From assembly GCA_963924555.1 (NCBI GenBank), contig OZ004594.1:806001-870000 (forward strand): a stretch of 64,000 nucleotides of DNA. The letters run 5' to 3'. The notes under the pieces were generated by a model, which saw nothing but the letters and a program-made list of their open reading frames with translations, was not told the origin of the DNA and ran no database searches. Source of the stretch: Crambe crambe (Eukaryota > Porifera > Demospongiae > Poecilosclerida > Crambeidae). Each line of letters opens with the position of its first letter. Position 1 is the stretch's first letter. Both the position numbers and the translations under genes were made by a program. This document shows, in pieces, positions 1-64,000 of the stretch.

Positions 1-820
1 AGAGGTTAGCTAGCTAGATCTAATCATTATGCTGTCAGGTGAATGGTTTCCTCTATTCATGGCTACAAATTACAACATCACTACCAGTTAGAACAATGCT
101 GTTATTATTCTCTGTTGGTTCCTGGAAGGGATCATACACTGCTTATTAACTGACCTTTGATGAGTCTAGTGCTATGTCTGGCAAAAAGACTTTGACTATG
201 TTTCCAAATCTGTGTACGCTCATATCTGTCCGAGTATGGTGATACTTGTTCCCCTACTAAACATGATTAGTGTGTGGCTCACTTCACTTACCCAATTACT
301 ACATACAGTGGAATCTTCAAATACTTGAGACCCGTTCTTTTGTCCTCTAATTCTTTTGAATCTCCAAAATAATTTGAGACCCATCTTGAACAGATGTTGT
401 CCTCTTTTGGAGGTTATTCTGTATATACAAAGGTAGTCCTCTATTGAGAGCTTTCTGGAATGTCAATTATTGAAAGTTTCTTATCTCGATGATCTACAAT
501 ATTGCAGCTGCTGCTGATCGTGCTTGGCTACGTGGTTGCTACTGAGTGTGGGGTTCAGCGGTGTGATGGTGTACTATGTGCAGGCACGTGTCGTCTGTGA
601 GGCGATGGTCAACTCGTCACCGGGCACTGCCCCCATCTGTCTCACTTATGTGGACAACAGTAAGTCATTGTAGTCTGAGATACTTTTACATTAATGAATA
701 ATTAAAACAGGGGAGGGAGAGGAAACAGAGGAGAGGGAGGGAGGGGGTCGGAACAGGGACAGGGGAGGGAGGGAGGGAGAACGGGGGAGAGGGAATGGGG
801 AACAGGGGAGGGAGGAAAAT
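1..820 (+). pseudogene. Duplicated fragment of the PLP/M6 gene (intron 3, exon 4, part of intron 4)
   Basis: Base 1 onward matches about 32092-32946 of this window in the same orientation, so this is a partial copy of the PLP/M6 gene and runs off the left edge. The exon-4 equivalent lies at about 508-659. Compared with the source exon it has lost about 8 bases after the first four codons, which shifts the frame. It has lost about 15 more in the extracellular-loop region. It cannot encode the third membrane span and loop. The copied stretch ends in the G-rich intron tract and joins the Death-domain exon at about 818. The copy is younger than the family itself because intron sequence is still clearly alignable. 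Confidence 0.85.
708..816. repeat. G-rich purine tract (GGGA-type repeats)
   Basis: Imperfect repeats of GGGAGGGA and GGGGAACAGG type run to the duplication junction. The same tract occurs in intron 4 of the PLP gene at about 32790-32945. Many closely spaced runs of three or four G make it able to form G-quadruplexes on the plus strand, which is inference. It abuts the breakpoint at about 818. Confidence 0.7.
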
Positions 821-995
821 TAGAGGAGATGATGACGTTAACAAAACGAGTGGTCCTCCCAGCTGGGAGAGTCTAGCCACAGCTCTCAATAAAACTTGTC
901 ACACAGATATAGCCTCCAAGGCCAGGAAGGTGAGTATGGAAGGAGAGGTGGAGAGCCACTACTTAATATTGTTATTCCAATTGCAGAAGAAATGA
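818..995 (+). pseudogene. Unit A: orphan 3' exons of the coiled-coil/Roc-COR/Death gene
   Basis: The last two-fifths of the Death-domain exon (about 818-929) and the tiny terminal exon AAG AAA TGA (987-995) are present, nearly identical to 9555-9665 and 9723-9731 of the full gene. The whole upstream gene (coiled coil, GTPase, COR, first half of the Death domain) is missing and replaced by PLP-derived sequence. It could be transcribed only as a fusion, so I treat it as a dead 3' fragment. Downstream sequence continues colinear with the other two units. Confidence 0.85.
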
Positions 996-1530
996 TTGTT
1001 GATGTTCCTCCTTCACTTTCAAGTCTACTCTAACACTCAGGTGAGCTACTAGTTGCATTGGTACAAAAAGGGGGGGGGGGCAGTGGGCTAAACTTTGTCG
1101 TTGAACTCAGAGGCTACACTTTGTGTCCTCTTTAAGGGACACGTGCATAGTCACAGGCCCAGATAGTAGAATTGACCGCCTTCCCTTGAATTCTGCAAGG
1201 CATTGCTTGAGACTTCCTTGGGGTCATTAATCTGTATTATGTGATCCTGCAGATCCAGCTCCTTTCATTGTATATGCCTTCCTTGGAACTCAATATGGCA
1301 CATCTTGTATTAATTTTTTTATTTTGTAATTGGTAATAATCGTTAATCTATAAACCCTATCGATCGCGTATATATAATTGACGCGTGATTCTGACGACCT
1401 TTACCAACATGTCTAGAGAATTCCAGTCTTTATCAGTTTGGTACGAGTCATCAAGAAAAACCAGCACCGCCTTGATGATAGCATGCACCTCAGCTCATCT
1501 GTATATTGCGGATTTAAAACTTTGACTCTA
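996..1530. other. Unit A spacer between Death-gene 3' end and ERCC1 remnant
   Basis: No gene is seen. The stretch is colinear with 9732-10240 and, more loosely, with 21623-22187, where it separates the convergent Death-domain and ERCC1 genes. A run of ten G starts near 1071. It probably carries 3' UTR and polyadenylation sequence. Confidence 0.6.
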
Positions 1531-3363
1531 ATAATAACCTTAATAACTAACTGCTAACAGGTACATGGAATAAGGAATGAAGTCACTGTGTCTGTGGAAA
1601 TCAAAATTTTAATGACAAAATTTGCATGATTCATATTTGTGGACCCAGTCCTGGACAGCTAGAGAGTGAGGTCTTCCTTGGATGAATTAATAATCCCTAT
1701 ATGCAATAACCATAAATCAATTCAAGAGAGTCATGACAATAACTAACCTTGAATGTATTCAGGAGTGTGCCAGCATCAGTCTTGTTAATCTTCTTCACTG
1801 TTGTTTAAGACAGCTGCTCACCCTAGAAGAGAAGTCACTGTCTATCCTTCCTTGAGGATGTCAGGAGGGGAGGGTATGGAAAAACGATAAAACTTAACAG
1901 ACCAAAGAAACCAATAATAATACCTCCAAGCCACTATGAGTGTGAGGTCAGCCAATAGTGCAATCTTTGCCAGTCCTTTCAGTGGTTTCTGGTTCTCACT
2001 CTGATTCAGTCATACACAAGACAAGCTAAACCCTCTGATCTGAGAGTCTACACTTCTTACAGTGTCCACGTGGACCAGGAGGACTCTGTGAGGGAGCACT
2101 GCCTTCCTAAAGATTTGAATTAGTCGTGAATGTAGTTTGGATGGAGGGAGTGATAGTAAATAGTAAATATCCATATGATACATAAATTATTTTGAATTAT
2201 TAAATGAAATCATAGTAATGAAGGACCAAAGTAATCCCCCCATTTCAGGGGATTCTGTAAGTAGATGGATATTGGACTGTAATGAGGGGGACCAAATATA
2301 TATTGTAAGACCCCATTTAAGGGGGTTCTGCAAGTAGACTGATATTGGAATGAATCACAGTGGACCAAGGATATGAAATTGTAACCCCCTTCCCTGGTTC
2401 TGCAAGTAGACATTGATTGATGTTGTCTACTGTGTAGCTACTTTTCAAGTGACATTCTTTGATCGTAAGCACTCTGCCATCACAACCATAACTCATGGCT
2501 GGATCCAGGGGTGGGGGTTGACCCCCCCTTTCCCCCAAGCTATTAGAAAATGAAAATGCAATTTGACCATGCCTACTTGCTTAGCCATGTCTATTTTCCT
2601 TTGTTTCTCCTCTAAAGTAGCGTAATTAGAAGAGAGAACATGTTACATGTGTGGGCTAACTAAACTAGGAACTAATGTGGTTACTATATCATCTAAGGTT
2701 CCGGTCAAAGAAAGCTATGTATACATGACACATCCATTTTTGCTTTCACTTTCAAGGTCACACATTGGATAACTTGGTGCATACTAACTGTGATTTCCTT
2801 TTACGATCACACCTGTGACCTTGCACGTGTCACTTCAAAGATATCTTTTGGAGCACTTTGGCTTACATTTTCAAGGTCACACATTAGATAACTCAGTGCA
2901 TACTAACTGTGATTTGAGGTGTGACCTTGCATGTGCCAATGCTCAATAGTGGTAGCCTGCTGCGCCAGTGAAGCCAACACATAATAACTATGCTCCTTTC
3001 CTCATGGTCCAGTGTTTGTGCTCCTAGTCCTGCAACCCCCACCTATCAAAAATCCTGGATCCAGCCCTGTAACTATGTCATAGGGAGCAGATGGCTGCTT
3101 GCCAAGTGGATGTGGAGATGGAAAGAGGAAAGGTGGTGGTTACCTTATATAGAGGGCACAGGTGGTTTTACCAAGTTCAAAGTCTGGGACAATGTCTCCC
3201 ACTTCCCACGATACGTTCCTATGTGCTTCATAAGAGGGTTGCTCTTCTGGAAGAGAGTGGTTGACATGCATGCATGATCAACAGATTGGGACTACATTCT
3301 ACTTACTTACTTGCATTGCATCGCTGGTGTTGCTTTATTGTGATGGTTATCACTCCTGTACTG
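1530..3363 (-). pseudogene. Unit A: decayed ERCC1 copy
   Basis: The stretch aligns to the intact ERCC1 gene at 22188-23535 on the same strand. The last exon has lost an internal stretch. Exon 6 is fused to intron 5 by a deletion, and exon 5 is truncated and replaced by a G-rich stretch near 1866. The exon-2 equivalent (about 3155-3255) has lost one base, which shifts its frame. A 576-bp transposon sits in intron 2. Exon 1 is cut at about 3363 by the junction to FDXR-like sequence. The exon 5/6 deletions are shared with the unit B copy, so A and B descend from one already broken copy. Confidence 0.85.
2494..3069. mobile_element. 576-bp non-autonomous TIR element, 5-bp target duplication
   Basis: Comparison with the empty site in unit C (about 23225, where TAACT occurs once) defines the insertion exactly. 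TAACT is at 2489-2493 and again at 3070-3074. The ends are inverted: the left starts CATGGCTGGATCCAGG and the right, read on the other strand, starts CAGGGCTGGATCCAGG. The inside has no transposase and carries two short repeats around CACACATTRGATAAC. CAGGG-type termini resemble hAT elements, but hAT usually makes 8-bp duplications, so the superfamily is uncertain; a 5-bp hAT class is possible. Confidence 0.8.
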
Positions 3364-3381
3364 CTATTCTTTTCTCTCCAG

Positions 3382-3481
3382 GTGCTGAGGAGCATTGGAT
3401 ATCGTACTTTGCCCATTGAGGGTGTCCCCTTTGACAGCAAGTTGGGAACTATACCTAACACAGCCGGACGAATTAAGCAGG
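3382..3481 (+). pseudogene. Orphan FDXR (adrenodoxin reductase)-like exon
   Basis: A 100-base exon with acceptor (CTCTCCAG) and donor (GTAAGT) encodes 33 residues including VLRSIGYRTLP and VPFDSKLGTIPNTAGR. These match my recollection of the conserved segment of mitochondrial NADPH:adrenodoxin oxidoreductase just before the GLYCSGW region. No neighbouring FDXR exons are recognisable on either side. It begins where homology to ERCC1 unit C stops (about 3363), so it was brought in by the rearrangement that truncated this ERCC1 copy. A short imperfect duplicate of its 3' end and donor lies at about 3540-3572. It is probably not functional here. Confidence 0.7.
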
Positions 3482-4245
3482 GTAAGTGTGATGGCGGAAA
3501 TGAAATTAGTGTGGATGACGACTATTGCCAATAAACACAGGTAGACAAATCAAGCAGGGTAAGAGTGATGGCCAGCTATTGCTAATTGACGTAGTGTCAT
3601 CCTGTCCTGCTCTAATTATTTCAATCATCTCTTCCACTGACACGATTTTTCCCTGAGCTTGACACCAGCCCCCCTCAGTCTCTCCTCTCTGTCAATCAAT
3701 CAGGTTGCACTGCACTGAGCATGCTCAGTAGTGACACACTGAGTTCATCCTCCCATTATTAGCATATACTGTTAGTACATGAAGATAATAGCCACTTGAT
3801 TTCCAATTTGTATCATGTAGCTAAGAGGCCTCTCTTCTCCTTCCATAATTAGGATGCTACAGCTTTCGACCAACCGCAGGCTGGCACTACAGCTAAAGCA
3901 AAGCTCATAATTATATTTAAATTGCAAAGAGATACACCTTGCAAATGAGTGGCTTGCAAGATGTCATAAGCACCATGGCTATGGACTATAGTAACTGTAT
4001 CCCATGGCATAAACCAGGAACAATCTTCATTTTCTCTGCAGATGCTCTGAGTCTGATGCTCACCGCCAGTTGATTTGGAATGGGACCTATGAGATGAAAA
4101 GTGTATGCAGATCAGCAAGGCTTGTATGGTCATTATGCGTCCATATACGTGTTATGCAAATGATGCGCCCCATGCGCCACGCCCAAGGTCCTTCAAAACA
4201 GAAATCAAGAGCACAAAGCATCTGCTGCCTTAAAAGAAACTCGCT
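3482..4245. other. Junction region upstream of unit B gene
   Basis: No convincing coding exon is seen. From 4138 the sequence is shared with the 5' flank of the unit C gene (from 15997) and gives the 5' UTR of the coiled-coil/Roc-COR/Death gene. It includes GCGCC-rich sequence about 90 bases before the ATG. Between about 3575 and 4137 nothing matches other parts of the window that I can see. Confidence 0.5.
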
Positions 4246-7200
4246 ATGGAAGAGGAGGAAGAGGAAAAGTTTCAAAAGGTAAGAAAACTATCATGTGGTG
4301 CCCATATTTTTTGCCTGTGTACATGTCCTAAGCTTATTTAAAAGATTTATGTGTAGACAGCTACAGTACAGCTAATCAGAGATAATCAAAAAGGCCGCCT
4401 AGGCGGAAAGACTGCAGCTGGCGAGTCATTATCTAGCAGCTGCTGATTTTAGTCCAGACACTATCTAGACTAGCTGTGCATTTGTTTAGGTGTAGAATAT
4501 TCTTTAGGTTTGAGTAGAGCTATGCCATTGTGTAGTTAGCTACTTAGTGTGCTAGTGTGACTGGTTTGTTTCCTCACAGATAAAGGAACATGAGGAAGAG
4601 ATAAGGAAATTAAAGAGAGTAAGTTGTTTGTGGAAGTAGTTGCTTGTGTTGGTCCAGTGCCTCCAGCAAGACCCTCCAGTCACTGCAAGCACCTTAGGCC
4701 CATAGCAGGAGGCACATAATACATAGCAACAGCCTGTTAAGATTGAGGGGTGCTCGTTTGCAGGGAGGAGTTGCTTGTTGGAATGCTGGACTACTCGACC
4801 TTAAAGCAGTTACCTCCAGTATTATTTGCCCCACTGTTTTGAGGGTGCTCCTCATCTGGAATTACCACAGGAAGGCCAGACCCCCTGTTCAATTTTATGA
4901 CCCAAATGCTGACTCAGCATAAATCCCAGTGCACCTCTGCCGGGGGGAGTGGGTGGGGTCTTGAGACCCGTGTACCCCATGGCACTATTGAGCATAACAT
5001 ATAACGAAGGTTCTCCATGTTTGGAGTCTGCAGCTCAAATGCCTTGCATGCTAGACCCCTGCTCAATTTTCGACAGACCATAATACCCCCATGCGGGTCT
5101 GCCGAGGGAAATGGGCGGGGCCTGGTGGCTCATGACCCCCATGACCTTCTGGAGCATACTTCACTCTACACGTTCTCCAAGTTTGGAGGCCGTAGCTCAC
5201 ATGCTGTGCGTGTGGTGATTTTTTTTTGTGGTGCATGATGGCTGTCTTTGTGTGTTGGTTGTATGGTTGTCTCACCTTCTCTCTCTCACTCCTCACAGGA
5301 GAAGGCAAACTATCAGAGGATGATAGAGATCTATGAACAGGTGAGTGATGAGTGTAGCAGTGGTGTGATGAGGGCGTGGCATGTGGCCCAGTCCATACCT
5401 AGTGTGTATTCCATGTGTGCAGAGGATTGCTAGATGCAAGGAGGAGTTGGACCAGCCCTCCCTGTCTGTGGAGAGGAGGAAGGAGCTGGAGGGGAAGGTG
5501 CAGATGTATGAGGGATTCATCCAGAATATTAAAGAAGACCTCCATAAGTATGAAGAAGAAATAAAGGAGAGAGAAAATGCCCTCAGGCAACTGAATTGTA
5601 AGTATCAAGATGTATAAGTACTTGGCACTAATTAGATGATGTAGCAGTACATGGTGTAATGTAAATAATACCCCCAAGCTAAAATAAGTGTGTGGTATAT
5701 GTAGCGCATGTAATTAGTAGTTGTAGAAATTAATTAGTGGTTAATTAAAAGTAGGTGAAAATAATTAAAGTTTGAAAGGCCATAACTTTTGAATGGAAAG
5801 TGCTATAGTCTTCATTTCAACACCATTCTGCTCAGAAAAATTCTCTCTTCTCTCTGTACAAGTGATATCATTCTCTAAGACTTGTGCTATCTAGATAATT
5901 AATTTTATTACTTTCTTTAAAGGAACTTTATAGAATATAAGTGACTTTCTGTTATTTATAGTGGATATATTCACAAAGTCCTTCTTCTCTCTTCATTAGC
6001 TTCTTCTCCTGGACCCCCCAGACCTCCTGAACCCCCTGGAGCTCCCTCTGAGCCTGTCCTTCCAGCTGAAGGACCCACCAACCCTCCTACTGAACCTGGT
6101 GAGCTGACTCCTAGTAACCAAATGCAGCAACAAGTCACTCACAGACCAGAGTGGACTTACTGTATCCCTTGTGCAGGAATCAGACATCTTGTCCTTAATT
6201 AACTGTCTAAGGTGCCTGTGCAATATAGAGATATCGGTAATGAGCCATAAGCGGCTTTCCACACTTACCCCTCAGAGTTCTCATCATAATATTATGTTGT
6301 GGTATTCTCTCTTCATGCTATAGGTGGAAAGAAAGAGGCACTGGCAACATCAATGGATGATGACAAAGGTAGGATGACTTTTAGTTCTAATTAGTAAGCA
6401 CCCTCCACTCCCCCTTAAATTCAACCTCCTCCTTAACCCAAAGTGATTATATTTACGCAGGAGTGACGTTGTCAAGTCCTCTGGATGAAGCCACTAGAAT
6501 AAAATTGGTGAGTAGAATACATGTGTCGGAGTCCTTGTAAGCATGAGTCCAATAATAACATGTTTCCTACTAGAGAAATGCAATGCATTGTGGGGCGAGC
6601 CTGAGCTGAATGTGATGCATGTTCCCTTTTAGCAAGGGTGAAACAATGAGAATGGCCTCTCTTTCTGAAAACAATCTCTGGTCTGCATTCTCTGAGACTG
6701 GCCAGCTGTCTGTGACATCAACTGCTGACTTACACTCTCCCTCAAGCGCTGTCTGTGATGTGCTGAATGTGATGCATGTGAGAATGGTCTCTCTTTCTGA
6801 AGACAATCTCTGGTCTGCATTCTCTGAGACTGGCCTCTCTTTTCCTCAGCTGTCTGTGACATCAACTGCTGACTTGCACTCTCCCTCAAGCACTGTCTTT
6901 TCTCTGTAGCTGTGCTTTGAGCAGGATGTCTTGCCTTCTATCTCGTACTTTCTTCTCCTTGGAAGAACGCTAATTTGATCCATTCTTTAGTAGCTAGCTA
7001 GCATCTGCTATTCGATGCTTGAGGCATTCTTTTCTCTGGGCCAGCATTGTCTCTAGATTTCTCGATCTACGCGTTCTTTCTGTTCAGCTAGCCTCTATAT
7101 AGCTCTCTTAGCTTATAGCACATGTTTATATACGCATGTGCGTCTACTGCACTGTGATGTAATGTTACCAGATGATCGTCACAGAGAAAAACCACTATTA

Positions 7201-9731
7201 TATAATGCGAATTCTAGAGCCAACTCGCTTGCTCAGGCTCGCCCCAATCATGTGGAAAGATTTCCAGGCTTTTATATTCTGATCATTTTTCATAGCATGA
7301 CAATGCAATGGAGAAAGGGCATGTTGATACGAGTATTATCAAGGCGGTAATTGTGGGGGCAGCTGGAGCTGGCAAGTCCTCTTTCGCATCTCTCCTTTTT
7401 GACGTCATTCTTCCACATTTCCGAATCAGTACGGGAGTCATCGAGAAAGCCAAGAGGGTCATGACCACCTGTCTGAGGTTAGGCATGACTGAAGCACTAA
7501 ACAATCAAGTCTGGGAGGTGGTTGGAGCTGAGGAACTTATAACTATTCTTGCAGACGCCATCAACGCGAGCATTGACGTTGATTCCACTTCTTCTGGTGT
7601 TTTCGTGCAGCAGAAATCAAATAATGGAGCTTCGAAAGAGCATGGAAGTTTTGATTCGGCCAGTAGCTCAACGTTTACCGACTACACTGTGGCCAGAACG
7701 ACTGTGATCAAGCTGATTGGTCGATCCAAGAAAGGTAGATTGCTGAAAATGACTTGGATCTACATCATAGACAGTGGAGGGCAGCCTCAGTTCCACGAGC
7801 TTCTTACGGCTTTCCTTCGAAATGCTACACTCGGTATCTTCGTTTTTAGGCTGTGCGATCAGCTTGATGATAAACCGCAGATCGAATATTATGGGGAAGA
7901 TGGCAAGTCTCTTGGTGAATCGTATCCTTTTCCCATGAGCCACAAGGAAATCTTCCAGCACTGTGTCCAGACCATCTATTCCCTTCCCTCCACTGCCTCT
8001 GCAGAGAAGGGGCAGGAGGCACCTCGGCCTAAAATCTTAGTAGTTGGGACGCATCGCGATAAAGAAGAAGATTGTCCCGAGAGTCGTGAGCAAAAGGATC
8101 AGGTGCTTAAAGGTATTTTGCACCCTGGATCAGAGTCCGACTCAAGACCAGTTAGTGATGTCATCTACTATGGGAAGGGTTGCATATTCCCCCTCAATGC
8201 TCGATCACCAAATGCAGAAGACAAGGAAGTAGTTGGTAAAGTTCGATGTGAAGTGGAACACCTTGCACCTCCACATACACCGATCCCCCTCCAATATTAT
8301 GCCCTCGAGCTGGAAATCGAAAAGCAATTGAAAGATAATCAGCAACAGGTCATAAGCGTTCACGATTGTCTAAATATTGCACGTTCTCTCCATTTCACAG
8401 AATCCGCAGGCAGAGCAGCTATCCTTCATCTCGACAGTCTCAACCTCATTCAGTACTTCCCTTCGAGTGCTGAGGAAGTCATCTTCTGTGATCCCAATGT
8501 CCTCCTCAATAAGGTAAACGAGCTGATCAAGAAGAGCTACAGCTTGAGAGGTGGCGTGGAGCTTATAGCCGATACTGGTGGAAAGTGGATCAACTTCCAT
8601 CAGCGTGGTGAGGTGACCTTGGATATCCTTGAAAAGTTTTCTTATGGTTATGTGCCAGGTCTGTACGACCACCACACTGTGGTCAAGATCTTTGAAGATC
8701 TCTTGATTCTTACCCCACTTGATCTCAACCTGTACTTCATGCCTGCTTTGCTTGATATCAAGAACGTCAAAGATATTCAGCGACCAACCAAAACTTGCCT
8801 CATAATAGCTTTCCCCTCGGGGTATGCCCCCTTGGGACTCTTTTCTTCTTCTGTTGCTTTTCTTACTTCAACCAAAAACAAGTGGCCTTCTCGTTGGAAG
8901 TTTTTCCTTAAAAGTGGTCAACTCTTCAGGAATGCGATCACCTTTGAAGCAGGTTTGGCTCGTGTCACTTATTTAGATCTTTCCACTTACTTCGAGATTC
9001 ACGTGGAGACCCGTGTTGAATGTGCTGTTGCTACCATGCGCCAAGTGGTGAAGACTGGTGTCTGCAAAGCTCTCGACGAATCTATCAGAGTGCGCAACAT
9101 CAGCAATGCTTCCTACACTCTTACTTTTCCATGTCCCTGTGACTCAAAGGTTGGAAATGGGTGTAAAGATTTTCATTTGGCAGAGATAGATGATGAAAGT
9201 CTACCAGGAAAGAAGTTCTGGAAGTGTAAGAAGAATCCAGGTGAATGTGGTGAGCTTGAACAACACCATGTGGAGTGGCTGAGCACACAAGAAAAGGAAG
9301 CTGAAGCTAAGAAGGGTAATAATATAAATATGTACTGGAGGTTTGATACGATAATCTCTCTCCCCCTTCCCCTCCACCCACCACACACTGTAGACACTCG
9401 GTGTTCTCTTGGAATGGTTGACCATTTTGAAGTGACTCAGCTGCTTAAAGAGCTAGACAAGAATTCTGTGATAGTGTTGGGGACGGCTCTTGGATTATCC
9501 TACATTGAACTGAAGAAAATGGAGATGTTTCCAGGAGATATGATTGCTGCCTGGCTTAGAGGAGATGATGACGTTAACAAAACGAGTGGTCCTCCCAGCT
9601 GGGAGAGTCTAGCCACAGCTCTCGATAAAACTTGTCACACAGATATAGCCTCCAAGGCCAGGAAGGTGAGTATGGAAGGAGAGGCGGAGAGCCACTACTT
9701 AATATTGTTATTCCAATTGCAGAAGAAATGA
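4246..9731 (+). CDS. Coiled-coil / Roc-COR GTPase / Death-domain protein, copy 1
   Basis: Ten exons keep frame: 4246-4278, 4580-4618, 5299-5340, 5423-5597, 6000-6098, 6324-6368, 6461-6507, 7296-9315, 9394-9665, 9723-9731, giving 926 aa. Residues 1-116 are an acidic coiled coil and about 117-149 are proline-rich. The GTPase follows with G1 GAAGAGKSS (about 181), G3 DSGGQ (about 319) and G4 VGTHRD (about 412); THxD is the usual G4 of Roc domains. A COR-like region spans about 500-740, then a Cys-rich stretch (CPCDSKVGNGC), then a Death domain from about 834. Family knowledge: ROCO-type proteins with Death domains signal in innate immunity or cell death; the ligand here is unknown. The ATG at 7308 is internal, not the start. 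Intron 8 (9316-9393, 78 bases) is open in frame, so retention would add 26 residues. Expression and role are inferred. Confidence 0.85.
6580..6910 (+). repeat. Imperfect tandem duplication inside intron 7, open on both strands
   Basis: A block of about 125-145 bases encoding LSENNLWSAFSETG is repeated as LSEDNLWSAFSETG, followed in both by LSVTSTADLHSPSS. The pattern lies in intron 7 of the copy 1 gene and recurs at 18480-18765 in copy 2. It could be an alternative exon, because the duplicated frame stays open and ends in TAG. Its conservation between B and C says little, since the introns are nearly identical anyway. Confidence 0.4.
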
Positions 9732-10254
9732 TTGTTGATGTTCCTCCTTCACTTTCAAGTCCACTCTAACACTCAGGTGAGCTACTAGTTGCATTGGTAC
9801 AAGAAGGGGGGGCAGTGGGCTAAACTTTGTCGTTGAACTCGGGGGCTACACTTTGTGTCCTCTTTAAGGGACACGTGCATAGTCACAGGCCCAGATAGTA
9901 GAATTGACCGCCTTCCCTTGAATTCTGCAAGGCATCGCTTGAGACTTCCTTGGGGTCATTAATCTGTATTATGTGATTCTGCAGATCCAGCTCCTTTCAT
10001 TCTATATGCCTTCCTTGGAACTCAATATGCACATCTTGTATTAATTTTTTTATTTTGTAATTGGTAATAATCGTTAATCTATAAACCTATCGATCGCGTA
10101 TATATAATTGACGCGTGATTCTGACGACCTTTACCAACATGTCTAGAGAATTCCAGTCTTTATCAGTTTTGTACGAGTCATCAAGAAAAACCAGCACCGC
10201 CTTGATGATAGCATGCACCTCAGCTCATCTGTATGTTGCGGCGTTAAAACTTTG
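9732..10254. other. Unit B spacer after the Death-domain gene
   Basis: Colinear with 996-1530. No gene is visible. It probably holds the 3' UTR of the upstream gene. Confidence 0.55.
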
Positions 10255-11325
10255 ACTCTAATAATAACCTTAATAACTAACTGCTAACAGGTACATGGAA
10301 TAAGGAATGAAGTCACTGTGTCTGTGGAAATCAAAATTTTAATGACAAAATTTGCATGATTCATATTTGTGGACCCAGTCCTGGACAGCTAGAGAGTGAG
10401 GTCTTCCTTGGATGAATTAATAATCCCTATATGCAATAACCATAAATCAATTCAAGAGAGTCATGACAATAACTAACTTTGAATGTATTCAGGAGTGTGC
10501 CAGCATCAGTCTTGTTAATCTTCTTCACTGTTGTTTAAGACAGCTGCTCACCCTAGAAGAGAAGTCACTGTCTATCCTTCCTTGAGGATGTCAGGAGGGG
10601 AGGGGAGGGGAGGGGAGGGTATGGAAAAACGATAAAACTTAACAGACCAAAGAAACTAATAATAATACCTCCAAGCCACTATTGAGTGTGAGGTCAGCCA
10701 ATAGTGCAATCTTTGCCAGTCCTTTCAGTGGTTTCTGGTTCTCACTCTGATTCAGTCATACACAAGACAAGCTAAACCCTCTGATCTGAGAGTCTACACT
10801 TCTTACAGTGTCCACGTGGACCAGGAGGACTCTGTGAGGGAGCACTGCCTTCCTAAAGATTTGAATTGGTCATGAATGTAGTTTGGATGGAGGGAGTTGT
10901 GGTAACTTTGGAACAATTTATGAGCATGCTCAGTATTGTGTTTTGTCCAGCTAGCGCATTGCGCTATAGCTCTTAGCTCTAGCTTATTTAACCTCTGTAT
11001 CACTTCCAGTCGCTGGCTGGTTTGATCTGATTTTTGTCAATAGTTATACTGTCAGCTGAATAATAAGAAGTTATTGCTAATTAACATTGTGATACTATTG
11101 GAGAACATCACAGGAGTGATAGTAAATATCCATATGACACAAATTATTTTGAATTATTAAATGAAATCATAGTAATGAAGGAGACCAAAGTAATCCCCCC
11201 ATTTCAGGGGATTCTGTAAGTAGATGGATATTGGACTGTAATGAGGGGGACCAAATATATATTGTAAGACCCCATTTAAGGGGGTTCTGCAAGTGGACTG
11301 ATATTGGAATGAATCACAGTGGACC
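10255..11325 (-). pseudogene. Unit B: decayed, truncated ERCC1 copy
   Basis: Remnants of ERCC1 exons 8 to 3 align with 22188-23008. They carry the same exon 5/6 deletions as unit A. Exon 3 is split by a 215-bp solo LTR, and everything upstream of about 11325 (exons 2 and 1) is gone, replaced by the Ginger element. A GGGGA run near 10596 sits where exon 5 was truncated. It cannot encode ERCC1. Confidence 0.85.
10898..11112. mobile_element. Probable solo LTR, 215 bp, 5-bp target duplication
   Basis: Units A and C show the empty site. In B an extra 215 bases lie between GGAGT (10893-10897) and GGAGT (11113-11117). The insert begins TGTGGTAAC and ends AACATCACA, the TG...CA form of long terminal repeats. 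An AT-rich TTATTTAA lies near 10984. No coding sequence is present, as expected after LTR-LTR recombination. It interrupts the exon-3 remnant of the ERCC1 copy. Confidence 0.7.
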
Positions 11326-11688
11326 TGTCATGGCAAAATTGGTCCCCCAGGACAATTTTTGGCTGCCAGAATTGGTCCCTGGATAAATTTTGGCAGCCAA
11401 AATCAGTCCCCAGGATCAATTCTGGCAGCCAATTTAGGTCCCCCCCTGCCAAAAATAGTCCTCCCTGAAGGACCACTTATGCTGCCAATTGTGGTCTGTT
11501 TCTAAGGGGGACCAATTTTGGCTGCCAATATTAGTCCCCCAATTTATACTGTTAAATGTTATATGATGAAAATGTCAAGAAAAGTTATTTGCAATTATAA
11601 CATAACCATGACTTCTTAGAATCAAATGCCTTCTTTGGTATATTTTTATAACAAGAAACATGAAACCATTGTTTACAGTTGGTACATT

Positions 11689-12249
11689 CTATCCCATCTC
11701 AGGCATCCTGCATGAGCAATGGATAGCAACTTCTTGTGCAGCCTTTATCATACTTTGCCTTATTCTTCGTTTTCGCAGGGTTGGGAAGAGTGTCATATTT
11801 TTATTTTCCAAGCATTTAAATAAATGACTCCTCATTTTCTTTTGGTCGAAACAAAAATTCTGAGGCATTTCCCCAAAAACTAGAGCCGTAGCATATGCTA
11901 TAGCAAAGAGGCCACAATCAGATGATCCAGATTGAAGCTGAACATCGATAAAATGAAGAATAATTGAAGAATGTGGTGTTATAAGGATGGAAGCAATCTG
12001 TTGTTGCAATTCATCACATGCAGTTGAATAAACACTATCATAAATATTGACAACAGGATGATCAGTGCCTATAGTTGATATAGTGACCCAATGACCAGCT
12101 CCAGTATTAAGAATTTGAATAAATTCACCGCGTTGAACTTCAAAGATAAGAGTCAAGCCGAGTGAAACTTTCTGCAAACCTTGAATTGGGCAGACTTTTT
12201 TAAGCAAAATCTGGGCAGCATCAACTATGTTGTAATACTTCCTTGTCAA
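11689..12249 (-). CDS. Ulp1/C48-type cysteine protease domain of the Ginger element
   Basis: An open exon of about 185 codons shows the deSUMOylase-type catalytic set in order: His in GHWVTIS, Asp in NIYDSVY, and Gln plus Cys in QLQSGSSDCGLF. The first codon is TTG and the frame is open from an upstream splice site, so this is the C-terminal exon of a larger product. A Ser/Pro-rich linker exon (about 12300-12570) connects it to the transposase. Family knowledge: some Ginger1 elements carry Ulp1 or OTU proteases, probably acting on SUMO-like conjugates during transposition. No stop is seen in this domain, but the upstream transposase is broken. Confidence 0.75.
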   Translation of the reverse strand: MTRKYYNIVDAAQILLKKVCPIQGLQKVSLGLTLIFEVQRGEFIQILNTGAGHWVTISTIGTDHPVVNIYDSVYSTACDELQQQIASILITPHSSIILHFIDVQLQSGSSDCGLFAIAYATALVFGEMPQNFCFDQKKMRSHLFKCLENKNMTLFPTLRKRRIRQSMIKAAQEVAIHCSCRMPEMG

Positions 12250-12299
12250 ATTTTCTCAAGCCTATAATTCTGGAATCCACATAATATCTACTTGCTCAA

Positions 12300-13165
12300 T
12301 TCAATTTCCTTCTTTCAGAAAAAAGCCGATTTGATTGAAGAGGTGATGTTGGAGATAACTGAACAGGAAGCAATTTAGAAGACCGTGGAGGCAAATGAGT
12401 GGGAGGTGACGGTGAAAGATTAACTGGAGAAGGTGAGTGAACTGGAGAAGGTAGCACTTCCAACTCGAGAGGGAAGAAATCTGTATAGAGCTCTTGTTTT
12501 GGTTTTGGAGTGCTTGTAAAAATCCCTTTATCTACTGCAGGTTCATAGTCGGAAGTAGTGAATGACACAATGGCTTTGGGAGGTGGTGAAGGGGGGTTCT
12601 AAAAAAAATTAAAACCAGTGCTGGCATGGATTTAGCAGAAGCAATTTAGCTACATACCGTGAGCTTAATTCCATTGAATAGGGCTTCAGCGCTTGATGAG
12701 AGTGGAGAAAATTGGAAAGAATCTTCCTCAGAAGTTAACTGTTATAAGATCATAACAAGTGCAAGATCATGTGCATGCATGCAAGCACACCCACACAGTG
12801 TACCTGATTTCCACTAAGGACTTCTGGACTTGATAAGAGTTTCTCCACTGCAACTTAGCTACATTATCAATTATTGGTCCATAAATTAAAAAAACAACAA
12901 AAACAAACAAACAACTCAAGTCAGATTCTATACTTACCAGAGGGCTAAGAGTTCTATTTCTCTTCATAAATAGTGATAAATTTGAGCTATCAGACTCAGA
13001 ATCCTATATCTATTGAGCTTGCCAGTTATGAATTTTGAATTATATTTACTTACTAGTGGATTTAAATGCTTTTTTCTCTTGGAACTCGGTGGTTGCAAAG
13101 AGACATCTGAGCTGCTCAAAGATAGCTATAAAATAATGTTGGATAAAGTAAAATAATCTACTATT
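12300..13165 (-). other. Linker exons between transposase and protease of the Ginger element
   Basis: Short exon-like stretches on the minus strand (for example 12300-12570, rich in Ser and Pro with SPSPVNLSPSPP) are separated by AT-rich introns. They contain no recognisable domain and probably encode a flexible linker. Exact exon borders were not resolved. Confidence 0.45.
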
Positions 13166-13168
13166 ATG

Positions 13169-14759
13169 TCAGCTTACATCAGGTGGCATGCAATACTTCT
13201 TTAAATGTACTCCATTTACACGTTTGACTATCATCAAAGGGTTATGTACATCTTGAAGTTTATATAGACCACGTCCAAGATTAGCATGAATTTTGTATGG
13301 TCCAACCCATTTGAAATCCAATTTTCCACCTTTCCTTTTCTTCCTCGTGAAGTCTTTCTTTAGCACCAATGCTCCTAAATGAAAAGTTTGTGGATTAGAA
13401 TGCTTTCAGTCATATGCTATTTTCTGCTTTTTTTGTGCTTTCAGAATGTTAGCTTTTGCACTTTCAAATATCCTAGCACAGATGGTCAGCAATTACTGTA
13501 AAATCTGTATTATATACAGCCACAGTCAATAAGATAATGAAGAGATTGTACATTTCATTAAACATACCAGTTTGTATGTTGGAATATTCAGGTAAAACTT
13601 CAATGCCATCATTTCTGATATCAACTGGTATAATTGGTTTTCTTCCAAACATCAATTCAAAAGGTGTGTACAATGATGACTCATGCCTCGATGTATTATA
13701 CGCATACACACAGGTGTCCAAATAATCTTCCCATGACTCTTTCTTCTCTCCAATAAACTTCACTAACATATTTTGTACAGTTTGGTTGAAGCGTTCCACA
13801 AGACCATTGGCCTATTTAGAAATAAGCAATAGAGTTTCAGTTTTTATATACAATACTATTTAACCTGTGGATGGTATGGTGTTGTGAGCCTGTAGTCAAT
13901 CTTTAGCAATTTCATCAGTTCTTGATTTATGGCATTGTTGAACTCTGTACCTTGATCTGATGTAACTACTTTGCATAATCCATATTTCATCAATACCTAT
14001 GATGATGAATAATAACTACGATAACAACAATCATGATGTACCTTAATAGGTTTGAGGCCACTGTACTGGCATACTTGTCACGGACTGGAATAGCTTCATT
14101 GTAAAATAATCACAAATTGTGAAAATATATTTGTTTCCTTGAACAGATGGTGGTGAGATTGGGCCAATGAAATCAATTCCAATATGGTGCCACGGAGAGA
14201 TTACAGGAACAGGATGCAATTCTGGAGCATCTATATTCAGTTTTTTCCCACTCTTCTGACACACATCACATGTTCTAATCTGTGAAAGAAAAAAAAAGTA
14301 GAATGTAAGACTTAAGATGGTAATAACCATTACCATTTTGTTCACATCCTTAGTGACTCCAGGCCATGTGAAACACTCATTAATACGGGAAATGGTTTTC
14401 TTTATTCCAAGGTGTCCAGATGTGGCATCAAAATGACAGGCATTAAGTATACGCTGCTGTTCCTTGGCATCTAAAATGATCCAAATCTATCACAATAGTA
14501 AATGAAGATAACATCGGTGGCAAATCTACTAGCTTAAGAAGCCTACCTTTCTACCACCTCTTTTGGTAAGAAATATATCCCCTTTATCAACTGTTAATTT
14601 TGCAGCCTTCCTTCTAATGATCCTCCTTTCATTCTTATCTGCCAGTAGCGGGTATTCCTTCTTAGTCAGATAATTGAAGGCTTTTATGATCAACTCGATT
14701 TGGTTATCCTGGCAATTCTGACTGCAAGATAAAGAAATTTCTTCACTGGATAAAGCCAT
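13169..14759 (-). pseudogene. Integrase-like (DDE) transposase of the Ginger element
   Basis: Exons on the minus strand at 14547-14759, 14334-14486, 14042-14279, about 13866-13996, about 13569-13812 and a last piece ending about 13178 give the order of a Gypsy-type integrase. First comes an H2C2 zinc finger (CHFDATSGH and CDVCQK), then the catalytic residues in GIDFIGP, TSDQGTEF and GLVERFN, then a GPY/F module with KWVGPYKI. Two lesions show decay: a frame break with a few missing bases after CDYFT (about 14098-14104) and an in-frame TGA at 13406-13408 ahead of the GPY/F module. Splitting by introns and fusion to a protease favour a Ginger DNA transposon over a Gypsy retroelement; no reverse transcriptase or LTR is seen. 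Confidence 0.75.
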
Positions 14760-14825
14760 ACCATGCAGTTGCCAGCTAGCTGCCAGCAGCTAGCTGAGCT
14801 GCCTCGCCAAATCATAGATATAAGA

Positions 14826-15917
14826 GGTTTACGGGATTGGAAACGGATCACGTGCTCTCGTTAGCAACTAACAACCGAGGCGCTAGGCGCGTTGACAGCT
14901 GAATGACATAGCACTTTTGTCAAAGTTGCTGTTCTGACAAGATCCGTAAGGTAAGACTTATGCCAATGATACTATAATACACTAGGGCATAGATTTACTG
15001 TATGAAATAAATTTCAGCTCAGATTTTCAAGTTTATTCCTACAAATACTACTATAGTGGTTAATGGGACTGTAATCCCTCTCACGCTTGATGGAATCAAT
15101 TGCTGTTGCCCATTTTCTGATCAAAAGGCATGTAAACTTTAGCTACATGGAATAGTAATGTTGGTTTTTGTATTAGCTGACATATATTGTCTCTAGCATT
15201 TGCAAGTGGTGTTAAAACTGTAATCCCTCTCCCAAGAAATAGATTAACAACATTGAAACTGTATTAGTTATTTCAGGGAAAGGATAGAACAGTAAATGGA
15301 ATTGGTGCATTCGCTTTCTATACAATAGTCATCCTATGGAGATGGCAAGCTTACTATATTTCCCCCCTAATATCCATAGGGTCCACAGGACAGCTGACTG
15401 AACCGAATTCTTGAGGTGGATGGTGTCAAAACCCAACAGCCAAAAGCTGGAAGTATTGCAATAATGTTGATATGGGAGAACTGAGCAGAAACTGGCGGAT
15501 AACTATGGGGCAAAATTATCTAGCTATAATAATAATGAATTTATGTCTAATTTTAATACCAAAAGTCATTCTGGCCTTTCTTTCAAATCAATCACATAAA
15601 ATTAATGTATAATGAGAAATGATAGGTACTCATAGTTATAACTACAAGGAAAAAAGTTATGAATAATTAATAACTTCCTTCCTCAGACTCTCCAACTTCA
15701 ACTCTCTGACTCTTCACTTCTTCAATACCTTCCCCTTAGCTTACTTGTACTATTCTGTGAGCTGTAGGGGCAGAATATCACTTTAACTGCCTTGAAAGGA
15801 GTGAATATTGATCTCTTTTCACAACGATTAATATAATTAATGCTGCATGCGCGTGCGCATCTGTCAACGCGCCACGGTTGTGCAGTTCATTGGGCGTTTC
15901 CAATCCCGTAAAACCTA
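14826..15917. mobile_element. Nested inverted-repeat element inside the Ginger 5' region
   Basis: The left end AGGTTTACGGGATTGGAAAC (from 14826) is mirrored at the right end GTTTCCAATCCCGTAAAACC (to about 15916). A second inner pair, CAACCGAGGCG...GCGTTGACAG near 14880-14905 and CTGTCAACGCGCCACGGTTG near 15860-15880, extends the inverted repeat. The interior is about 1 kb, AT-rich and without a transposase. No clear target duplication was found, though TA flanks are possible. It lies 67 bases upstream of the first transposase exon, so it may have replaced the element's promoter. Confidence 0.6.
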
Positions 15918-16109
15918 TGGTCGGACTAATTTTGGCAGCCAAGAGTTAATTGTCTGGGAGACCACTTTTGGCGGGGGGACCAAAATTTTCGTGACACGCC
16001 CATATACGTGTTATGCAAATCAAATGATGCGCCCCATGCGCCACGCCCAAGGTCCTTCAAAACAGAAATCAAGAGCACAAAGCATCTGCTGACTTAAAAG
16101 AAACTCGTT

Positions 16110-19100
16110 ATGGAAGAGGAGGAAGAGGAAAAGTTTCAAAAGGTAAGAGGTGGTGCCCATATTTTTTGCCTGTGTACATGTTCTAAGCTTATTTAAAAGA
16201 TTTATGTGTAGACAGCTACAGTACAGCTAATCAGAGATAATCAAAAAGGCCGCCTAGGCGGAAAGACTGCAGCTGGCCGGCGAGTCATTATCTAGCAGCT
16301 GCTGATTTTAGTCCAGACACTATCTAGGGCTCTAGCTAGCTGCGTATTGTTTAGGTGTAGAATATTCTTTAGGTTTGAGTAGAGCTATGCCATTGTGTAG
16401 TTAGCTACTTGAGTGTGCTAGAATAGTTGCTGTGACTGGTTTGTTTCTTCACAGATAAAGGAACATGAGGAAAATATAAAGAAATTATTGGAGGTAAGTT
16501 GTTTGTGGAAGTAGCTGCTTGTGTTGGTCCAGTGCCTCCAGCAAGACCCTCCAGTCACTTCAAGCACCTTAGGCCCATAGCAGGAGGCACATAATACATA
16601 GCAACAGCCTGTTAAGATTGAGGGGTGCTCGTTTGCAGGGAGGAGTTGCTTGTTGGAATGCTGGACTACTCGACCTTAAACCAGTATTGTTTTGAGGGTG
16701 CTCCTCATCTGGAATTTCCACAGGAAGGCCAAACCCCCTGTTCAATTTTATGAACCAAATGCTGACTCAGCATAATCCCTGTGCACCTCTGCCGGGAGGA
16801 GTGGGTGGGGTCTTGAGACCCGTGTACCCCATGGCACTATTGAGCATAACATGTAACGAAGGTTCTCCATGTTTGGAATCTGCAGCTCAAATGCCTTGCA
16901 TCTAGACCCCTGCTCAATTTTTGACAGACCATAATACCCCCATGCGGGTCTGCCGAGGGAAATGGGCGGGGCCTGGCGACTCATGACCCCCATGACCTTC
17001 TGGAGCATACTTCACTCTACACGTTCTCCAAGTTTGGAGGCCGTAGCTCACATGCTGTGCGTGTGGTGATTTTTTTTTGTGGTGCATGATGGCTGTCTTT
17101 GTGTGTTGGTTGTATGGTTGTCTCACCTTCTCTCTCTCACTCCTCACAGGACAAGGCATTCTATCAGAGGTGGATAGAGTTCAGGGAACAGGTGAGTGAT
17201 GAGTGTAGCAGTGGTGTGATGAGGGCGTGGCATGTGGCCCAGTCCATACCTAGTGTGTGTTCCATGTGTGCAGAGGATTGCTGAATGCAAGGAGGAGTTG
17301 GACCAGCCCTCCCTGTCTGTGGAGAGGAGGAAGGAGCTGGAGGAGGAGGTGCAGGATTATGAGGGATACACCCAGAGTTGTAAAGAAACCATCCAAAAGT
17401 ATGAAGAAGAAATAAAGGAGAGAGAAAATGCCCTCAGGCAACTGAATTGTAAGTATCAAGATGTATAAGTACTTGGCACTAATTAGATGATGTAGCAGTA
17501 CATGGTGTAATGTAAATAATACCCCCAAGCTAAAATAAGTGTGTGGTATATGTAGCGCATGTAATTAGTAGTTGTAGAAATTAATTAGTGGTTAATTAAA
17601 AGTAGGTGAAAATAATTAAAGTTTGAAAGGCCATAACTTTTGAATGGAAAGTGCTATAGTCTTCATTTCAACACCATTCTGCTCAGAAAAATTCTCTCTT
17701 CTCTCTGTACAAGTGATATCTTTCTCTAAGACTTGTGCTATCTAGATGATTAATTTTATTACTTTCTTTAAAGGAATTTTATAGAATATAAAGTGACTTT
17801 CTATTGTTTGTAGTGGATATATGAAGTAAATATGTGTATATTCACAAAGTCTTTCTTCTCTCTTCATTAGCTTCTTCTCCTGGACCCCCCAGACCTCCTG
17901 AACCACCTGGACCTCCCTCTGAGCCTGTCCTTCCAGCTGAAGGACCCACCAACCCTCCTACTGAACCTGGTGAGCTGACTCCTAGTAACCAAATTCAGCA
18001 ACAAGTCACTCACAGACCAGAGTGGACTTACTGTATCCCTTGTGCAGGAATCAGACATTTTGTCCTTAATTAACTGTCTAAGGTGCCTGTGCAATATAGA
18101 GATATCGGTAATGAGCCATAAGTGGCTTTCCACACTTACCCCTCAGAGTTCTCATCATAATATTATGATGTGGTATTCTCTCTTCATGCTATAGGTGGAG
18201 AGAAAGAGGCACTGGCAACATCAATGGATGATGACAAAGGTAGGATGACTTTTAGTTCTAATTAGTAAGCACCCTCCACTCCCCCTTAAATTCAACCTCC
18301 TCCTTAACCCAAAGTGATTATATTTACGCAGGAGTGACGTTGTCAAATCCTCTGGATGAAGCCACTAGAATAAAATTGGTGAGTAGAATACATGTTGGAG
18401 TCCTTGTAAGCATGAGTCCAATAATAACATGTTTCCTACTAGAGGCAATGCATTGTGGGGCGAGCCTGAGCTGAATGTGATGCATGTTCCCTTTTAGCAA
18501 GGGTGAAACAATGAGAATGGCCTCTCTTTCTGAAAACAATCTCTGGTCTGCATTCTCTGAGACTGGCCAGCTGTCTGTGACATCAACTGCTGACTTACAC
18601 TCTCCCTCAAGCGCTGTCTGTGATGTGATGCATGTGAGAATGGTCTCTCTTTCTGAAGACAATCTCTGGTCTGCATTCTCTGAGACTGGCCTCTCTTTTC
18701 CTCAGCTGTCTGTGACATCAACTGCTGACTTGCACTCTCCCTCAAGCACTGTCTTTTCTCTGTAGCTGTGCTTTGAGCAGGATGTCTTGCCTTCTATCTC
18801 GTACTTTCTTCTCCTTGGAAGAACGCTAATTTGATCCATTCTTTAGTAGCTAGCTAGCATCTGCTATTCGATGCTTGAGGCATTCTTTTCTCTGGGCCAG
18901 CATTGTCTCTAGATTTCTCGATCTACGCGTTCTTTCTGTTCAGCTAGCCTCTATATAGCTCTCTTAGCTTATAGCACATGTTTATATACGCATGTGCGTC
19001 TACTGCACTGTGATGTAATGTTACCAGATGATCGTCACAGAAAAAAACCACTATTATATAATGCGAATTCTAGAGCCAACTCGCTTGCTCAGGCTCGCCC

Positions 19101-21227
19101 CAATCATGTGGAAAGATTTCCAGGCTTTTATATTCTGATCATTTTTCATAGCATGACAATGCAATGGAGAAAGGGCATGTTGATACGAGCATTATCAAGG
19201 CGGTAATTGTGGGGGCAGCTGGAGCTGGCAAGTCCTCTTTCGCATCTCTCCTTTTTGACGTCATTCTTCCACATTTCCGAATCAGTACGGGAGTCATCGA
19301 GAAAGCCAAGAGGGTCATGACCACCTGTCTGAGGTTAGGCATGACTGAAGCACTAAACAATCAAGTCTGGGAGGTGGTTGGAGCTGAGGAACTTATAACT
19401 ATTCTTGCAGACGCCATCAACGCGAGCATTGACGTTGATTCCACTTCTTCTGGTGTTTTCGTGCAGCAGAAATCAAATAATGGAGCTTCGAAAGAGCATG
19501 GAAGTTTTGATTCGGCCAGTAGCTCAACGTTTACCGACTACACTGTGGCCAGAACGACTGTGATCAAGCTGATTGGTCGATCCAAGAAAGGTAGATTGCT
19601 GAAAATGACTTGGATCTACCTGATTGACAGTGGTGGGCAGCCTCAATTCCACGAGCTTCTTACGGCTTTCCTTCGAAATGCTACGCTCGGTATCTTCGTT
19701 TTTAGGCTGTGCGATCAGCTGGATGATAAACCACAAATTGAATATTATGGAGAAGATGGCAAGTCTCTTGGTGAGTCGTATCCTTTTCCCATGAGCCACA
19801 AGGAAATCTTCCAGCACTGTGTCCAGACCATCTATTCCCTCCCCTCCACTTCCGCTGTAGAGAAGGGGCAGGAGGCACCTCGGCCTAAAATCTTAGTAGT
19901 TGGGACGCATCGCGATAAAGAAGAAGATTGTCCCGAGAGTCGTGAGCAAAAAGATCAGGTGCTTAAAGGTATTTTGCACCCTGGATCAGAGTCCGACTCA
20001 AGACCAGTTAGTGATGTCATCTACTATGGGAGGGGCTGCATATTCCCCCTCAATGCTCGATCACCAAATGCAGAAGACAAGGAAGTAGTTGGTAAAGTTC
20101 GATGTGAAGTGGAACACCTTGCACCTCCACATACACCGATCCCCCTCCAATATTATGCCCTCGAGCTGGAAATCGAAAAGCGATTGAAAGATAATCAGCA
20201 ACAGGTCATAAGCGTTCACGATTGTCTAAATATTGCACGTTCTCTCCATTTCACAGAATCCGCAGGCAGAGCAGCTATCCTTCATCTCGACAGTCTCAAC
20301 CTCATTCAGTACTTCCCTTCGAGTGCTGAGGAAGTCATCTTCTGTGATCCCAATGTCCTCCTCAATAAAGTCAACGAGCTGATCAAGAAGAGCTACAGCT
20401 TGAGAGGTGGTTCAGAACCTCTAGCCGATACTGGTGGAAAGTGGATCAACTTCCATCAGCGTGGTGAGGTGACCTTGGATATCCTTGAAAAGTTTTCTTA
20501 TGGTTATGTGCCAGGTCTGTACGACCACCACACTGTGGCCAAGATCTTCGAAGATCTCTTGATTCTTACTCCACTTGACCTTGATCTCAACCTGTACTTC
20601 ATGCCCGCTTTACTTGATATCAAGAACGTCAAAGATATTCAGCGACCAACCAAAAAGTGCCTCAATATAGCTTTCCCCTCGGGGTATGCCCCCTTGGGAC
20701 TCTTTTCTTCTTCTGTTGCTTTTCTTACTTCAACCAAAAACAAGTGGCCTTCTCGTTGGAAGTTTAGGATTAAAAGTGGTCAGCTTTTCAGGAATGCAAT
20801 CACCTTTGAAGCAGGTTTGGCTCGTGTCACTTATTTAGATCTTTCCACTTACTTCGAGATTCACGTGGAGACCCGTGTTGAATGTGCTGTTGCTACCATG
20901 CGCCAAGTGGTGAAGACCGGTGTCTGCAAAGCTCTCGACGAATCTATCAGAGTGCGTAACATCAGCAATGCTTCCTACACTCTTGCTTTTCCATGTCCCT
21001 GTGACTCAAAGGTTGGAAATGGGTGTAAAGATTTTCATTCAGCAGAGATAGATGATGAAAGTCTACCAGGAAAGAAGTTTTGGAAGTGTAAAAAGAATCC
21101 AGGTGAATGTGGTGAGCTTGAACAACACCATGTGGAATGGCTTAGCACACAAGGAAAGGAAGCTGAAGCTAAAAAAAGAGAAGGTAGGTCATTAAAACCT
21201 TGACACTATATAGTGATAATCTGTCCT

Positions 21228-21282
<55 letters not shown>

Positions 21283-21622
21283 TAGACACTCAATGCTCTC
21301 TCGGAATGGCTGACCATTTTGAAGTCACTGAGCTGCTTGAAGATCTAGACAAGAAGAACGTTATAAAGTTGGGGACGGCTCTTGGACTATCCTTCATCAA
21401 ACTGATGAAAATGGAAATGTTTCCTGATGAAATGGTTGCTTCCTGGCTTAGAGGAGATGACGACGTTAACAAAATAAGTGGTCCTCCCAGCTGGGAGAGT
21501 CTAGCCACAGCTCTCGATAAAACCCGTCACACAGATATAGCCTCCAAGGCCAGGAAGGTGAGTATGGAAGAAAAGGTGGAGAGATACAACTTAATATTGT
21601 TTTCCAATTGCAGAAGAAATGA
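16110..21622 (+). CDS. Coiled-coil / Roc-COR GTPase / Death-domain protein, copy 2
   Basis: Ten in-frame exons: 16110-16142, 16455-16493, 17150-17191, 17274-17448, 17871-17969, 18195-18239, 18332-18378, 19152-21183, 21286-21557, 21614-21622, giving 930 aa. Architecture equals copy 1: coiled coil, Pro-rich linker, Roc-type GTPase (GAAGAGKSS, DSGGQ, VGTHRD), COR-like region, Cys-rich patch, Death domain. Differences from copy 1 concentrate in coiled-coil exons 2-4, in small multi-codon patches of the COR region (for example GVELIAD versus GSEPLAD) and in the first half of the Death domain. Intron 8 carries a CA microsatellite and, unlike copy 1, is closed by a stop. The 3' neighbour is convergent ERCC1. 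Function as an intracellular sensor or death adaptor is inference. Confidence 0.85.
21231..21280. repeat. CA dinucleotide microsatellite in intron 8 of copy 2
   Basis: About 25 CA units run directly into the acceptor of the Death-domain exon (TGTAG at 21281-21285). Copy 1 has only a short CCACCACACA stretch at the same place, so the expansion is unit-specific. Confidence 0.9.
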
Positions 21623-22187
21623 TTGTTGACATTCCTCCTTCACTTTCAAGTCTACTCTAACACTCAGGTGAGCTTCGAATAGGATCATTTAGTAGGTTCA
21701 GTTGCATAGGTACAAGGGGGGAGGGGGGGACAGTGGTTATGTTGTTGAACTCAGGGGGGCCGGGCTACATAGTCACAGGCCTAGATAGTAGAATCGACCG
21801 CCTTCCCTTGAGTTCTGCAAGGCATTGCATGAGACTTCCTTGGGGTCATTTTTTATGATTATCTGTATCATGTGATTCTGTAGATCCAGCTCCTTTCATT
21901 GTACATGCCTTCCTTGGAACTCAATATGCACATCTTTGAATTTATTTTTGATTCTGATTTGGTATTAATCGTCAATTCATAAACCTATCGCGCGCGATCG
22001 CGTATATAATTGACCCGTGATTCGGACGACCTTTACCAACATGTCTGGTGGGGTGTCCTAATATGCGTGCCTCTGTCTCATCAAAAACATAACATGCACC
22101 TGTATGTTGCTGGGCTGGACTAGCAAGATTAGTATGTGCCATAACCCTGCACATTTAAAATTTTGACTCTGATAATAATCTTAATAA
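21623..22187. other. Convergent intergenic region, Death-domain gene and ERCC1
   Basis: No gene is seen. The two genes end tail to tail 565 bases apart. This is the source form of the spacers at 996-1530 and 9732-10254. Confidence 0.6.
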
Positions 22188-23756
22188 CTAACTGCTAACA
22201 GGTTTATGCCTAACAAAGGGTTCGTGGAATAAGGCATGAAGTCGCTGTGCCTGTGGAAATCAGAATTTTAATAACAAAATTTGCATGATTCATGCAAACA
22301 ACACCTTTTGTGGACCCAGCCCTGGACAGAGAGTGAGGTCTTCCTTGGATGAATTAATAATCCCTTCCATTGTCTATATGCAATAACCATAAATCAATTC
22401 AAAAGGATCATGACAATAACAAACCTTGAATGTATTCAGGAGTGTGCCAGCATCAGTCTTGTTAATCTTCTTCACTGTTGTTAAACACTCAGTAACCTAC
22501 ATGAGAAAACAATTAGCCATGATTGCAGGGTTCTCCTCACAGTGTATAATGGATAGAGTGACAGCTGCTCACCCTAGAAGAGAAGTCACTGTCTATCCTT
22601 TCCTTGAGGATGTCAGGAGGTTTGTTTTCATATGCCTTGTAAGTCTCCAAGTAACGAGCAGCTTCTTCATAGCTGGGGGGGGGGGGGGGGGGGGAAGAAG
22701 GGGGAGGGGAGGGGGAAACGATAAAATCTTGACAGACCAACTGAGATACCAATAATAATACCTCCAAGCCACTATGAGTGTGAGGTCAGCCAATAGTGCA
22801 ATCTTTGCCAGTTCTTTCAGTGGTTTCTGGTTCTCACTCTGATTCAGGCATACACAAGATAAGTAAATCTAATCAAAAGCCTCTGATCTGAGAGTCTACA
22901 CTTCTTACGGTGTCCACGTGGACCAGGAGGACTCTGAGGGAGTACTGCCTTCCTAAGGATTTGAGTCGGTCGTGAATGTAGTTTGGATGGAGGGAGTGAT
23001 AGCGAATGCTACAGAAATATTTTTATAATTTTCCTTAAGTAGAATGGAGTTTGATGGATCAGGACCAATCCCCCTGTTTAAGGGGTTCTGCAAGTAGACT
23101 GGAATTTGATGGATATTGGAATGAGGGGGACGAAATTGTAACCCTGATTCTGCAAGTAGATATTGTCTACTGTGTAGTTACTTTTTTTAAGTGACATTCT
23201 TAAGCACTCTGCCATCACAACCATAACTATGTCATAGGGAGCAGAAAAACAGAGGCTGCTTCCCAAATGGATGTGGAGATGGCAAGAGGAAGGTGGTTAC
23301 CTTATATAGAGGGCACAGGTGGTTTTGCCAAGTTCAAAGTCTGGGACAATGTCTCCCACTTCCCATGATACGTTCCGTATGTACTTCATAAGAGGATTGC
23401 TCTTCTGGAAGAGAGTGGTTGACATGCATGATCAACAGATTGGGACTACATTCTACTTTACTTACTTGCATTGCATTTGCTATGATTGCATGAGGGTGGT
23501 ATGTTGCTGGTGTTGCTTTATTTTGATGGTTATCACTGCTGCTGCTACTGGCTCCCCCAGATTTGGATACACCAGCCCTTGATATCTTCACTGCAGGAGG
23601 TATGGCACCTTCACTGCATGAAATCTTTGGTAAATTTGGGCCTATTTTCTTTAAAGATTTTTCCTCAAAGAGAGAAGGCTTAGAGCTTGTCCTGATCCTG
23701 TTGGCTTCTTTTATTTCTGCGACAGATGGAATAGAAAACCCTTCATTCTTTTCCAT
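22188..23756 (-). CDS. ERCC1: ERCC1, DNA excision repair endonuclease subunit
   Basis: Eight exons keep phase: 23466-23756, 23301-23404, 22909-23008, 22762-22838, 22573-22672, 22425-22496, 22305-22373, 22188-22250, giving 291 aa (human about 297). The central domain contains [38 protein letters not shown] and [17 protein letters not shown]. The C-terminal tandem helix-hairpin-helix contains [11 protein letters not shown] and [10 protein letters not shown], which in the family binds XPF. Known role: the XPF-ERCC1 nuclease cuts 5' of lesions in nucleotide excision and crosslink repair; ERCC1 itself is the non-catalytic DNA-binding partner. The exon 5 acceptor has a run of about 18 C on the coding strand. 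It shares a 155-base promoter interval with BRF2. Units A and B carry decayed copies. Confidence 0.95.
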
Positions 23757-23911
23757 ACTCAAGTGTAAATGCTGACTCAGCAAACAATTTAGAGTGTTAA
23801 AGTTCAAATGACGTAGTCTATACACTGGCGGCGCCGCCGACTTACAGCTAGCTTAGAGCATGGCAGCATAATCTAATGATGGCAGCATAATCTATGATGG
23901 CAGCATAATCT
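23757..23911. promoter_or_regulatory. Bidirectional promoter between ERCC1 and BRF2
   Basis: Only 155 bases separate the two divergent start codons. The interval contains the perfect palindrome GGCGGCGCCGCC (23827-23838) and four near-copies of ATGATGGCAGCATAATCT (about 23860-23921). The last copy includes the BRF2 start codon. The ATGGC cores resemble YY1-type sites found at start regions of many housekeeping genes; binding is inference. Confidence 0.6.
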
Positions 23912-25980
23912 ATGATGGCAGAAGATGGAGACGGTGGAAGTGGCAGCTGTAGTGAATGTGCCAGCAATACTTGGGAATATGAAGACCATGGAGGCCAGTC
24001 TTTACAGGCAATGCTTAATAGGAATCTCGATCTTCAGAACCTTTATACCTTTTCTCCTTTAATAGGTGTGCACAAGTTGTGGGAAATGCAAGGATCTGGT
24101 ATCATATGAAGCTGAAGAAAGCTTTGGCTGTGGCTCTGGATATGCTTAGTGAGAGATGGTAACATAGTTGTACTACTTTGACTACATCAGAATGGCTGAC
24201 ATTCCACATGCTTTGCTCACATCACTTGCACACACTCTAGTCCTGAAGGACCGACTAGTCAAGGGAAGTTTCATGTCCCCAAAGATGCTAGCGAAGAAAA
24301 GAAAGTCTGTCTCGTGGGACCCATCCCTGAATTAGTTTCTTTCATTGGTGTTTGCTTCTTTTTTTAGAGGAAGTTCGTGAAGTTGATTCGGGATGCTGCT
24401 GCCAAGGTGCACCTTTCAAAGCCGAGTGTGGATATAGTGAGTATAATATATAGTTTTTATAAAGAAGACTGTACCTTTACAATCTCTCTCTCTCTCTCTC
24501 TAGTGTGTGTTGGAAGGAAAGCAGTTGATGGCAGAGAATCTGGAGCTCGGACATAGCATGAAGAAATACGCAGCTGGGTAAGTGTGCTTGGTGGGTGTGG
24601 TTAGCAGGTGTGGTTTTAACAATAAGATACTTGTCACCAGAATTGTGTTCATGGAATTGAGGAAGACAACACCTTTCACCTATCAGAAATTTGCAGTAAG
24701 TTTATTTATTTTTATTAATGCCTTTTGTTCCATTTTGCCACCTCTTGTTGCTAGGATCAAGTTAATATAAAAAAGACAATTCTCGGTAGAATAGTGAAGA
24801 AGCTGCAGGCAAAAAGAATAAAGGAGAAACGGGCCTGTCAAGTATTGAATGAAGAAGAGGTTGCAGTCCCTTTTGAAGCTCGTATGCAGGACATTCTTGA
24901 CAGAGTGTCGTCGATTCAGCTGTCAGTGCAGAAGAAGAGGAACATAAAGAGACTAGCTTGCGAGTTGAGTGGAAATGCTCCCTCTCTGATTTTTACATCA
25001 CTTCATTTGTTTTTACCTGTAGCCTGAAAGAGCTTTGCTCTGATTCTCCCATCAATGGCTCTTTGATGTCAGTTTGTCTTAAGCATATATAAACATTGTG
25101 TTAGTTACGTGTCCTTCTCCTTTCTTTAGAAAAGATGGCCACACGTCAGACTATGCCTACTTCACTCTGGCTCTCACCACTCTTGAGCAACAGAAAGAGG
25201 TGGGGTATTTAACGTTAGCTAGCACTCATGAAAGAAGATCCACACCACTAAAATCACTTCCCCTGTATCGTAATTAGGAAAAAAAAATTCTGACTGCACT
25301 CTCAAAGGATGCTGAAATTCCTTTTCCAACGTTTCTCAATGTAAGTCTTATGTTTTTCCAGTAATGGGTACACTGTCGGTCCTGGTCCCTGGCATGAGCA
25401 GCAGACATTGACGTACTGGAATTTTTTTTTTTTTTTTTTTTTTCCTCCCAGAGAATTCTGCAAATCAGGAACATTCTAGTGAAGTTGGCAAAGAAGCTTC
25501 CTTGTCTTGGTAGGCAATGAAGTAATAAGTTTTACACTCTTTATGTGTGACTTGATCTATCCCTCTCCTAGAGCACATAGCAGAAGAAATAACAAGCCGT
25601 ACTGTTCAGAGGTACATAATGACAATTATCCGTAACAAAATCTTCCTACTGAAAGGAACAGACCGCTTTCTGTAAGCTGAACTCTTGAACTATGGCAACC
25701 ATTACCATGGTGACTGATTATTATCTATAGTATAGCTGATTCAGCAGGAGATGGGAAAGAGGAGTCCCCTAGTTTTCTCTCTTCTGCTGTTAACTCCTGG
25801 AATGGGCAGGAAGCACCAGAAGACGAAGGAACCTTAAGTGATTTGGATCCAGAGATCGAAGAGTACATTGCATCAGAGAGTGAGGTGGGTGGGTATGTGC
25901 CCTTAACATTAATGTGTACACAATGGCACGATTCTTTTCAGGTTGAGAGGAAAGAGGAAATGGTTCGGAAGATGTCATGA
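23912..25980 (+). CDS. BRF2: BRF2, TFIIB-related factor of Pol III TFIIIB
   Basis: Exons assembled by eye cover a TFIIB-type zinc ribbon (CSEC near the start and CTSCGKC at about 24070) and a first cyclin-like fold (FVKLIRDAAAKVHLSKPSVD, and PFTYQKFADQVNIKKTILGR at about 24690-24790). The second fold contains YFTLALTTLEQQKE, DAEIPFPTFLNRILQIRN and LAKKLPCL. The acidic tail has LSDLDPEIEEYIASE, matching the C-terminal motif of BRF2. Start at 23912 or 23915; stop at 25978-25980. Known role: BRF2 replaces BRF1 in TFIIIB at gene-external promoters such as U6. Borders of exons 1-3 (23912-24370) are uncertain. An A/T run at 25421-25443 lies in an intron. Confidence 0.75.
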
Positions 25981-26149
25981 AACTTTTTCTTTGTCCTCCA
26001 GACTAACATTTACAACTGATAGCCTCAGGGCATGCATGAGGAGGAAGAAAGCATGCAGCTATTATTATCATCATCACAAATCAACAACTCTTATTTGAAT
26101 AGAGTAAAATTTCATTGACCTCATTCTTTTGCAGTTGTACAGTAGAGTA

Positions 26150-28020
26150 TTTAAAAGGTTCCTCCTCTTCCCCTTTTCAATCACCTTCTCCATCACTCAA
26201 ATCCACATTGGTTCCAAATAAGATGTACTTGGAGTCACCCTCAGTCCCGTCCAAGTCAGGTTCAGGTCCCTGGGAAGCTGACAAAGCAGGAGGAACACTA
26301 AAAATATCCATCCTGTTTGTTTTTTGTTTTTTTTATCTAGCTTACTTTCTAGGAGGTATCTCTTCAAAAAAGCATGGCAGATCTTCATGTTGGTTTTGTG
26401 GGCATTAGTGTGATCCAGATATGACCTTCCCCAGTGTGGCATGACTGACATCACAAAGGGAACATCATTCTGAGTTTCATGATTTGCACCCCTGCATGCA
26501 ACAATTTTTCAAATCTCAAATTCATTGCTTCTAAACCTGTCCCCATTACTTCAATGTAAGGATTTTGCACGGTGATATTCCATTAGCATCGGGTGGCTTG
26601 GTCAAGGACATCATCTTCTTGATGTTTTCCTTCCACTGGAAGTCGTAATAACTGTTGATGAAGTAGAGAGGTTGAGTCACACTGGATGGATTCTCGTAAA
26701 TGTCCTTATCTATTGGTACCATCCAACAATCTAACGCCATACCACATCTATGATAGTGACAACTATAACGATAGAGTTTAACAGTTTAACATATTTACTG
26801 ACTTGAATCTGGTGTCCTCTGAGAGTGACTGGACTGTTGTGGCCCCTCCAAAGGAGTGACCCATAATGGCTGCTGTAGCAACGTCCAAACGACCTTTGAA
26901 CTGCTTGAAGTCAAAACTACCTCCCAGCATGTTGTTGATTTCTGCTCCTTCATTCAACAAGTAGAGAACATCCAAAGACTTCCTTGCATCATCAGCACGT
27001 TGCTTGACCTTTAGAAAGGAGGATAATTCAGTTCCAAGTTTGGAGGTTTTTTAGAGTCAACTCACTTGTTCATTTCTCTCGGGGAAATCTCTGTCTGATT
27101 GCAGATCCAGCTCATTAGAAGGATGGCGGTATTCAATCCACTTATCCTGCAACTCTCCCTCCTTCCCCCCTGGCTTGGGAACTCTCTGCAATGTCACACA
27201 AGCTGACTCATCCCTAGGATGCAGTACACATCGCATAACTCATCCCTAGGATGCAGTACACATCGCATAACTCATCCCTAGGATGCAGTACACATCGCAT
27301 AACTCATCCCTAGGATGCAGTACACATCGCATAACTCATCCCTAGGATGCAGTACACATCGCATAACTCATCCCTAGGATGCAGTACACATCGCATAAGG
27401 TGATTAATAACTGATGGTGTGCTAGTGTTTACCTGTGTTCAACGCAGGCTACCACATAGCCATGGGAAGTCAGGTCACAGGCTATAGCACTATTGTTAGT
27501 ACGTACAGCCCCAAGACCATGGGAGAACACTATGACCGGGAAAGTGGGATGAGCTTCATCAGAACCTACATCCAGATATCAGGTCCATGATAGTACTTCA
27601 TGAGCCAACTCGTTGTCTTACCTCCAAGCTGCAGCAAGGGAGCTCCTTCCAATGCTGGTACTTTAGGACCTATTTTGAAATTCACTTGGTATTTGTAACC
27701 AACTCCAGCTCTTCTGCGTTCAACTAACTTGAAAATGTTTTGAATAAGCCTGACATTAATTGTGGGAAGTTTGAATGAACACTGTAATATCCCTCGATAT
27801 ATTTTGGTTGAGGATGCCACAAGCTGTAAGGGTAGCCTGCCTCTGGTGTGGCATCTGTAGGATAGTGGAGGCGAAGTATCAGATCTCCTTTATCATCTCC
27901 CTCCAGCCGGTGCATCAGATCCGCACAACCCACTCTGTACTGCCCTGAGGGAGCAGGGATTCCTGGACCCTTGAGAATACCAGCATTCCTCTTCCAACCT
28001 TCTTGTACCGCATTAGCCAT
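26150..28020 (-). CDS. Platelet-activating factor acetylhydrolase (PLA2G7/PAFAH2-like), possible frameshift
   Basis: Exons: 27622-28020, 27433-27565, 27066-27183, 26803-27008, 26571-26747 and a last coding part from 26491 down to about 26160-26200. The serine hydrolase fold shows VIVFSHGLG (oxyanion region), the nucleophile Ser in GHSFGGATT, Asp in GMALDCWMVP and His in GANHETQND, the three catalytic residues of PF03403 enzymes, which hydrolyse PAF and oxidised phospholipids. No signal peptide is seen, so a cytosolic form is likelier. Exon 1 does not keep frame: the reading before about 27760 (YYSVHSNFPQ) and after about 27740 (LVERRRAGVGY) differ by one base. This is a real lesion, an assembly indel or a missed micro-intron. 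The C-terminus after LLES is unresolved. Confidence 0.8.
27205..27396. repeat. 32-bp minisatellite, 6 copies
   Basis: The unit containing ACTCATCCCTAGGATGCAGT repeats exactly every 32 bases within an intron of the PAF-acetylhydrolase gene. Copies are identical, which indicates recent expansion or assembly of a homogeneous array. Confidence 0.95.
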
Positions 28021-28105
28021 AGTATATCACAGCTAGCTAGCTTGTGGAAGGACATGACATCACTCACACAGGTCAAAGTGTGTCTATCTATTGACTATTG
28101 ATATA

Positions 28106-29084
28106 GAGTAACGGAGGTAGTAAACGGACAGTTAACAAAGTTGTGGTTTTTCCCGGCGGGTTAGCGAGTGCAAGGAAGATTGCAGGGGGGCTTTGGATAG
28201 CTATGGGCCTACCTCGCTCTATCCAGGCAGGAAGCTAAGCAAGTCCTATTATGCTGATTTCTGGGAGAGATTTAGAGTAGGCGCCTACTGGAGGCAGTTA
28301 ACGGACAATAGAGGCAGTTGGCGGACAGCTCTTAAAATGAAGGTAAAATGGCTGCACATGTGCTTATTATTGTAAGAAATGATAATGATAATGATAATAG
28401 AAGATAACATGATTCAGTTTCTTCTTCTATCATTAACACAGGAGATGGTCCAGGACTTGAAACTTGCTTAACCTTCAAGCTGGAGTGATCATGTACCATG
28501 CTCTTTGGTATACAATATTTTGCTGCTGCTTCTCTGACAGACACCTTCCCCTCTCTAACTTCCTCTGCAGCTCTCTCCAGATCTTCGGATTTCCAATTTC
28601 TCCGCTTCCTTGCTGTTGCCATGGCCTATTATAAAGATCATTACCCATTATTATTCACTGTCCAGTAACTGCCTCCACAATAAGAATCCATTTACGCCAA
28701 AATTGTTGATACTGTGTCAGTCATGTTATTTTATGAAGGGTACATTTGGAAAGAGCAATAAATTTGCTCTTTATTGATATATAATGTTTTGTGTTTACAT
28801 GTAGTTTTTGTTTACTATGTGCAGTTATAAAGTTGGTTTTTCTTACAGTCATTTTTTCCATGCCTCATTATTTGACCGAGATACTAACTATGATCATTCA
28901 AAGCAAAAATTGAGCAGGAAAAAACTACGCAAATTTACTGAATTAGCTGTAGATTCTTACTCTTAAAAAATCACTACTGTCAGCAAAATTTGAAATCTCC
29001 CGCCTAATTGGTACCAATTTTACCATGGGTCAAAGTCTAAAGTGTCCGTAAACTACCGCTGTCCGTAAACTCCCATCGCTACTC
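28106..29084. mobile_element. Pogo/Tc1-mariner-type element, 979 bp, TA target duplication
   Basis: TA at 28104-28105 and 29085-29086 flanks imperfect inverted ends: GAGTAACGGAGGTAGTAAAC on the left and GAGTAGCGATGGGAGTTTAC on the right read from the other strand. Extra subterminal copies of GTAAACGGACAG and ACGGACAATAGAGGCAGTTG occur on the left. The only coding relic is an N-terminal psq/CENP-B type helix-turn-helix on the minus strand. The DDE catalytic domain is missing, so the element is non-autonomous. Confidence 0.75.
28440..28622 (-). pseudogene. Pogo-type transposase relic (HTH_psq domain only)
   Basis: From the ATG at 28622 the frame reads about 60 residues including RKRRNWKSEDLERAAEEV, VSVREAAAKYCIPKSMVHDH and GPSPVLMIEEET. 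This is the usual N-terminal DNA-binding helix-turn-helix of Tigger/pogo transposases followed by the start of the second one. The frame then runs into unrelated sequence with no catalytic domain. Confidence 0.75.
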
Positions 29085-29430
29085 TACTCTGGCTTCCTCA
29101 TAGCCCCCTTTATTAGCTAAGATAGTTCTAGCCCCACCCACCCTTCATGCAGGCGCTGATAGCCTCAGGCATGGATGCAAGGTAGTGTTGTCAACTATGT
29201 GCTTGATTTGGCTCATCACACAACTCTGTTGGCTGAATTGGTTTTTCCTAGGCTCCCCCATATGCGCATCCGGCCGGCAGCTTGATGCGCACGCGCATTA
29301 TATAGGCATGCCCAGCCCACACCATACTTCAGTCATATATGCTTCAGTGCTGGAAGTCGCACGTTTCCCTAAAAAATTTCTAGAGGAGTGTAAGTGGTAT
29401 TGCTGAGAAGGGAAGAAGAGCACAAAAACA
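29085..29430 (+). promoter_or_regulatory. Upstream region of the PLP/M6 gene with TATA-like box
   Basis: A GC-alternating stretch (GATGCGCACGCGCATTATAT, 29283-29302) includes the TATA-like ATTATATAGG, about 130 bases before the start codon. No coding exon is seen in this interval. Promoter use is inferred from position. Confidence 0.4.
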
Positions 29431-31048
29431 ATGGGATGCGATTGTAAGTCTAGAAACGTTAGGTATTAAATCCTATTCTTAGCTCGTGAATATCATATTT
29501 AACAGCTGATTGGCTACAGTTAACGCCTTGCAAGGATTAATAGACCTTGTATGAGAACAAAGTGGTCTAGTAATGAAGAGAGAGAGAGAGAGAGAGCTAA
29601 GTTGCTAGCTAGCAGGCTTGAATTCAGTCGGCAATTGGGCACGATTCATCTGCATGATCTTGGCAAGCCTATCAGACTAGCTGTGATATCATGCATTTGA
29701 ATCACAGGTGGGGCTTTTTTTAAGTTCTTTTCTCTCTTTAGCAATGTAGTGTTGTGGCCGTGGGGAGATGTTTGCATCAAGGCCTAGCTATAGATTCCTG
29801 CCCAAACCTAACATGCCACTCCCACTAATAAACTCTTAGGAGGTCGCATGATTCACCTTCTAGAAGACCACATCAGTCGAGAGAAGCTCAGAAGTTAATT
29901 ATTATTTATTTAGCATCTTATGAAAACATTACAGAATGCTTATCGTTGTTGACACACTCTCTCTCTGTAGGTGAGGAGTGTTGTAAGAATTGCTGCTATA
30001 GCACTCCCTTCCTCTCCTTGAGTGTAACAGGTTTCACTGGTGTGGGATTGGTCGGTTTCACTCTCTCTGGTCTCTATGGCGTTGGGAAGATGAATGAAGT
30101 CACTCACCTGCAAAATGGGTACGAATATTGGAGAAAACAGCAGTAGTAAAGAAGGAACTTAGATTAATGGTGTTCAAACAACAGAAGTATGGAGAATACT
30201 GCATATAGCTAAGTATAAGGGTGTGTAGCCTGGGAAACTTTTGAAGTGCCAAGGCCAGCTGCATGTGTTGTAAGGAAGTGTGACAAACAGTGTTCCAGCT
30301 GTAGTAAAGGATGTTCACACTTTAAGGAAGTGGGGGTTCACTAGATCAAGGAAAGGGTGTCCACTCTTTAAGGGTACTGAGATACCGATGTACTGCATTT
30401 AAAACTTGAGCTACTCACTGGTATTAACTCTTCTCTGCCACCAGAACCGTACTGATGGCTCCCGTGGTGAGTGCTGCAGTGGTGATGACCATCCTCCCTC
30501 TCTTCCTTGTGACCTTCATGGCTTACTGCATAACTGGTTACATCCGTGATATTCTCTTTCAATCCACGGTCAAGACTTGCATCGGCTCTTCTTGCTGGAA
30601 CATGAGCGTGAGTCAGCAGTGATTCCTGAATTCAGGGGGTGCAGCGGGAACCCTTAAATGTGGACTCCATGAAAAGCAAAGGGGATCTCCTTGCAATAAT
30701 ATGTTAATTCACCTTTCTTATTTCTGGTCCCAGAAGTGTCCATTTTTAAAAGTTCCACTCTATAATATATTATTGTACTCAATTGGGACACGCTATAGAG
30801 ATTGTGCTATGGCGAACAATTCAACTGTAGTTAATTTTGGGACATACTCTGTTTTTGTGGTAATATTCCTAAGAGTTTCAATTACATGAAAAGCAATAAT
30901 AAATTTGTATCAAAACAATACTATGATATTGGGCTACTGTTATTTTGAAAGCAAGAACTCGTCCCAAAACCACCCCCCAATACTGTTAAGGGTACCGAGA
31001 GTTTTAGTCCATACAGTGATAGCTTCAGGCTAGACAGTCCATACATGT

Positions 31049-31098
<50 letters not shown>

Positions 31099-33373
31099 AG
31101 GCCAGGCTGGATAGTCTATACACAACAAATGCTGGAAGACGAAACATTTTCAAGACCTGCCAACCCTGCTTTGCTCTGTGATCAATAACCTGATGCATAC
31201 ACTCATAGCCACACACATATTTTGACTGGGTGGCTTGAGACCAAGACTTTGATCTGCTTAGCACCATGGGTGATACATGTCTGTCCAAATGGAGTTGTGG
31301 TGTGTATAGAACAGAGCAATAATCTATTTAGAAACACACATACAGGGCCCATCCCAGTACAGTATTGTATACATAGATAAGGAGTGGCGCTTAAAAGCAA
31401 AAGTGTTAAGGCTGTTGACCCTGTTAGTTTGTAGTGGCTGTCTGATTACATTTCTGCAACACACTTCAGGGACCAGTATTCTCAGAGAAATTATTACCTG
31501 GCAGCTTCTTATGATTTGGAGAATGTCATAGTTCACAAAAACAAGTTTTTGTTGTTTTTTTTGTTCGTTTGTTTGTTGTTGTTATTGTTGACTTACAACT
31601 ATGAGGAACCCCTACCCTTATCACTTACATCCTTGATAAATACAGGTACTTCGACATACTACAACTATGAGGAACCCCTACCCTTATTACTTACACCCTT
31701 GATAAATAGAGGTACTTCAACATATTACAACTAGTTTGCTGTGTGCATGCAGATACAGCGTTGCTACGGCAGCATTTATTACTAGAAAGAGAGTAAACAA
31801 CCATTTTATGGAAGTGGTCTGTTGTAACTGTTATCCTAATGCCAGATGAAGGGAAAGATAGTGAAAAGTACAAAGATGATAGTGTATACTACGAACTGAT
31901 CTCCCAAAATTTTCCATCTGAGGGTTGTGATGGTGGTTTTTTTTTTTCTTTGGGATAATCCATAAGTTGATGGTTCCACACATACTCCAGTCAAGTCCCC
32001 AAAGTTGTAGATGACGTCCACACTGCTACCTCATATCTTTGCTTGTAGGCATGAGGCTTAGCATTGTTTAATACAGCTGCAATCAATCCCAAGAGGTTAG
32101 CTAGCTAGATCTAATCATTATGCTGTCAGTGAATGGTTGCCTCTATTCATGGCTACACATTACAACATCACTACCAGTTAGAACAATGCTGTTATTATTC
32201 TCTGTTGGTTCCTGGAAGGGATCATACACTGCTTATTAACTGACCTTTGATGAGTCTAGTGCTACGTCTAGCAAAAAGACTTTGACTATGTTTCCAAATC
32301 TGTGTACGCTCAAATCTGGTGATACTAGTTCCCCTACTAAACACTTACCCAATTACTACATACAGTGGAGCCTTCAAATACTTGAGACCCAGTTCTTTTG
32401 TCCTCTAATTCTTTTGAACTTCCAAAATAAAATAATTTGAGACCCATCTTGAACAGATGTTGTCCTCTTTTGGAGGTTATTTTGTATATACAAAGGTAGT
32501 CCCTTTGTTGAGAGCTTTCTGGAATGTCCTTTTTCTTATCTTGATGATCTACAATATGCAGCTGCTGCTGATTGTGCTTGGCTACATTTTGTTGTGGTTG
32601 CTACTGAGTGTGGGGTTCAGCGGTGTGATGGTGTACTATGTGCAGGCACGTGTTGTCTGTGCACAGAGAGATGCCGAGGTGATGGTCAACTCGTCACCGG
32701 GCACTGCCTCCACCTGTCTCACTTATGTGGACAACAGTAAGTCTACCCTGTATGATCATTGTAGTCTGAGATATTAATGAATAATTAGAACAGGGGAGGG
32801 AGGGAGGGAGGGGGAACAGGGGAGGGAGGGAAAGGGAACAGGGGAGGGAGGGAAAGGGAACAGGGGAGGGAGGGAGGAAAAGGGAACAGGGGAGGGAGGG
32901 AGGGAGAATGGGTGAGAGGGACTGGGGAACAGGGGAGGGAGGAAAATTTCTCTTATAATGTTCAATAATTATTATTACACAGACTTCAACTACTTCCCCA
33001 TATGTGATGATGATTTGAGAGGACTTTGCAGTAATGTAAGTACTTCCCTCACATCACATGATAGAGTCACATGATAGACCAATCTTCCCCTTACACTGTT
33101 CAGGGTCTATCAGCTGGCCTGGCTTTCTCAATTTCTCTGGTCTTTGCTCTCTTAGTTGTCTTTGGACTGGTAAGTTAATGAATAGGGTTTACCTTAGTAA
33201 CAAGGTTCCCATAGATAAATAACCGGGAGAGTTTTTAAAATCCATTGCATTCCTTCCCACACCTGTAGATTGTACTTTTGATGGTTCAGACTTCAAACTA
33301 CATCAGCGCCAGGGATCACATTGATTACAGAGAAAATACTCGTTCAGAGTACGACATGAAGAGAGTGCGCTGA
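29431..33373 (+). CDS. PLP/M6 (myelin proteolipid) family four-span membrane protein
   Basis: Seven exons keep phase: 29431-29443, 29971-30118, 30445-30607, 32562-32736, 32983-33035, 33104-33169, 33269-33373, giving 240 aa (human M6/PLP about 277). The N-terminus MGCDCEECCKNCC is Cys-rich like the palmitoylated start of PLP. Membrane spans lie at about 17-41, 56-84, 109-134 and 175-203. The cytoplasmic loop GYIRDILFQSTVKTC resembles the M6 segment after span 2. The large extracellular loop has four cysteines (141, 160, 174, 182), as in PLP, where they form two disulfides; the last pair is 8 apart as in PLP1. Family role: tetraspan adhesion and membrane-organising proteins. A partial dead copy lies at 1-820. 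Intron 3 is 1.95 kb and repeat-rich. Confidence 0.88.
30608..32561. other. Intron 3 of the PLP/M6 gene
   Basis: No gene is seen in this long intron. It contains a GA microsatellite (31050-31095) and a tandem duplication of about 66 bases (31599-31732, unit with CAACTATGAGGAACCCCTAC). From 32092 onward it holds the sequence also found at 1-507. Confidence 0.6.
31050..31095. repeat. GA microsatellite
   Basis: An uninterrupted AG/GA run of about 46 bases within intron 3 of the PLP/M6 gene. Confidence 0.95.
32092..32946 (+). repeat. Source segment of the 1-820 duplication
   Basis: This part of the PLP/M6 gene (end of intron 3, exon 4, intron 4 G-rich tract) is the intact counterpart of window positions 1-820. 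Homology stops within GGAAAATT near 32946; at 818 the copy continues as AGAGGAGATGATG of the Death exon. The G-rich tract at 32790-32945 is longer here than in the copy. Confidence 0.85.
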
Positions 33374-33658
33374 TGACGAGAGCTGTACGTAGCAATACTC
33401 ACAGGCAAGTGAACTCACTTCACTTCCCTTATCACATACTTAATATTTTGACCCTCTCATCACCAAATAACTTGCAGCATTTTCATGTGTGTGTTGTGTA
33501 TCTTCACTCTTTTGCTTATTCATCAATCATCACATGTACATACACAAATCCTTTCCTGAAAGTTTTTTTTTTGACTGTTTTTGTATTTGTTTTGTTTAGA
33601 ATTTTTTTCTCTTTTTCCTGAACACATTAATGAATAAAGCTACTGAATGTTTATTATT
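33374..33658. other. Convergent spacer between PLP/M6 and POP7
   Basis: 285 bases of AT-rich sequence with AATAAA at about 33634, fitting the polyadenylation signal of the PLP/M6 gene. No gene is seen. Confidence 0.6.
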
Positions 33659-34442
33659 TTAGTCCTTAGTTTCACTGGACTTGACTGAGGAAGCAGAAGA
33701 GGGTGATGGGCTTTTAGCTATTTTGATGTGAATGGCAGAATTGGGTCTGGTCTGGACTCTATACTCCACCTCCTGAAACAATAGGATATAGAGACTCTTG
33801 TTATTTCTCCACAGGACAATTGTTTGTATGTACAATCCCATCCAAGGCAACCACACACCCTTAAGGTTATAGTGACCAGGACTTGCTATTAGTCTTACAT
33901 CATCCACGGGTTCAAGGTCATCTGTAAGTTGGACAGTGGAAGTGGTGGCAGTGAGTTTGATGGGGTATGTGCTTGTCTCCTGAAGCTGCAAGGCTAAGTT
34001 GATTGCCTGGTGGATGGCTGACCCCAGCCCATGTACAGTTATGTCATCAAAACTGTGGAAGCATTATAGCATTAATTATTAGGGGCTAGCCCACAATAAA
34101 GACTGACCCCAGCCCATGTACATCAAAACTGTGGAAGCATTATAGCATTAATTATTAGGGGCTAGCCCACAATAAAGACTAAGCTGGGCATGGGACCTTT
34201 GTTCAAGGAGGCGATGGCATCTAGAGAGCTGATGTCCGAATTGGGTAGTTCTGTTGATGTAGACATCATTAGGACGACGAGAGAGGCGTTTAATGGGAGG
34301 TCTCTTATGGCGAATATCTGGAAAAATGAATACATCACAGGGCTCATTCAATAGAGGGAAACTCGAATTTCGTACATGTCACATTCTTTGCCGATTTCGT
34401 TCGCTCTTTAGAGTGCTTTTCAGCTCCTTTCTGCTCTTCCAT
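33659..34442 (-). CDS. POP7: POP7 / Rpp20, RNase P and MRP protein subunit
   Basis: Four exons keep phase: 34376-34442, 34197-34317, 33899-34052, 33659-33772, giving 151 aa (human 140). Conserved parts are RLSRRPNDVYINRTTQF, ITVHGLGSAIHQAINLALQL, TSTVQLTDDLEP and RPNSAIHIKI, matching the Alba-like fold of Rpp20. Known role: with Rpp25 it binds the P3 region of RNase P/MRP RNA. The start at 34442 is chosen because the next exon has no in-frame ATG and its first part is preceded by a good acceptor (ATTTTTCCAG); splicing into it from the donor ACAT|GTACGA restores frame. It starts 133 bases downstream of the STX8 stop on the same strand. Confidence 0.88.
34009..34185. repeat. Tandem duplication spanning the end of POP7 exon 3 into its intron
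   Basis: About 75 bases with GACCCCAGCCCATGTACA...AAACTGTGGAAGCATTATAG...GGGGCTAGCCCACAATAAAG occur twice in a row. The second copy lies in the intron and reproduces part of the exon edge and its acceptor region, minus some bases. Confidence 0.8.
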
Positions 34443-34575
34443 AAAAACGTTCTATTTATCGCGCACCACGTTAGCAAATGATTGCGACTACCAGTACCAA
34501 AGACAACCATTACCAAAAATGAGAATAAAACCAGTGAATTCACACACAACTGTAACAGAAACGCTTGATTGGAGT

Positions 34576-36705
34576 TTATTTAAAAGGTACAGCTCCAACT
34601 ACAATGATGGCTATGGCTAATAAGATGACAGTAGTCCATAAAACTGCAGTGAGAAAAGAAGGGGACATCATCATAATGAGATTAATCATTTACATCAATT
34701 TTACCGCATGTGCACTGGCATGAATACTTTTGTCTCACTTCTGCTACTCTTCGAGTCTGGATTTTGATTTTCCCATCAGTTTTAGTGGTGTGCTCTTGGA
34801 TATCGTCAATCATTGCTACACAACAGAACAATAAAGAACAATAATCAGTGCTATGCGATAACAACAAGCAATAACAATCAGTGCTATGTGAAAACAACAA
34901 TAACAACAACAAGCAACAATCAGTACTATGTGAAAACAACAATAACAACAACAAGCAACAATCAGTGCTATGTGAAAACAACAATAACAACAACAAGCAA
35001 CAATCAGTACTATGTGAAAACAACAAGTAACAGCACACAGTGAAATACTGACTATTTTGCTCCTGTATGTTGTCTTGCATATCAAGACCCATTTTCCTCT
35101 GGTTACGCAGAGCCTTTGATAACTGTTCCAGCCCTTCATCCTGCTCGTCTATAATCTGCTGCTGCTCCACCTGAATCCTCTCCTTAGATTTCCCAACCCC
35201 AGCCCCATCCTCATTCCACGGCTCACTATCTGTACTCTTGTACCTGCACGTAAAGCAACCTTGTAATGAGGGTCAGAGTTCAAAACGAAGTATAGAGTGG
35301 CTGCTCTACCTCGTTTCAGTGGACCAGCCTCTATTAAAGCACTTCCTCAGATGGTCATACCTGATAAATAGAAAGCATTTTGGGATAATTAAAAGATACT
35401 CCAAAAGAATATGAACACCCTAAACAACTTGTTTTTACTTCTGAGAAGGAACAACTTCTCTCTACAAAGGATGTTCCCAATGTGTTATCAATCAGCACTT
35501 ACTTTCTGCTCAATTCATTGATCATTGACTCTCGCTGGGCAATGTCATCATTAGGACTGAACAAAAAATGTTAAAGTATTTTTTTTGTTTTTTTTTGCAG
35601 TACTGAACTATTTTATGGCCCTCACGAAAAGGGTCTCGGCTTGCTCTAGTCAGTTAGGATACAAAGAGTAGTCCCTGGACTGCTGCCGCACTAGCATCTT
35701 CAGGGCCTGCAGTTTCTTCTGATAGTCCTGCAATTGCTTGTTCAGTCTGGGATTCAACTACGCATAGAAAAATGCACACCAGATAAGTATTATCCAGATA
35801 AGTATTATGACAGTTCAGCTCACAAAATTAAAACATTTTAAATCATACAACACCTGAAAAAGGTGCTAAAGGAATTGGTGATTGCTGTACCCAATCATAA
35901 ATGCATGCCCCAATTTCCCAGCACATTGTCAGGGATCCTGTGTCCATTTGCCTTATTTGGAAAGTTAAAGTTAAGAGAGAATAAGAAGATAAACAGGATG
36001 TGGACAGCAACCATGGGAATGCACACTTACCAAATCTTTCTCCACATCAGTTTACACAAAAGCAGAGCCTGAATATGTCTGCACACTTCCACATTACACT
36101 GATTGGGGATTTCAAGGCCAGCTATATTTATTCCCTTAACTGGGCATGTCTATGCTTGACCCCATTGGATTTCCAGGACTTTAGTGAATCTTGCGTGTGG
36201 GAGTTGCTCTCCCTTAAGTGGGTGTTCGTGGTTACCACAATAGGTTTCCTGTGGTCCACTACACAAACCACAACCCTCCCACACTCACAATAGCAGCTGT
36301 AATGTGAAGTAGGAAGGTTATGGCTTGCAGACAACTAGCAACAAAATAGAGTGGAAGGAAGCATTGGCTTTCTTCAGAATCTGTCTGAGGCAAGACAGAG
36401 ATGACTCTGTGGTTCTTGTTCCCAGGCTTTGGAGGGAATTGGAGAAGAAATGGGGTCTATATAACTAACCATGACTAGATCCCAGTAACTTTTCCCCTTC
36501 TGCTACATAAAAAGTAGCATTACCTTCTTATCTGACTCTTCATCTCTCTTCCTTATCTGTATCCCAATTTGAGCACCCAACTCAACAAGATACCCATAAT
36601 CCCGATTCCTGCATACACATAGTCACATTATATTATTGATTCCATTTAGTGCACACCATCCATTGGCTATCAATTTTAAGTTTACCAGGTGTCTTTAGGA
36701 GGCAT
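34576..36705 (-). CDS. STX8: Syntaxin 8, Qc-SNARE
   Basis: Eight exons keep phase: 36686-36705, 36524-36608, 35663-35757, 35503-35556, 35310-35360, 35053-35243, 34705-34815, 34576-34643, giving 224 aa (human 236). The N-terminal helical part includes LNPRLNKQLQDYQKKLQAL. The SNARE motif runs from IIDEQDEGLEQLSKALRNQ through DNIQEQNTMIDDIQEHT, with the zero-layer Gln in EQN. The tail anchor is LWTTVILLAIAIIVVGAVPF. The segment SEPWNEDG corresponds to the NPWLFEE part of vertebrate STX8. Known role: endosomal fusion with syntaxin 7, Vti1b and VAMP8. It is divergent from the MRTF gene, sharing about 0.5 kb of upstream sequence. Confidence 0.93.
34845..35035. repeat. 42-bp minisatellite in an STX8 intron
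   Basis: A unit containing CAATCAGTRCTATGTGAAAA plus an AACAACAATA-rich stretch repeats with a 42-base period about four times (CAGT at 34879, 34921, 34963, 35005). Confidence 0.9.
35758..36523. other. STX8 intron 2
   Basis: A 766-base intron without recognisable genes. It contains a doubled CAGATAAGTATTAT at about 35779-35808. Confidence 0.6.
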
Positions 36706-37222
36706 TTCTGAGTTATACCGAAAGAAAGCAGATCAGATGAGAAGCAGATATGAGGTATAATCTGACTCTGAAGGGCAGGAATCGTTATAGAAGACTTCGA
36801 TCATACATCAGAGCACTATACGGCTTCTTCTTCTGTTTATATTTATGATGACGTAATCCGAGTTTACGGTTTAAATATTATGTAATCTCCTTTGAAGATA
36901 GTATACGGAGCTTCCAAATTAGAGCTAGAGAGACTACACAGTTAGGCTTTAGCTTTAGGAGAGCTTCGATCGAAAGGCTAACTTTACAGCCCAGAGTGTC
37001 TAGACGTTTCAGTTGGTGTTCTATGACCGACTGAACTTAATCAGCAAGAGTTTGAGCGTAAATTGTAGGCAAATAGCTTGTCTCAGTGCCCCCTATTCAA
37101 AGTGTATGAAGTGATTCAGTGTATTGAGACTAGACTCAGTACTATTAAAGCTATACTACTCATAGAAGAGTTACAGTTGAATTGTGGATGCTTCATGATA
37201 AGCATTGTCTAATCGAACCATC
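36706..37222. promoter_or_regulatory. Shared upstream region of STX8 (-) and MRTF (+)
   Basis: The two divergent start codons are 517 bases apart and no other gene lies between them. TTCTTCTTCTG and TGATGACGTAAT (a CRE/ATF-like TGACGTAA at about 36850) are the only motifs I would note. Activity is inference. Confidence 0.45.
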
Positions 37223-38660
37223 ATGGCATCCAAAGAGCTCTCAGTGAGTGAGCTGTTAAGTCAGGATCATGGACTTGATCCAGACCCAATAGTGGACCTG
37301 ATGTCACCTTTGAACTCTGTCGATCACTCCAGCAAGGACAGAGGCTTTATCCAAGAAGGTGAGGCAAGTAGATCAATAGAACCTTTTCGGTAGATCTCGT
37401 CCTTATCGAATAAGAATGTGAACTTGTAATTCAATACACACTAAATACCTTTTATGTTGCTTGTATCATTTCATGCACCTTTAATAGATCCTTAATTAAT
37501 TAGCAATCTCCTAATGTAGTTTATTAGTTGAAAAACACTCCTATAGCATCTGATGTATTGCATGTTATTTATAGTTTGCAAGATTTTACTGGACATGCCC
37601 AGTAGCAATTTGTGGTGTTGTAATTTAACCACAGGTAGTTACACTTGGGTCCATATAAAATAGGCCATAGAACAGGTTTAGAGCCTTTTGTGTTGGCTTA
37701 TTAATGGAAAGTGGGGATTCAGTTTTGAATGTGACTGGTTGACAGCTGAAGCAAGAAACTTTTGCTTAGAGTGAGAATAGAGTTGCTAGCTATCCCTGCA
37801 GCTGTTTTTGATCAAGATTTTGATCTGACTTGCAGTTACAGGTAGCAAAAGAAAGAAAAAAATGTTAGGTAAGTAAGATGTACTTAGCAGAATAGCTAAC
37901 TGCAGTTATGATTGTACAAGTAACAGTTGGCTCTTTAGCTAGCTAGTTCAGTAGCTAGCTCATGTGTTGACAGTTCATTGGCAGTTGTTGCTATGTTAGG
38001 CATGTAGTTCTATCTCTAGTTGTGCCATGGAATTGCTGTATTTAATAAATAGCTAAAAGATGAATGTTCATAATCTTGGCTGTGCAGTTTAATTGCACGA
38101 TAATTATAGACAGTGTTGGCATTTTTGCAAGAAGAGAAATTTCCCTTCTAAATACAAACAAGTAAAGTTGGTCAACGTGTTGATGTGCTGTAAATGAAAC
38201 AGCGAGTGGTGATGTGTTAGTACGTCCTTGGACTACAGCTGGTGTTAAGTTGCTTTCAATGGAAACTTGAAAGTCTCAGCTGCCCCTTAATTCATGCCAT
38301 TTCAATTTGTGGTTAAGACCCCAAGAGTTGTTTGTGCAAAGCAAGGACAAGGTAACCTTTGTCTACTCCTGTTCTTAATGATATAACACTTTACATACTT
38401 GCCATGGTGATTAAATCAGAATTTATGAGGAGGTGATCTGCTGTCATGTAGATCTGGTTCTAATTTTCTCACCACCTACCTGCATGCTGCTAGCTGGCTC
38501 AGATCAGCAGCTGCAGAAGGTGTACACGTGATCTTGTAGATGCCTATTCTCACATCACGTGAGCTAATCATCACGTCATGTCATGTCACGTGTATTTCTC
38601 AAATTATCCATGTATTTCACACCCTACTTGATGTCGTTTCCACTCTTAACAATTTTCTCA

Positions 38661-38716
<56 letters not shown>

Positions 38717-41532
38717 GACACTCTTTTCATACATAGGATGCATGGCTAGCTAGCTCTTTCTCCCTTGAAGAGAGTTAATTAAGTCCTCAATTCATGAATC
38801 ATGATGGGTCTTTTAGTGGATTCTAAGCTGCAGTGTTGCCTATTTTCTAAGGTACAGGGCAGAAAACAATGGAGATATAAAAATTTCTGAAAGAATTGAG
38901 AACGTGGCAGACTACCCATAGTGACTGGTATGCTTCTATATATGTTTCTTTTGGAAGGGCTTCCCACTCACTCACTGATTAATTATTACACCTGAAGGTC
39001 ATCTTTCTTTATTTAACCTATTCATTTGGCCACCTGAACTAATTTTAGCTGTAACGGCTTCTTCTTCTTCTTTTTTTGTCCCTTATAATGAGACAGATAA
39101 CTTAATTAGCTATGCTAAATTTGTGAGGTTGTGGCTTTTTTCATACAAGGGCAGTGAGGTCCACTATGTGGGTACATCAGAGGAGCCCTTAGCAACTTGT
39201 ACCTCTTGAGCATGATCAGGATACCACTTGATTTGATTTATCATATAATTATTATAGCTTAGCTACCTCATCTCTGACCAGCTTGCCGGTATGAGAGACC
39301 AATAATAGTCGAAGCTTCATGTTAAGAGCAAGCTTCCATGTAAAGTACAGATTATTGTTATTAGTGGTACACAGCATTTGCCCATTGGCGTGGTCTCTTT
39401 ATTAGGACCACCGGACGGACGGGGGAGAAGATAGAATTGAGTAGAGTCCTTAATAATTGAGGATCTAGTCAATCGAGGACTCATATTGAAGGGTTTTACT
39501 CTGTGTATTAGGAACAATAATTGAGGCAATTACTATTGGGAAGTTATTGATATGTTTATCCATGCTCTTTGAAAGACATGAGAAAGGAATTTTCTGCATG
39601 ATTTAATGGATTAGTGTTGATTATGTCTCTCCTTCGATGACCTTTGTGTTAGACTTGCTTGTATTGGAGGTGGTAAAAAGAATCATTCCACCCATTAAAT
39701 TAACAGGGAGAGTACAACAGCATGGGAGAATAATATATACCCCAAAAATCGAGATTCATTTTCAGCTCTCTCTGTTTGAAGTCTCCAATTTGTGCCCAGC
39801 CCTTTGGGGAGCAGTTAGTCTATTGATTGAGTCATTGAACATAATCGCCAAGAGAGTTTCCAATCCTAACTCTTGAGTATACTAACTGGCTAGCCCATAA
39901 TATTGTGCACCAGCATGGGCTGGCTGGCTTCCCGTATTCAGGGCCGATCTCTATTTTACTCTTCTTTTGCTCGCACCATTAAGCAAAATACATCAGATGA
40001 GTAGGCACCATCTTACCACCTCATAAAAAGAGAATGAGCAATGCAAAAGTAGCTTGTTATATGTATCATAGTATGCTATGCTAAAAGTGTCAAAAGTTCT
40101 GTCTTGGTGGATGTGAATTGGTATTGTGTGCCAGAAATCACCTAGCAACCTATGAACCCTACCTAGCAACCTATGAACCCTCTGTGGGTTAATTGATCAA
40201 TGAACACACCTACAGCATTACAGTAATTAGTAATTATGCACTTAATTTAACCCCCCCCTCCTCTTCTTTATCTTCCTCTCTCCAGAGTTGGAAAAGAGAC
40301 TGAAGCAGCGAGTTGGCAGACAGGATCTCGTGGAGAGGAACATATTGCCTTGTGAGTTCTTTAACTGTCGTATCATTATTTCATGGAAATATGTAAATAA
40401 ACGCCAAACCATGAGGCTGTGTTACTATCTGTCATCTAGTAGGTTTATTATTATTATCATGGCGAGATATTTGGAGTACACTAGCTATGTTATTGTTTGC
40501 AATAACATACATACATACATACCATACATACATACATACATACATACATACATACATACATACATACATACATACATACATAACATACATACACACCCTA
40601 TCGTGATAGGGAGAGGGTATACACAGAGAAGGTTGGCATGTAAACACTTTTAAAAGAAGCACACCATGTATATAGCCACAAACTGATTGAGTTCCATTTA
40701 TAATTGTGATATGCTGGGAAGTTTATGTCAACTGTTGCCTCTATAACGTGTCCTGTGATAAGAAAATATCAACAACAGAAAGCGTTTCATTTTCACTGCT
40801 TTGTGATTTGATCCCTTTTTTCTTGATCGATTGATTGATGATAAGATGTAGTATGTGCATTAATAATCCTTTTTTTTTTTTTTTGTGGATGAGTAGCCTC
40901 AAATACAAGCCAGTCACTTACCATCAGTGACCTTTGTACTCTGCGTAGGTATGTATTAATCACTTCCTGAGAGCTGAGATGTGTCCATCCTCTCTCAACT
41001 AGCGTAGCTGCATGGCCAGCATACAAGTGGCTTCAGTTACTTATCTTATTTGCCTAATGGAGAAAGGATACTGCAGAACAATTACCAATAAAAATCCCAT
41101 TTTATGAGAAATGTTATTTGACACATGGTAATATTAATTGACCATGCCATCCAATAGTGGAAAGGTGTCTGGTTAAGTACATGTATCTGTAGAGTAGGAC
41201 ATATGGAATGCTATTATATGATAGTGGTTATTGTCCCCAGTATGGTGTGAATGGCCGATAGTATGCCATAAGTGTTGGTGTGATGTGTGGGTTTGAGCTG
41301 TGTGGTGATTTTTTCCCCCTCCCTACTTATTGGCTTATGGGAGTTGGGGGTTATTGTGTTGTATGGTCCTCCCATTGCTGCCATGGCGAATACAGTGTCC
41401 ATGCTTATTGTTTATCTCGGGCAGGGAATGGTATTTGGAGATTTTTGGCTCCAATGCTTATGAGTCTAGCCAATGGAACTACAGATTCTATTTCTCCGAC
41501 TGAGATTCTATTTCTCTGACTGAAGTATGACC

Positions 41533-41607
<75 letters not shown>

Positions 41608-42791
41608 TCTCTTTCTCTCTCTTACTCTCTCTCATCCCTACTCCCATCCACAGCTCTTTCGCTGCCAACTGCCCCAAAGCTATTTACCAACACCCAGCAG
41701 CTGCAACGTGCTCAGGTAAGGAGATAGAGCCATCCATGAATATGACATATGAGTAATGTGTGGGTAGCAATATTACTTTATTGGATTAGCCATTTTAAGA
41801 AAGATTTGATTATATTGAAATTCATTTCCCCCAAAATCACTGACTTCTCTTAGCCCACACTGGTACATCAGGCAGGTCAAGCACTAACCACCAATCAGAT
41901 AAGACTGACCAGCACTATAGTGGGTACTCTGCACAGGTGTAGTCCAACTCGGTCACCCTGATGCATTGTATGCTTAACCTTTAACCTTTTCAAGAAAAGT
42001 TACAGCCGAGAAATACAATATTCAGTTTCCTCATGCTATTAGCCTGAAATGAAGACTTATTTCCAAAACTAAAAGAGACTTGGCCCACTAGTGGGAGATG
42101 GCTGGATTATCTGGTGGTTATTAGCAGTGAAATGGATAGGATTAGAGATGAAAGGTGCTGAGCAGACACTGTGTCTGCTGCTCTACCAATAGCGGAAACA
42201 CTTTTAATCAATTATGCTTTTAAAAAGTTATTAGTGAACTAATGGCATCAAAGCCAGTGGAGAAGCATATGTCCTGCCAGCTGGTAAGGGTGAAGTGCTG
42301 AGTAAAAATTAAATAAAGAGCCAATTCTTGAATAGAAGATTGATCTTCACATGCTATGTGTATGAGATGAATAACCAGGTTCACTATTATTATAGTGATA
42401 CAGGCTTAGTACAGGGGTCTTTTACATCACCCCTGGTTATTATTAGTTAGTTTCAAGGTCCCACAATGGACCACCTCCTGTATTGACTCAGCCTGTATTT
42501 ATTATAACAGATGTTCACTTACAAAGGGGTTTTGCTGGCTTACACAGGTGGTTACTAAGGACACCTTTATCCCCCTAACATAAACCACTTCACTCCCATT
42601 ATAATGTTTTGTCATACATAAGTTTTGCTGTATTTGCACTCACTCTGCTCATATTTGCAGTGCACTAACAGAGAGGTTCAGCCAAACTGATGTAATCCTA
42701 ACTCTCTGTAGCTGTTGTCTGGGAGGCCAAATCTTTACCCTTTAATTCTCCATATCCAGAGTGATTTGGGTGTTGATCTCATGTTTATCGT

Positions 42792-42848
<57 letters not shown>

Positions 42849-45800
42849 TGCAGATTGCTGACAACCTGCAGAGGAAGATGAGGAACCGTCCGGGACGAGA
42901 TGATCTCTTGCAAATGAATATATTGCCAAGTCAGTATTATAGTGTTAGAATACAATAGAGGGCCTTAATAAGGGGGAGGAGGGGGAGGTGGTTACTATGA
43001 GATACTGACCTTTGTTTGATTTTTGCTGTATCTGCATTGTTGGCTTTGCTATGTCAGCATTATTGGGTGGGATGGGGGGGGGGGGGGGGGGGGGGGCTTG
43101 ACCTTTCATCCCAAGTCATGGATTTCTCACAAGTGAGGCAACCTTTGTGAGGTTCCTCTCGGGGTTATTGTGGTTAGAAGGGGGGAAGTGATGCAGTGTC
43201 CTCTGTCAAGGTGCTGACTGTTGAGATAATGTTTTTGCTTCCTGAAAACTGAGAGTCTTGAAGTCTCATTCCCTGGGCCAGTGTGTGGTGTTTTGAGGTA
43301 GAGTGTTTGTGTCTAGGGGCTGGTGAACCGGTTAGTTGTCTCACTATAGGTGGCATAATTAGGATGTGGATAGTGTACATGTGTGAGAAGACTGACCAGT
43401 AAATTTATTGTATTTCCATTTCCTTGTATAAAAAGGAAACATTATCTTTTCCCCTTTCCCATGACACTGCCCCCTCTAATTAGATCACTAATTAGTTACT
43501 GCAAATAATAATAGTATAGACTTTTTTTTATTAAATGGATTATTTTAATTCCACCAGATCTGCAGCATAACATAGATCCAGGCCTCCATGCCAAGCAGCT
43601 GCAACTGAAGAAGAGCAAGCTCGCAGACACTCTGAATGACAAGATAGCAAAGCGTCCCGGGCCATTGCAGCTGCTCCAAAGTGGAATAATCGAACCCCAA
43701 CTCTCTGAAGTTGTCAAGGGATATGAATTGGAAAAGTCATCCTCTCCTACTAAAGAGACTCAAGGGTCTTCTGTGGGTGTCCCGGAAATCTCTTTCCACT
43801 CAGGAGAGAGTTACGGTCGTCAGAGTGCACCGCCATTGCACCAACGACACTCAATTGCAGGGACGTCCCCTTCATCGGACATGTTATGTATGGACACCAG
43901 TCCCGGCCCCAATGATTCTTCTACTAATTTCTCAGGGGAGACACGGAAATTTAGCGATTCATCAATCAGTCCAGCCCCTTCTCCCGGAGGAAGTTTGGAT
44001 GAGGCCAAGTCCCCTCGTGGATTCACTGCCTCGTACCCCTCAGCTCTAAAGAGCAGCCTCTCATCTGGGGTGTTGAACGCCATGACAAAGACTCAATCAC
44101 CAAGCACCCTACGCAAGAAGCAGCAGAAGAGATACAGGAAGCTTCGTTACCACGAGTATGTCCCACCGACCAAATCCACGCCGAAGGGTGGGAAAACCAC
44201 TCCCAAACTCTCATCTAATTCGGACAGTCCTTACTCTGCCCTGCTTCAACAACAGCAGCTGTTTCTCCAACTTCAGGTCCTCCAGCAACAGTATCCAAAT
44301 GGTGTTTTGATGCAGAAGTTACCAGATATGATCAATAATCTGACCAAAGAACAAAAGGCCTTGGCCATCGCTGCCGCTAAGGGGCGTATTCCAATCACGA
44401 GTCCCTCAGATGTGTCCCTGAACAAGCAAAGTGTCCCTCAAATTCTGCCAGTCGAACTGCCCAACAAGCACAACACGGCATCAATCCGATTTGAGGACTT
44501 GAAAGTGAACGATCTGAAGGCGTCTTGTAAAGAGATGGGTATGATAGTGTCGGGGAAGAAAGCCGAGTTAGTGGAGCGATTGATGGATCACAATAAGGGC
44601 ATGCTTCCTGCTTCAGCACTGCCTGATAATCCCTCAAAGGACAGTCGCCGACAGGCCTTCAGTCAAGGACACTTGTCATCAGTGGAATCGCAATTCTCAA
44701 CCTCGACAGTGTCTCCCACTTCACCAAACACTTCTCCTGTTTTCAAATTTCCCTCGGATCGAGCGACACATGACAGCAGTGCTTCTGCTGGTAAGCAGTC
44801 CCTGGTCCAGCTCCCAGAGGTATTTCCTGCGTCTAGTCTCCACAAGGAATTCAACGAGATGATCGAACGGCAGAAACGAAACTACATCTGCCAGAAGGGT
44901 ATGTCGGAAAAATCCATCGCCCCACGGCCGGAGTTAACAGACTTGCTTGCTATTAAGCTTCCTCCTCCTTCCTATCCCATGACCTCGGCTTCTTATGTGG
45001 ATCAACCACGGACAAAGGGGAGCACCCTTACCAGTAATGGACGAGCGTGTACTGCTTTGGAATCGCGGGTCCAACAAATGGCATCTGATAAGGTCTCCCC
45101 ACAGTCCCTTCCCTCTAGTCCCAAACCCAATTCTCCCAGCAATGCTCCCACGTTGGAGATGATGGAATCTACTACATCCGAAACCAAGGTCCTCTCTCAT
45201 TCTTCCTCTCCTTCTAACATTCCTTCCTCCCTCCAATCTTTCACGAGTACTACTTCTTCAGCTAACGATATGACCATGAGTCAGGTACCCATGTTGAGTG
45301 GTGGTGGTATCAATTCTGTTATTGCTGCTTCATCTGATTCTCAGATGGGTGGTGGGGAGGGCGTGGTTTCAGTTGCCGGGGGGAACCCTCTTTCTTCTGT
45401 GTCATATTACCAGCAGCAGCAATCTGCGTTACATCAGAACAAACGCCCGGTACGTTCCTCCATGCCTGCTCCCCAGTCGCATTCTCCAAACCCACCCACC
45501 GGTCCCCCGAGCTACAGCAGTGTGATGCGGTCACGGAGTATTGCCGGAGTGCATCCCAACTTGCAGGGACTCCCGCACGCAGGCATGAACAAGTAAGCAT
45601 GTTCTTTAAAGCTATTTCCTTGTGTGTGTGCTTAGAAAGCATTCAATGTCAGTAATACACTTTTGTTCCTATAGTGCATTCTTCTCTAGTGTACTTAAAA
45701 GCATATTGTCAGTAATACAAGCATTTATCAGTTGTATGTATGTTTACAATCATAAACACTTGGTTCCTTTCCTTATGAAAGTTGACAGAACAGGAGGAAA

Positions 45801-46958
45801 CTTGTGTTTGCCAGTAAAGACACCATTATGCATGCATGGGTCATGGTCAATAATGGTTGGGGTTGTAACTTCACACATTAAGTGGGCCAACATTTCAATT
45901 CACCATTGCCCTTTCAATGCTTGCAGTGGTTTATCATTTGGCTCCGATTTGACTGGCCTTGCCACTCCCCCCAATGAAATGGCAGTGAAGCCTCTGAAGT
46001 ATGATATGTTCACACCAGACCCAGTGGAAATGGCGGTAAGCCCATGCAGTATGTACTAGATGCATAGAGCTAGCTTCTAGGCCTGAACAAGAGAGGATGT
46101 TAGTAGTTGTATCCTTTATCACTGTTTATACATGTCACTGCAAGCGAAAATGACTAATGACTCAAAAACTCCGTCCATTAACGATAAGGAAACAGCTGTT
46201 CTTTTTACTGTTTTTGTTTGCATTTGGTAACTTCTTGTAAGCTGATATGTGTATGTTTCTGTTTCAGATGGACACTGGTGAGAGCAGTATATCGGATATT
46301 TTTGATATTCTAGAGCTGAAAGGTGAGGGTACACACATGAGTAGTATTCTGAATAAATAATTGTGGTGGGCTTTTATTTGGAACAAAAAGAGGCTTTATT
46401 TAGAATTAATAGATAGCCATCCATAATACCATTGTTGACTATTCAATTATTATGCACGTACACATAACAGAATTCAGCCATTCTGCACATCCTATCTCCC
46501 TCCCTCCCCTGACGGGGGGCAACCCATCTGCACACCCTCACAGAGCACACTCCTCTCTTCCCCACACCCCGCAATATGGCACCAGCCCCACCAAGCTTAA
46601 CCCCCTTCCTACCTTCCACCCAGACACCTCCCAATCATTATCATCGAGTAACATGCTTGGCACTATCATGCCCTTTGGAAACCCTTCCCTCTCCTCGCAA
46701 AACAAATCTGGTTCAGACGTCTGTTTGAATGTGGCAGAAGGAAGAGATGGGCAGAACTTGACGATGGGTAGTTCGGGATCGTACCTGCCCAATAGCAACC
46801 TCCCCCAGTTGAACTGGTTGGACTTAGACAATACTGCTCCCGGATTCTCTCCCACTCTGAATAACATGTTCGGGAGTCTGAATAGTCACTCCAATCCCGG
46901 CTCTCTCCCGCACGATCAATTCCACAGCACCTTTCTCGAAGATAGCACATGGGCTTGA
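37223..46958 (+). CDS. MRTF: Myocardin-related transcription factor (MRTF/MKL)
   Basis: Eight exons keep phase: 37223-37358, 40286-40351, 41654-41715, 42854-42929, 43558-45592, 45927-46035, 46268-46322, 46471-46958, giving 1008 aa. Three RPEL-type actin-binding motifs are split over exons: KRLKQRVGRQDLVERNILP, QRKMRNRPGRDDLLQMNILP and NDKIAKRPGPLQLLQSGIIE. A basic region KKQQKRYRKLRYHEYVPP follows, then a Gln-rich stretch, then a SAP domain (RFEDLKVNDLKASCKEMG, SGKKAELVERLMDH). The Ser/Pro-rich C-terminus ends in acidic and hydrophobic segments (SISDIFDILEL, LPQLNWLDLDNTAPGF) like a transactivation domain. Family role: G-actin-regulated coactivator of SRF. The start is the ATG in a good context at 37223; an in-frame TTG lies 18 bases earlier. 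Confidence 0.93.
37359..40285. other. Intron 1 of the MRTF gene
   Basis: 2.9 kb with no coding exon that I can support. It holds a CT microsatellite at 38664-38714 and several TAGCTAGCTA runs. Conserved regulatory elements could be here but cannot be told from one sequence. Confidence 0.6.
38664..38714. repeat. CT microsatellite, MRTF intron 1
   Basis: An uninterrupted TC/CT run of about 51 bases. Confidence 0.95.
40505..40595. repeat. CATA tetranucleotide array, MRTF intron 2
   Basis: About twenty ACAT units with two small interruptions. Confidence 0.95.
41534..41604. repeat. CT microsatellite, MRTF intron 2
   Basis: An uninterrupted run of about 71 bases, 50 bases before the exon at 41654; it may serve as an extended polypyrimidine tract. 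Confidence 0.95.
41716..42853. other. Intron 3 of the MRTF gene
   Basis: 1.1 kb without a recognisable gene. A CT run of about 53 bases (42794-42846) ends directly at the acceptor CTGCTGCAG of the second RPEL exon. Confidence 0.6.
42930..43557. other. Intron 4 of the MRTF gene
   Basis: A 628-base intron with a homopolymer of about 23 G at 43074-43096. No coding signal is seen. Confidence 0.6.
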
Positions 46959-47648
46959 GTGATTTTTGAATGACCGCTAAAGAACAATTATTGCTAGTCA
47001 TACCTTTCTTTGTGTGCATTGTAGAATTAATAATTTTTCCACTTCCCACTGTTAAAAAATTACTGTATGATTCTAATTTTGGTGAAGACATGAAAACTAT
47101 AAAAAAGGGTTCCTTTATTTACATCCTGCTTGGAGGAAGTACTGTAAAAAGGAAGGAATTGAATCACTGAGGAACAAATTAACACATTTGTTCACAATGT
47201 ACTCTGTGGGGCATGAACTGTTAAGAACAGTAGTGTCTTGCCAAGCATAGACTCACTTTAAAGTGGTGGCAAGCCCCACTTGCACCAAAGTACAGGCCTA
47301 TAATATTTACTACATTATGTTCTAAAAGGACCTTCCCTCCTCCCTCTTTAGGGAGGACACAAAAAGAATAACATCTGGCATGCAGGACATCAAAATACTG
47401 TAGTAGGAGAAGTAACTCTATAAAGATTATAATTATGTAGCCTCTAGGGATCAAGCCCCAGCACTTGTTACATACTCGGAAAATTAAAAGCATAATTATA
47501 AAGCAAAAAGTAGTAAAGATATGGAATGCTGATCACAGGTTTGGATCCAAACTAAAATAAAATATTGATAATAAAAAAGAATTTTTTATGTACATGTTGA
47601 ACGGTTGATGGCTGAATTCACTCACTGAAACAGAGAGCTTCTTATGCT
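46959..47648. other. Convergent spacer, MRTF and DCUN1D3
   Basis: 690 bases between the two stop codons. The open frames seen here are short and have no recognisable domains; this is probably 3' UTR of both genes. Confidence 0.6.
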
Positions 47649-48599
47649 CTACAAAGTAGTTTTCTCCTGTTCACTTTCCACAAAGTCATCAAATAAGGAA
47701 GGCCATGCCTCCGACTCATCATAGTTACTTAAATCTGGAAGAATTGTCTCAATAAAAGGTAGAAACATATTCCAAGTGTCTCTGGATATTCCCTTGACTC
47801 CACTGCTTTTGAGAAAGTTGAACCATTGCTCTAAGATGACCGGTCTGTTCTGTGTGAACACTAGATCCCACAGAGGTACTGCCATGGTGATGGGCAAGGA
47901 CCTTTGACCTGTCGAATGATCAAGTCCGAAAGAAAATGTGAAATTGTACAGTTCTTTGAAGTTTGTTTTGTCTCTAGCCTTGACCAGTAGTTCAGGGAAT
48001 CTCTCTTTGAGACTCTTGGCATTATGGGCCTGCATCTTCTGACAGCCATTCATGAACTCCTCCTTCGTAAATCGACACATTTGTGAGGCTTCAAACTTCC
48101 ATGCCAAAACCAACACGATAAACTCAGTGGGGTCTACTCCTAAATCTATACAGAACTTCTCCATACCCTCCGCTAAGATGGAGTCCTCTTCAGGATCTTT
48201 GTACTTGTTGAAGTACTTCTCTATTTGAGCATGCTTGCTTTGTGTCGACTGAGAAGAAGGCTGGCGTGTGAGTGAGAATTGCCTTGAAGGAACACTCCTT
48301 TCTCCTCCATTGCTGAAGCTGCCTCTATGAGGGACCTTTTGTGACACGGATGATGAAACGGAGCCATTCTGTCTGGGAGCTGTGTGCGTGTGTGACGTGC
48401 TGGTATGTGTAAGGTTCCTTCCACTAACTTCACTGGAATTTGAGTATGAAGTCGCACTGGTGTCGGAACGTGAAGATACAAAACTGCTCTTACTCCCCGT
48501 TTTGCGTTTACTCTTCTTTGGCTTACTTGACGTAGATGCCTCTTTAGAAACATAGTTCGAGGTAGCTTTGCCCCCAGTTTGACTCTGCCCTTGTCCCAT
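47649..48599 (-). CDS. DCUN1D3: DCUN1D3-like cullin neddylation cofactor
   Basis: An intronless frame of 316 aa. The C-terminal PONY domain (about residues 130-310) contains FCIDLGVDPTEFIVLVLAWK, RFTKEEFMNGC, FTFSFGLD, SLPITMAVPLWDLVFTQNRP and ISRDTWNMFLPF, and ends with DESEAWPSLFDDFVE. The Asp, Ala and Asp of the cullin-binding patch are present (RDTW, EAWP, FDDF). I start at the ATG at 48599, not the in-frame GTG three codons earlier. The resulting MGQGQS fits an N-myristoylation signal (MGxxxS), as DCUN1D3 (MGQCVT) has and other DCN1-like proteins lack. The Ser/Thr-rich N-terminal part has no fold. Role: membrane-tethered promotion of NEDD8 transfer to cullins. Confidence 0.92.
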   Translation of the reverse strand: MGQGQSQTGGKATSNYVSKEASTSSKPKKSKRKTGSKSSFVSSRSDTSATSYSNSSEVSGRNLTHTSTSHTHTAPRQNGSVSSSVSQKVPHRGSFSNGGERSVPSRQFSLTRQPSSQSTQSKHAQIEKYFNKYKDPEEDSILAEGMEKFCIDLGVDPTEFIVLVLAWKFEASQMCRFTKEEFMNGCQKMQAHNAKSLKERFPELLVKARDKTNFKELYNFTFSFGLDHSTGQRSLPITMAVPLWDLVFTQNRPVILEQWFNFLKSSGVKGISRDTWNMFLPFIETILPDLSNYDESEAWPSLFDDFVESEQEKTTL

Positions 48600-48763
48600 T
48601 GCGCCCACTTTCTTGGTAAATTCAAGAAGAGCTCCGATATTATGAGTGCTTCAGTTATTTTTGATGCCTTTCTCCGAGTTTCATCCCAGGTTTGATGAGC
48701 TGGTCATCCGGAAGCGTGTGACCGCAACTAATTGATTATGAAATTACTTAATGACATCGTGAT

Positions 48764-50281
48764 CTAATTATTCGTAATAATTATGCATAACTCATTCACT
48801 GGTTCTTTTTGGGTCCTTTTCATCGACAGTTCTTTTTGCATCACCGGGGTCCTTTTCATCAACCTGCAAATCCTCTACTCTATATCAACCACAAACCACA
48901 ATAATAGATAATCCTTATTATTACTGACATTAGAAAATCCATAGTGTATACCTTGATATTTTTTCATTGGCAACAGTTGTTTCATCTTCATCTTCACTAC
49001 TGCAAGATGGAGGGTAGTCCACTAGTTACAAAGATGACATTTAGCAGTAAATGTGATAACATAAGGTATACCAAAATATAAATAATCACGTACCTTCCCT
49101 TTGCCTGGTCACCAGCTGCTTCTCCCGCTCTGCTGCTAACCATTCCTGCTGACAAGAAATCACTTCCGGAGCAGTCCTACACCTGGAGTACTTGTCGAGC
49201 AGTTCTCTGTTCGTTAAACAGAAAATTAGCACACATGAGTTGAAGTATTGCACATCACAAGCAAAAATTCACACTTACTTATTGAGAGATAAAAAGCTGT
49301 GGCCCCATTTGAACTTCATTAGCAAGCCCGAAGCAATTTCAGGATATCCTAATATGGGGGTCATATATGTAGCACAGCCTGTGATGCCTAATAGATAACT
49401 ATTAAAGCCTATGAGAGCAAGTTTGTAACAATTCCTTTGACTACACACTCTATGGATTTGATAATTAGCCCAAAATCAAAAGGGATACAAGATGGAAACA
49501 CAGTCTCATTGTAACCTCATATTTATGGAGAAACCATAGTATCACTCTACATTACCACTCTACATATATACTGGTTATGATTAGAGCAGCTGCTAGTGCT
49601 TCCACACAGGAGAGCTTGCAGGGACAGCCGTAATTGATGGGGTTAGCTGCAACTAGAAATGGAAGCAGTCGAGGATGGGATCCTTTCATCTTAGAGAAAG
49701 GAGTAGAGTCAAGTTTGGCCCACGAGCAGTCTATGACAGCAACACCCTTGCTTGTAATGATGTCTCTGTCTTCGTAAGATATGCATCTTTCCCCAACTGG
49801 TGAGAGCACTATTCCGGGGAATCGCTGTGAAATGGGCAACTTACGAACACAACCTAAACGACTTAATTTCAGACCAGAACATTTCTTGGGATCACACTGA
49901 CCAAGATCCTAAGCTTATAAAAAAAATAATAAATTCATGACAGTCATCTAGATTTGACGACCCTTACCCACATTGCCAAATTTATGCTGATGTCAGCACA
50001 CGCTTCATTGCTACTCTCACTGCTGGAATCGGCTTCTTCTTTGCCAAGAAATGAATTTCTATTGATCCAAAACAACTCTGAAGTCCTGCACACACTGAGC
50101 ATGTGTCAGTAGTTACAAACCCAGGTTCAGTAGTGTCATCCACTTGTCTTCTCCCTTTGACATGCTTGGTCTTCTTCTTATGAATGGAGGAAGGCCTGAC
50201 GCTGTGATCAGGACTACAGGCGGTACCTTCCACCTCCTTTCTGCCAATACCTTTCCGGTTCCCTAGCTTGGACTTGGGCAT
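48764..50281 (-). CDS. TSR3: TSR3, 18S rRNA aminocarboxypropyltransferase
   Basis: Seven exons keep phase: 50121-50281, 49968-50085, 49572-49908, 49279-49348, 49094-49206, 48952-49021, 48764-48863, giving 322 aa (human 312). Conserved segments are [78 protein letters not shown] and [14 protein letters not shown]. Known role: SAM-dependent transfer of the acp group to the hypermodified pseudouridine of 18S rRNA during late small-subunit maturation. The basic N-terminus (residues 1-45) is of the nuclear or nucleolar type. The last two exons are low-complexity and less certain. The stop lies about 165 bases upstream of the DCUN1D3 start. Confidence 0.9.
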
Positions 50282-50544
50282 GTTTACAAGCACCATCCCA
50301 CGTGGAATTCCCGCGAACTTAAGGCTAAGGAAATTCACACCCCTTTCTCGACCTTTTACCAGCGATCTTCCCGATGGAACCTACATCAAATTATTCTTAC
50401 CATGTGCTCAAAACGCTACAAGAAAAGACGGACAAACCTATTCTGGTAAAGTTGTGCACCTAATTAGATTTTGGTTTATGTACCTACGTTTACACACCAA
50501 GACTGGTAGCTAGTTAGGTAGGATGAACAGCAGGCTAGGATGTA

Positions 50545-51115
50545 AGGTAAAGCGGGGTGACTTGGGACACGGGGTAACTTGGGACGGTGGAGTTATATTT
50601 CAATCTTGCTTCGAGATTTACTAAGAGTTTCAAGATCTTATTTTGCACACATAAACAATTATGCTTTGTCTCTCTCTGAATCCAATCTAGAGTGATTTGG
50701 TTACTCTGTTGGTAATAAGCAGCCCTAAACACTCTGCTGATTTTACAAGACCGCAAGAAAAAACTTAATAAACTAACTTCAAACTCACTGAACTGATTTA
50801 TTATTCACTGAGATAACGCTGCATAATGATCTCTGTGTTTTAAAAAAGTGATAAGTCAGCAGAATATGCATAGTGCACTGTTTTAGCTTTATCAAAATTG
50901 CATGGACATGCAGTGTCCCTGAAAGGGATTTCTGCATACTACACATGGGCGAATTGTAGCCAATTAATTAGTAAGCAATGCCAATCATCTTTAGCTCAAC
51001 CTGGGACTAGAAAAGTTACTCTATCTCTTGCAACTTAAAGCTTGTTTATAGCTAAAGCGGTTGCAGAGATATCATCATTTGTAGTAAGAGTGTCCCAAGT
51101 TACCCCAATCTACCT
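50545..51115. mobile_element. 571-bp TIR element inserted in the 17-bp minisatellite
   Basis: Perfectly placed TA duplications (50543-50544 and 51116-51117) split one minisatellite unit (GATG-TA-CAGCAGG). The ends are 26-base inverted repeats differing at three positions: left AGGTAAAGCGGGGTGACTTG and right, read inverted, AGGTAGATTGGGGTAACTTG, both continuing GGACAC. A second GGGGTAACTTGGGAC follows the left end. No coding sequence is found. TA duplication and the size suggest a Tc1/mariner-related MITE. Confidence 0.9.
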
Positions 51116-51117
51116 TA

Positions 51118-52310
51118 CAGCAGGCTAGGATGTACAGCAGGCTAGGATGTACAGCAGGCTAGGTTGTACAGCAGGCTAGGATGTACAGCAGGCTAGGTTG
51201 TACAGCAGGCTAGGATGTACAGCAGGCTAGGATGTACAGCAGGCTAGGATGTACAGCAGGCTAGGATGTACAGCAGGCTAGGATGTACAGCAGGCTAGGT
51301 TGTACAGCAGGCTAGGTTGTACAGCAGGCTAGGATGTACAGCAGGCTAGGATGTACAGCAGGCTAGGATGTACAGCAGGCTAGGATGTACAGCAGGCTAG
51401 GATGTACAGCAGGCTAGGTTGTACAGCAGGCTAGGATGTACAGCAGGCTAGGATGTACAGCAGGCTAGGATGTACAGCAGGCTAGGATGTACAGCAGGCT
51501 AGGTTGTACAGCAGGCTAGGATGTACAGCAGGCTAGGATGTACAGCAGGCTAGGATGTACAGCAGGCTAGGATGTACAGCAGGCTAGGTTGTACAGCAGG
51601 CTAGGTTGTACAGCAGGCTAGGATGTACAGCAGGCTAGGATGTACAGCAGGCTAGGATGTACAGCAGGCTAGGATGTACAGCAGGCTAGGTTGTACAGCA
51701 GGCTAGGATGTACAGCAGGCTAGGATGTACAGCAGGCTAGGATGTACAGCAGGCTAGGATGTACAGCAGGCTAGGATGTACAGCAGGCTAGGTTGTACAG
51801 CAGGCTAGGTTGTACAGCAGGCTAGGATGTACAGCAGGCTAGGATGTACAGCAGGCTAGGATGTACAGCAGGCTAGGATGTACAGCAGGCTAGGATGTAC
51901 AGCAGGCTAGGTTGTACAGCAGGCTAGGATGTACAGCAGGCTAGGATGTACAGCAGGCTAGGATGTACAGCAGGCTAGGATGTACAGCAGGCTAGGTTGT
52001 ACAGCAGGCTAGGATGTACAGCAGGCTAGGATGTACAGCAGGCTAGGATGTACAGCAGGCTAGGATGTACAGCAGGCTAGGTTGTACAGCAGGCTAGGTT
52101 GTACAGCAGGCTAGGATGTACAGCAGGCTAGGATGTACAGCAGGCTAGGATGTACAGCAGGCTAGGATGTACAGCAGGCTAGGTTGTACAGCAGGCTAGG
52201 ATGTACAGCAGGCTAGGATGTACAGCAGGCTAGGATGTACAGCAGGCTAGGATGTACAGCAGGCTAGGATGTACAGCAGGCTAGGTTGTACAGCAGGCTA
52301 GGTTGTACAG
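51118..52310. repeat. 17-bp minisatellite, about 70 units, with higher-order pattern
   Basis: The unit is CAGCAGGCTAGGATGTA, with a variant having GGTTG in place of GGATG. Two further units lie left of the inserted element (50522-50544). Writing A for GGATG and T for GGTTG, the order settles into a block A5TT A5T A4T A4TT A4T (29 units, 493 bases), which occurs twice in full from about 51206 and starts a third time. The array lies between TSR3 and the AMP-binding gene, possibly in the latter's first intron. Confidence 0.95.
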
Positions 52311-52359
52311 GCTAGCTTGCCTCCCTTGAACGTGAATCTAACCTATGATTTTCTGACAG

Positions 52360-54587
52360 GTGATCCATAATCAGTGTGTGACCAGACGAAACCTGCATGA
52401 GAAAATCACTGCCGCTACCAATCTACTGAAATGGAAAGGTGTGCTCCCCAACGATCGTGTGCTGATGACCATTCAGCCATCAGTCGACTTTTATGCCATA
52501 GCAATTGCTATTTTTGCCATAGGTAAGGGGAAAAAAATGGAGTGTAAAGGAATGAATTTGACTAAGAGAACTTCACTTCTATAATAAATTATTATACATT
52601 TATCTGATGTCTGGTATTAGGTGGTGCCATTATCATCATTGATCCCTCCATGGGGTTAGATCGCTTAAACCACTGCATTGCTACTGCTAAGCCTTCCATG
52701 TGGGTGTGGAAGAGAGGATCAAAACTCCGATTCCTCAAGGTATGTTAGTAATCCATTTCCTCCCTTCCTTCCATGCATTGACCTCCTTCTCCCTATCATC
52801 CTTCTTTTTCCCTTTCTCCTCCCTCCTCCTCACTCATTCTCTCTCCCTCCTCCTCACTCATTCTCTCTCCCTCCCCTTTTCCCTTTTTTCTCTCCCGCTC
52901 TCTTTTTAGTACATTTTGCCTTCTGTACGTTCCATACCTCTCCACATGGAGCTGGGAGACTTGGAACTTCCCAGCTCATCAATGGAACTCTATGATCCAA
53001 TGGAAGTGGAGGCAGTGGACCACGCCTTGGTGACCTTCACCACGGGAAGCACAGGGATGCCCAAGTTGCTCTTGCGGAAGCACATTTTCCTGATGAACCA
53101 GACTCACTCTCTAACCATGTCTTTTGACCTTGTTGTCAAGAAGGAATTAGACATGGAAGAAGAAGATGCTGTTTTCTGTACTAATCTAGCAGTATTCCCT
53201 CTCCACCACATCAAAGTAGATCCATCATTGTGAAGTGTTGAAGTACAACACTGATACTTTCTTTCTTAACAGGTTGGCTCTCTTTGTCTGCTCTACCCGA
53301 ACATCAAAAGTGCAAACCCTTTGGATATGATCAATGCGTTCAAAAAGTACAGCTGTACTGCCTTGACTGGTTCACCTGCATTCGTGGAGAAAGTGGCATC
53401 CTACGCTCACAAAAATGGCCTCACTTTACCACTCAAATACACAGCTATGGGAGGGGCCCCCGTCTTCAGGGGGAGTCTGCGGACAATTGCAGGCGTGACC
53501 CCCGAGAAGAGGACGGCTGTGGTATATGGGAGCACAGAGGCAGAACCCATAAGTATGATCCTTGCAGCGGAGAAGATGGAGTTGGAAGCATCACAACCAG
53601 ATGGCCTGTGTGTAGGTGAACCTGTGTTCAAGGGAACCGTCAAAGTTATCCACATACTGGAAGGTATCCAAATTTTTGTGGGTCTGGAATTTTTTGTTGT
53701 AATACTAATCAAACATTAGTGCTTGTTCTCTGTGTTTTTGTATTTGTACAGAGCCTATTGCTGGCCCCATTAATATATCTGAAGAGTTGGAATTGCCAAG
53801 TGGAGAGATCGGGGAAGTCATAGTATCGGGTTGGCACGTTAACACATATCAAGTAAGTAAAGTGATGACGAATTCCACCCGAACACCTGGTGTGGTAATT
53901 ACATTTCCCTCTCCTTTAGGTAAACCCTGAGCGCTTGATCACTGATCAAGATGGATTGGTGTGGCTAAGAATAGAGGATGCTGGCTTCTTGGACCAGGAA
54001 GGGAGGGTGTGGTTGGTGGGCAGGGTCAAATGGAGGGTCGAAAAGGGTAACAGGACATTTTGGTCGATTGTTGTGGAACAGAAGGTAACACATGAATGAA
54101 TATCTGATCATGTGACTGACAAATACCTGGAAATCACACCCTTTTTTTCGGTTACCTCTTTTTTGTCTTCCTCAGGTGTTGGATAGATGTAGCCTGATCA
54201 CATTTGCTTCATATCTTCCTCACAAAGGAGAGGCATGGCTCTTTTTGGAAGCACCAAAAGGCCTGCCAGATAAAGAGAAAGCTGGTATGTACTGTACTGT
54301 GTGTGCTCGCATCATGTGACAGATACTTTCTTTATAAAGGGATCAGGTCCTTCCTGAGTCGAGAGGGAATCCCTGTTGATCACCTGGAGATACGCCGACA
54401 CATCCCTAGAGATCGCAGGCACCAGTCAAAGCCAGACACTGCAGCCCTGTTCAAACGTGGGAATCAAAACAGTCCCTTCAAAATCATCATATTCTTGTTA
54501 AAATCCAACCCTCTCATGGCTATTTTTGTGCTCTTCATGCAAATTGTTCTCATTCTGTTAGTCCTACTATTCATAATTAGTCACTGA
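52360..54587 (+). CDS. AMP-binding enzyme (OleC / acyl-CoA synthetase-like) with C-terminal membrane anchor, 5' end missing
   Basis: Exons keep phase: 52360-52522, 52621-52739, 52910-53215, 53273-53663, 53752-53852, 53920-54084, 54176-54284, 54340-54587, giving about 533 residues. The adenylation signature FTTGSTGMPK (Ser/Thr/Gly loop), GGAI-IIIDPSMG and VVYGSTEAEP are seen, with GSPAFVEKV and AMGGAPV typical of bacterial OleC-like ligases. A late motif DAGFLDQEGRVWLVGR holds the usual DxGx..GRxxxxGR hinge. The protein ends with a hydrophobic helix (LMAIFVLFMQIVLILLVLLF). Substrate unknown; a fatty or beta-hydroxy acid is inferred. The first exon here starts at an acceptor without an ATG, so an upstream exon exists. 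A candidate frame with RKDGQTYSGK lies at 50268-50455, which would place the minisatellite in intron 1. Confidence 0.8.
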
Positions 54588-54618
54588 ATGAGTGTATCAA
54601 ATTCCTTTTTTAAAGACA

Positions 54619-54831
54619 TTATGTGAGTGAATGAATCGAGCAAACTATTAACGCTCCAAGAAAGACGAATGTGATGTGACAGTATATCATTGGCTTACAT
54701 GTACCTTGTAATAGAACCATAAAACTCATAGATCCCTTGAAGTGATCATCTATTTCTCCATCTTCATTCTCATGATGGTCATCATCTGGAGGCTGCTCAG
54801 AGAGTAAGAGCTTGTACTTATCACTTGGCAC
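54619..54831 (-). CDS. Small hypothetical membrane protein
   Basis: An open frame of 70 aa starting MPSDKYKLLLSEQPPDDDHH, with an acidic middle and one hydrophobic segment (YCHITFVFLGALIVCSI). It may instead be exon 1 of a longer gene, since GGTACATG after VLLQ is a usable donor. Not recognised. It lies convergent with the AMP-binding gene and downstream of the dispanin genes. Confidence 0.3.
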   Translation of the reverse strand: MPSDKYKLLLSEQPPDDDHHENEDGEIDDHFKGSMSFMVLLQGTCKPMIYCHITFVFLGALIVCSIHSLT

Positions 54832-55401
54832 ATTAACCGTCCATTATGAGGAATTGCTATATATTATTATTAGTATTTACTAGTCAAAGAAAGAATGCCT
54901 CTTCAAAGAGAAAACCTCTCCCATAAAGTTGCCTATAAAAAATAGGCATCAGTCTATTATGCTAATTTTTGGGCCTTTTATGCTTTTGAGCAATTCCCCA
55001 AAAAGTTATCAATTTTGCTTTTAATTATGCCATTATGCTCTAGATTGTGCCAATAATCTTACTGAGAAATCAAGGTTTTCTTCTTTACACACACTTACTC
55101 ACCCTAAAGATTGTTCAGCCATGTTGTAGCTAGCTATGATGCACTGATAAGATGTCATTATTGCATATATTCCAATGATACATGATTATAATATGGACTA
55201 AACATTGCTTGCTTCCTTAACTTTAACGTTTGGAATTATTATAAAAAAAAATTATTTGCTAAAAAGCATGCCTGAAACTCACCTATTATGCTAGCATTAT
55301 GCCTGATGCTCGGGAGTATCATGCCTAAAATTATTCCGGCATAATAGGCTGGTCCCTACCTATAAATTATTAATTAAAATCTGTTTTAATGATCAGTTCT
55401 A
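54832..55401. other. AT-rich spacer downstream of dispanin gene 1
   Basis: No gene is seen. It contains repeated TTATGC elements (TATTATGCTA, CATTATGCTC, ATTATGCCTG), possibly an old interspersed repeat. Confidence 0.5.
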
Positions 55402-56112
55402 TCAGCCATGAATTCCTCGTCCATAGTCAATGCCATAGAAGATGCCGAAAAGGATGGCACCAAATACAAGAAATGCCAGAATCAGCAGAGTTACAATGGT
55501 GACTGTGAACACAATGGTTATCCATCGCCTGGCTTTTGCTGAAGCTTGGTTAGCACCATCAAAGTCACCACTCTTGAAGCTGCTGTTGACCTAAATCAAT
55601 ACCAAAATCTTGGTCATGCATTGCCTCACAAGGGAGAGGGTGGAACCTCCAATAATGGACATACTTGGGACCCAGCCTTTAGGCCCTTATAGAGAGGCTG
55701 TCCTCGTTTGGAGGTTATTTCATATAGAAGATTGTCCTTTGTTGAGAGGTTTGTTCTCTTTTAGAATGTCCTTTATTGGAGGTTGTTTTTTTTTCCCCAC
55801 TGTTTTTTAATAGGGGAGGTATTTGGGTACTTACTTTCACAGCATTGATGCAAGCTACAATCCCACAGGGACAGCATAACAGCATAGCCAATAGAGAAAG
55901 ACAAAAATAACTATCAGGCTTTTCAGAAGGCACCTGTAATAGGAATGACATATGTAAAAGGGATGGGCTCCCTAGGTGTGGGACTTACTTGGTCATATGT
56001 TTCAATCTGCTGACCACCGGTACCATGGACGTGATATTCTGGTTAGTGTAATACTTTAGTGATAAGTGAAGTAGCTTTCCTATATATAGTTCTTACCTAC
56101 TGTAGTCTTCAT
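55402..56112 (-). CDS. CD225 / dispanin family membrane protein 1
   Basis: Four exons keep phase: 56097-56112, 55989-56038, 55835-55933, 55402-55590, giving 117 aa. The CD225 core reads SYFCLSLLAMLLCCPCGIVACINAVKV then NSSFKSGDFDGANQASAKAR, followed by a second span ITIVFTVTIVTLLILAFLVF. The double Cys in the first span and the SGDFDGA..AS..A loop are the family hallmarks. Family role: small proteins that alter membrane curvature and fusion; IFITMs are the vertebrate members. Whether this sponge form has antiviral activity is unknown. Paralogue on the same strand just upstream. Confidence 0.85.
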
Positions 56113-56202
56113 TATACTGGCCTAATGAAGCTCGAGCACCAGGCAGCTGCACGATTACAAGGTGGGTGTATGCGAGAGATACGCCCACCAATGTTCTTAA
56201 AC

Positions 56203-56244
56203 GCATGCGCAATAAGTCCATGTTGTAATACGCATGCGCAATAA
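56203..56244 (-). promoter_or_regulatory. Paired GCATGCGCAATAA motifs upstream of dispanin 1
   Basis: GCATGCGCAATAA occurs at 56203-56215 and 56232-56244, about 90-135 bases before the start codon at 56112. The same 13 bases occur at 57964-57976, about 90 bases before the dispanin 2 start, in the same orientation. GCATGC/TGCGCA resembles part of an NRF1 site. An inverted repeat GGTGGGTGTAT...ATACGCCCACC lies next to it at 56161-56189. Confidence 0.5.
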
Positions 56245-56253
56245 GTCTCAATA

Positions 56254-57877
56254 CTAAAAACGTGTATAGTGTCCTAAATGAATCAGGTCTATGAGATATA
56301 AGAATCCAAACAGGGCAAGACTAATTAGAAGTATCACAGAAATCAAAATCAAAAGGAATCCAATCTTTATTGAGGCTCCAGAGTAGCGTAGAGCCTCTTC
56401 TGATGCCCTCTCGGCTCCTTTAAAGTCCCCACTTCTCAGCATTCTCTTAACCTGTGTGTGGAATGATCATCAGGGTGAGAGATCAATCACTAGTATCAAT
56501 GGTTGCATCATCGGCCGTTAATTCAACTGTTTCATTAACAAGTATGGTCAATTGGTCATCAACACACCAGCTATGTCAACAAATAGAACACTAACGTAGG
56601 AAGTTCAACAGAGGTGGCCATGGGAGGCCAGCGATTACATTGTGGTTTGTTACACTACATCCCCAACAAATTATATTTTGAGCTAGAAGCTGCAATTAGC
56701 TAGCTATGTCTCTAAAGCAAATCTATTAATGTTAGCCTTATGATCAAATGATTATCCAAGATTTCAGATGGGTGGCTTCACTGGCTTCACCATATTTGCT
56801 TTCATCCACTGTGCTGCATTACAGGTACACTCAATCATCTTTGACACATGCACATCATCACAGTACAGGTGTGATTGTTATCTAACATGTGGCCTTATAG
56901 TATATGTCATGTATACAGACATCTTTGGAGTGGTCACAGGTGTGATTGTTAAAGGAAATCACAGTTATTGTAAATGTGTGACCTTGAAAGTAATAATTAT
57001 TAGTAAACATATGGATGTGTCATGTATATATAGACTATATTCTAGGTCAGAATTTCTGGGGCACTACAGTACATACACTATTTCCCTGGCTTCCCCTCAG
57101 GACCTAGCCCTGTTATCACATTAGCTATGTTAATGTGAAATAGGTCTCTAATTTGCAATCATTCACTTTTTAAGGAAAACCAATGTAGAATGAGTTGTAG
57201 AAGCTATCTGATGAGCAGAGCTAATGGCATCAATTCACCCGGTACCCATTAACATTACATGCAGCTTCATCTATAGCTTCACTCTATTGTAGAAGTGATT
57301 CGGTAGCTACCTGGTTAGACTTCTTAATGGCCACTATTCCAATTGCACAGCAGCAGAGCAGTGCCAGTCGAGAGAGGGAGTGGTGGTCATCAGGAGAAAC
57401 AAGTTCTGTGGTGCCATATTCAGGAATTTGTTCTGATACCAGCTGTACGATGAAAAGAGGTTCTTCTGTATTAGTTAGCAGGATGAATGACTAGAATATG
57501 TTAGGAAATTTTTGCCCTTTGCAGCTACAATGTGGTGACAAGCTAATCGTGAAGTCATGATGGCTAAGCCTGTGAAAATGTTTAATATCTAGCACAGTCC
57601 AGTTATTTGCTAATTCATTCAGCTCTCTATATGCACTAATGAATTGAATAAATAATAAACTTGGCATGCCACTATATATGACCCCTCCACCAAGAGCTAG
57701 AGTCCTTAGGCTAGGCTAGGGTATCATTCAGTTACCTTTACATTCTCTGAAGACTCCTCCTGTTCTGGCATAGGAGGTTCATATTCATAATCTTAATCAA
57801 CACACATTAAAGTTAGTATTCTAATTGTCCAGCTAAAAAAGTCTCTCACCACTTATATGGTGCGTCAAATTTGCCAT
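56254..57877 (-). CDS. CD225 / dispanin family membrane protein 2
   Basis: Four exons keep phase: 57850-57877, 57736-57791, 57311-57442, 56254-56451, giving 137 aa. An acidic N-terminus (DYEYEPPMPEQEESSENV) precedes the CD225 core LSRLALLCCCAIGIVAIKKS, then RMLRSGDFKGAERASEEALR and the second span IKIGFLLILISVILLISLAL. Compared with dispanin 1 the first span is shorter and the N-tail longer. The genes are tandem duplicates (stop of 2 is 142 bases from the start of 1) with the same intron pattern. A dispersed repeat fills part of the 859-base intron 3 (56452-57310). Confidence 0.85.
56869..57040. repeat. Dispersed repeat segment shared with 2700-2960
   Basis: CACAGGTGTGATTGTTAAAG, AAATCACAGTTATTGT, TGTGTGACCTTGAAAG and ATGGATGTGTCATGTATATA match, in inverted orientation, the interior of the 576-bp element at 2494-3069. 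A possible element end, GGACCTAGCCCTG, lies at 57100-57112. This suggests a second, older copy of that family. Confidence 0.6.
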
Positions 57878-57963
57878 ATTGATCCCACTGACTTGCCTGT
57901 TAGTAAGCAAAAACTGGCTGCCATAACACAGTAGCAAATGAGCAAAGCTGTGATCTGGATTGA

Positions 57964-57976
57964 GCATGCGCAATAA
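57964..57976 (-). promoter_or_regulatory. GCATGCGCAATAA motif upstream of dispanin 2
   Basis: Same 13-base motif as the pair upstream of dispanin 1, about 87-99 bases before this gene's start codon. Confidence 0.45.
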
Positions 57977-58244
57977 ACAGGTGGTTGGTAAAGCTAAAAA
58001 GGTGGAGCTACACTTACCGCAATAGGTTTGAATTTCATTCCAGCGGCTTGAGATGGTTGCACGAGAAATGGAGAAGCCTCTTTCTAGCACATTCCTGGAC
58101 CCATTAATCCAAAACAAGCTTCAAAAGTGTTGCTACGGTAGCAGAAAATCAAGCCAGCGGTTAACTGAAAAACTCTGCATTATCGAACTCGAGGTAGCTA
58201 ATATTATTTAATTATCTTTATTTACAGCCTGTATAATAATCATA

Positions 58245-60371
58245 ATGGTTGGTAGCTACAGGATGAGGTGGTTAACAAATCTCTCAAGGGTTGTGTTCAA
58301 ATTCACCTTCTTGCGAGGAAGACACCGGGTCCCCAAACTTCTCTTCGTCCTCATTTTCTCGGCAATCGTCTTCACAGTCACCAGACTCACTATCTGCAAC
58401 TTGCAGCCGGCAATGTGTGGGATTGAAAACCCCAACCTTGAACAACCCATTGGAAAGAGAGGAGAAGTGAGTATACAGATAAGTGAGATTAATGTGGTTA
58501 ATTGAATACTGTATCAGATGTTACAGCAAGGACCAGAGGAAGAAGGTGGCCCTGAGTTCCACATAGAGGAGCAAGATAGTGTCAGAAGAAAAGGGGAGAA
58601 GGAAATGGCTTACAGGGATAAGGAAGAGAATTCCAGAAAGGAAGAGGAAAGAGTTAGAGCTGTTAGAGAGGGAGAAGCAGACATCAGGGAGGCAGAGGGG
58701 CATATAGAAGTGGGTGGAGCTGAGGAAGGAGCGGGAGGAGCTGGTGGAAAGAAGGCTGTCAATAGAATGATAAAAGAACCCAAGAAACAGGAAGTGAAGG
58801 TGGGTGGAGATAAGGAAGAGGAAGTGAAGAACGTGATGGTTGGAGACGAGGAAGTGAAGAAAGATGGCATTGCAACGGTGGGTGTCGTGAAGGAGAAGGT
58901 GGGTGTGGCTGAAGCAAAAGTGGAAAATATGGGTGAAGCCAAAGAGCCAGTGGGGAAAGATGGTGCCAAAGAGAAGAAAGACTCCATTGCTCCTAAGGAT
59001 AAAGGTGACAACAGCATGAGTGCTGAGGAAGTGGCAAAGGCTATTCAGTCTGGAACTATGGTAAGGAATAACAGTCCAGAGGCAATTAAACTCTGACCCC
59101 TCGTTGGTTAGTTGTCAGTCCACTCAGGGAGGGGAGAACAGAAGCCCTCGTTTTTTAAAACCACATTTGGAGATAATTATTATGCTATGGGGTGACCCCT
59201 ACCATTATTGTGCTATGGGGTGACCCCTACCATTATTGTGCTATGGGGTGACCCCTACCATTATTGTGCTATGGGGTGACCCCTACCATTATTGTGCTAT
59301 GGGGTGACCCCTACCATTATTGTGCTATGGGGTGACCCCTACCATTATTGTGCTATGGGGTGACCCCTACCATTATTGTGCTATGGGGTGATCCCTGCCA
59401 TTATGCTATGGGGTGATCCCTACCATTATTGTGCTATGGGGTGACCCCTACCATTATTGATCTGATAATTCCACAGTGTAAGACGGTGTGCCCTCCATTC
59501 ACTTGGTCCGAGTGGTCACCTTGCAGCAAGGCCTGTGGACGTGGTCGCAGGTATCGTAAGGCTCTTTACGAGATTGTTTGCAAGTTTAACGATAAATGTC
59601 CATCCAATCACGTTGAAGAAGCTATATGTGAGACTCCGTGCCGTTTTGATCCAGACAAATATGGTGGACCAGGTATGCTCAAGAAGTCATATGTCAGCTG
59701 GTCTTCTAGAATTGATAACCCTTTTCCTTTTAAATGGATGAGCTGACTTGTACAGTACAGTTGTCTTATCGACTTGGTGACCCTTTACCATTTATAGTAG
59801 TGGTGTGTGAAATTGATGACCCTTTTCCATATCAATAACAGCAGGTGTTGACCTTTACCCTATGCCAAATTCCTCATGATATGTGGTGGGGGATGTGTTA
59901 TAAACAACAACTCAATCATCCTCAGAATGTGTCCTAGCATATGGTGCATAATTAGTCGTGCGCACACTACATTTGGATCCCCCACCCCGTTGCTCCCTCT
60001 ACAACGTACGTTGTATTCGTGTTACGTGTGTTGTGGGCTTCCCTGTAGCTTGTTTAACACTGCATTGCAAACCCAATTCCTTAATATTAGCGTAATTGGC
60101 CACTCCCTCTCTAACATACGTTGTGCGTGCGTGCATGCGTGCGTGCATATTGTACTAATGTGTGACGTGTGCCTGTAGTTACTAACAGTAAATGTTTACA
60201 CTCCATTCCTGCAAGCCTCATTCCTGAATATTAGCTTGATTAGCCACTCCCCCTGTTGTACAGATGGACTGGACATGTATCCCATTAATCCTCTGAATCC
60301 TCCTGCATATCCCGAAGATCGACACTACATGTGTGGTCACTGGCTGGTGGAGTACGTGAAGATACATAATG
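58245..60371 (+). CDS. Type II membrane protein with charged stem and TSP1 repeat, 3' end unresolved
   Basis: Exons keep phase: 58245-58466, 58518-59060, 59477-59672, 60264-60371. A short cytoplasmic N-terminus is followed by a signal anchor (PKLLFVLIFSAIVFTVTRL, about residues 27-46). A roughly 180-residue stem is almost all Lys, Glu, Gly and Ala. Then comes a thrombospondin type 1 repeat with FTWSEWSPCSKACGRGRRY and six cysteines (CKTVC, CSKAC, CKFNDKC, CETPC). The next exon ends MCGHWLVEYVKIHN. The layout (anchor, stem, lumenal domains) resembles Golgi enzymes, but no catalytic domain is visible. Further exons must follow 60371 and were not identified with confidence. Confidence 0.7.
59176..59459. 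repeat. 28-bp minisatellite, about 10 units
   Basis: The unit GTGCTATGGGGTGACCCCTA plus CCATTATT repeats with a 28-base period in the intron just before the TSP1 exon. Most copies are identical; two near the right end have GATCCC. The core GGGGTGACCCC is nearly self-complementary. Confidence 0.95.
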
Positions 60372-61187
60372 GTGAGTGAGCTACATAGGACAGCAAGCAT
60401 GTGCATGCCTCATGGAAATAACATGCATGCACATGGAGATAACATGTATGCACATGGAGAGAACATGCATGCACATGGAGATAACATGCATGCACATGGA
60501 GAGAATATGCATATGCTGTGTGCCCTCAACATGCCTGCACATGTGCATTCTCATATTATAGTATATCATTCGTGCGTGAGAACAGCTGTGGTCTCCAGAG
60601 TGATGGTGGGGTATGCTTAAACAAGCTATAGGTGAAATGCATGCAAGGCAGCTTTTATAGTGATAAACAAATAGTTCAAAGGTCATCAGTATCATGTAGT
60701 CAAATTGAAGAACCTGATCGCTCTGTATACTGAACCATTACAGCAAATATGTGACCAGGTCTCAGCGAGCTATTCCTTGAGGCATTGTGTTACCATGGGA
60801 GGGAGTAAAAGAGAGATGTTATTTGTGTGTCTTGTCATTGGATCAATTGCAGCCAGTGGCTAGTCTTTCCTATGCCATTGCCACTCCTCTTTTCTTTTGC
60901 TTTAAGTCCATGTGGGGTACAGTGAACACGTGTGTGTGTGTGTGTGAGCTAGGTCACCCAGCGAGTCAGCTCAGTTTTCCCCTCCCCCCGATCACCTTCT
61001 AAGAAAACACTGCAGCTGCAATTTACGTGTGTGTGAGGTAAATGTAGTCCACCCACTCATCTACCCAGCATGGTGGATACGTAACTATATCTCCTGCAAA
61101 AAGCAAACAAAAACAACAACAACAACGACAAAACAACCTTCCATCATGGTCACAGCATTTGTGAAGTCACCCACTCTAGCTGTGATA

Positions 61188-61190
<3 letters not shown>
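60372..61190. other. Intronic or intergenic, no gene recognised
   Basis: Contains a short tandem array of an ACATGCATGCACATGGAGA-like 21-base unit (60418-60510). No exon could be supported. Confidence 0.5.

Positions 61191-61283
<93 letters not shown>
61191..61283. repeat. CT microsatellite
   Basis: A perfect TC/CT run of about 93 bases, the longest in the window. Confidence 0.95.
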
Positions 61284-61285
<2 letters not shown>

Positions 61286-61919
61286 CTCAATTCACTAAGT
61301 ATTAATTGTAGCCATAGATCTTTCCCAGCCCCACCCCCTCAAATCTGGGGTAGTCATGGCCAATGTGTGGGGCTGGGTAAGGTAAGTGATTGATTGTGTG
61401 AGGTATAATTATAGCCAGTTAACTGACTGGCTCTATGAACAATCCTCCCCTCCCTAGCCTCATGCTACGAAGGCCACACACTCACAAGGCACCACACATG
61501 CCATGTATGTAACAACAACTACCCTCCACATGTGCCACACATGCTTGTACATATATGTAACATGCATGTATTGGAAACAACATTGCAAATATATAATGTA
61601 AGGATTATTATACTTAGAAACAATTAGTCTCAATTACGCATGGACATGAAATAGGCACCATGAAGCATGAAGTCATAAGAGGCAATTTATCTGGTGTTAG
61701 TAATCATGCCAAGTATGCAGTATTGATGAAATAAAAAAGGGACTGCCTGCCACCAAGGAGACCAATGACCTCAGAATTCCACAGTATTGATTCATATCTT
61801 TTTTTTCTCTCTTGCAATCTTCTCTTTATCTGCCACCAAGGAGACCAATGACCTCAGAATTCCACAGTATTGATTCATATCTTTTTTTTCTCTCTTGCAA
61901 TCTTCTCTTTAATTGATTA
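61284..61919. other. Spacer with an 83-base tandem duplication
   Basis: A block with CTGCCACCAAGGAGACCAAT...TCTCTCTTGCAATCTTCTCT occurs twice, at about 61747-61829 and 61830-61912. No gene is seen otherwise. Confidence 0.7.
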
Positions 61920-62213
61920 TCACTCCATCTGGTCATTGTTGCAGTGGGGATTAGAGTCACGCAGGATAGGTATGCTCCCCAGGGAGATGGGCTGTGATGC
62001 ACAGGGTCGAGGGAGAAGCACTGGATCAAAGTCTTTAAGCTGTAAGAGGGAGAGGTTGGAGGAGAGGGGGTATAGTGTGGGAGGAAATGCCTGGGGGATC
62101 TGAAGAGAGGGAGAGTGGGAGGTAGAGGAAGAAAACAAGTCGTCATAAAAATCTTCAGAAATAAGTAGGAATTGCAGGAAGTTGGAGAGGGTCAGGGTCT
62201 CATGAACTGAACT
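61920..62213 (-). CDS. Candidate terminal exon of an unidentified minus-strand gene
   Basis: After an acceptor (TTCACTTCTAAAG) the frame is open for about 97 residues: ETLTLSNFLQFLLISEDFYD, DLFSSSTSHSPSLQIPQAF, SLLQLKDFDPVLLPRPCASQ, ending CNNDQME and a stop at 61920. The composition (acidic/aromatic patch, then Ser/Pro) resembles an activation domain, but I do not recognise the family. A possible preceding exon lies at about 62296-62372. Confidence 0.4.
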   Translation of the reverse strand, partial: SSVHETLTLSNFLQFLLISEDFYDDLFSSSTSHSPSLQIPQAFPPTLYPLSSNLSLLQLKDFDPVLLPRPCASQPISLGSIPILRDSNPHCNNDQME

Positions 62214-62620
62214 TTAGAAGTGAAAAACAACCCCCCCCTTTTTTGCAGAGTGATCTCATTGTAACAATTCTTCCTGTTTCTTTGGTTCACCGGTAGTTCG
62301 ATCTCCTCAAGGTTTCTACTACAACCTTGCATCTTAGCAAACCGATCCCTTCCAGAGAGAAGACCTTTATGCTATGTAGCAAAGGTTTAAGTTCATGTCC
62401 TTTTTTAAATTTTGTTTGTCTGTTTAGCCTTAAATCCTTTGTGGTGCCATGGTTTGTGTTTCCTTAGAAAAATAAGGTAGATCGACCTTTAGCATGGTGC
62501 CAGGGGGTTAAAGATCGAACTAGATGACGTGTACTTACTGAACCAATATAGTCTGCCTTAATTCCCACATCTCACTGTCGTTTTCTCAGCTGTCATATCG
62601 GATTACAAAAATGGCCTAAG

Positions 62621-63195
62621 ATGGCCGACATGGGAGTAGTTAAGTTACAGATCACATCTCACGAGATGTTTGATTTGAATTATGCACTTCTAAATCCAGA
62701 CTCTAAATACGGTAGGAGAGAGGAAAAAGATTTAATGCAAGGTAATGGAGGAGAGGAGTGGAGGAGGAGGAGAGGAGTGGAGGAGGAGGAGAACGTGAGA
62801 AAAGGTCATCAAATTAGAACCAGACACATAATTCCATGCTATCAGACTCTTTGGATTCAAAACTCCCTTATTTGGATGCTATAAAGCTGAAGGTCACTGC
62901 AGTTACTTGTAGTTATGGTGATAAAGGACAGCAGACATTGGAACTATTTGGTTGTACTCTTCAGAGTCCCTAACTTAGACATATTTTTCCGACAAATTTC
63001 CAAATTCAGAAAAGGAGAGGGTGATTTTCTACAGGGGAATTACAACGTGTCTCCTCTTGAACACAAGCCAGTTTGCCATGGAGGCTGATGCAATTACTGT
63101 CAATGTTTATAGCAGGATAATTGTGGTTACCACGGGTCCTTGGTCAGCCCAATACCCTGTATGGTCCAGAGTAAACGACCCATCTGGACGGGCAG
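62621..63195 (+). CDS. Two candidate exons of an unidentified plus-strand gene
   Basis: An ATG in AAGATGGCC context (62621) begins MADMGVVKLQITSHEMFDLN and ends at a donor after 62712. A second exon at 63010-63195 continues in phase with ERVIFYRGITTCLLLNTSQF and VVTTGPWSAQYPVWSRVNDP, then a donor. AAGATGGCC also resembles a YY1 start-site motif, which favours a gene start here over a continuation of the TSP1 gene. The family is unknown. Confidence 0.4.
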
Positions 63196-64000
63196 GTATT
63201 ATTATTGAAGGGGATTGAGCAAGACTGCACTTTTAATGGGTTGGCTATCACTCCCCCATCTGGAGCATGTCTGTGCATATAAAATAACACATAATGGTGT
63301 GCCATCAATTATGGAGCATTAACATAGCTTATCTAACCTCTTTGGTTAGTGTTGCTATATTTAGCATGCACCATTTTAGTAGGTGATTCAGCACAATGTG
63401 GGTGGAATGGGGCCACCCTCGGTTACCCAGCACCGATGGTGCAGCATGCGTGGTGCCAGCGTCTCTCCTGAGTTTTTTTAACACATTATTTGTTTACTAC
63501 GCTACAATAACTCTCACATTAACCCCTTTCCTCTAATTGGAAGAAGTTCAAGTAGCAGCTGCTGTTCCCCCATTGACAGAGTGTGTGGGCACATCATTAT
63601 TATTCAAAGTGTCATAAGGATTGTTGACTTCTTTTTGGTATCATTATTTCTGCTCTGTGAGACCAAATATTGTTGTAGTAGTGAACCCATGATTTTTCTT
63701 TTTGACCTCTGGAAGGAGACCACCCTTCATTCTTCTCACACATAGTCAGTTCAGTATAGAGTGTAATATCTAGGTGGTCGAATGGTGCACACAAGGATGA
63801 GGGTGGTAAAGGTCTCTATTAATTAAGAAAAGGTCTGTCTTGCAAGACTCTAAAAGAAGTATATTAGACTAGATGAAGAAAAGCACACACTGTAATAATA
63901 GTTCACAGGTCCATCATTAAATATTTGGGAGGTGGCTTGGGTTGAGTTGGGTTGGGTTGGGTTGGGTGGGGAACTGTTTCATTGTGTCTCAACTTTTCTT
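63196..64000. other. Right edge, no gene recognised
   Basis: No supported exon. A short GGGTT array (about 63935-63965) lies near the end. If the gene begun at 62621 is real, this is its intron. Confidence 0.5.

Follow-up and report, generated by a model that had tools for sequence, protein, structure and literature searches.

We analysed a window of 64,000 nucleotides from the sponge Crambe crambe (contig OZ004594.1, positions 806,001–870,000 of the forward strand), to which coordinates refer unless another locus is named. Near its start lies a forward-strand gene (copy 1) that we modelled with eight exons, all canonically spliced, whose joined reading frame spans 971 residues. Exon 1 (4246–4278) carries the start codon and an acidic N-terminus, MEEEEEEKFQK; its ATG follows an upstream in-frame stop, and the frame runs through a GT donor into exon 2. 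The next three exons are small and would together encode two helices. Exon 2 (4580–4618, with AG/GT borders) supplies 13 codons for the first part of predicted helix 1, exon 3 (5299–5340) has 42 nt, or 14 codons, the length of two heptads, and exon 4 (5423–5597) has 58 codons and one further base, covering the predicted end of helix 1, a Q-P-S turn and helix 2. Exon 5 (6000–6098), a proline-rich linker, and the linker exons 6 (6324–6368) and 7 (6461–6507) were placed by splice sites and frame and lead to exon 8 (7296–9731), a large open frame that is Roc-COR-like in approximately its first 675 codons. The frame's final ~130 codons are uncertain and probably include an intron and a further exon, because the frame of a second copy ends earlier (at 21203) and several copies have stops there. 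This copy 2, also on the forward strand, has exon 2 at 16455–16493, exon 3 at 17150–17191, exon 4 at 17274–17448 and its GTPase exon as an open frame at 19152–21203. A sequence-only reading had placed exons 2–4 of both copies at these same coordinates, and their splice sites proved to be canonical (AG/GT).

Elsewhere in the window, an open reading frame between the two GTPase genes (11689–12255, reverse strand) had a weak, below-cut-off match to Ulp1-type peptidases (E = 0.003). A long frame with a SAP domain (43515–45596, forward strand, E = 5e-9; by eye myocardin/MRTF-like) and a gene for a cullin-binding protein (47649–48650, reverse strand, E = 3e-32; by eye DCN1-like) are both of animal type. 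A tandem array of 17-base units, with 70 register copies in the repeat listing, starts at 50980.

The large exon and its relatives

The window protein matched the Pfam Roc domain at E = 5e-5 and 23.9 bits, below the cut-off of 27, which its relative P0012 passed with 38.4 bits. A profile built from 35 relatives matched LRRK2 (E = 1e-7, profile positions 243–529) over what we take to be its ROC-COR part, and because of this match the large-exon protein is probably a ROCO-type (Roc-COR) GTPase. COR-A scored below its cut-off in the relatives P0005, P0012, P0076 and P0095 and in L025, a member of a second gene family, C8 (32.9 bits against 35.3), and the Pfam matches listed for the window protein did not include COR. 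Neither NACHT nor NB-ARC, by which an NLR would be recognized, appeared in the lists of Pfam matches of the window protein, its relatives or the C8 copies. Exon 4 had no Pfam LRR match. By eye the C-terminus of the GTPase protein resembles a Death motif, but Pfam Death gave no match in window positions 9351–9728 or in L027 at 5833–6216.

Over approximately the first 675 codons of the GTPase exon, 15 copies had a pN/pS of 0.31 at a mean pS of 0.136, and none of the 15 had a stop in the aligned stretch; this exon is under purifying selection. Among the best 120 of 242 GTPase relatives, two carried a eukaryote name, both from the sponge Ephydatia muelleri (P0044 and P0095), at 30% identity. Screening 519 candidates, all proteins of similar length, with the N-terminal 130 residues gave none at E = 0.01, so that the putative hairpin of exons 2–4 was unseen in other species within that set. 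GTPases on contig 18 (24 matches) were 57–63% identical to that of the window, and the GTPase of L025 was 23% identical. L025, L026 and L027, C8 members on contig 8, carry the same putative hairpin module on this distant Roc-COR-like GTPase. Downstream of C8 copies lie open frames with immunoglobulin I-set matches, and the tail of L027 also looks Death-like by eye.

Divergence of exons and introns

Between copies 1 and 2, exons 2, 3 and 4 differed by 8, 9 and 16 bases (33 of 256). All 20 differing codons were replacements, 10 of them with multi-base changes, and there was no synonymous codon pair. Intron 3 differed at one of 82 bases and intron 4 was near-identical over its first ~280 bases (1 of 283 different), and each of these contrasts reproduces what the sequence-only reading had claimed. 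Intron 2 differed at 14 of 656 aligned bases, and the exons differed from introns 2–4 in their rate of change with a Fisher p of 2.5e-13. Across 673 codons of the GTPase exon the same two copies had 36.5 synonymous and 21.5 replacement differences (pS 0.081, pN 0.014); their close similarity is confined to the surroundings of exons 2–4.

Further copies were read over exons 3 and 4, giving 49 in all: 15 from contig 17 (C17), 18 from contig 18 (C18) and 16 belonging to the C8 family, one of which lies on contig 15. The relic L024 was excluded from the C17 counts, L032 and L037 from the exon 3 counts (leaving 47), and five of the 49, in which the search located no exon 2, from the exon 2 counts. 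Among the 15 C17 copies, mean divergence was 9.7% in intron 1, 2.0% in intron 2, 1.0% in intron 3 and 6.3% (median 2.9%) in intron 4. Since divergence is much higher in intron 1 and at the silent sites of the GTPase exon, introns 2 and 3 are either younger or more homogenised than the rest of the gene. Differences in the exons did not grow with divergence in the introns (Spearman −0.23), and the closest pair (0.57%) differed as much in its exons as the others.

Nearly all differences among the C17 copies fell in 25 of the 85 codons of exons 2–4, the other 60 differing in ~2% of pairs per position. The variable codons were 7, 9, 10, 12 and 13 in exon 2 (from the codon table of 15 copies), 1, 4, 5, 7, 8, 11 and 12 in exon 3, and mainly 1, 4, 25, 28, 32, 35, 36 and 39 in exon 4 (from codon comparison among copies). 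Full-length exon 3 copies (47 of 49) had 8–16 amino acids at each of the seven variable codons and at most four at any framework codon (AAG GCA / CAG / ATA GAG / GAA CAG). These framework codons were near-invariant, silent sites included, and in the 47 copies the same amino acid appeared in two spellings at only three variable codons (four amino acids in all) and two framework codons. The C17, C8 and C18 families share most of their variable columns in exons 3 and 4, and many of the fixed residues of exon 4 differ between them.

Divergent exons might in principle arise by neutral divergence, through relaxed constraint or as an artefact of assembly, and tandem arrays are in general difficult to assemble. 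The variation, however, kept to the same columns throughout the 49 copies, which lie on several contigs, the reading frame was kept in 48 of 49 copies in exon 3 and likewise in exon 4, and silent change was nearly missing, which makes such an origin hardly credible.

Selection and mutation

pN/pS exceeded 1 in all nine tests of exons 2–4 in the three families, with values from 1.8 to 13. Together with the shared variable codons and the purifying selection on the GTPase exon, this bears out the very strong diversifying selection that the sequence-only reading had offered as one explanation. The other, a targeted mutation process, fared differently once third bases were considered. In the hypervariable codons of C17, positions 1, 2 and 3 differed in 49, 42 and 26% of pairs, and transitions made up 13% of third-position differences, against 47 of 63 intron sites. 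Simulated selection at omega 100 and a per-lineage depth of 0.006 gave 45, 48 and 24% at the three positions, 12.6% transitions, 1.6% synonymous pairs (observed 1.8%) and 15% of codons ending in A (observed in C17, 12%). Simulating a raised mutation rate at equal depth gave 55% at position 3, 57% transitions and 11% synonymous pairs. This lack of silent third-base changes, transitions above all, is a strong argument against a raised mutation rate, and somatic or germline hypermutation, in which silent change rises along with replacement, does not describe these exons.

Diversifying selection for amino-acid change fits the data at an omega of ~100, a rough figure that comes from a star tree without recombination, from 25 variable codons chosen from the same data, and from introns 2 and 3 as the yardstick, when intron 1, intron 4 and the GTPase silent sites are more diverged. 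Such a value lies outside usual experience. An omega of 30 would need ~2% per lineage, or 4% between copies, against the 1–2% observed in introns 2 and 3.

Exon 3 departed from this simple model. With a depth of ~0.3%, as in the flanking part of intron 3, a star model needed an omega of 200–400 and still missed the third-base pattern, and we rejected such a model for exon 3 across all families on its third bases. In all three families codon 4 always ended in either C or G (16 of 47 copies in G, where ~2 were expected) and codon 12 in either T or G, and A was near-absent from the third position of the variable codons (2 of 329, against ~11–24 expected, depending on settings). Two-base sets common to the families suggest a pool of variants that was exchanged between genes rather than independent mutation.

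A predicted variable helical face

The variable codons were spaced three to four residues apart, and variability had a period of ~101 degrees per residue over codons 6–36 and ~99 over codons 49–75 (permutation p = 0.0006 and 0.0012). On either side of the Q-P-S turn the two stretches are mirror images, correlating with r = 0.77 for an index sum of 76 and r = 0.74 for one of 80 (permutation p = 0.0003, in a test that also rewards a helical period common to both). The sequence-only reading had seen a coiled coil here. The period of ~100 degrees and the mirror symmetry are what one would expect of an antiparallel two-helix hairpin around a proline turn, with one variable face, and such a hairpin is more likely than a coiled coil. 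This predicted face is turned 60–100 degrees away from the conserved hydrophobic side instead of lying across from it, and a role in helix pairing is therefore possible.

Among the 47 exon 3 copies, all seven variable codons were identical in only two pairs, and the codons assorted at random within the exon, across families. Very fine-scale recombination or saturation would each give random assortment.

The exon 3 cassette

Exon 3 is embedded in intron sequence that is shared far more widely than the rest of the module. In copy 1 the left flank is the last 69 bases of intron 2 (5230–5298) and the right flank the first 60 bases of intron 3 (5341–5400), both on the forward strand. Genome pattern searches found 72–73 occurrences of the cassette, on contigs 8, 15, 16, 17 and 18. 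With up to three mismatches allowed and indels not covered by the patterns, the left flank had 73 matches (64 exact, 9 with one mismatch) and the right flank 72 (58 exact, 14 with one); neither had any with two or three, and reversed controls of both gave 0. Because the matches are exact or one mismatch away, the flanks appear to have undergone a recent, star-like spread. The pattern for exon 3 itself had 100 matches at up to three mismatches; 11 of these fall inside a contig 15 minisatellite, and chance probably accounts for some of the weakest ones. That minisatellite array (L059, 6583900–6589300) holds 79 exon-3-like units by pattern, 48 of them full-length, in which framework positions vary more than in the genes (0.030 against 0.011) and variable positions less (0.09 against 0.36). 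We considered its 59-base units as a donor array and rejected them, as they look like a degenerate minisatellite.

Between families, comparing 44 of the 49 copies (L032, L036, L037, L038 and L050 were excluded for indels), positions 5219–5298 differed by 0–0.9% and 5341–5380 by less than 1%. Intron 2 elsewhere was mostly 10–45% different, with one 40-base dip to 4–6% at 4779–4818, and exon 4 differed by 24–54%. The simplest reading is that a cassette of ~70 nt of intron, the 42-nt exon and 60 nt of intron has been exchanged across families, for which the near-identical flanks are indirect support. Of the targeted replacement or mutation that the sequence-only reading had put forward, the replacement part would thus survive, as exchange between paralogues, and the mutation part does not.

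Constraint is the rival to exchange. The flanks could be identical through function, for example in controlling the splicing of a microexon, in which case the rest of the module would be the clock and selection only moderate. Regulated small exons typically have conserved intron borders, and the borders of conservation were similar in the families compared. Yet identity above 99% over 129 scored intron bases in 72–73 copies exceeds what splicing elements usually need, and the C17 yardstick was the rest of intron 2 (~2%), which is mostly not conserved between families. The flanks have also diverged in L064, which lies directly upstream of a stop-free GTPase frame (88% identical), so that they are dispensable there; they have diverged too in L063 and L065, and intron 3 is shortened in L023. 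A structured cassette RNA was rejected, since its predicted folding was weaker than in 199 of 200 shuffles (z = +2.3), which likewise counts against a functional role of this kind, and we regard constraint as a doubtful explanation. No Rfam family matched window positions 4000–10000 at gathering scores, and an exact 33-base pattern from the cassette intron was found in none of the viral and prokaryote contigs.

Exon 2 was identical in L016 and L017 and in L011 and L012, and exon 3 in L028 and L029, with the other variable exons of each pair differing, as exon-sized exchange would give.

Recent tandem copies

The tandem copies L014 and L016 were identical over 2010 bases of the GTPase exon and differed at two of ~5,500 bases from L014 position 2500 onward, against 9 of 1337 in introns 1–4, 14 of 401 (with many gaps) upstream of exon 1, and 39 of 256 in exons 2–4. 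The 3′ part of the pair was recently homogenised or duplicated, whereas the 5′ part has a longer history, and even in so recent a pair the variable codons have reached saturation. Conversion of whole exons by existing paralogues was tried as the source of these differences and rejected, as comparison by eye of codons 7, 8, 11 and 12 gave no matching donor.

Saturation in so recent a pair might instead point to a dedicated diversification system, in which a master cassette and its flanks are copied into many genes and specified positions are changed en route, by a mechanism like that of diversity-generating retroelements (DGRs) or by templated gene conversion. Several observations would agree with it: the near-identical flanks on five contigs, which carry only rare single-base variants and end at similar points in the families compared; the limitation of third bases to the same few choices at the variable codons of three families; and the random assortment of codons across families. 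Against it, there is no single target base, framework A, C, G and T all being (nearly) invariant, and a mutator working on nucleotides would need to avoid the missing silent transitions by chance. We consider such a system unlikely. In its most specific form, a germline system in an animal would copy a ~170-base intron–microexon–intron unit among scores of receptor genes on five contigs and rewrite seven fixed codons on one helix face from restricted codon sets, which we hold to be a long shot. If true, germline rewriting would amount to an inherited, antibody-like library across Roc-COR genes and Roc-COR genes with immunoglobulin domains.

Discussion

We favour, with a probability of roughly 0.68, the reading that the hairpin of exons 2–4 serves a large repertoire of Roc-COR (ROCO-type) proteins as their variable recognition surface and is kept diverse by selection while the rest is homogenised by cassette-like gene conversion. 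The N-terminal hairpin would be the recognition surface of ROCO-type receptor proteins, and intense selection, positive or for rare variants as in immune or self/non-self receptors, would keep one of its faces different in nearly every copy. Gene conversion or unequal exchange, presumably acting in the germline rather than somatically, would homogenise the remainder of the N-terminal module between copies, and exchange of the microexon 3 cassette may reach across gene families on five contigs. Among the points against this explanation, gene conversion should homogenise the variable codons as well.

Similar contrasts are known from peptide-binding exons of the MHC and from the zinc fingers of PRDM9, which have a replacement excess at contact residues within homogenised surroundings. 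The sponge exons resemble both in this respect and differ from the MHC in that the raised silent diversity around its selected codons is missing. Diversity-generating retroelements, an adenine-specific bacterial system, likewise set scattered, highly variable codons in a fixed scaffold between identical flanks; on the evidence of the copies themselves, the sponge cassette follows no adenine rule, its framework adenines being (nearly) invariant and its variable sites of no single base.

The closest analogues that we found are the brown-algal LRR-ROCO genes and the fungal HNWD receptors. The algal genes carry tandem 72-bp LRR exons that are shuffled within genes and diversified on one face (PMC11378527, which cites Zambounis 2012). 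Like the sponge genes, they are expanded Roc-COR GTPase genes whose short, phase-matched binding-module exons, separated by introns, are under diversifying selection on one face. The sponge genes differ in having three fixed small exons (39, 42 and 175 nt) in place of tandem 72-bp units, a predicted coil or helical hairpin and no LRR, and variation between gene copies. The fungal NOD-like receptors het-d and het-e, allorecognition and immune sensors, are reported to combine concerted evolution with a few hypervariable sites under diversifying selection (PMC12222747). They share with the sponge module near-identical sequence kept by concerted evolution and few hypervariable sites, but their units are WD40 repeats inside one NOD-like receptor gene, whereas the sponge units are single exons in dispersed Roc-COR GTPase genes. 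In the open-access literature we found no description of this gene family in sponges, and a search of a paper on sponge NLRs (PMC12909245) for coiled coils, GTPases, hypervariability and diversifying or positive selection gave nothing.

The module behaves like a hypervariable receptor repertoire and may have an immune or allorecognition role. It is an extreme natural case in which selection sets adjacent codons apart and a cassette is homogenised across genes of different architecture; residue by residue, the pattern reveals the surface under selection. To our knowledge, the molecules behind self/non-self discrimination in sponges are unsettled. Sponges tell self from non-self with remarkable specificity (PMC5450542). 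A GTPase scaffold bearing a defined variable face, present in scores of gene copies, would be a concrete, testable candidate for that recognition.
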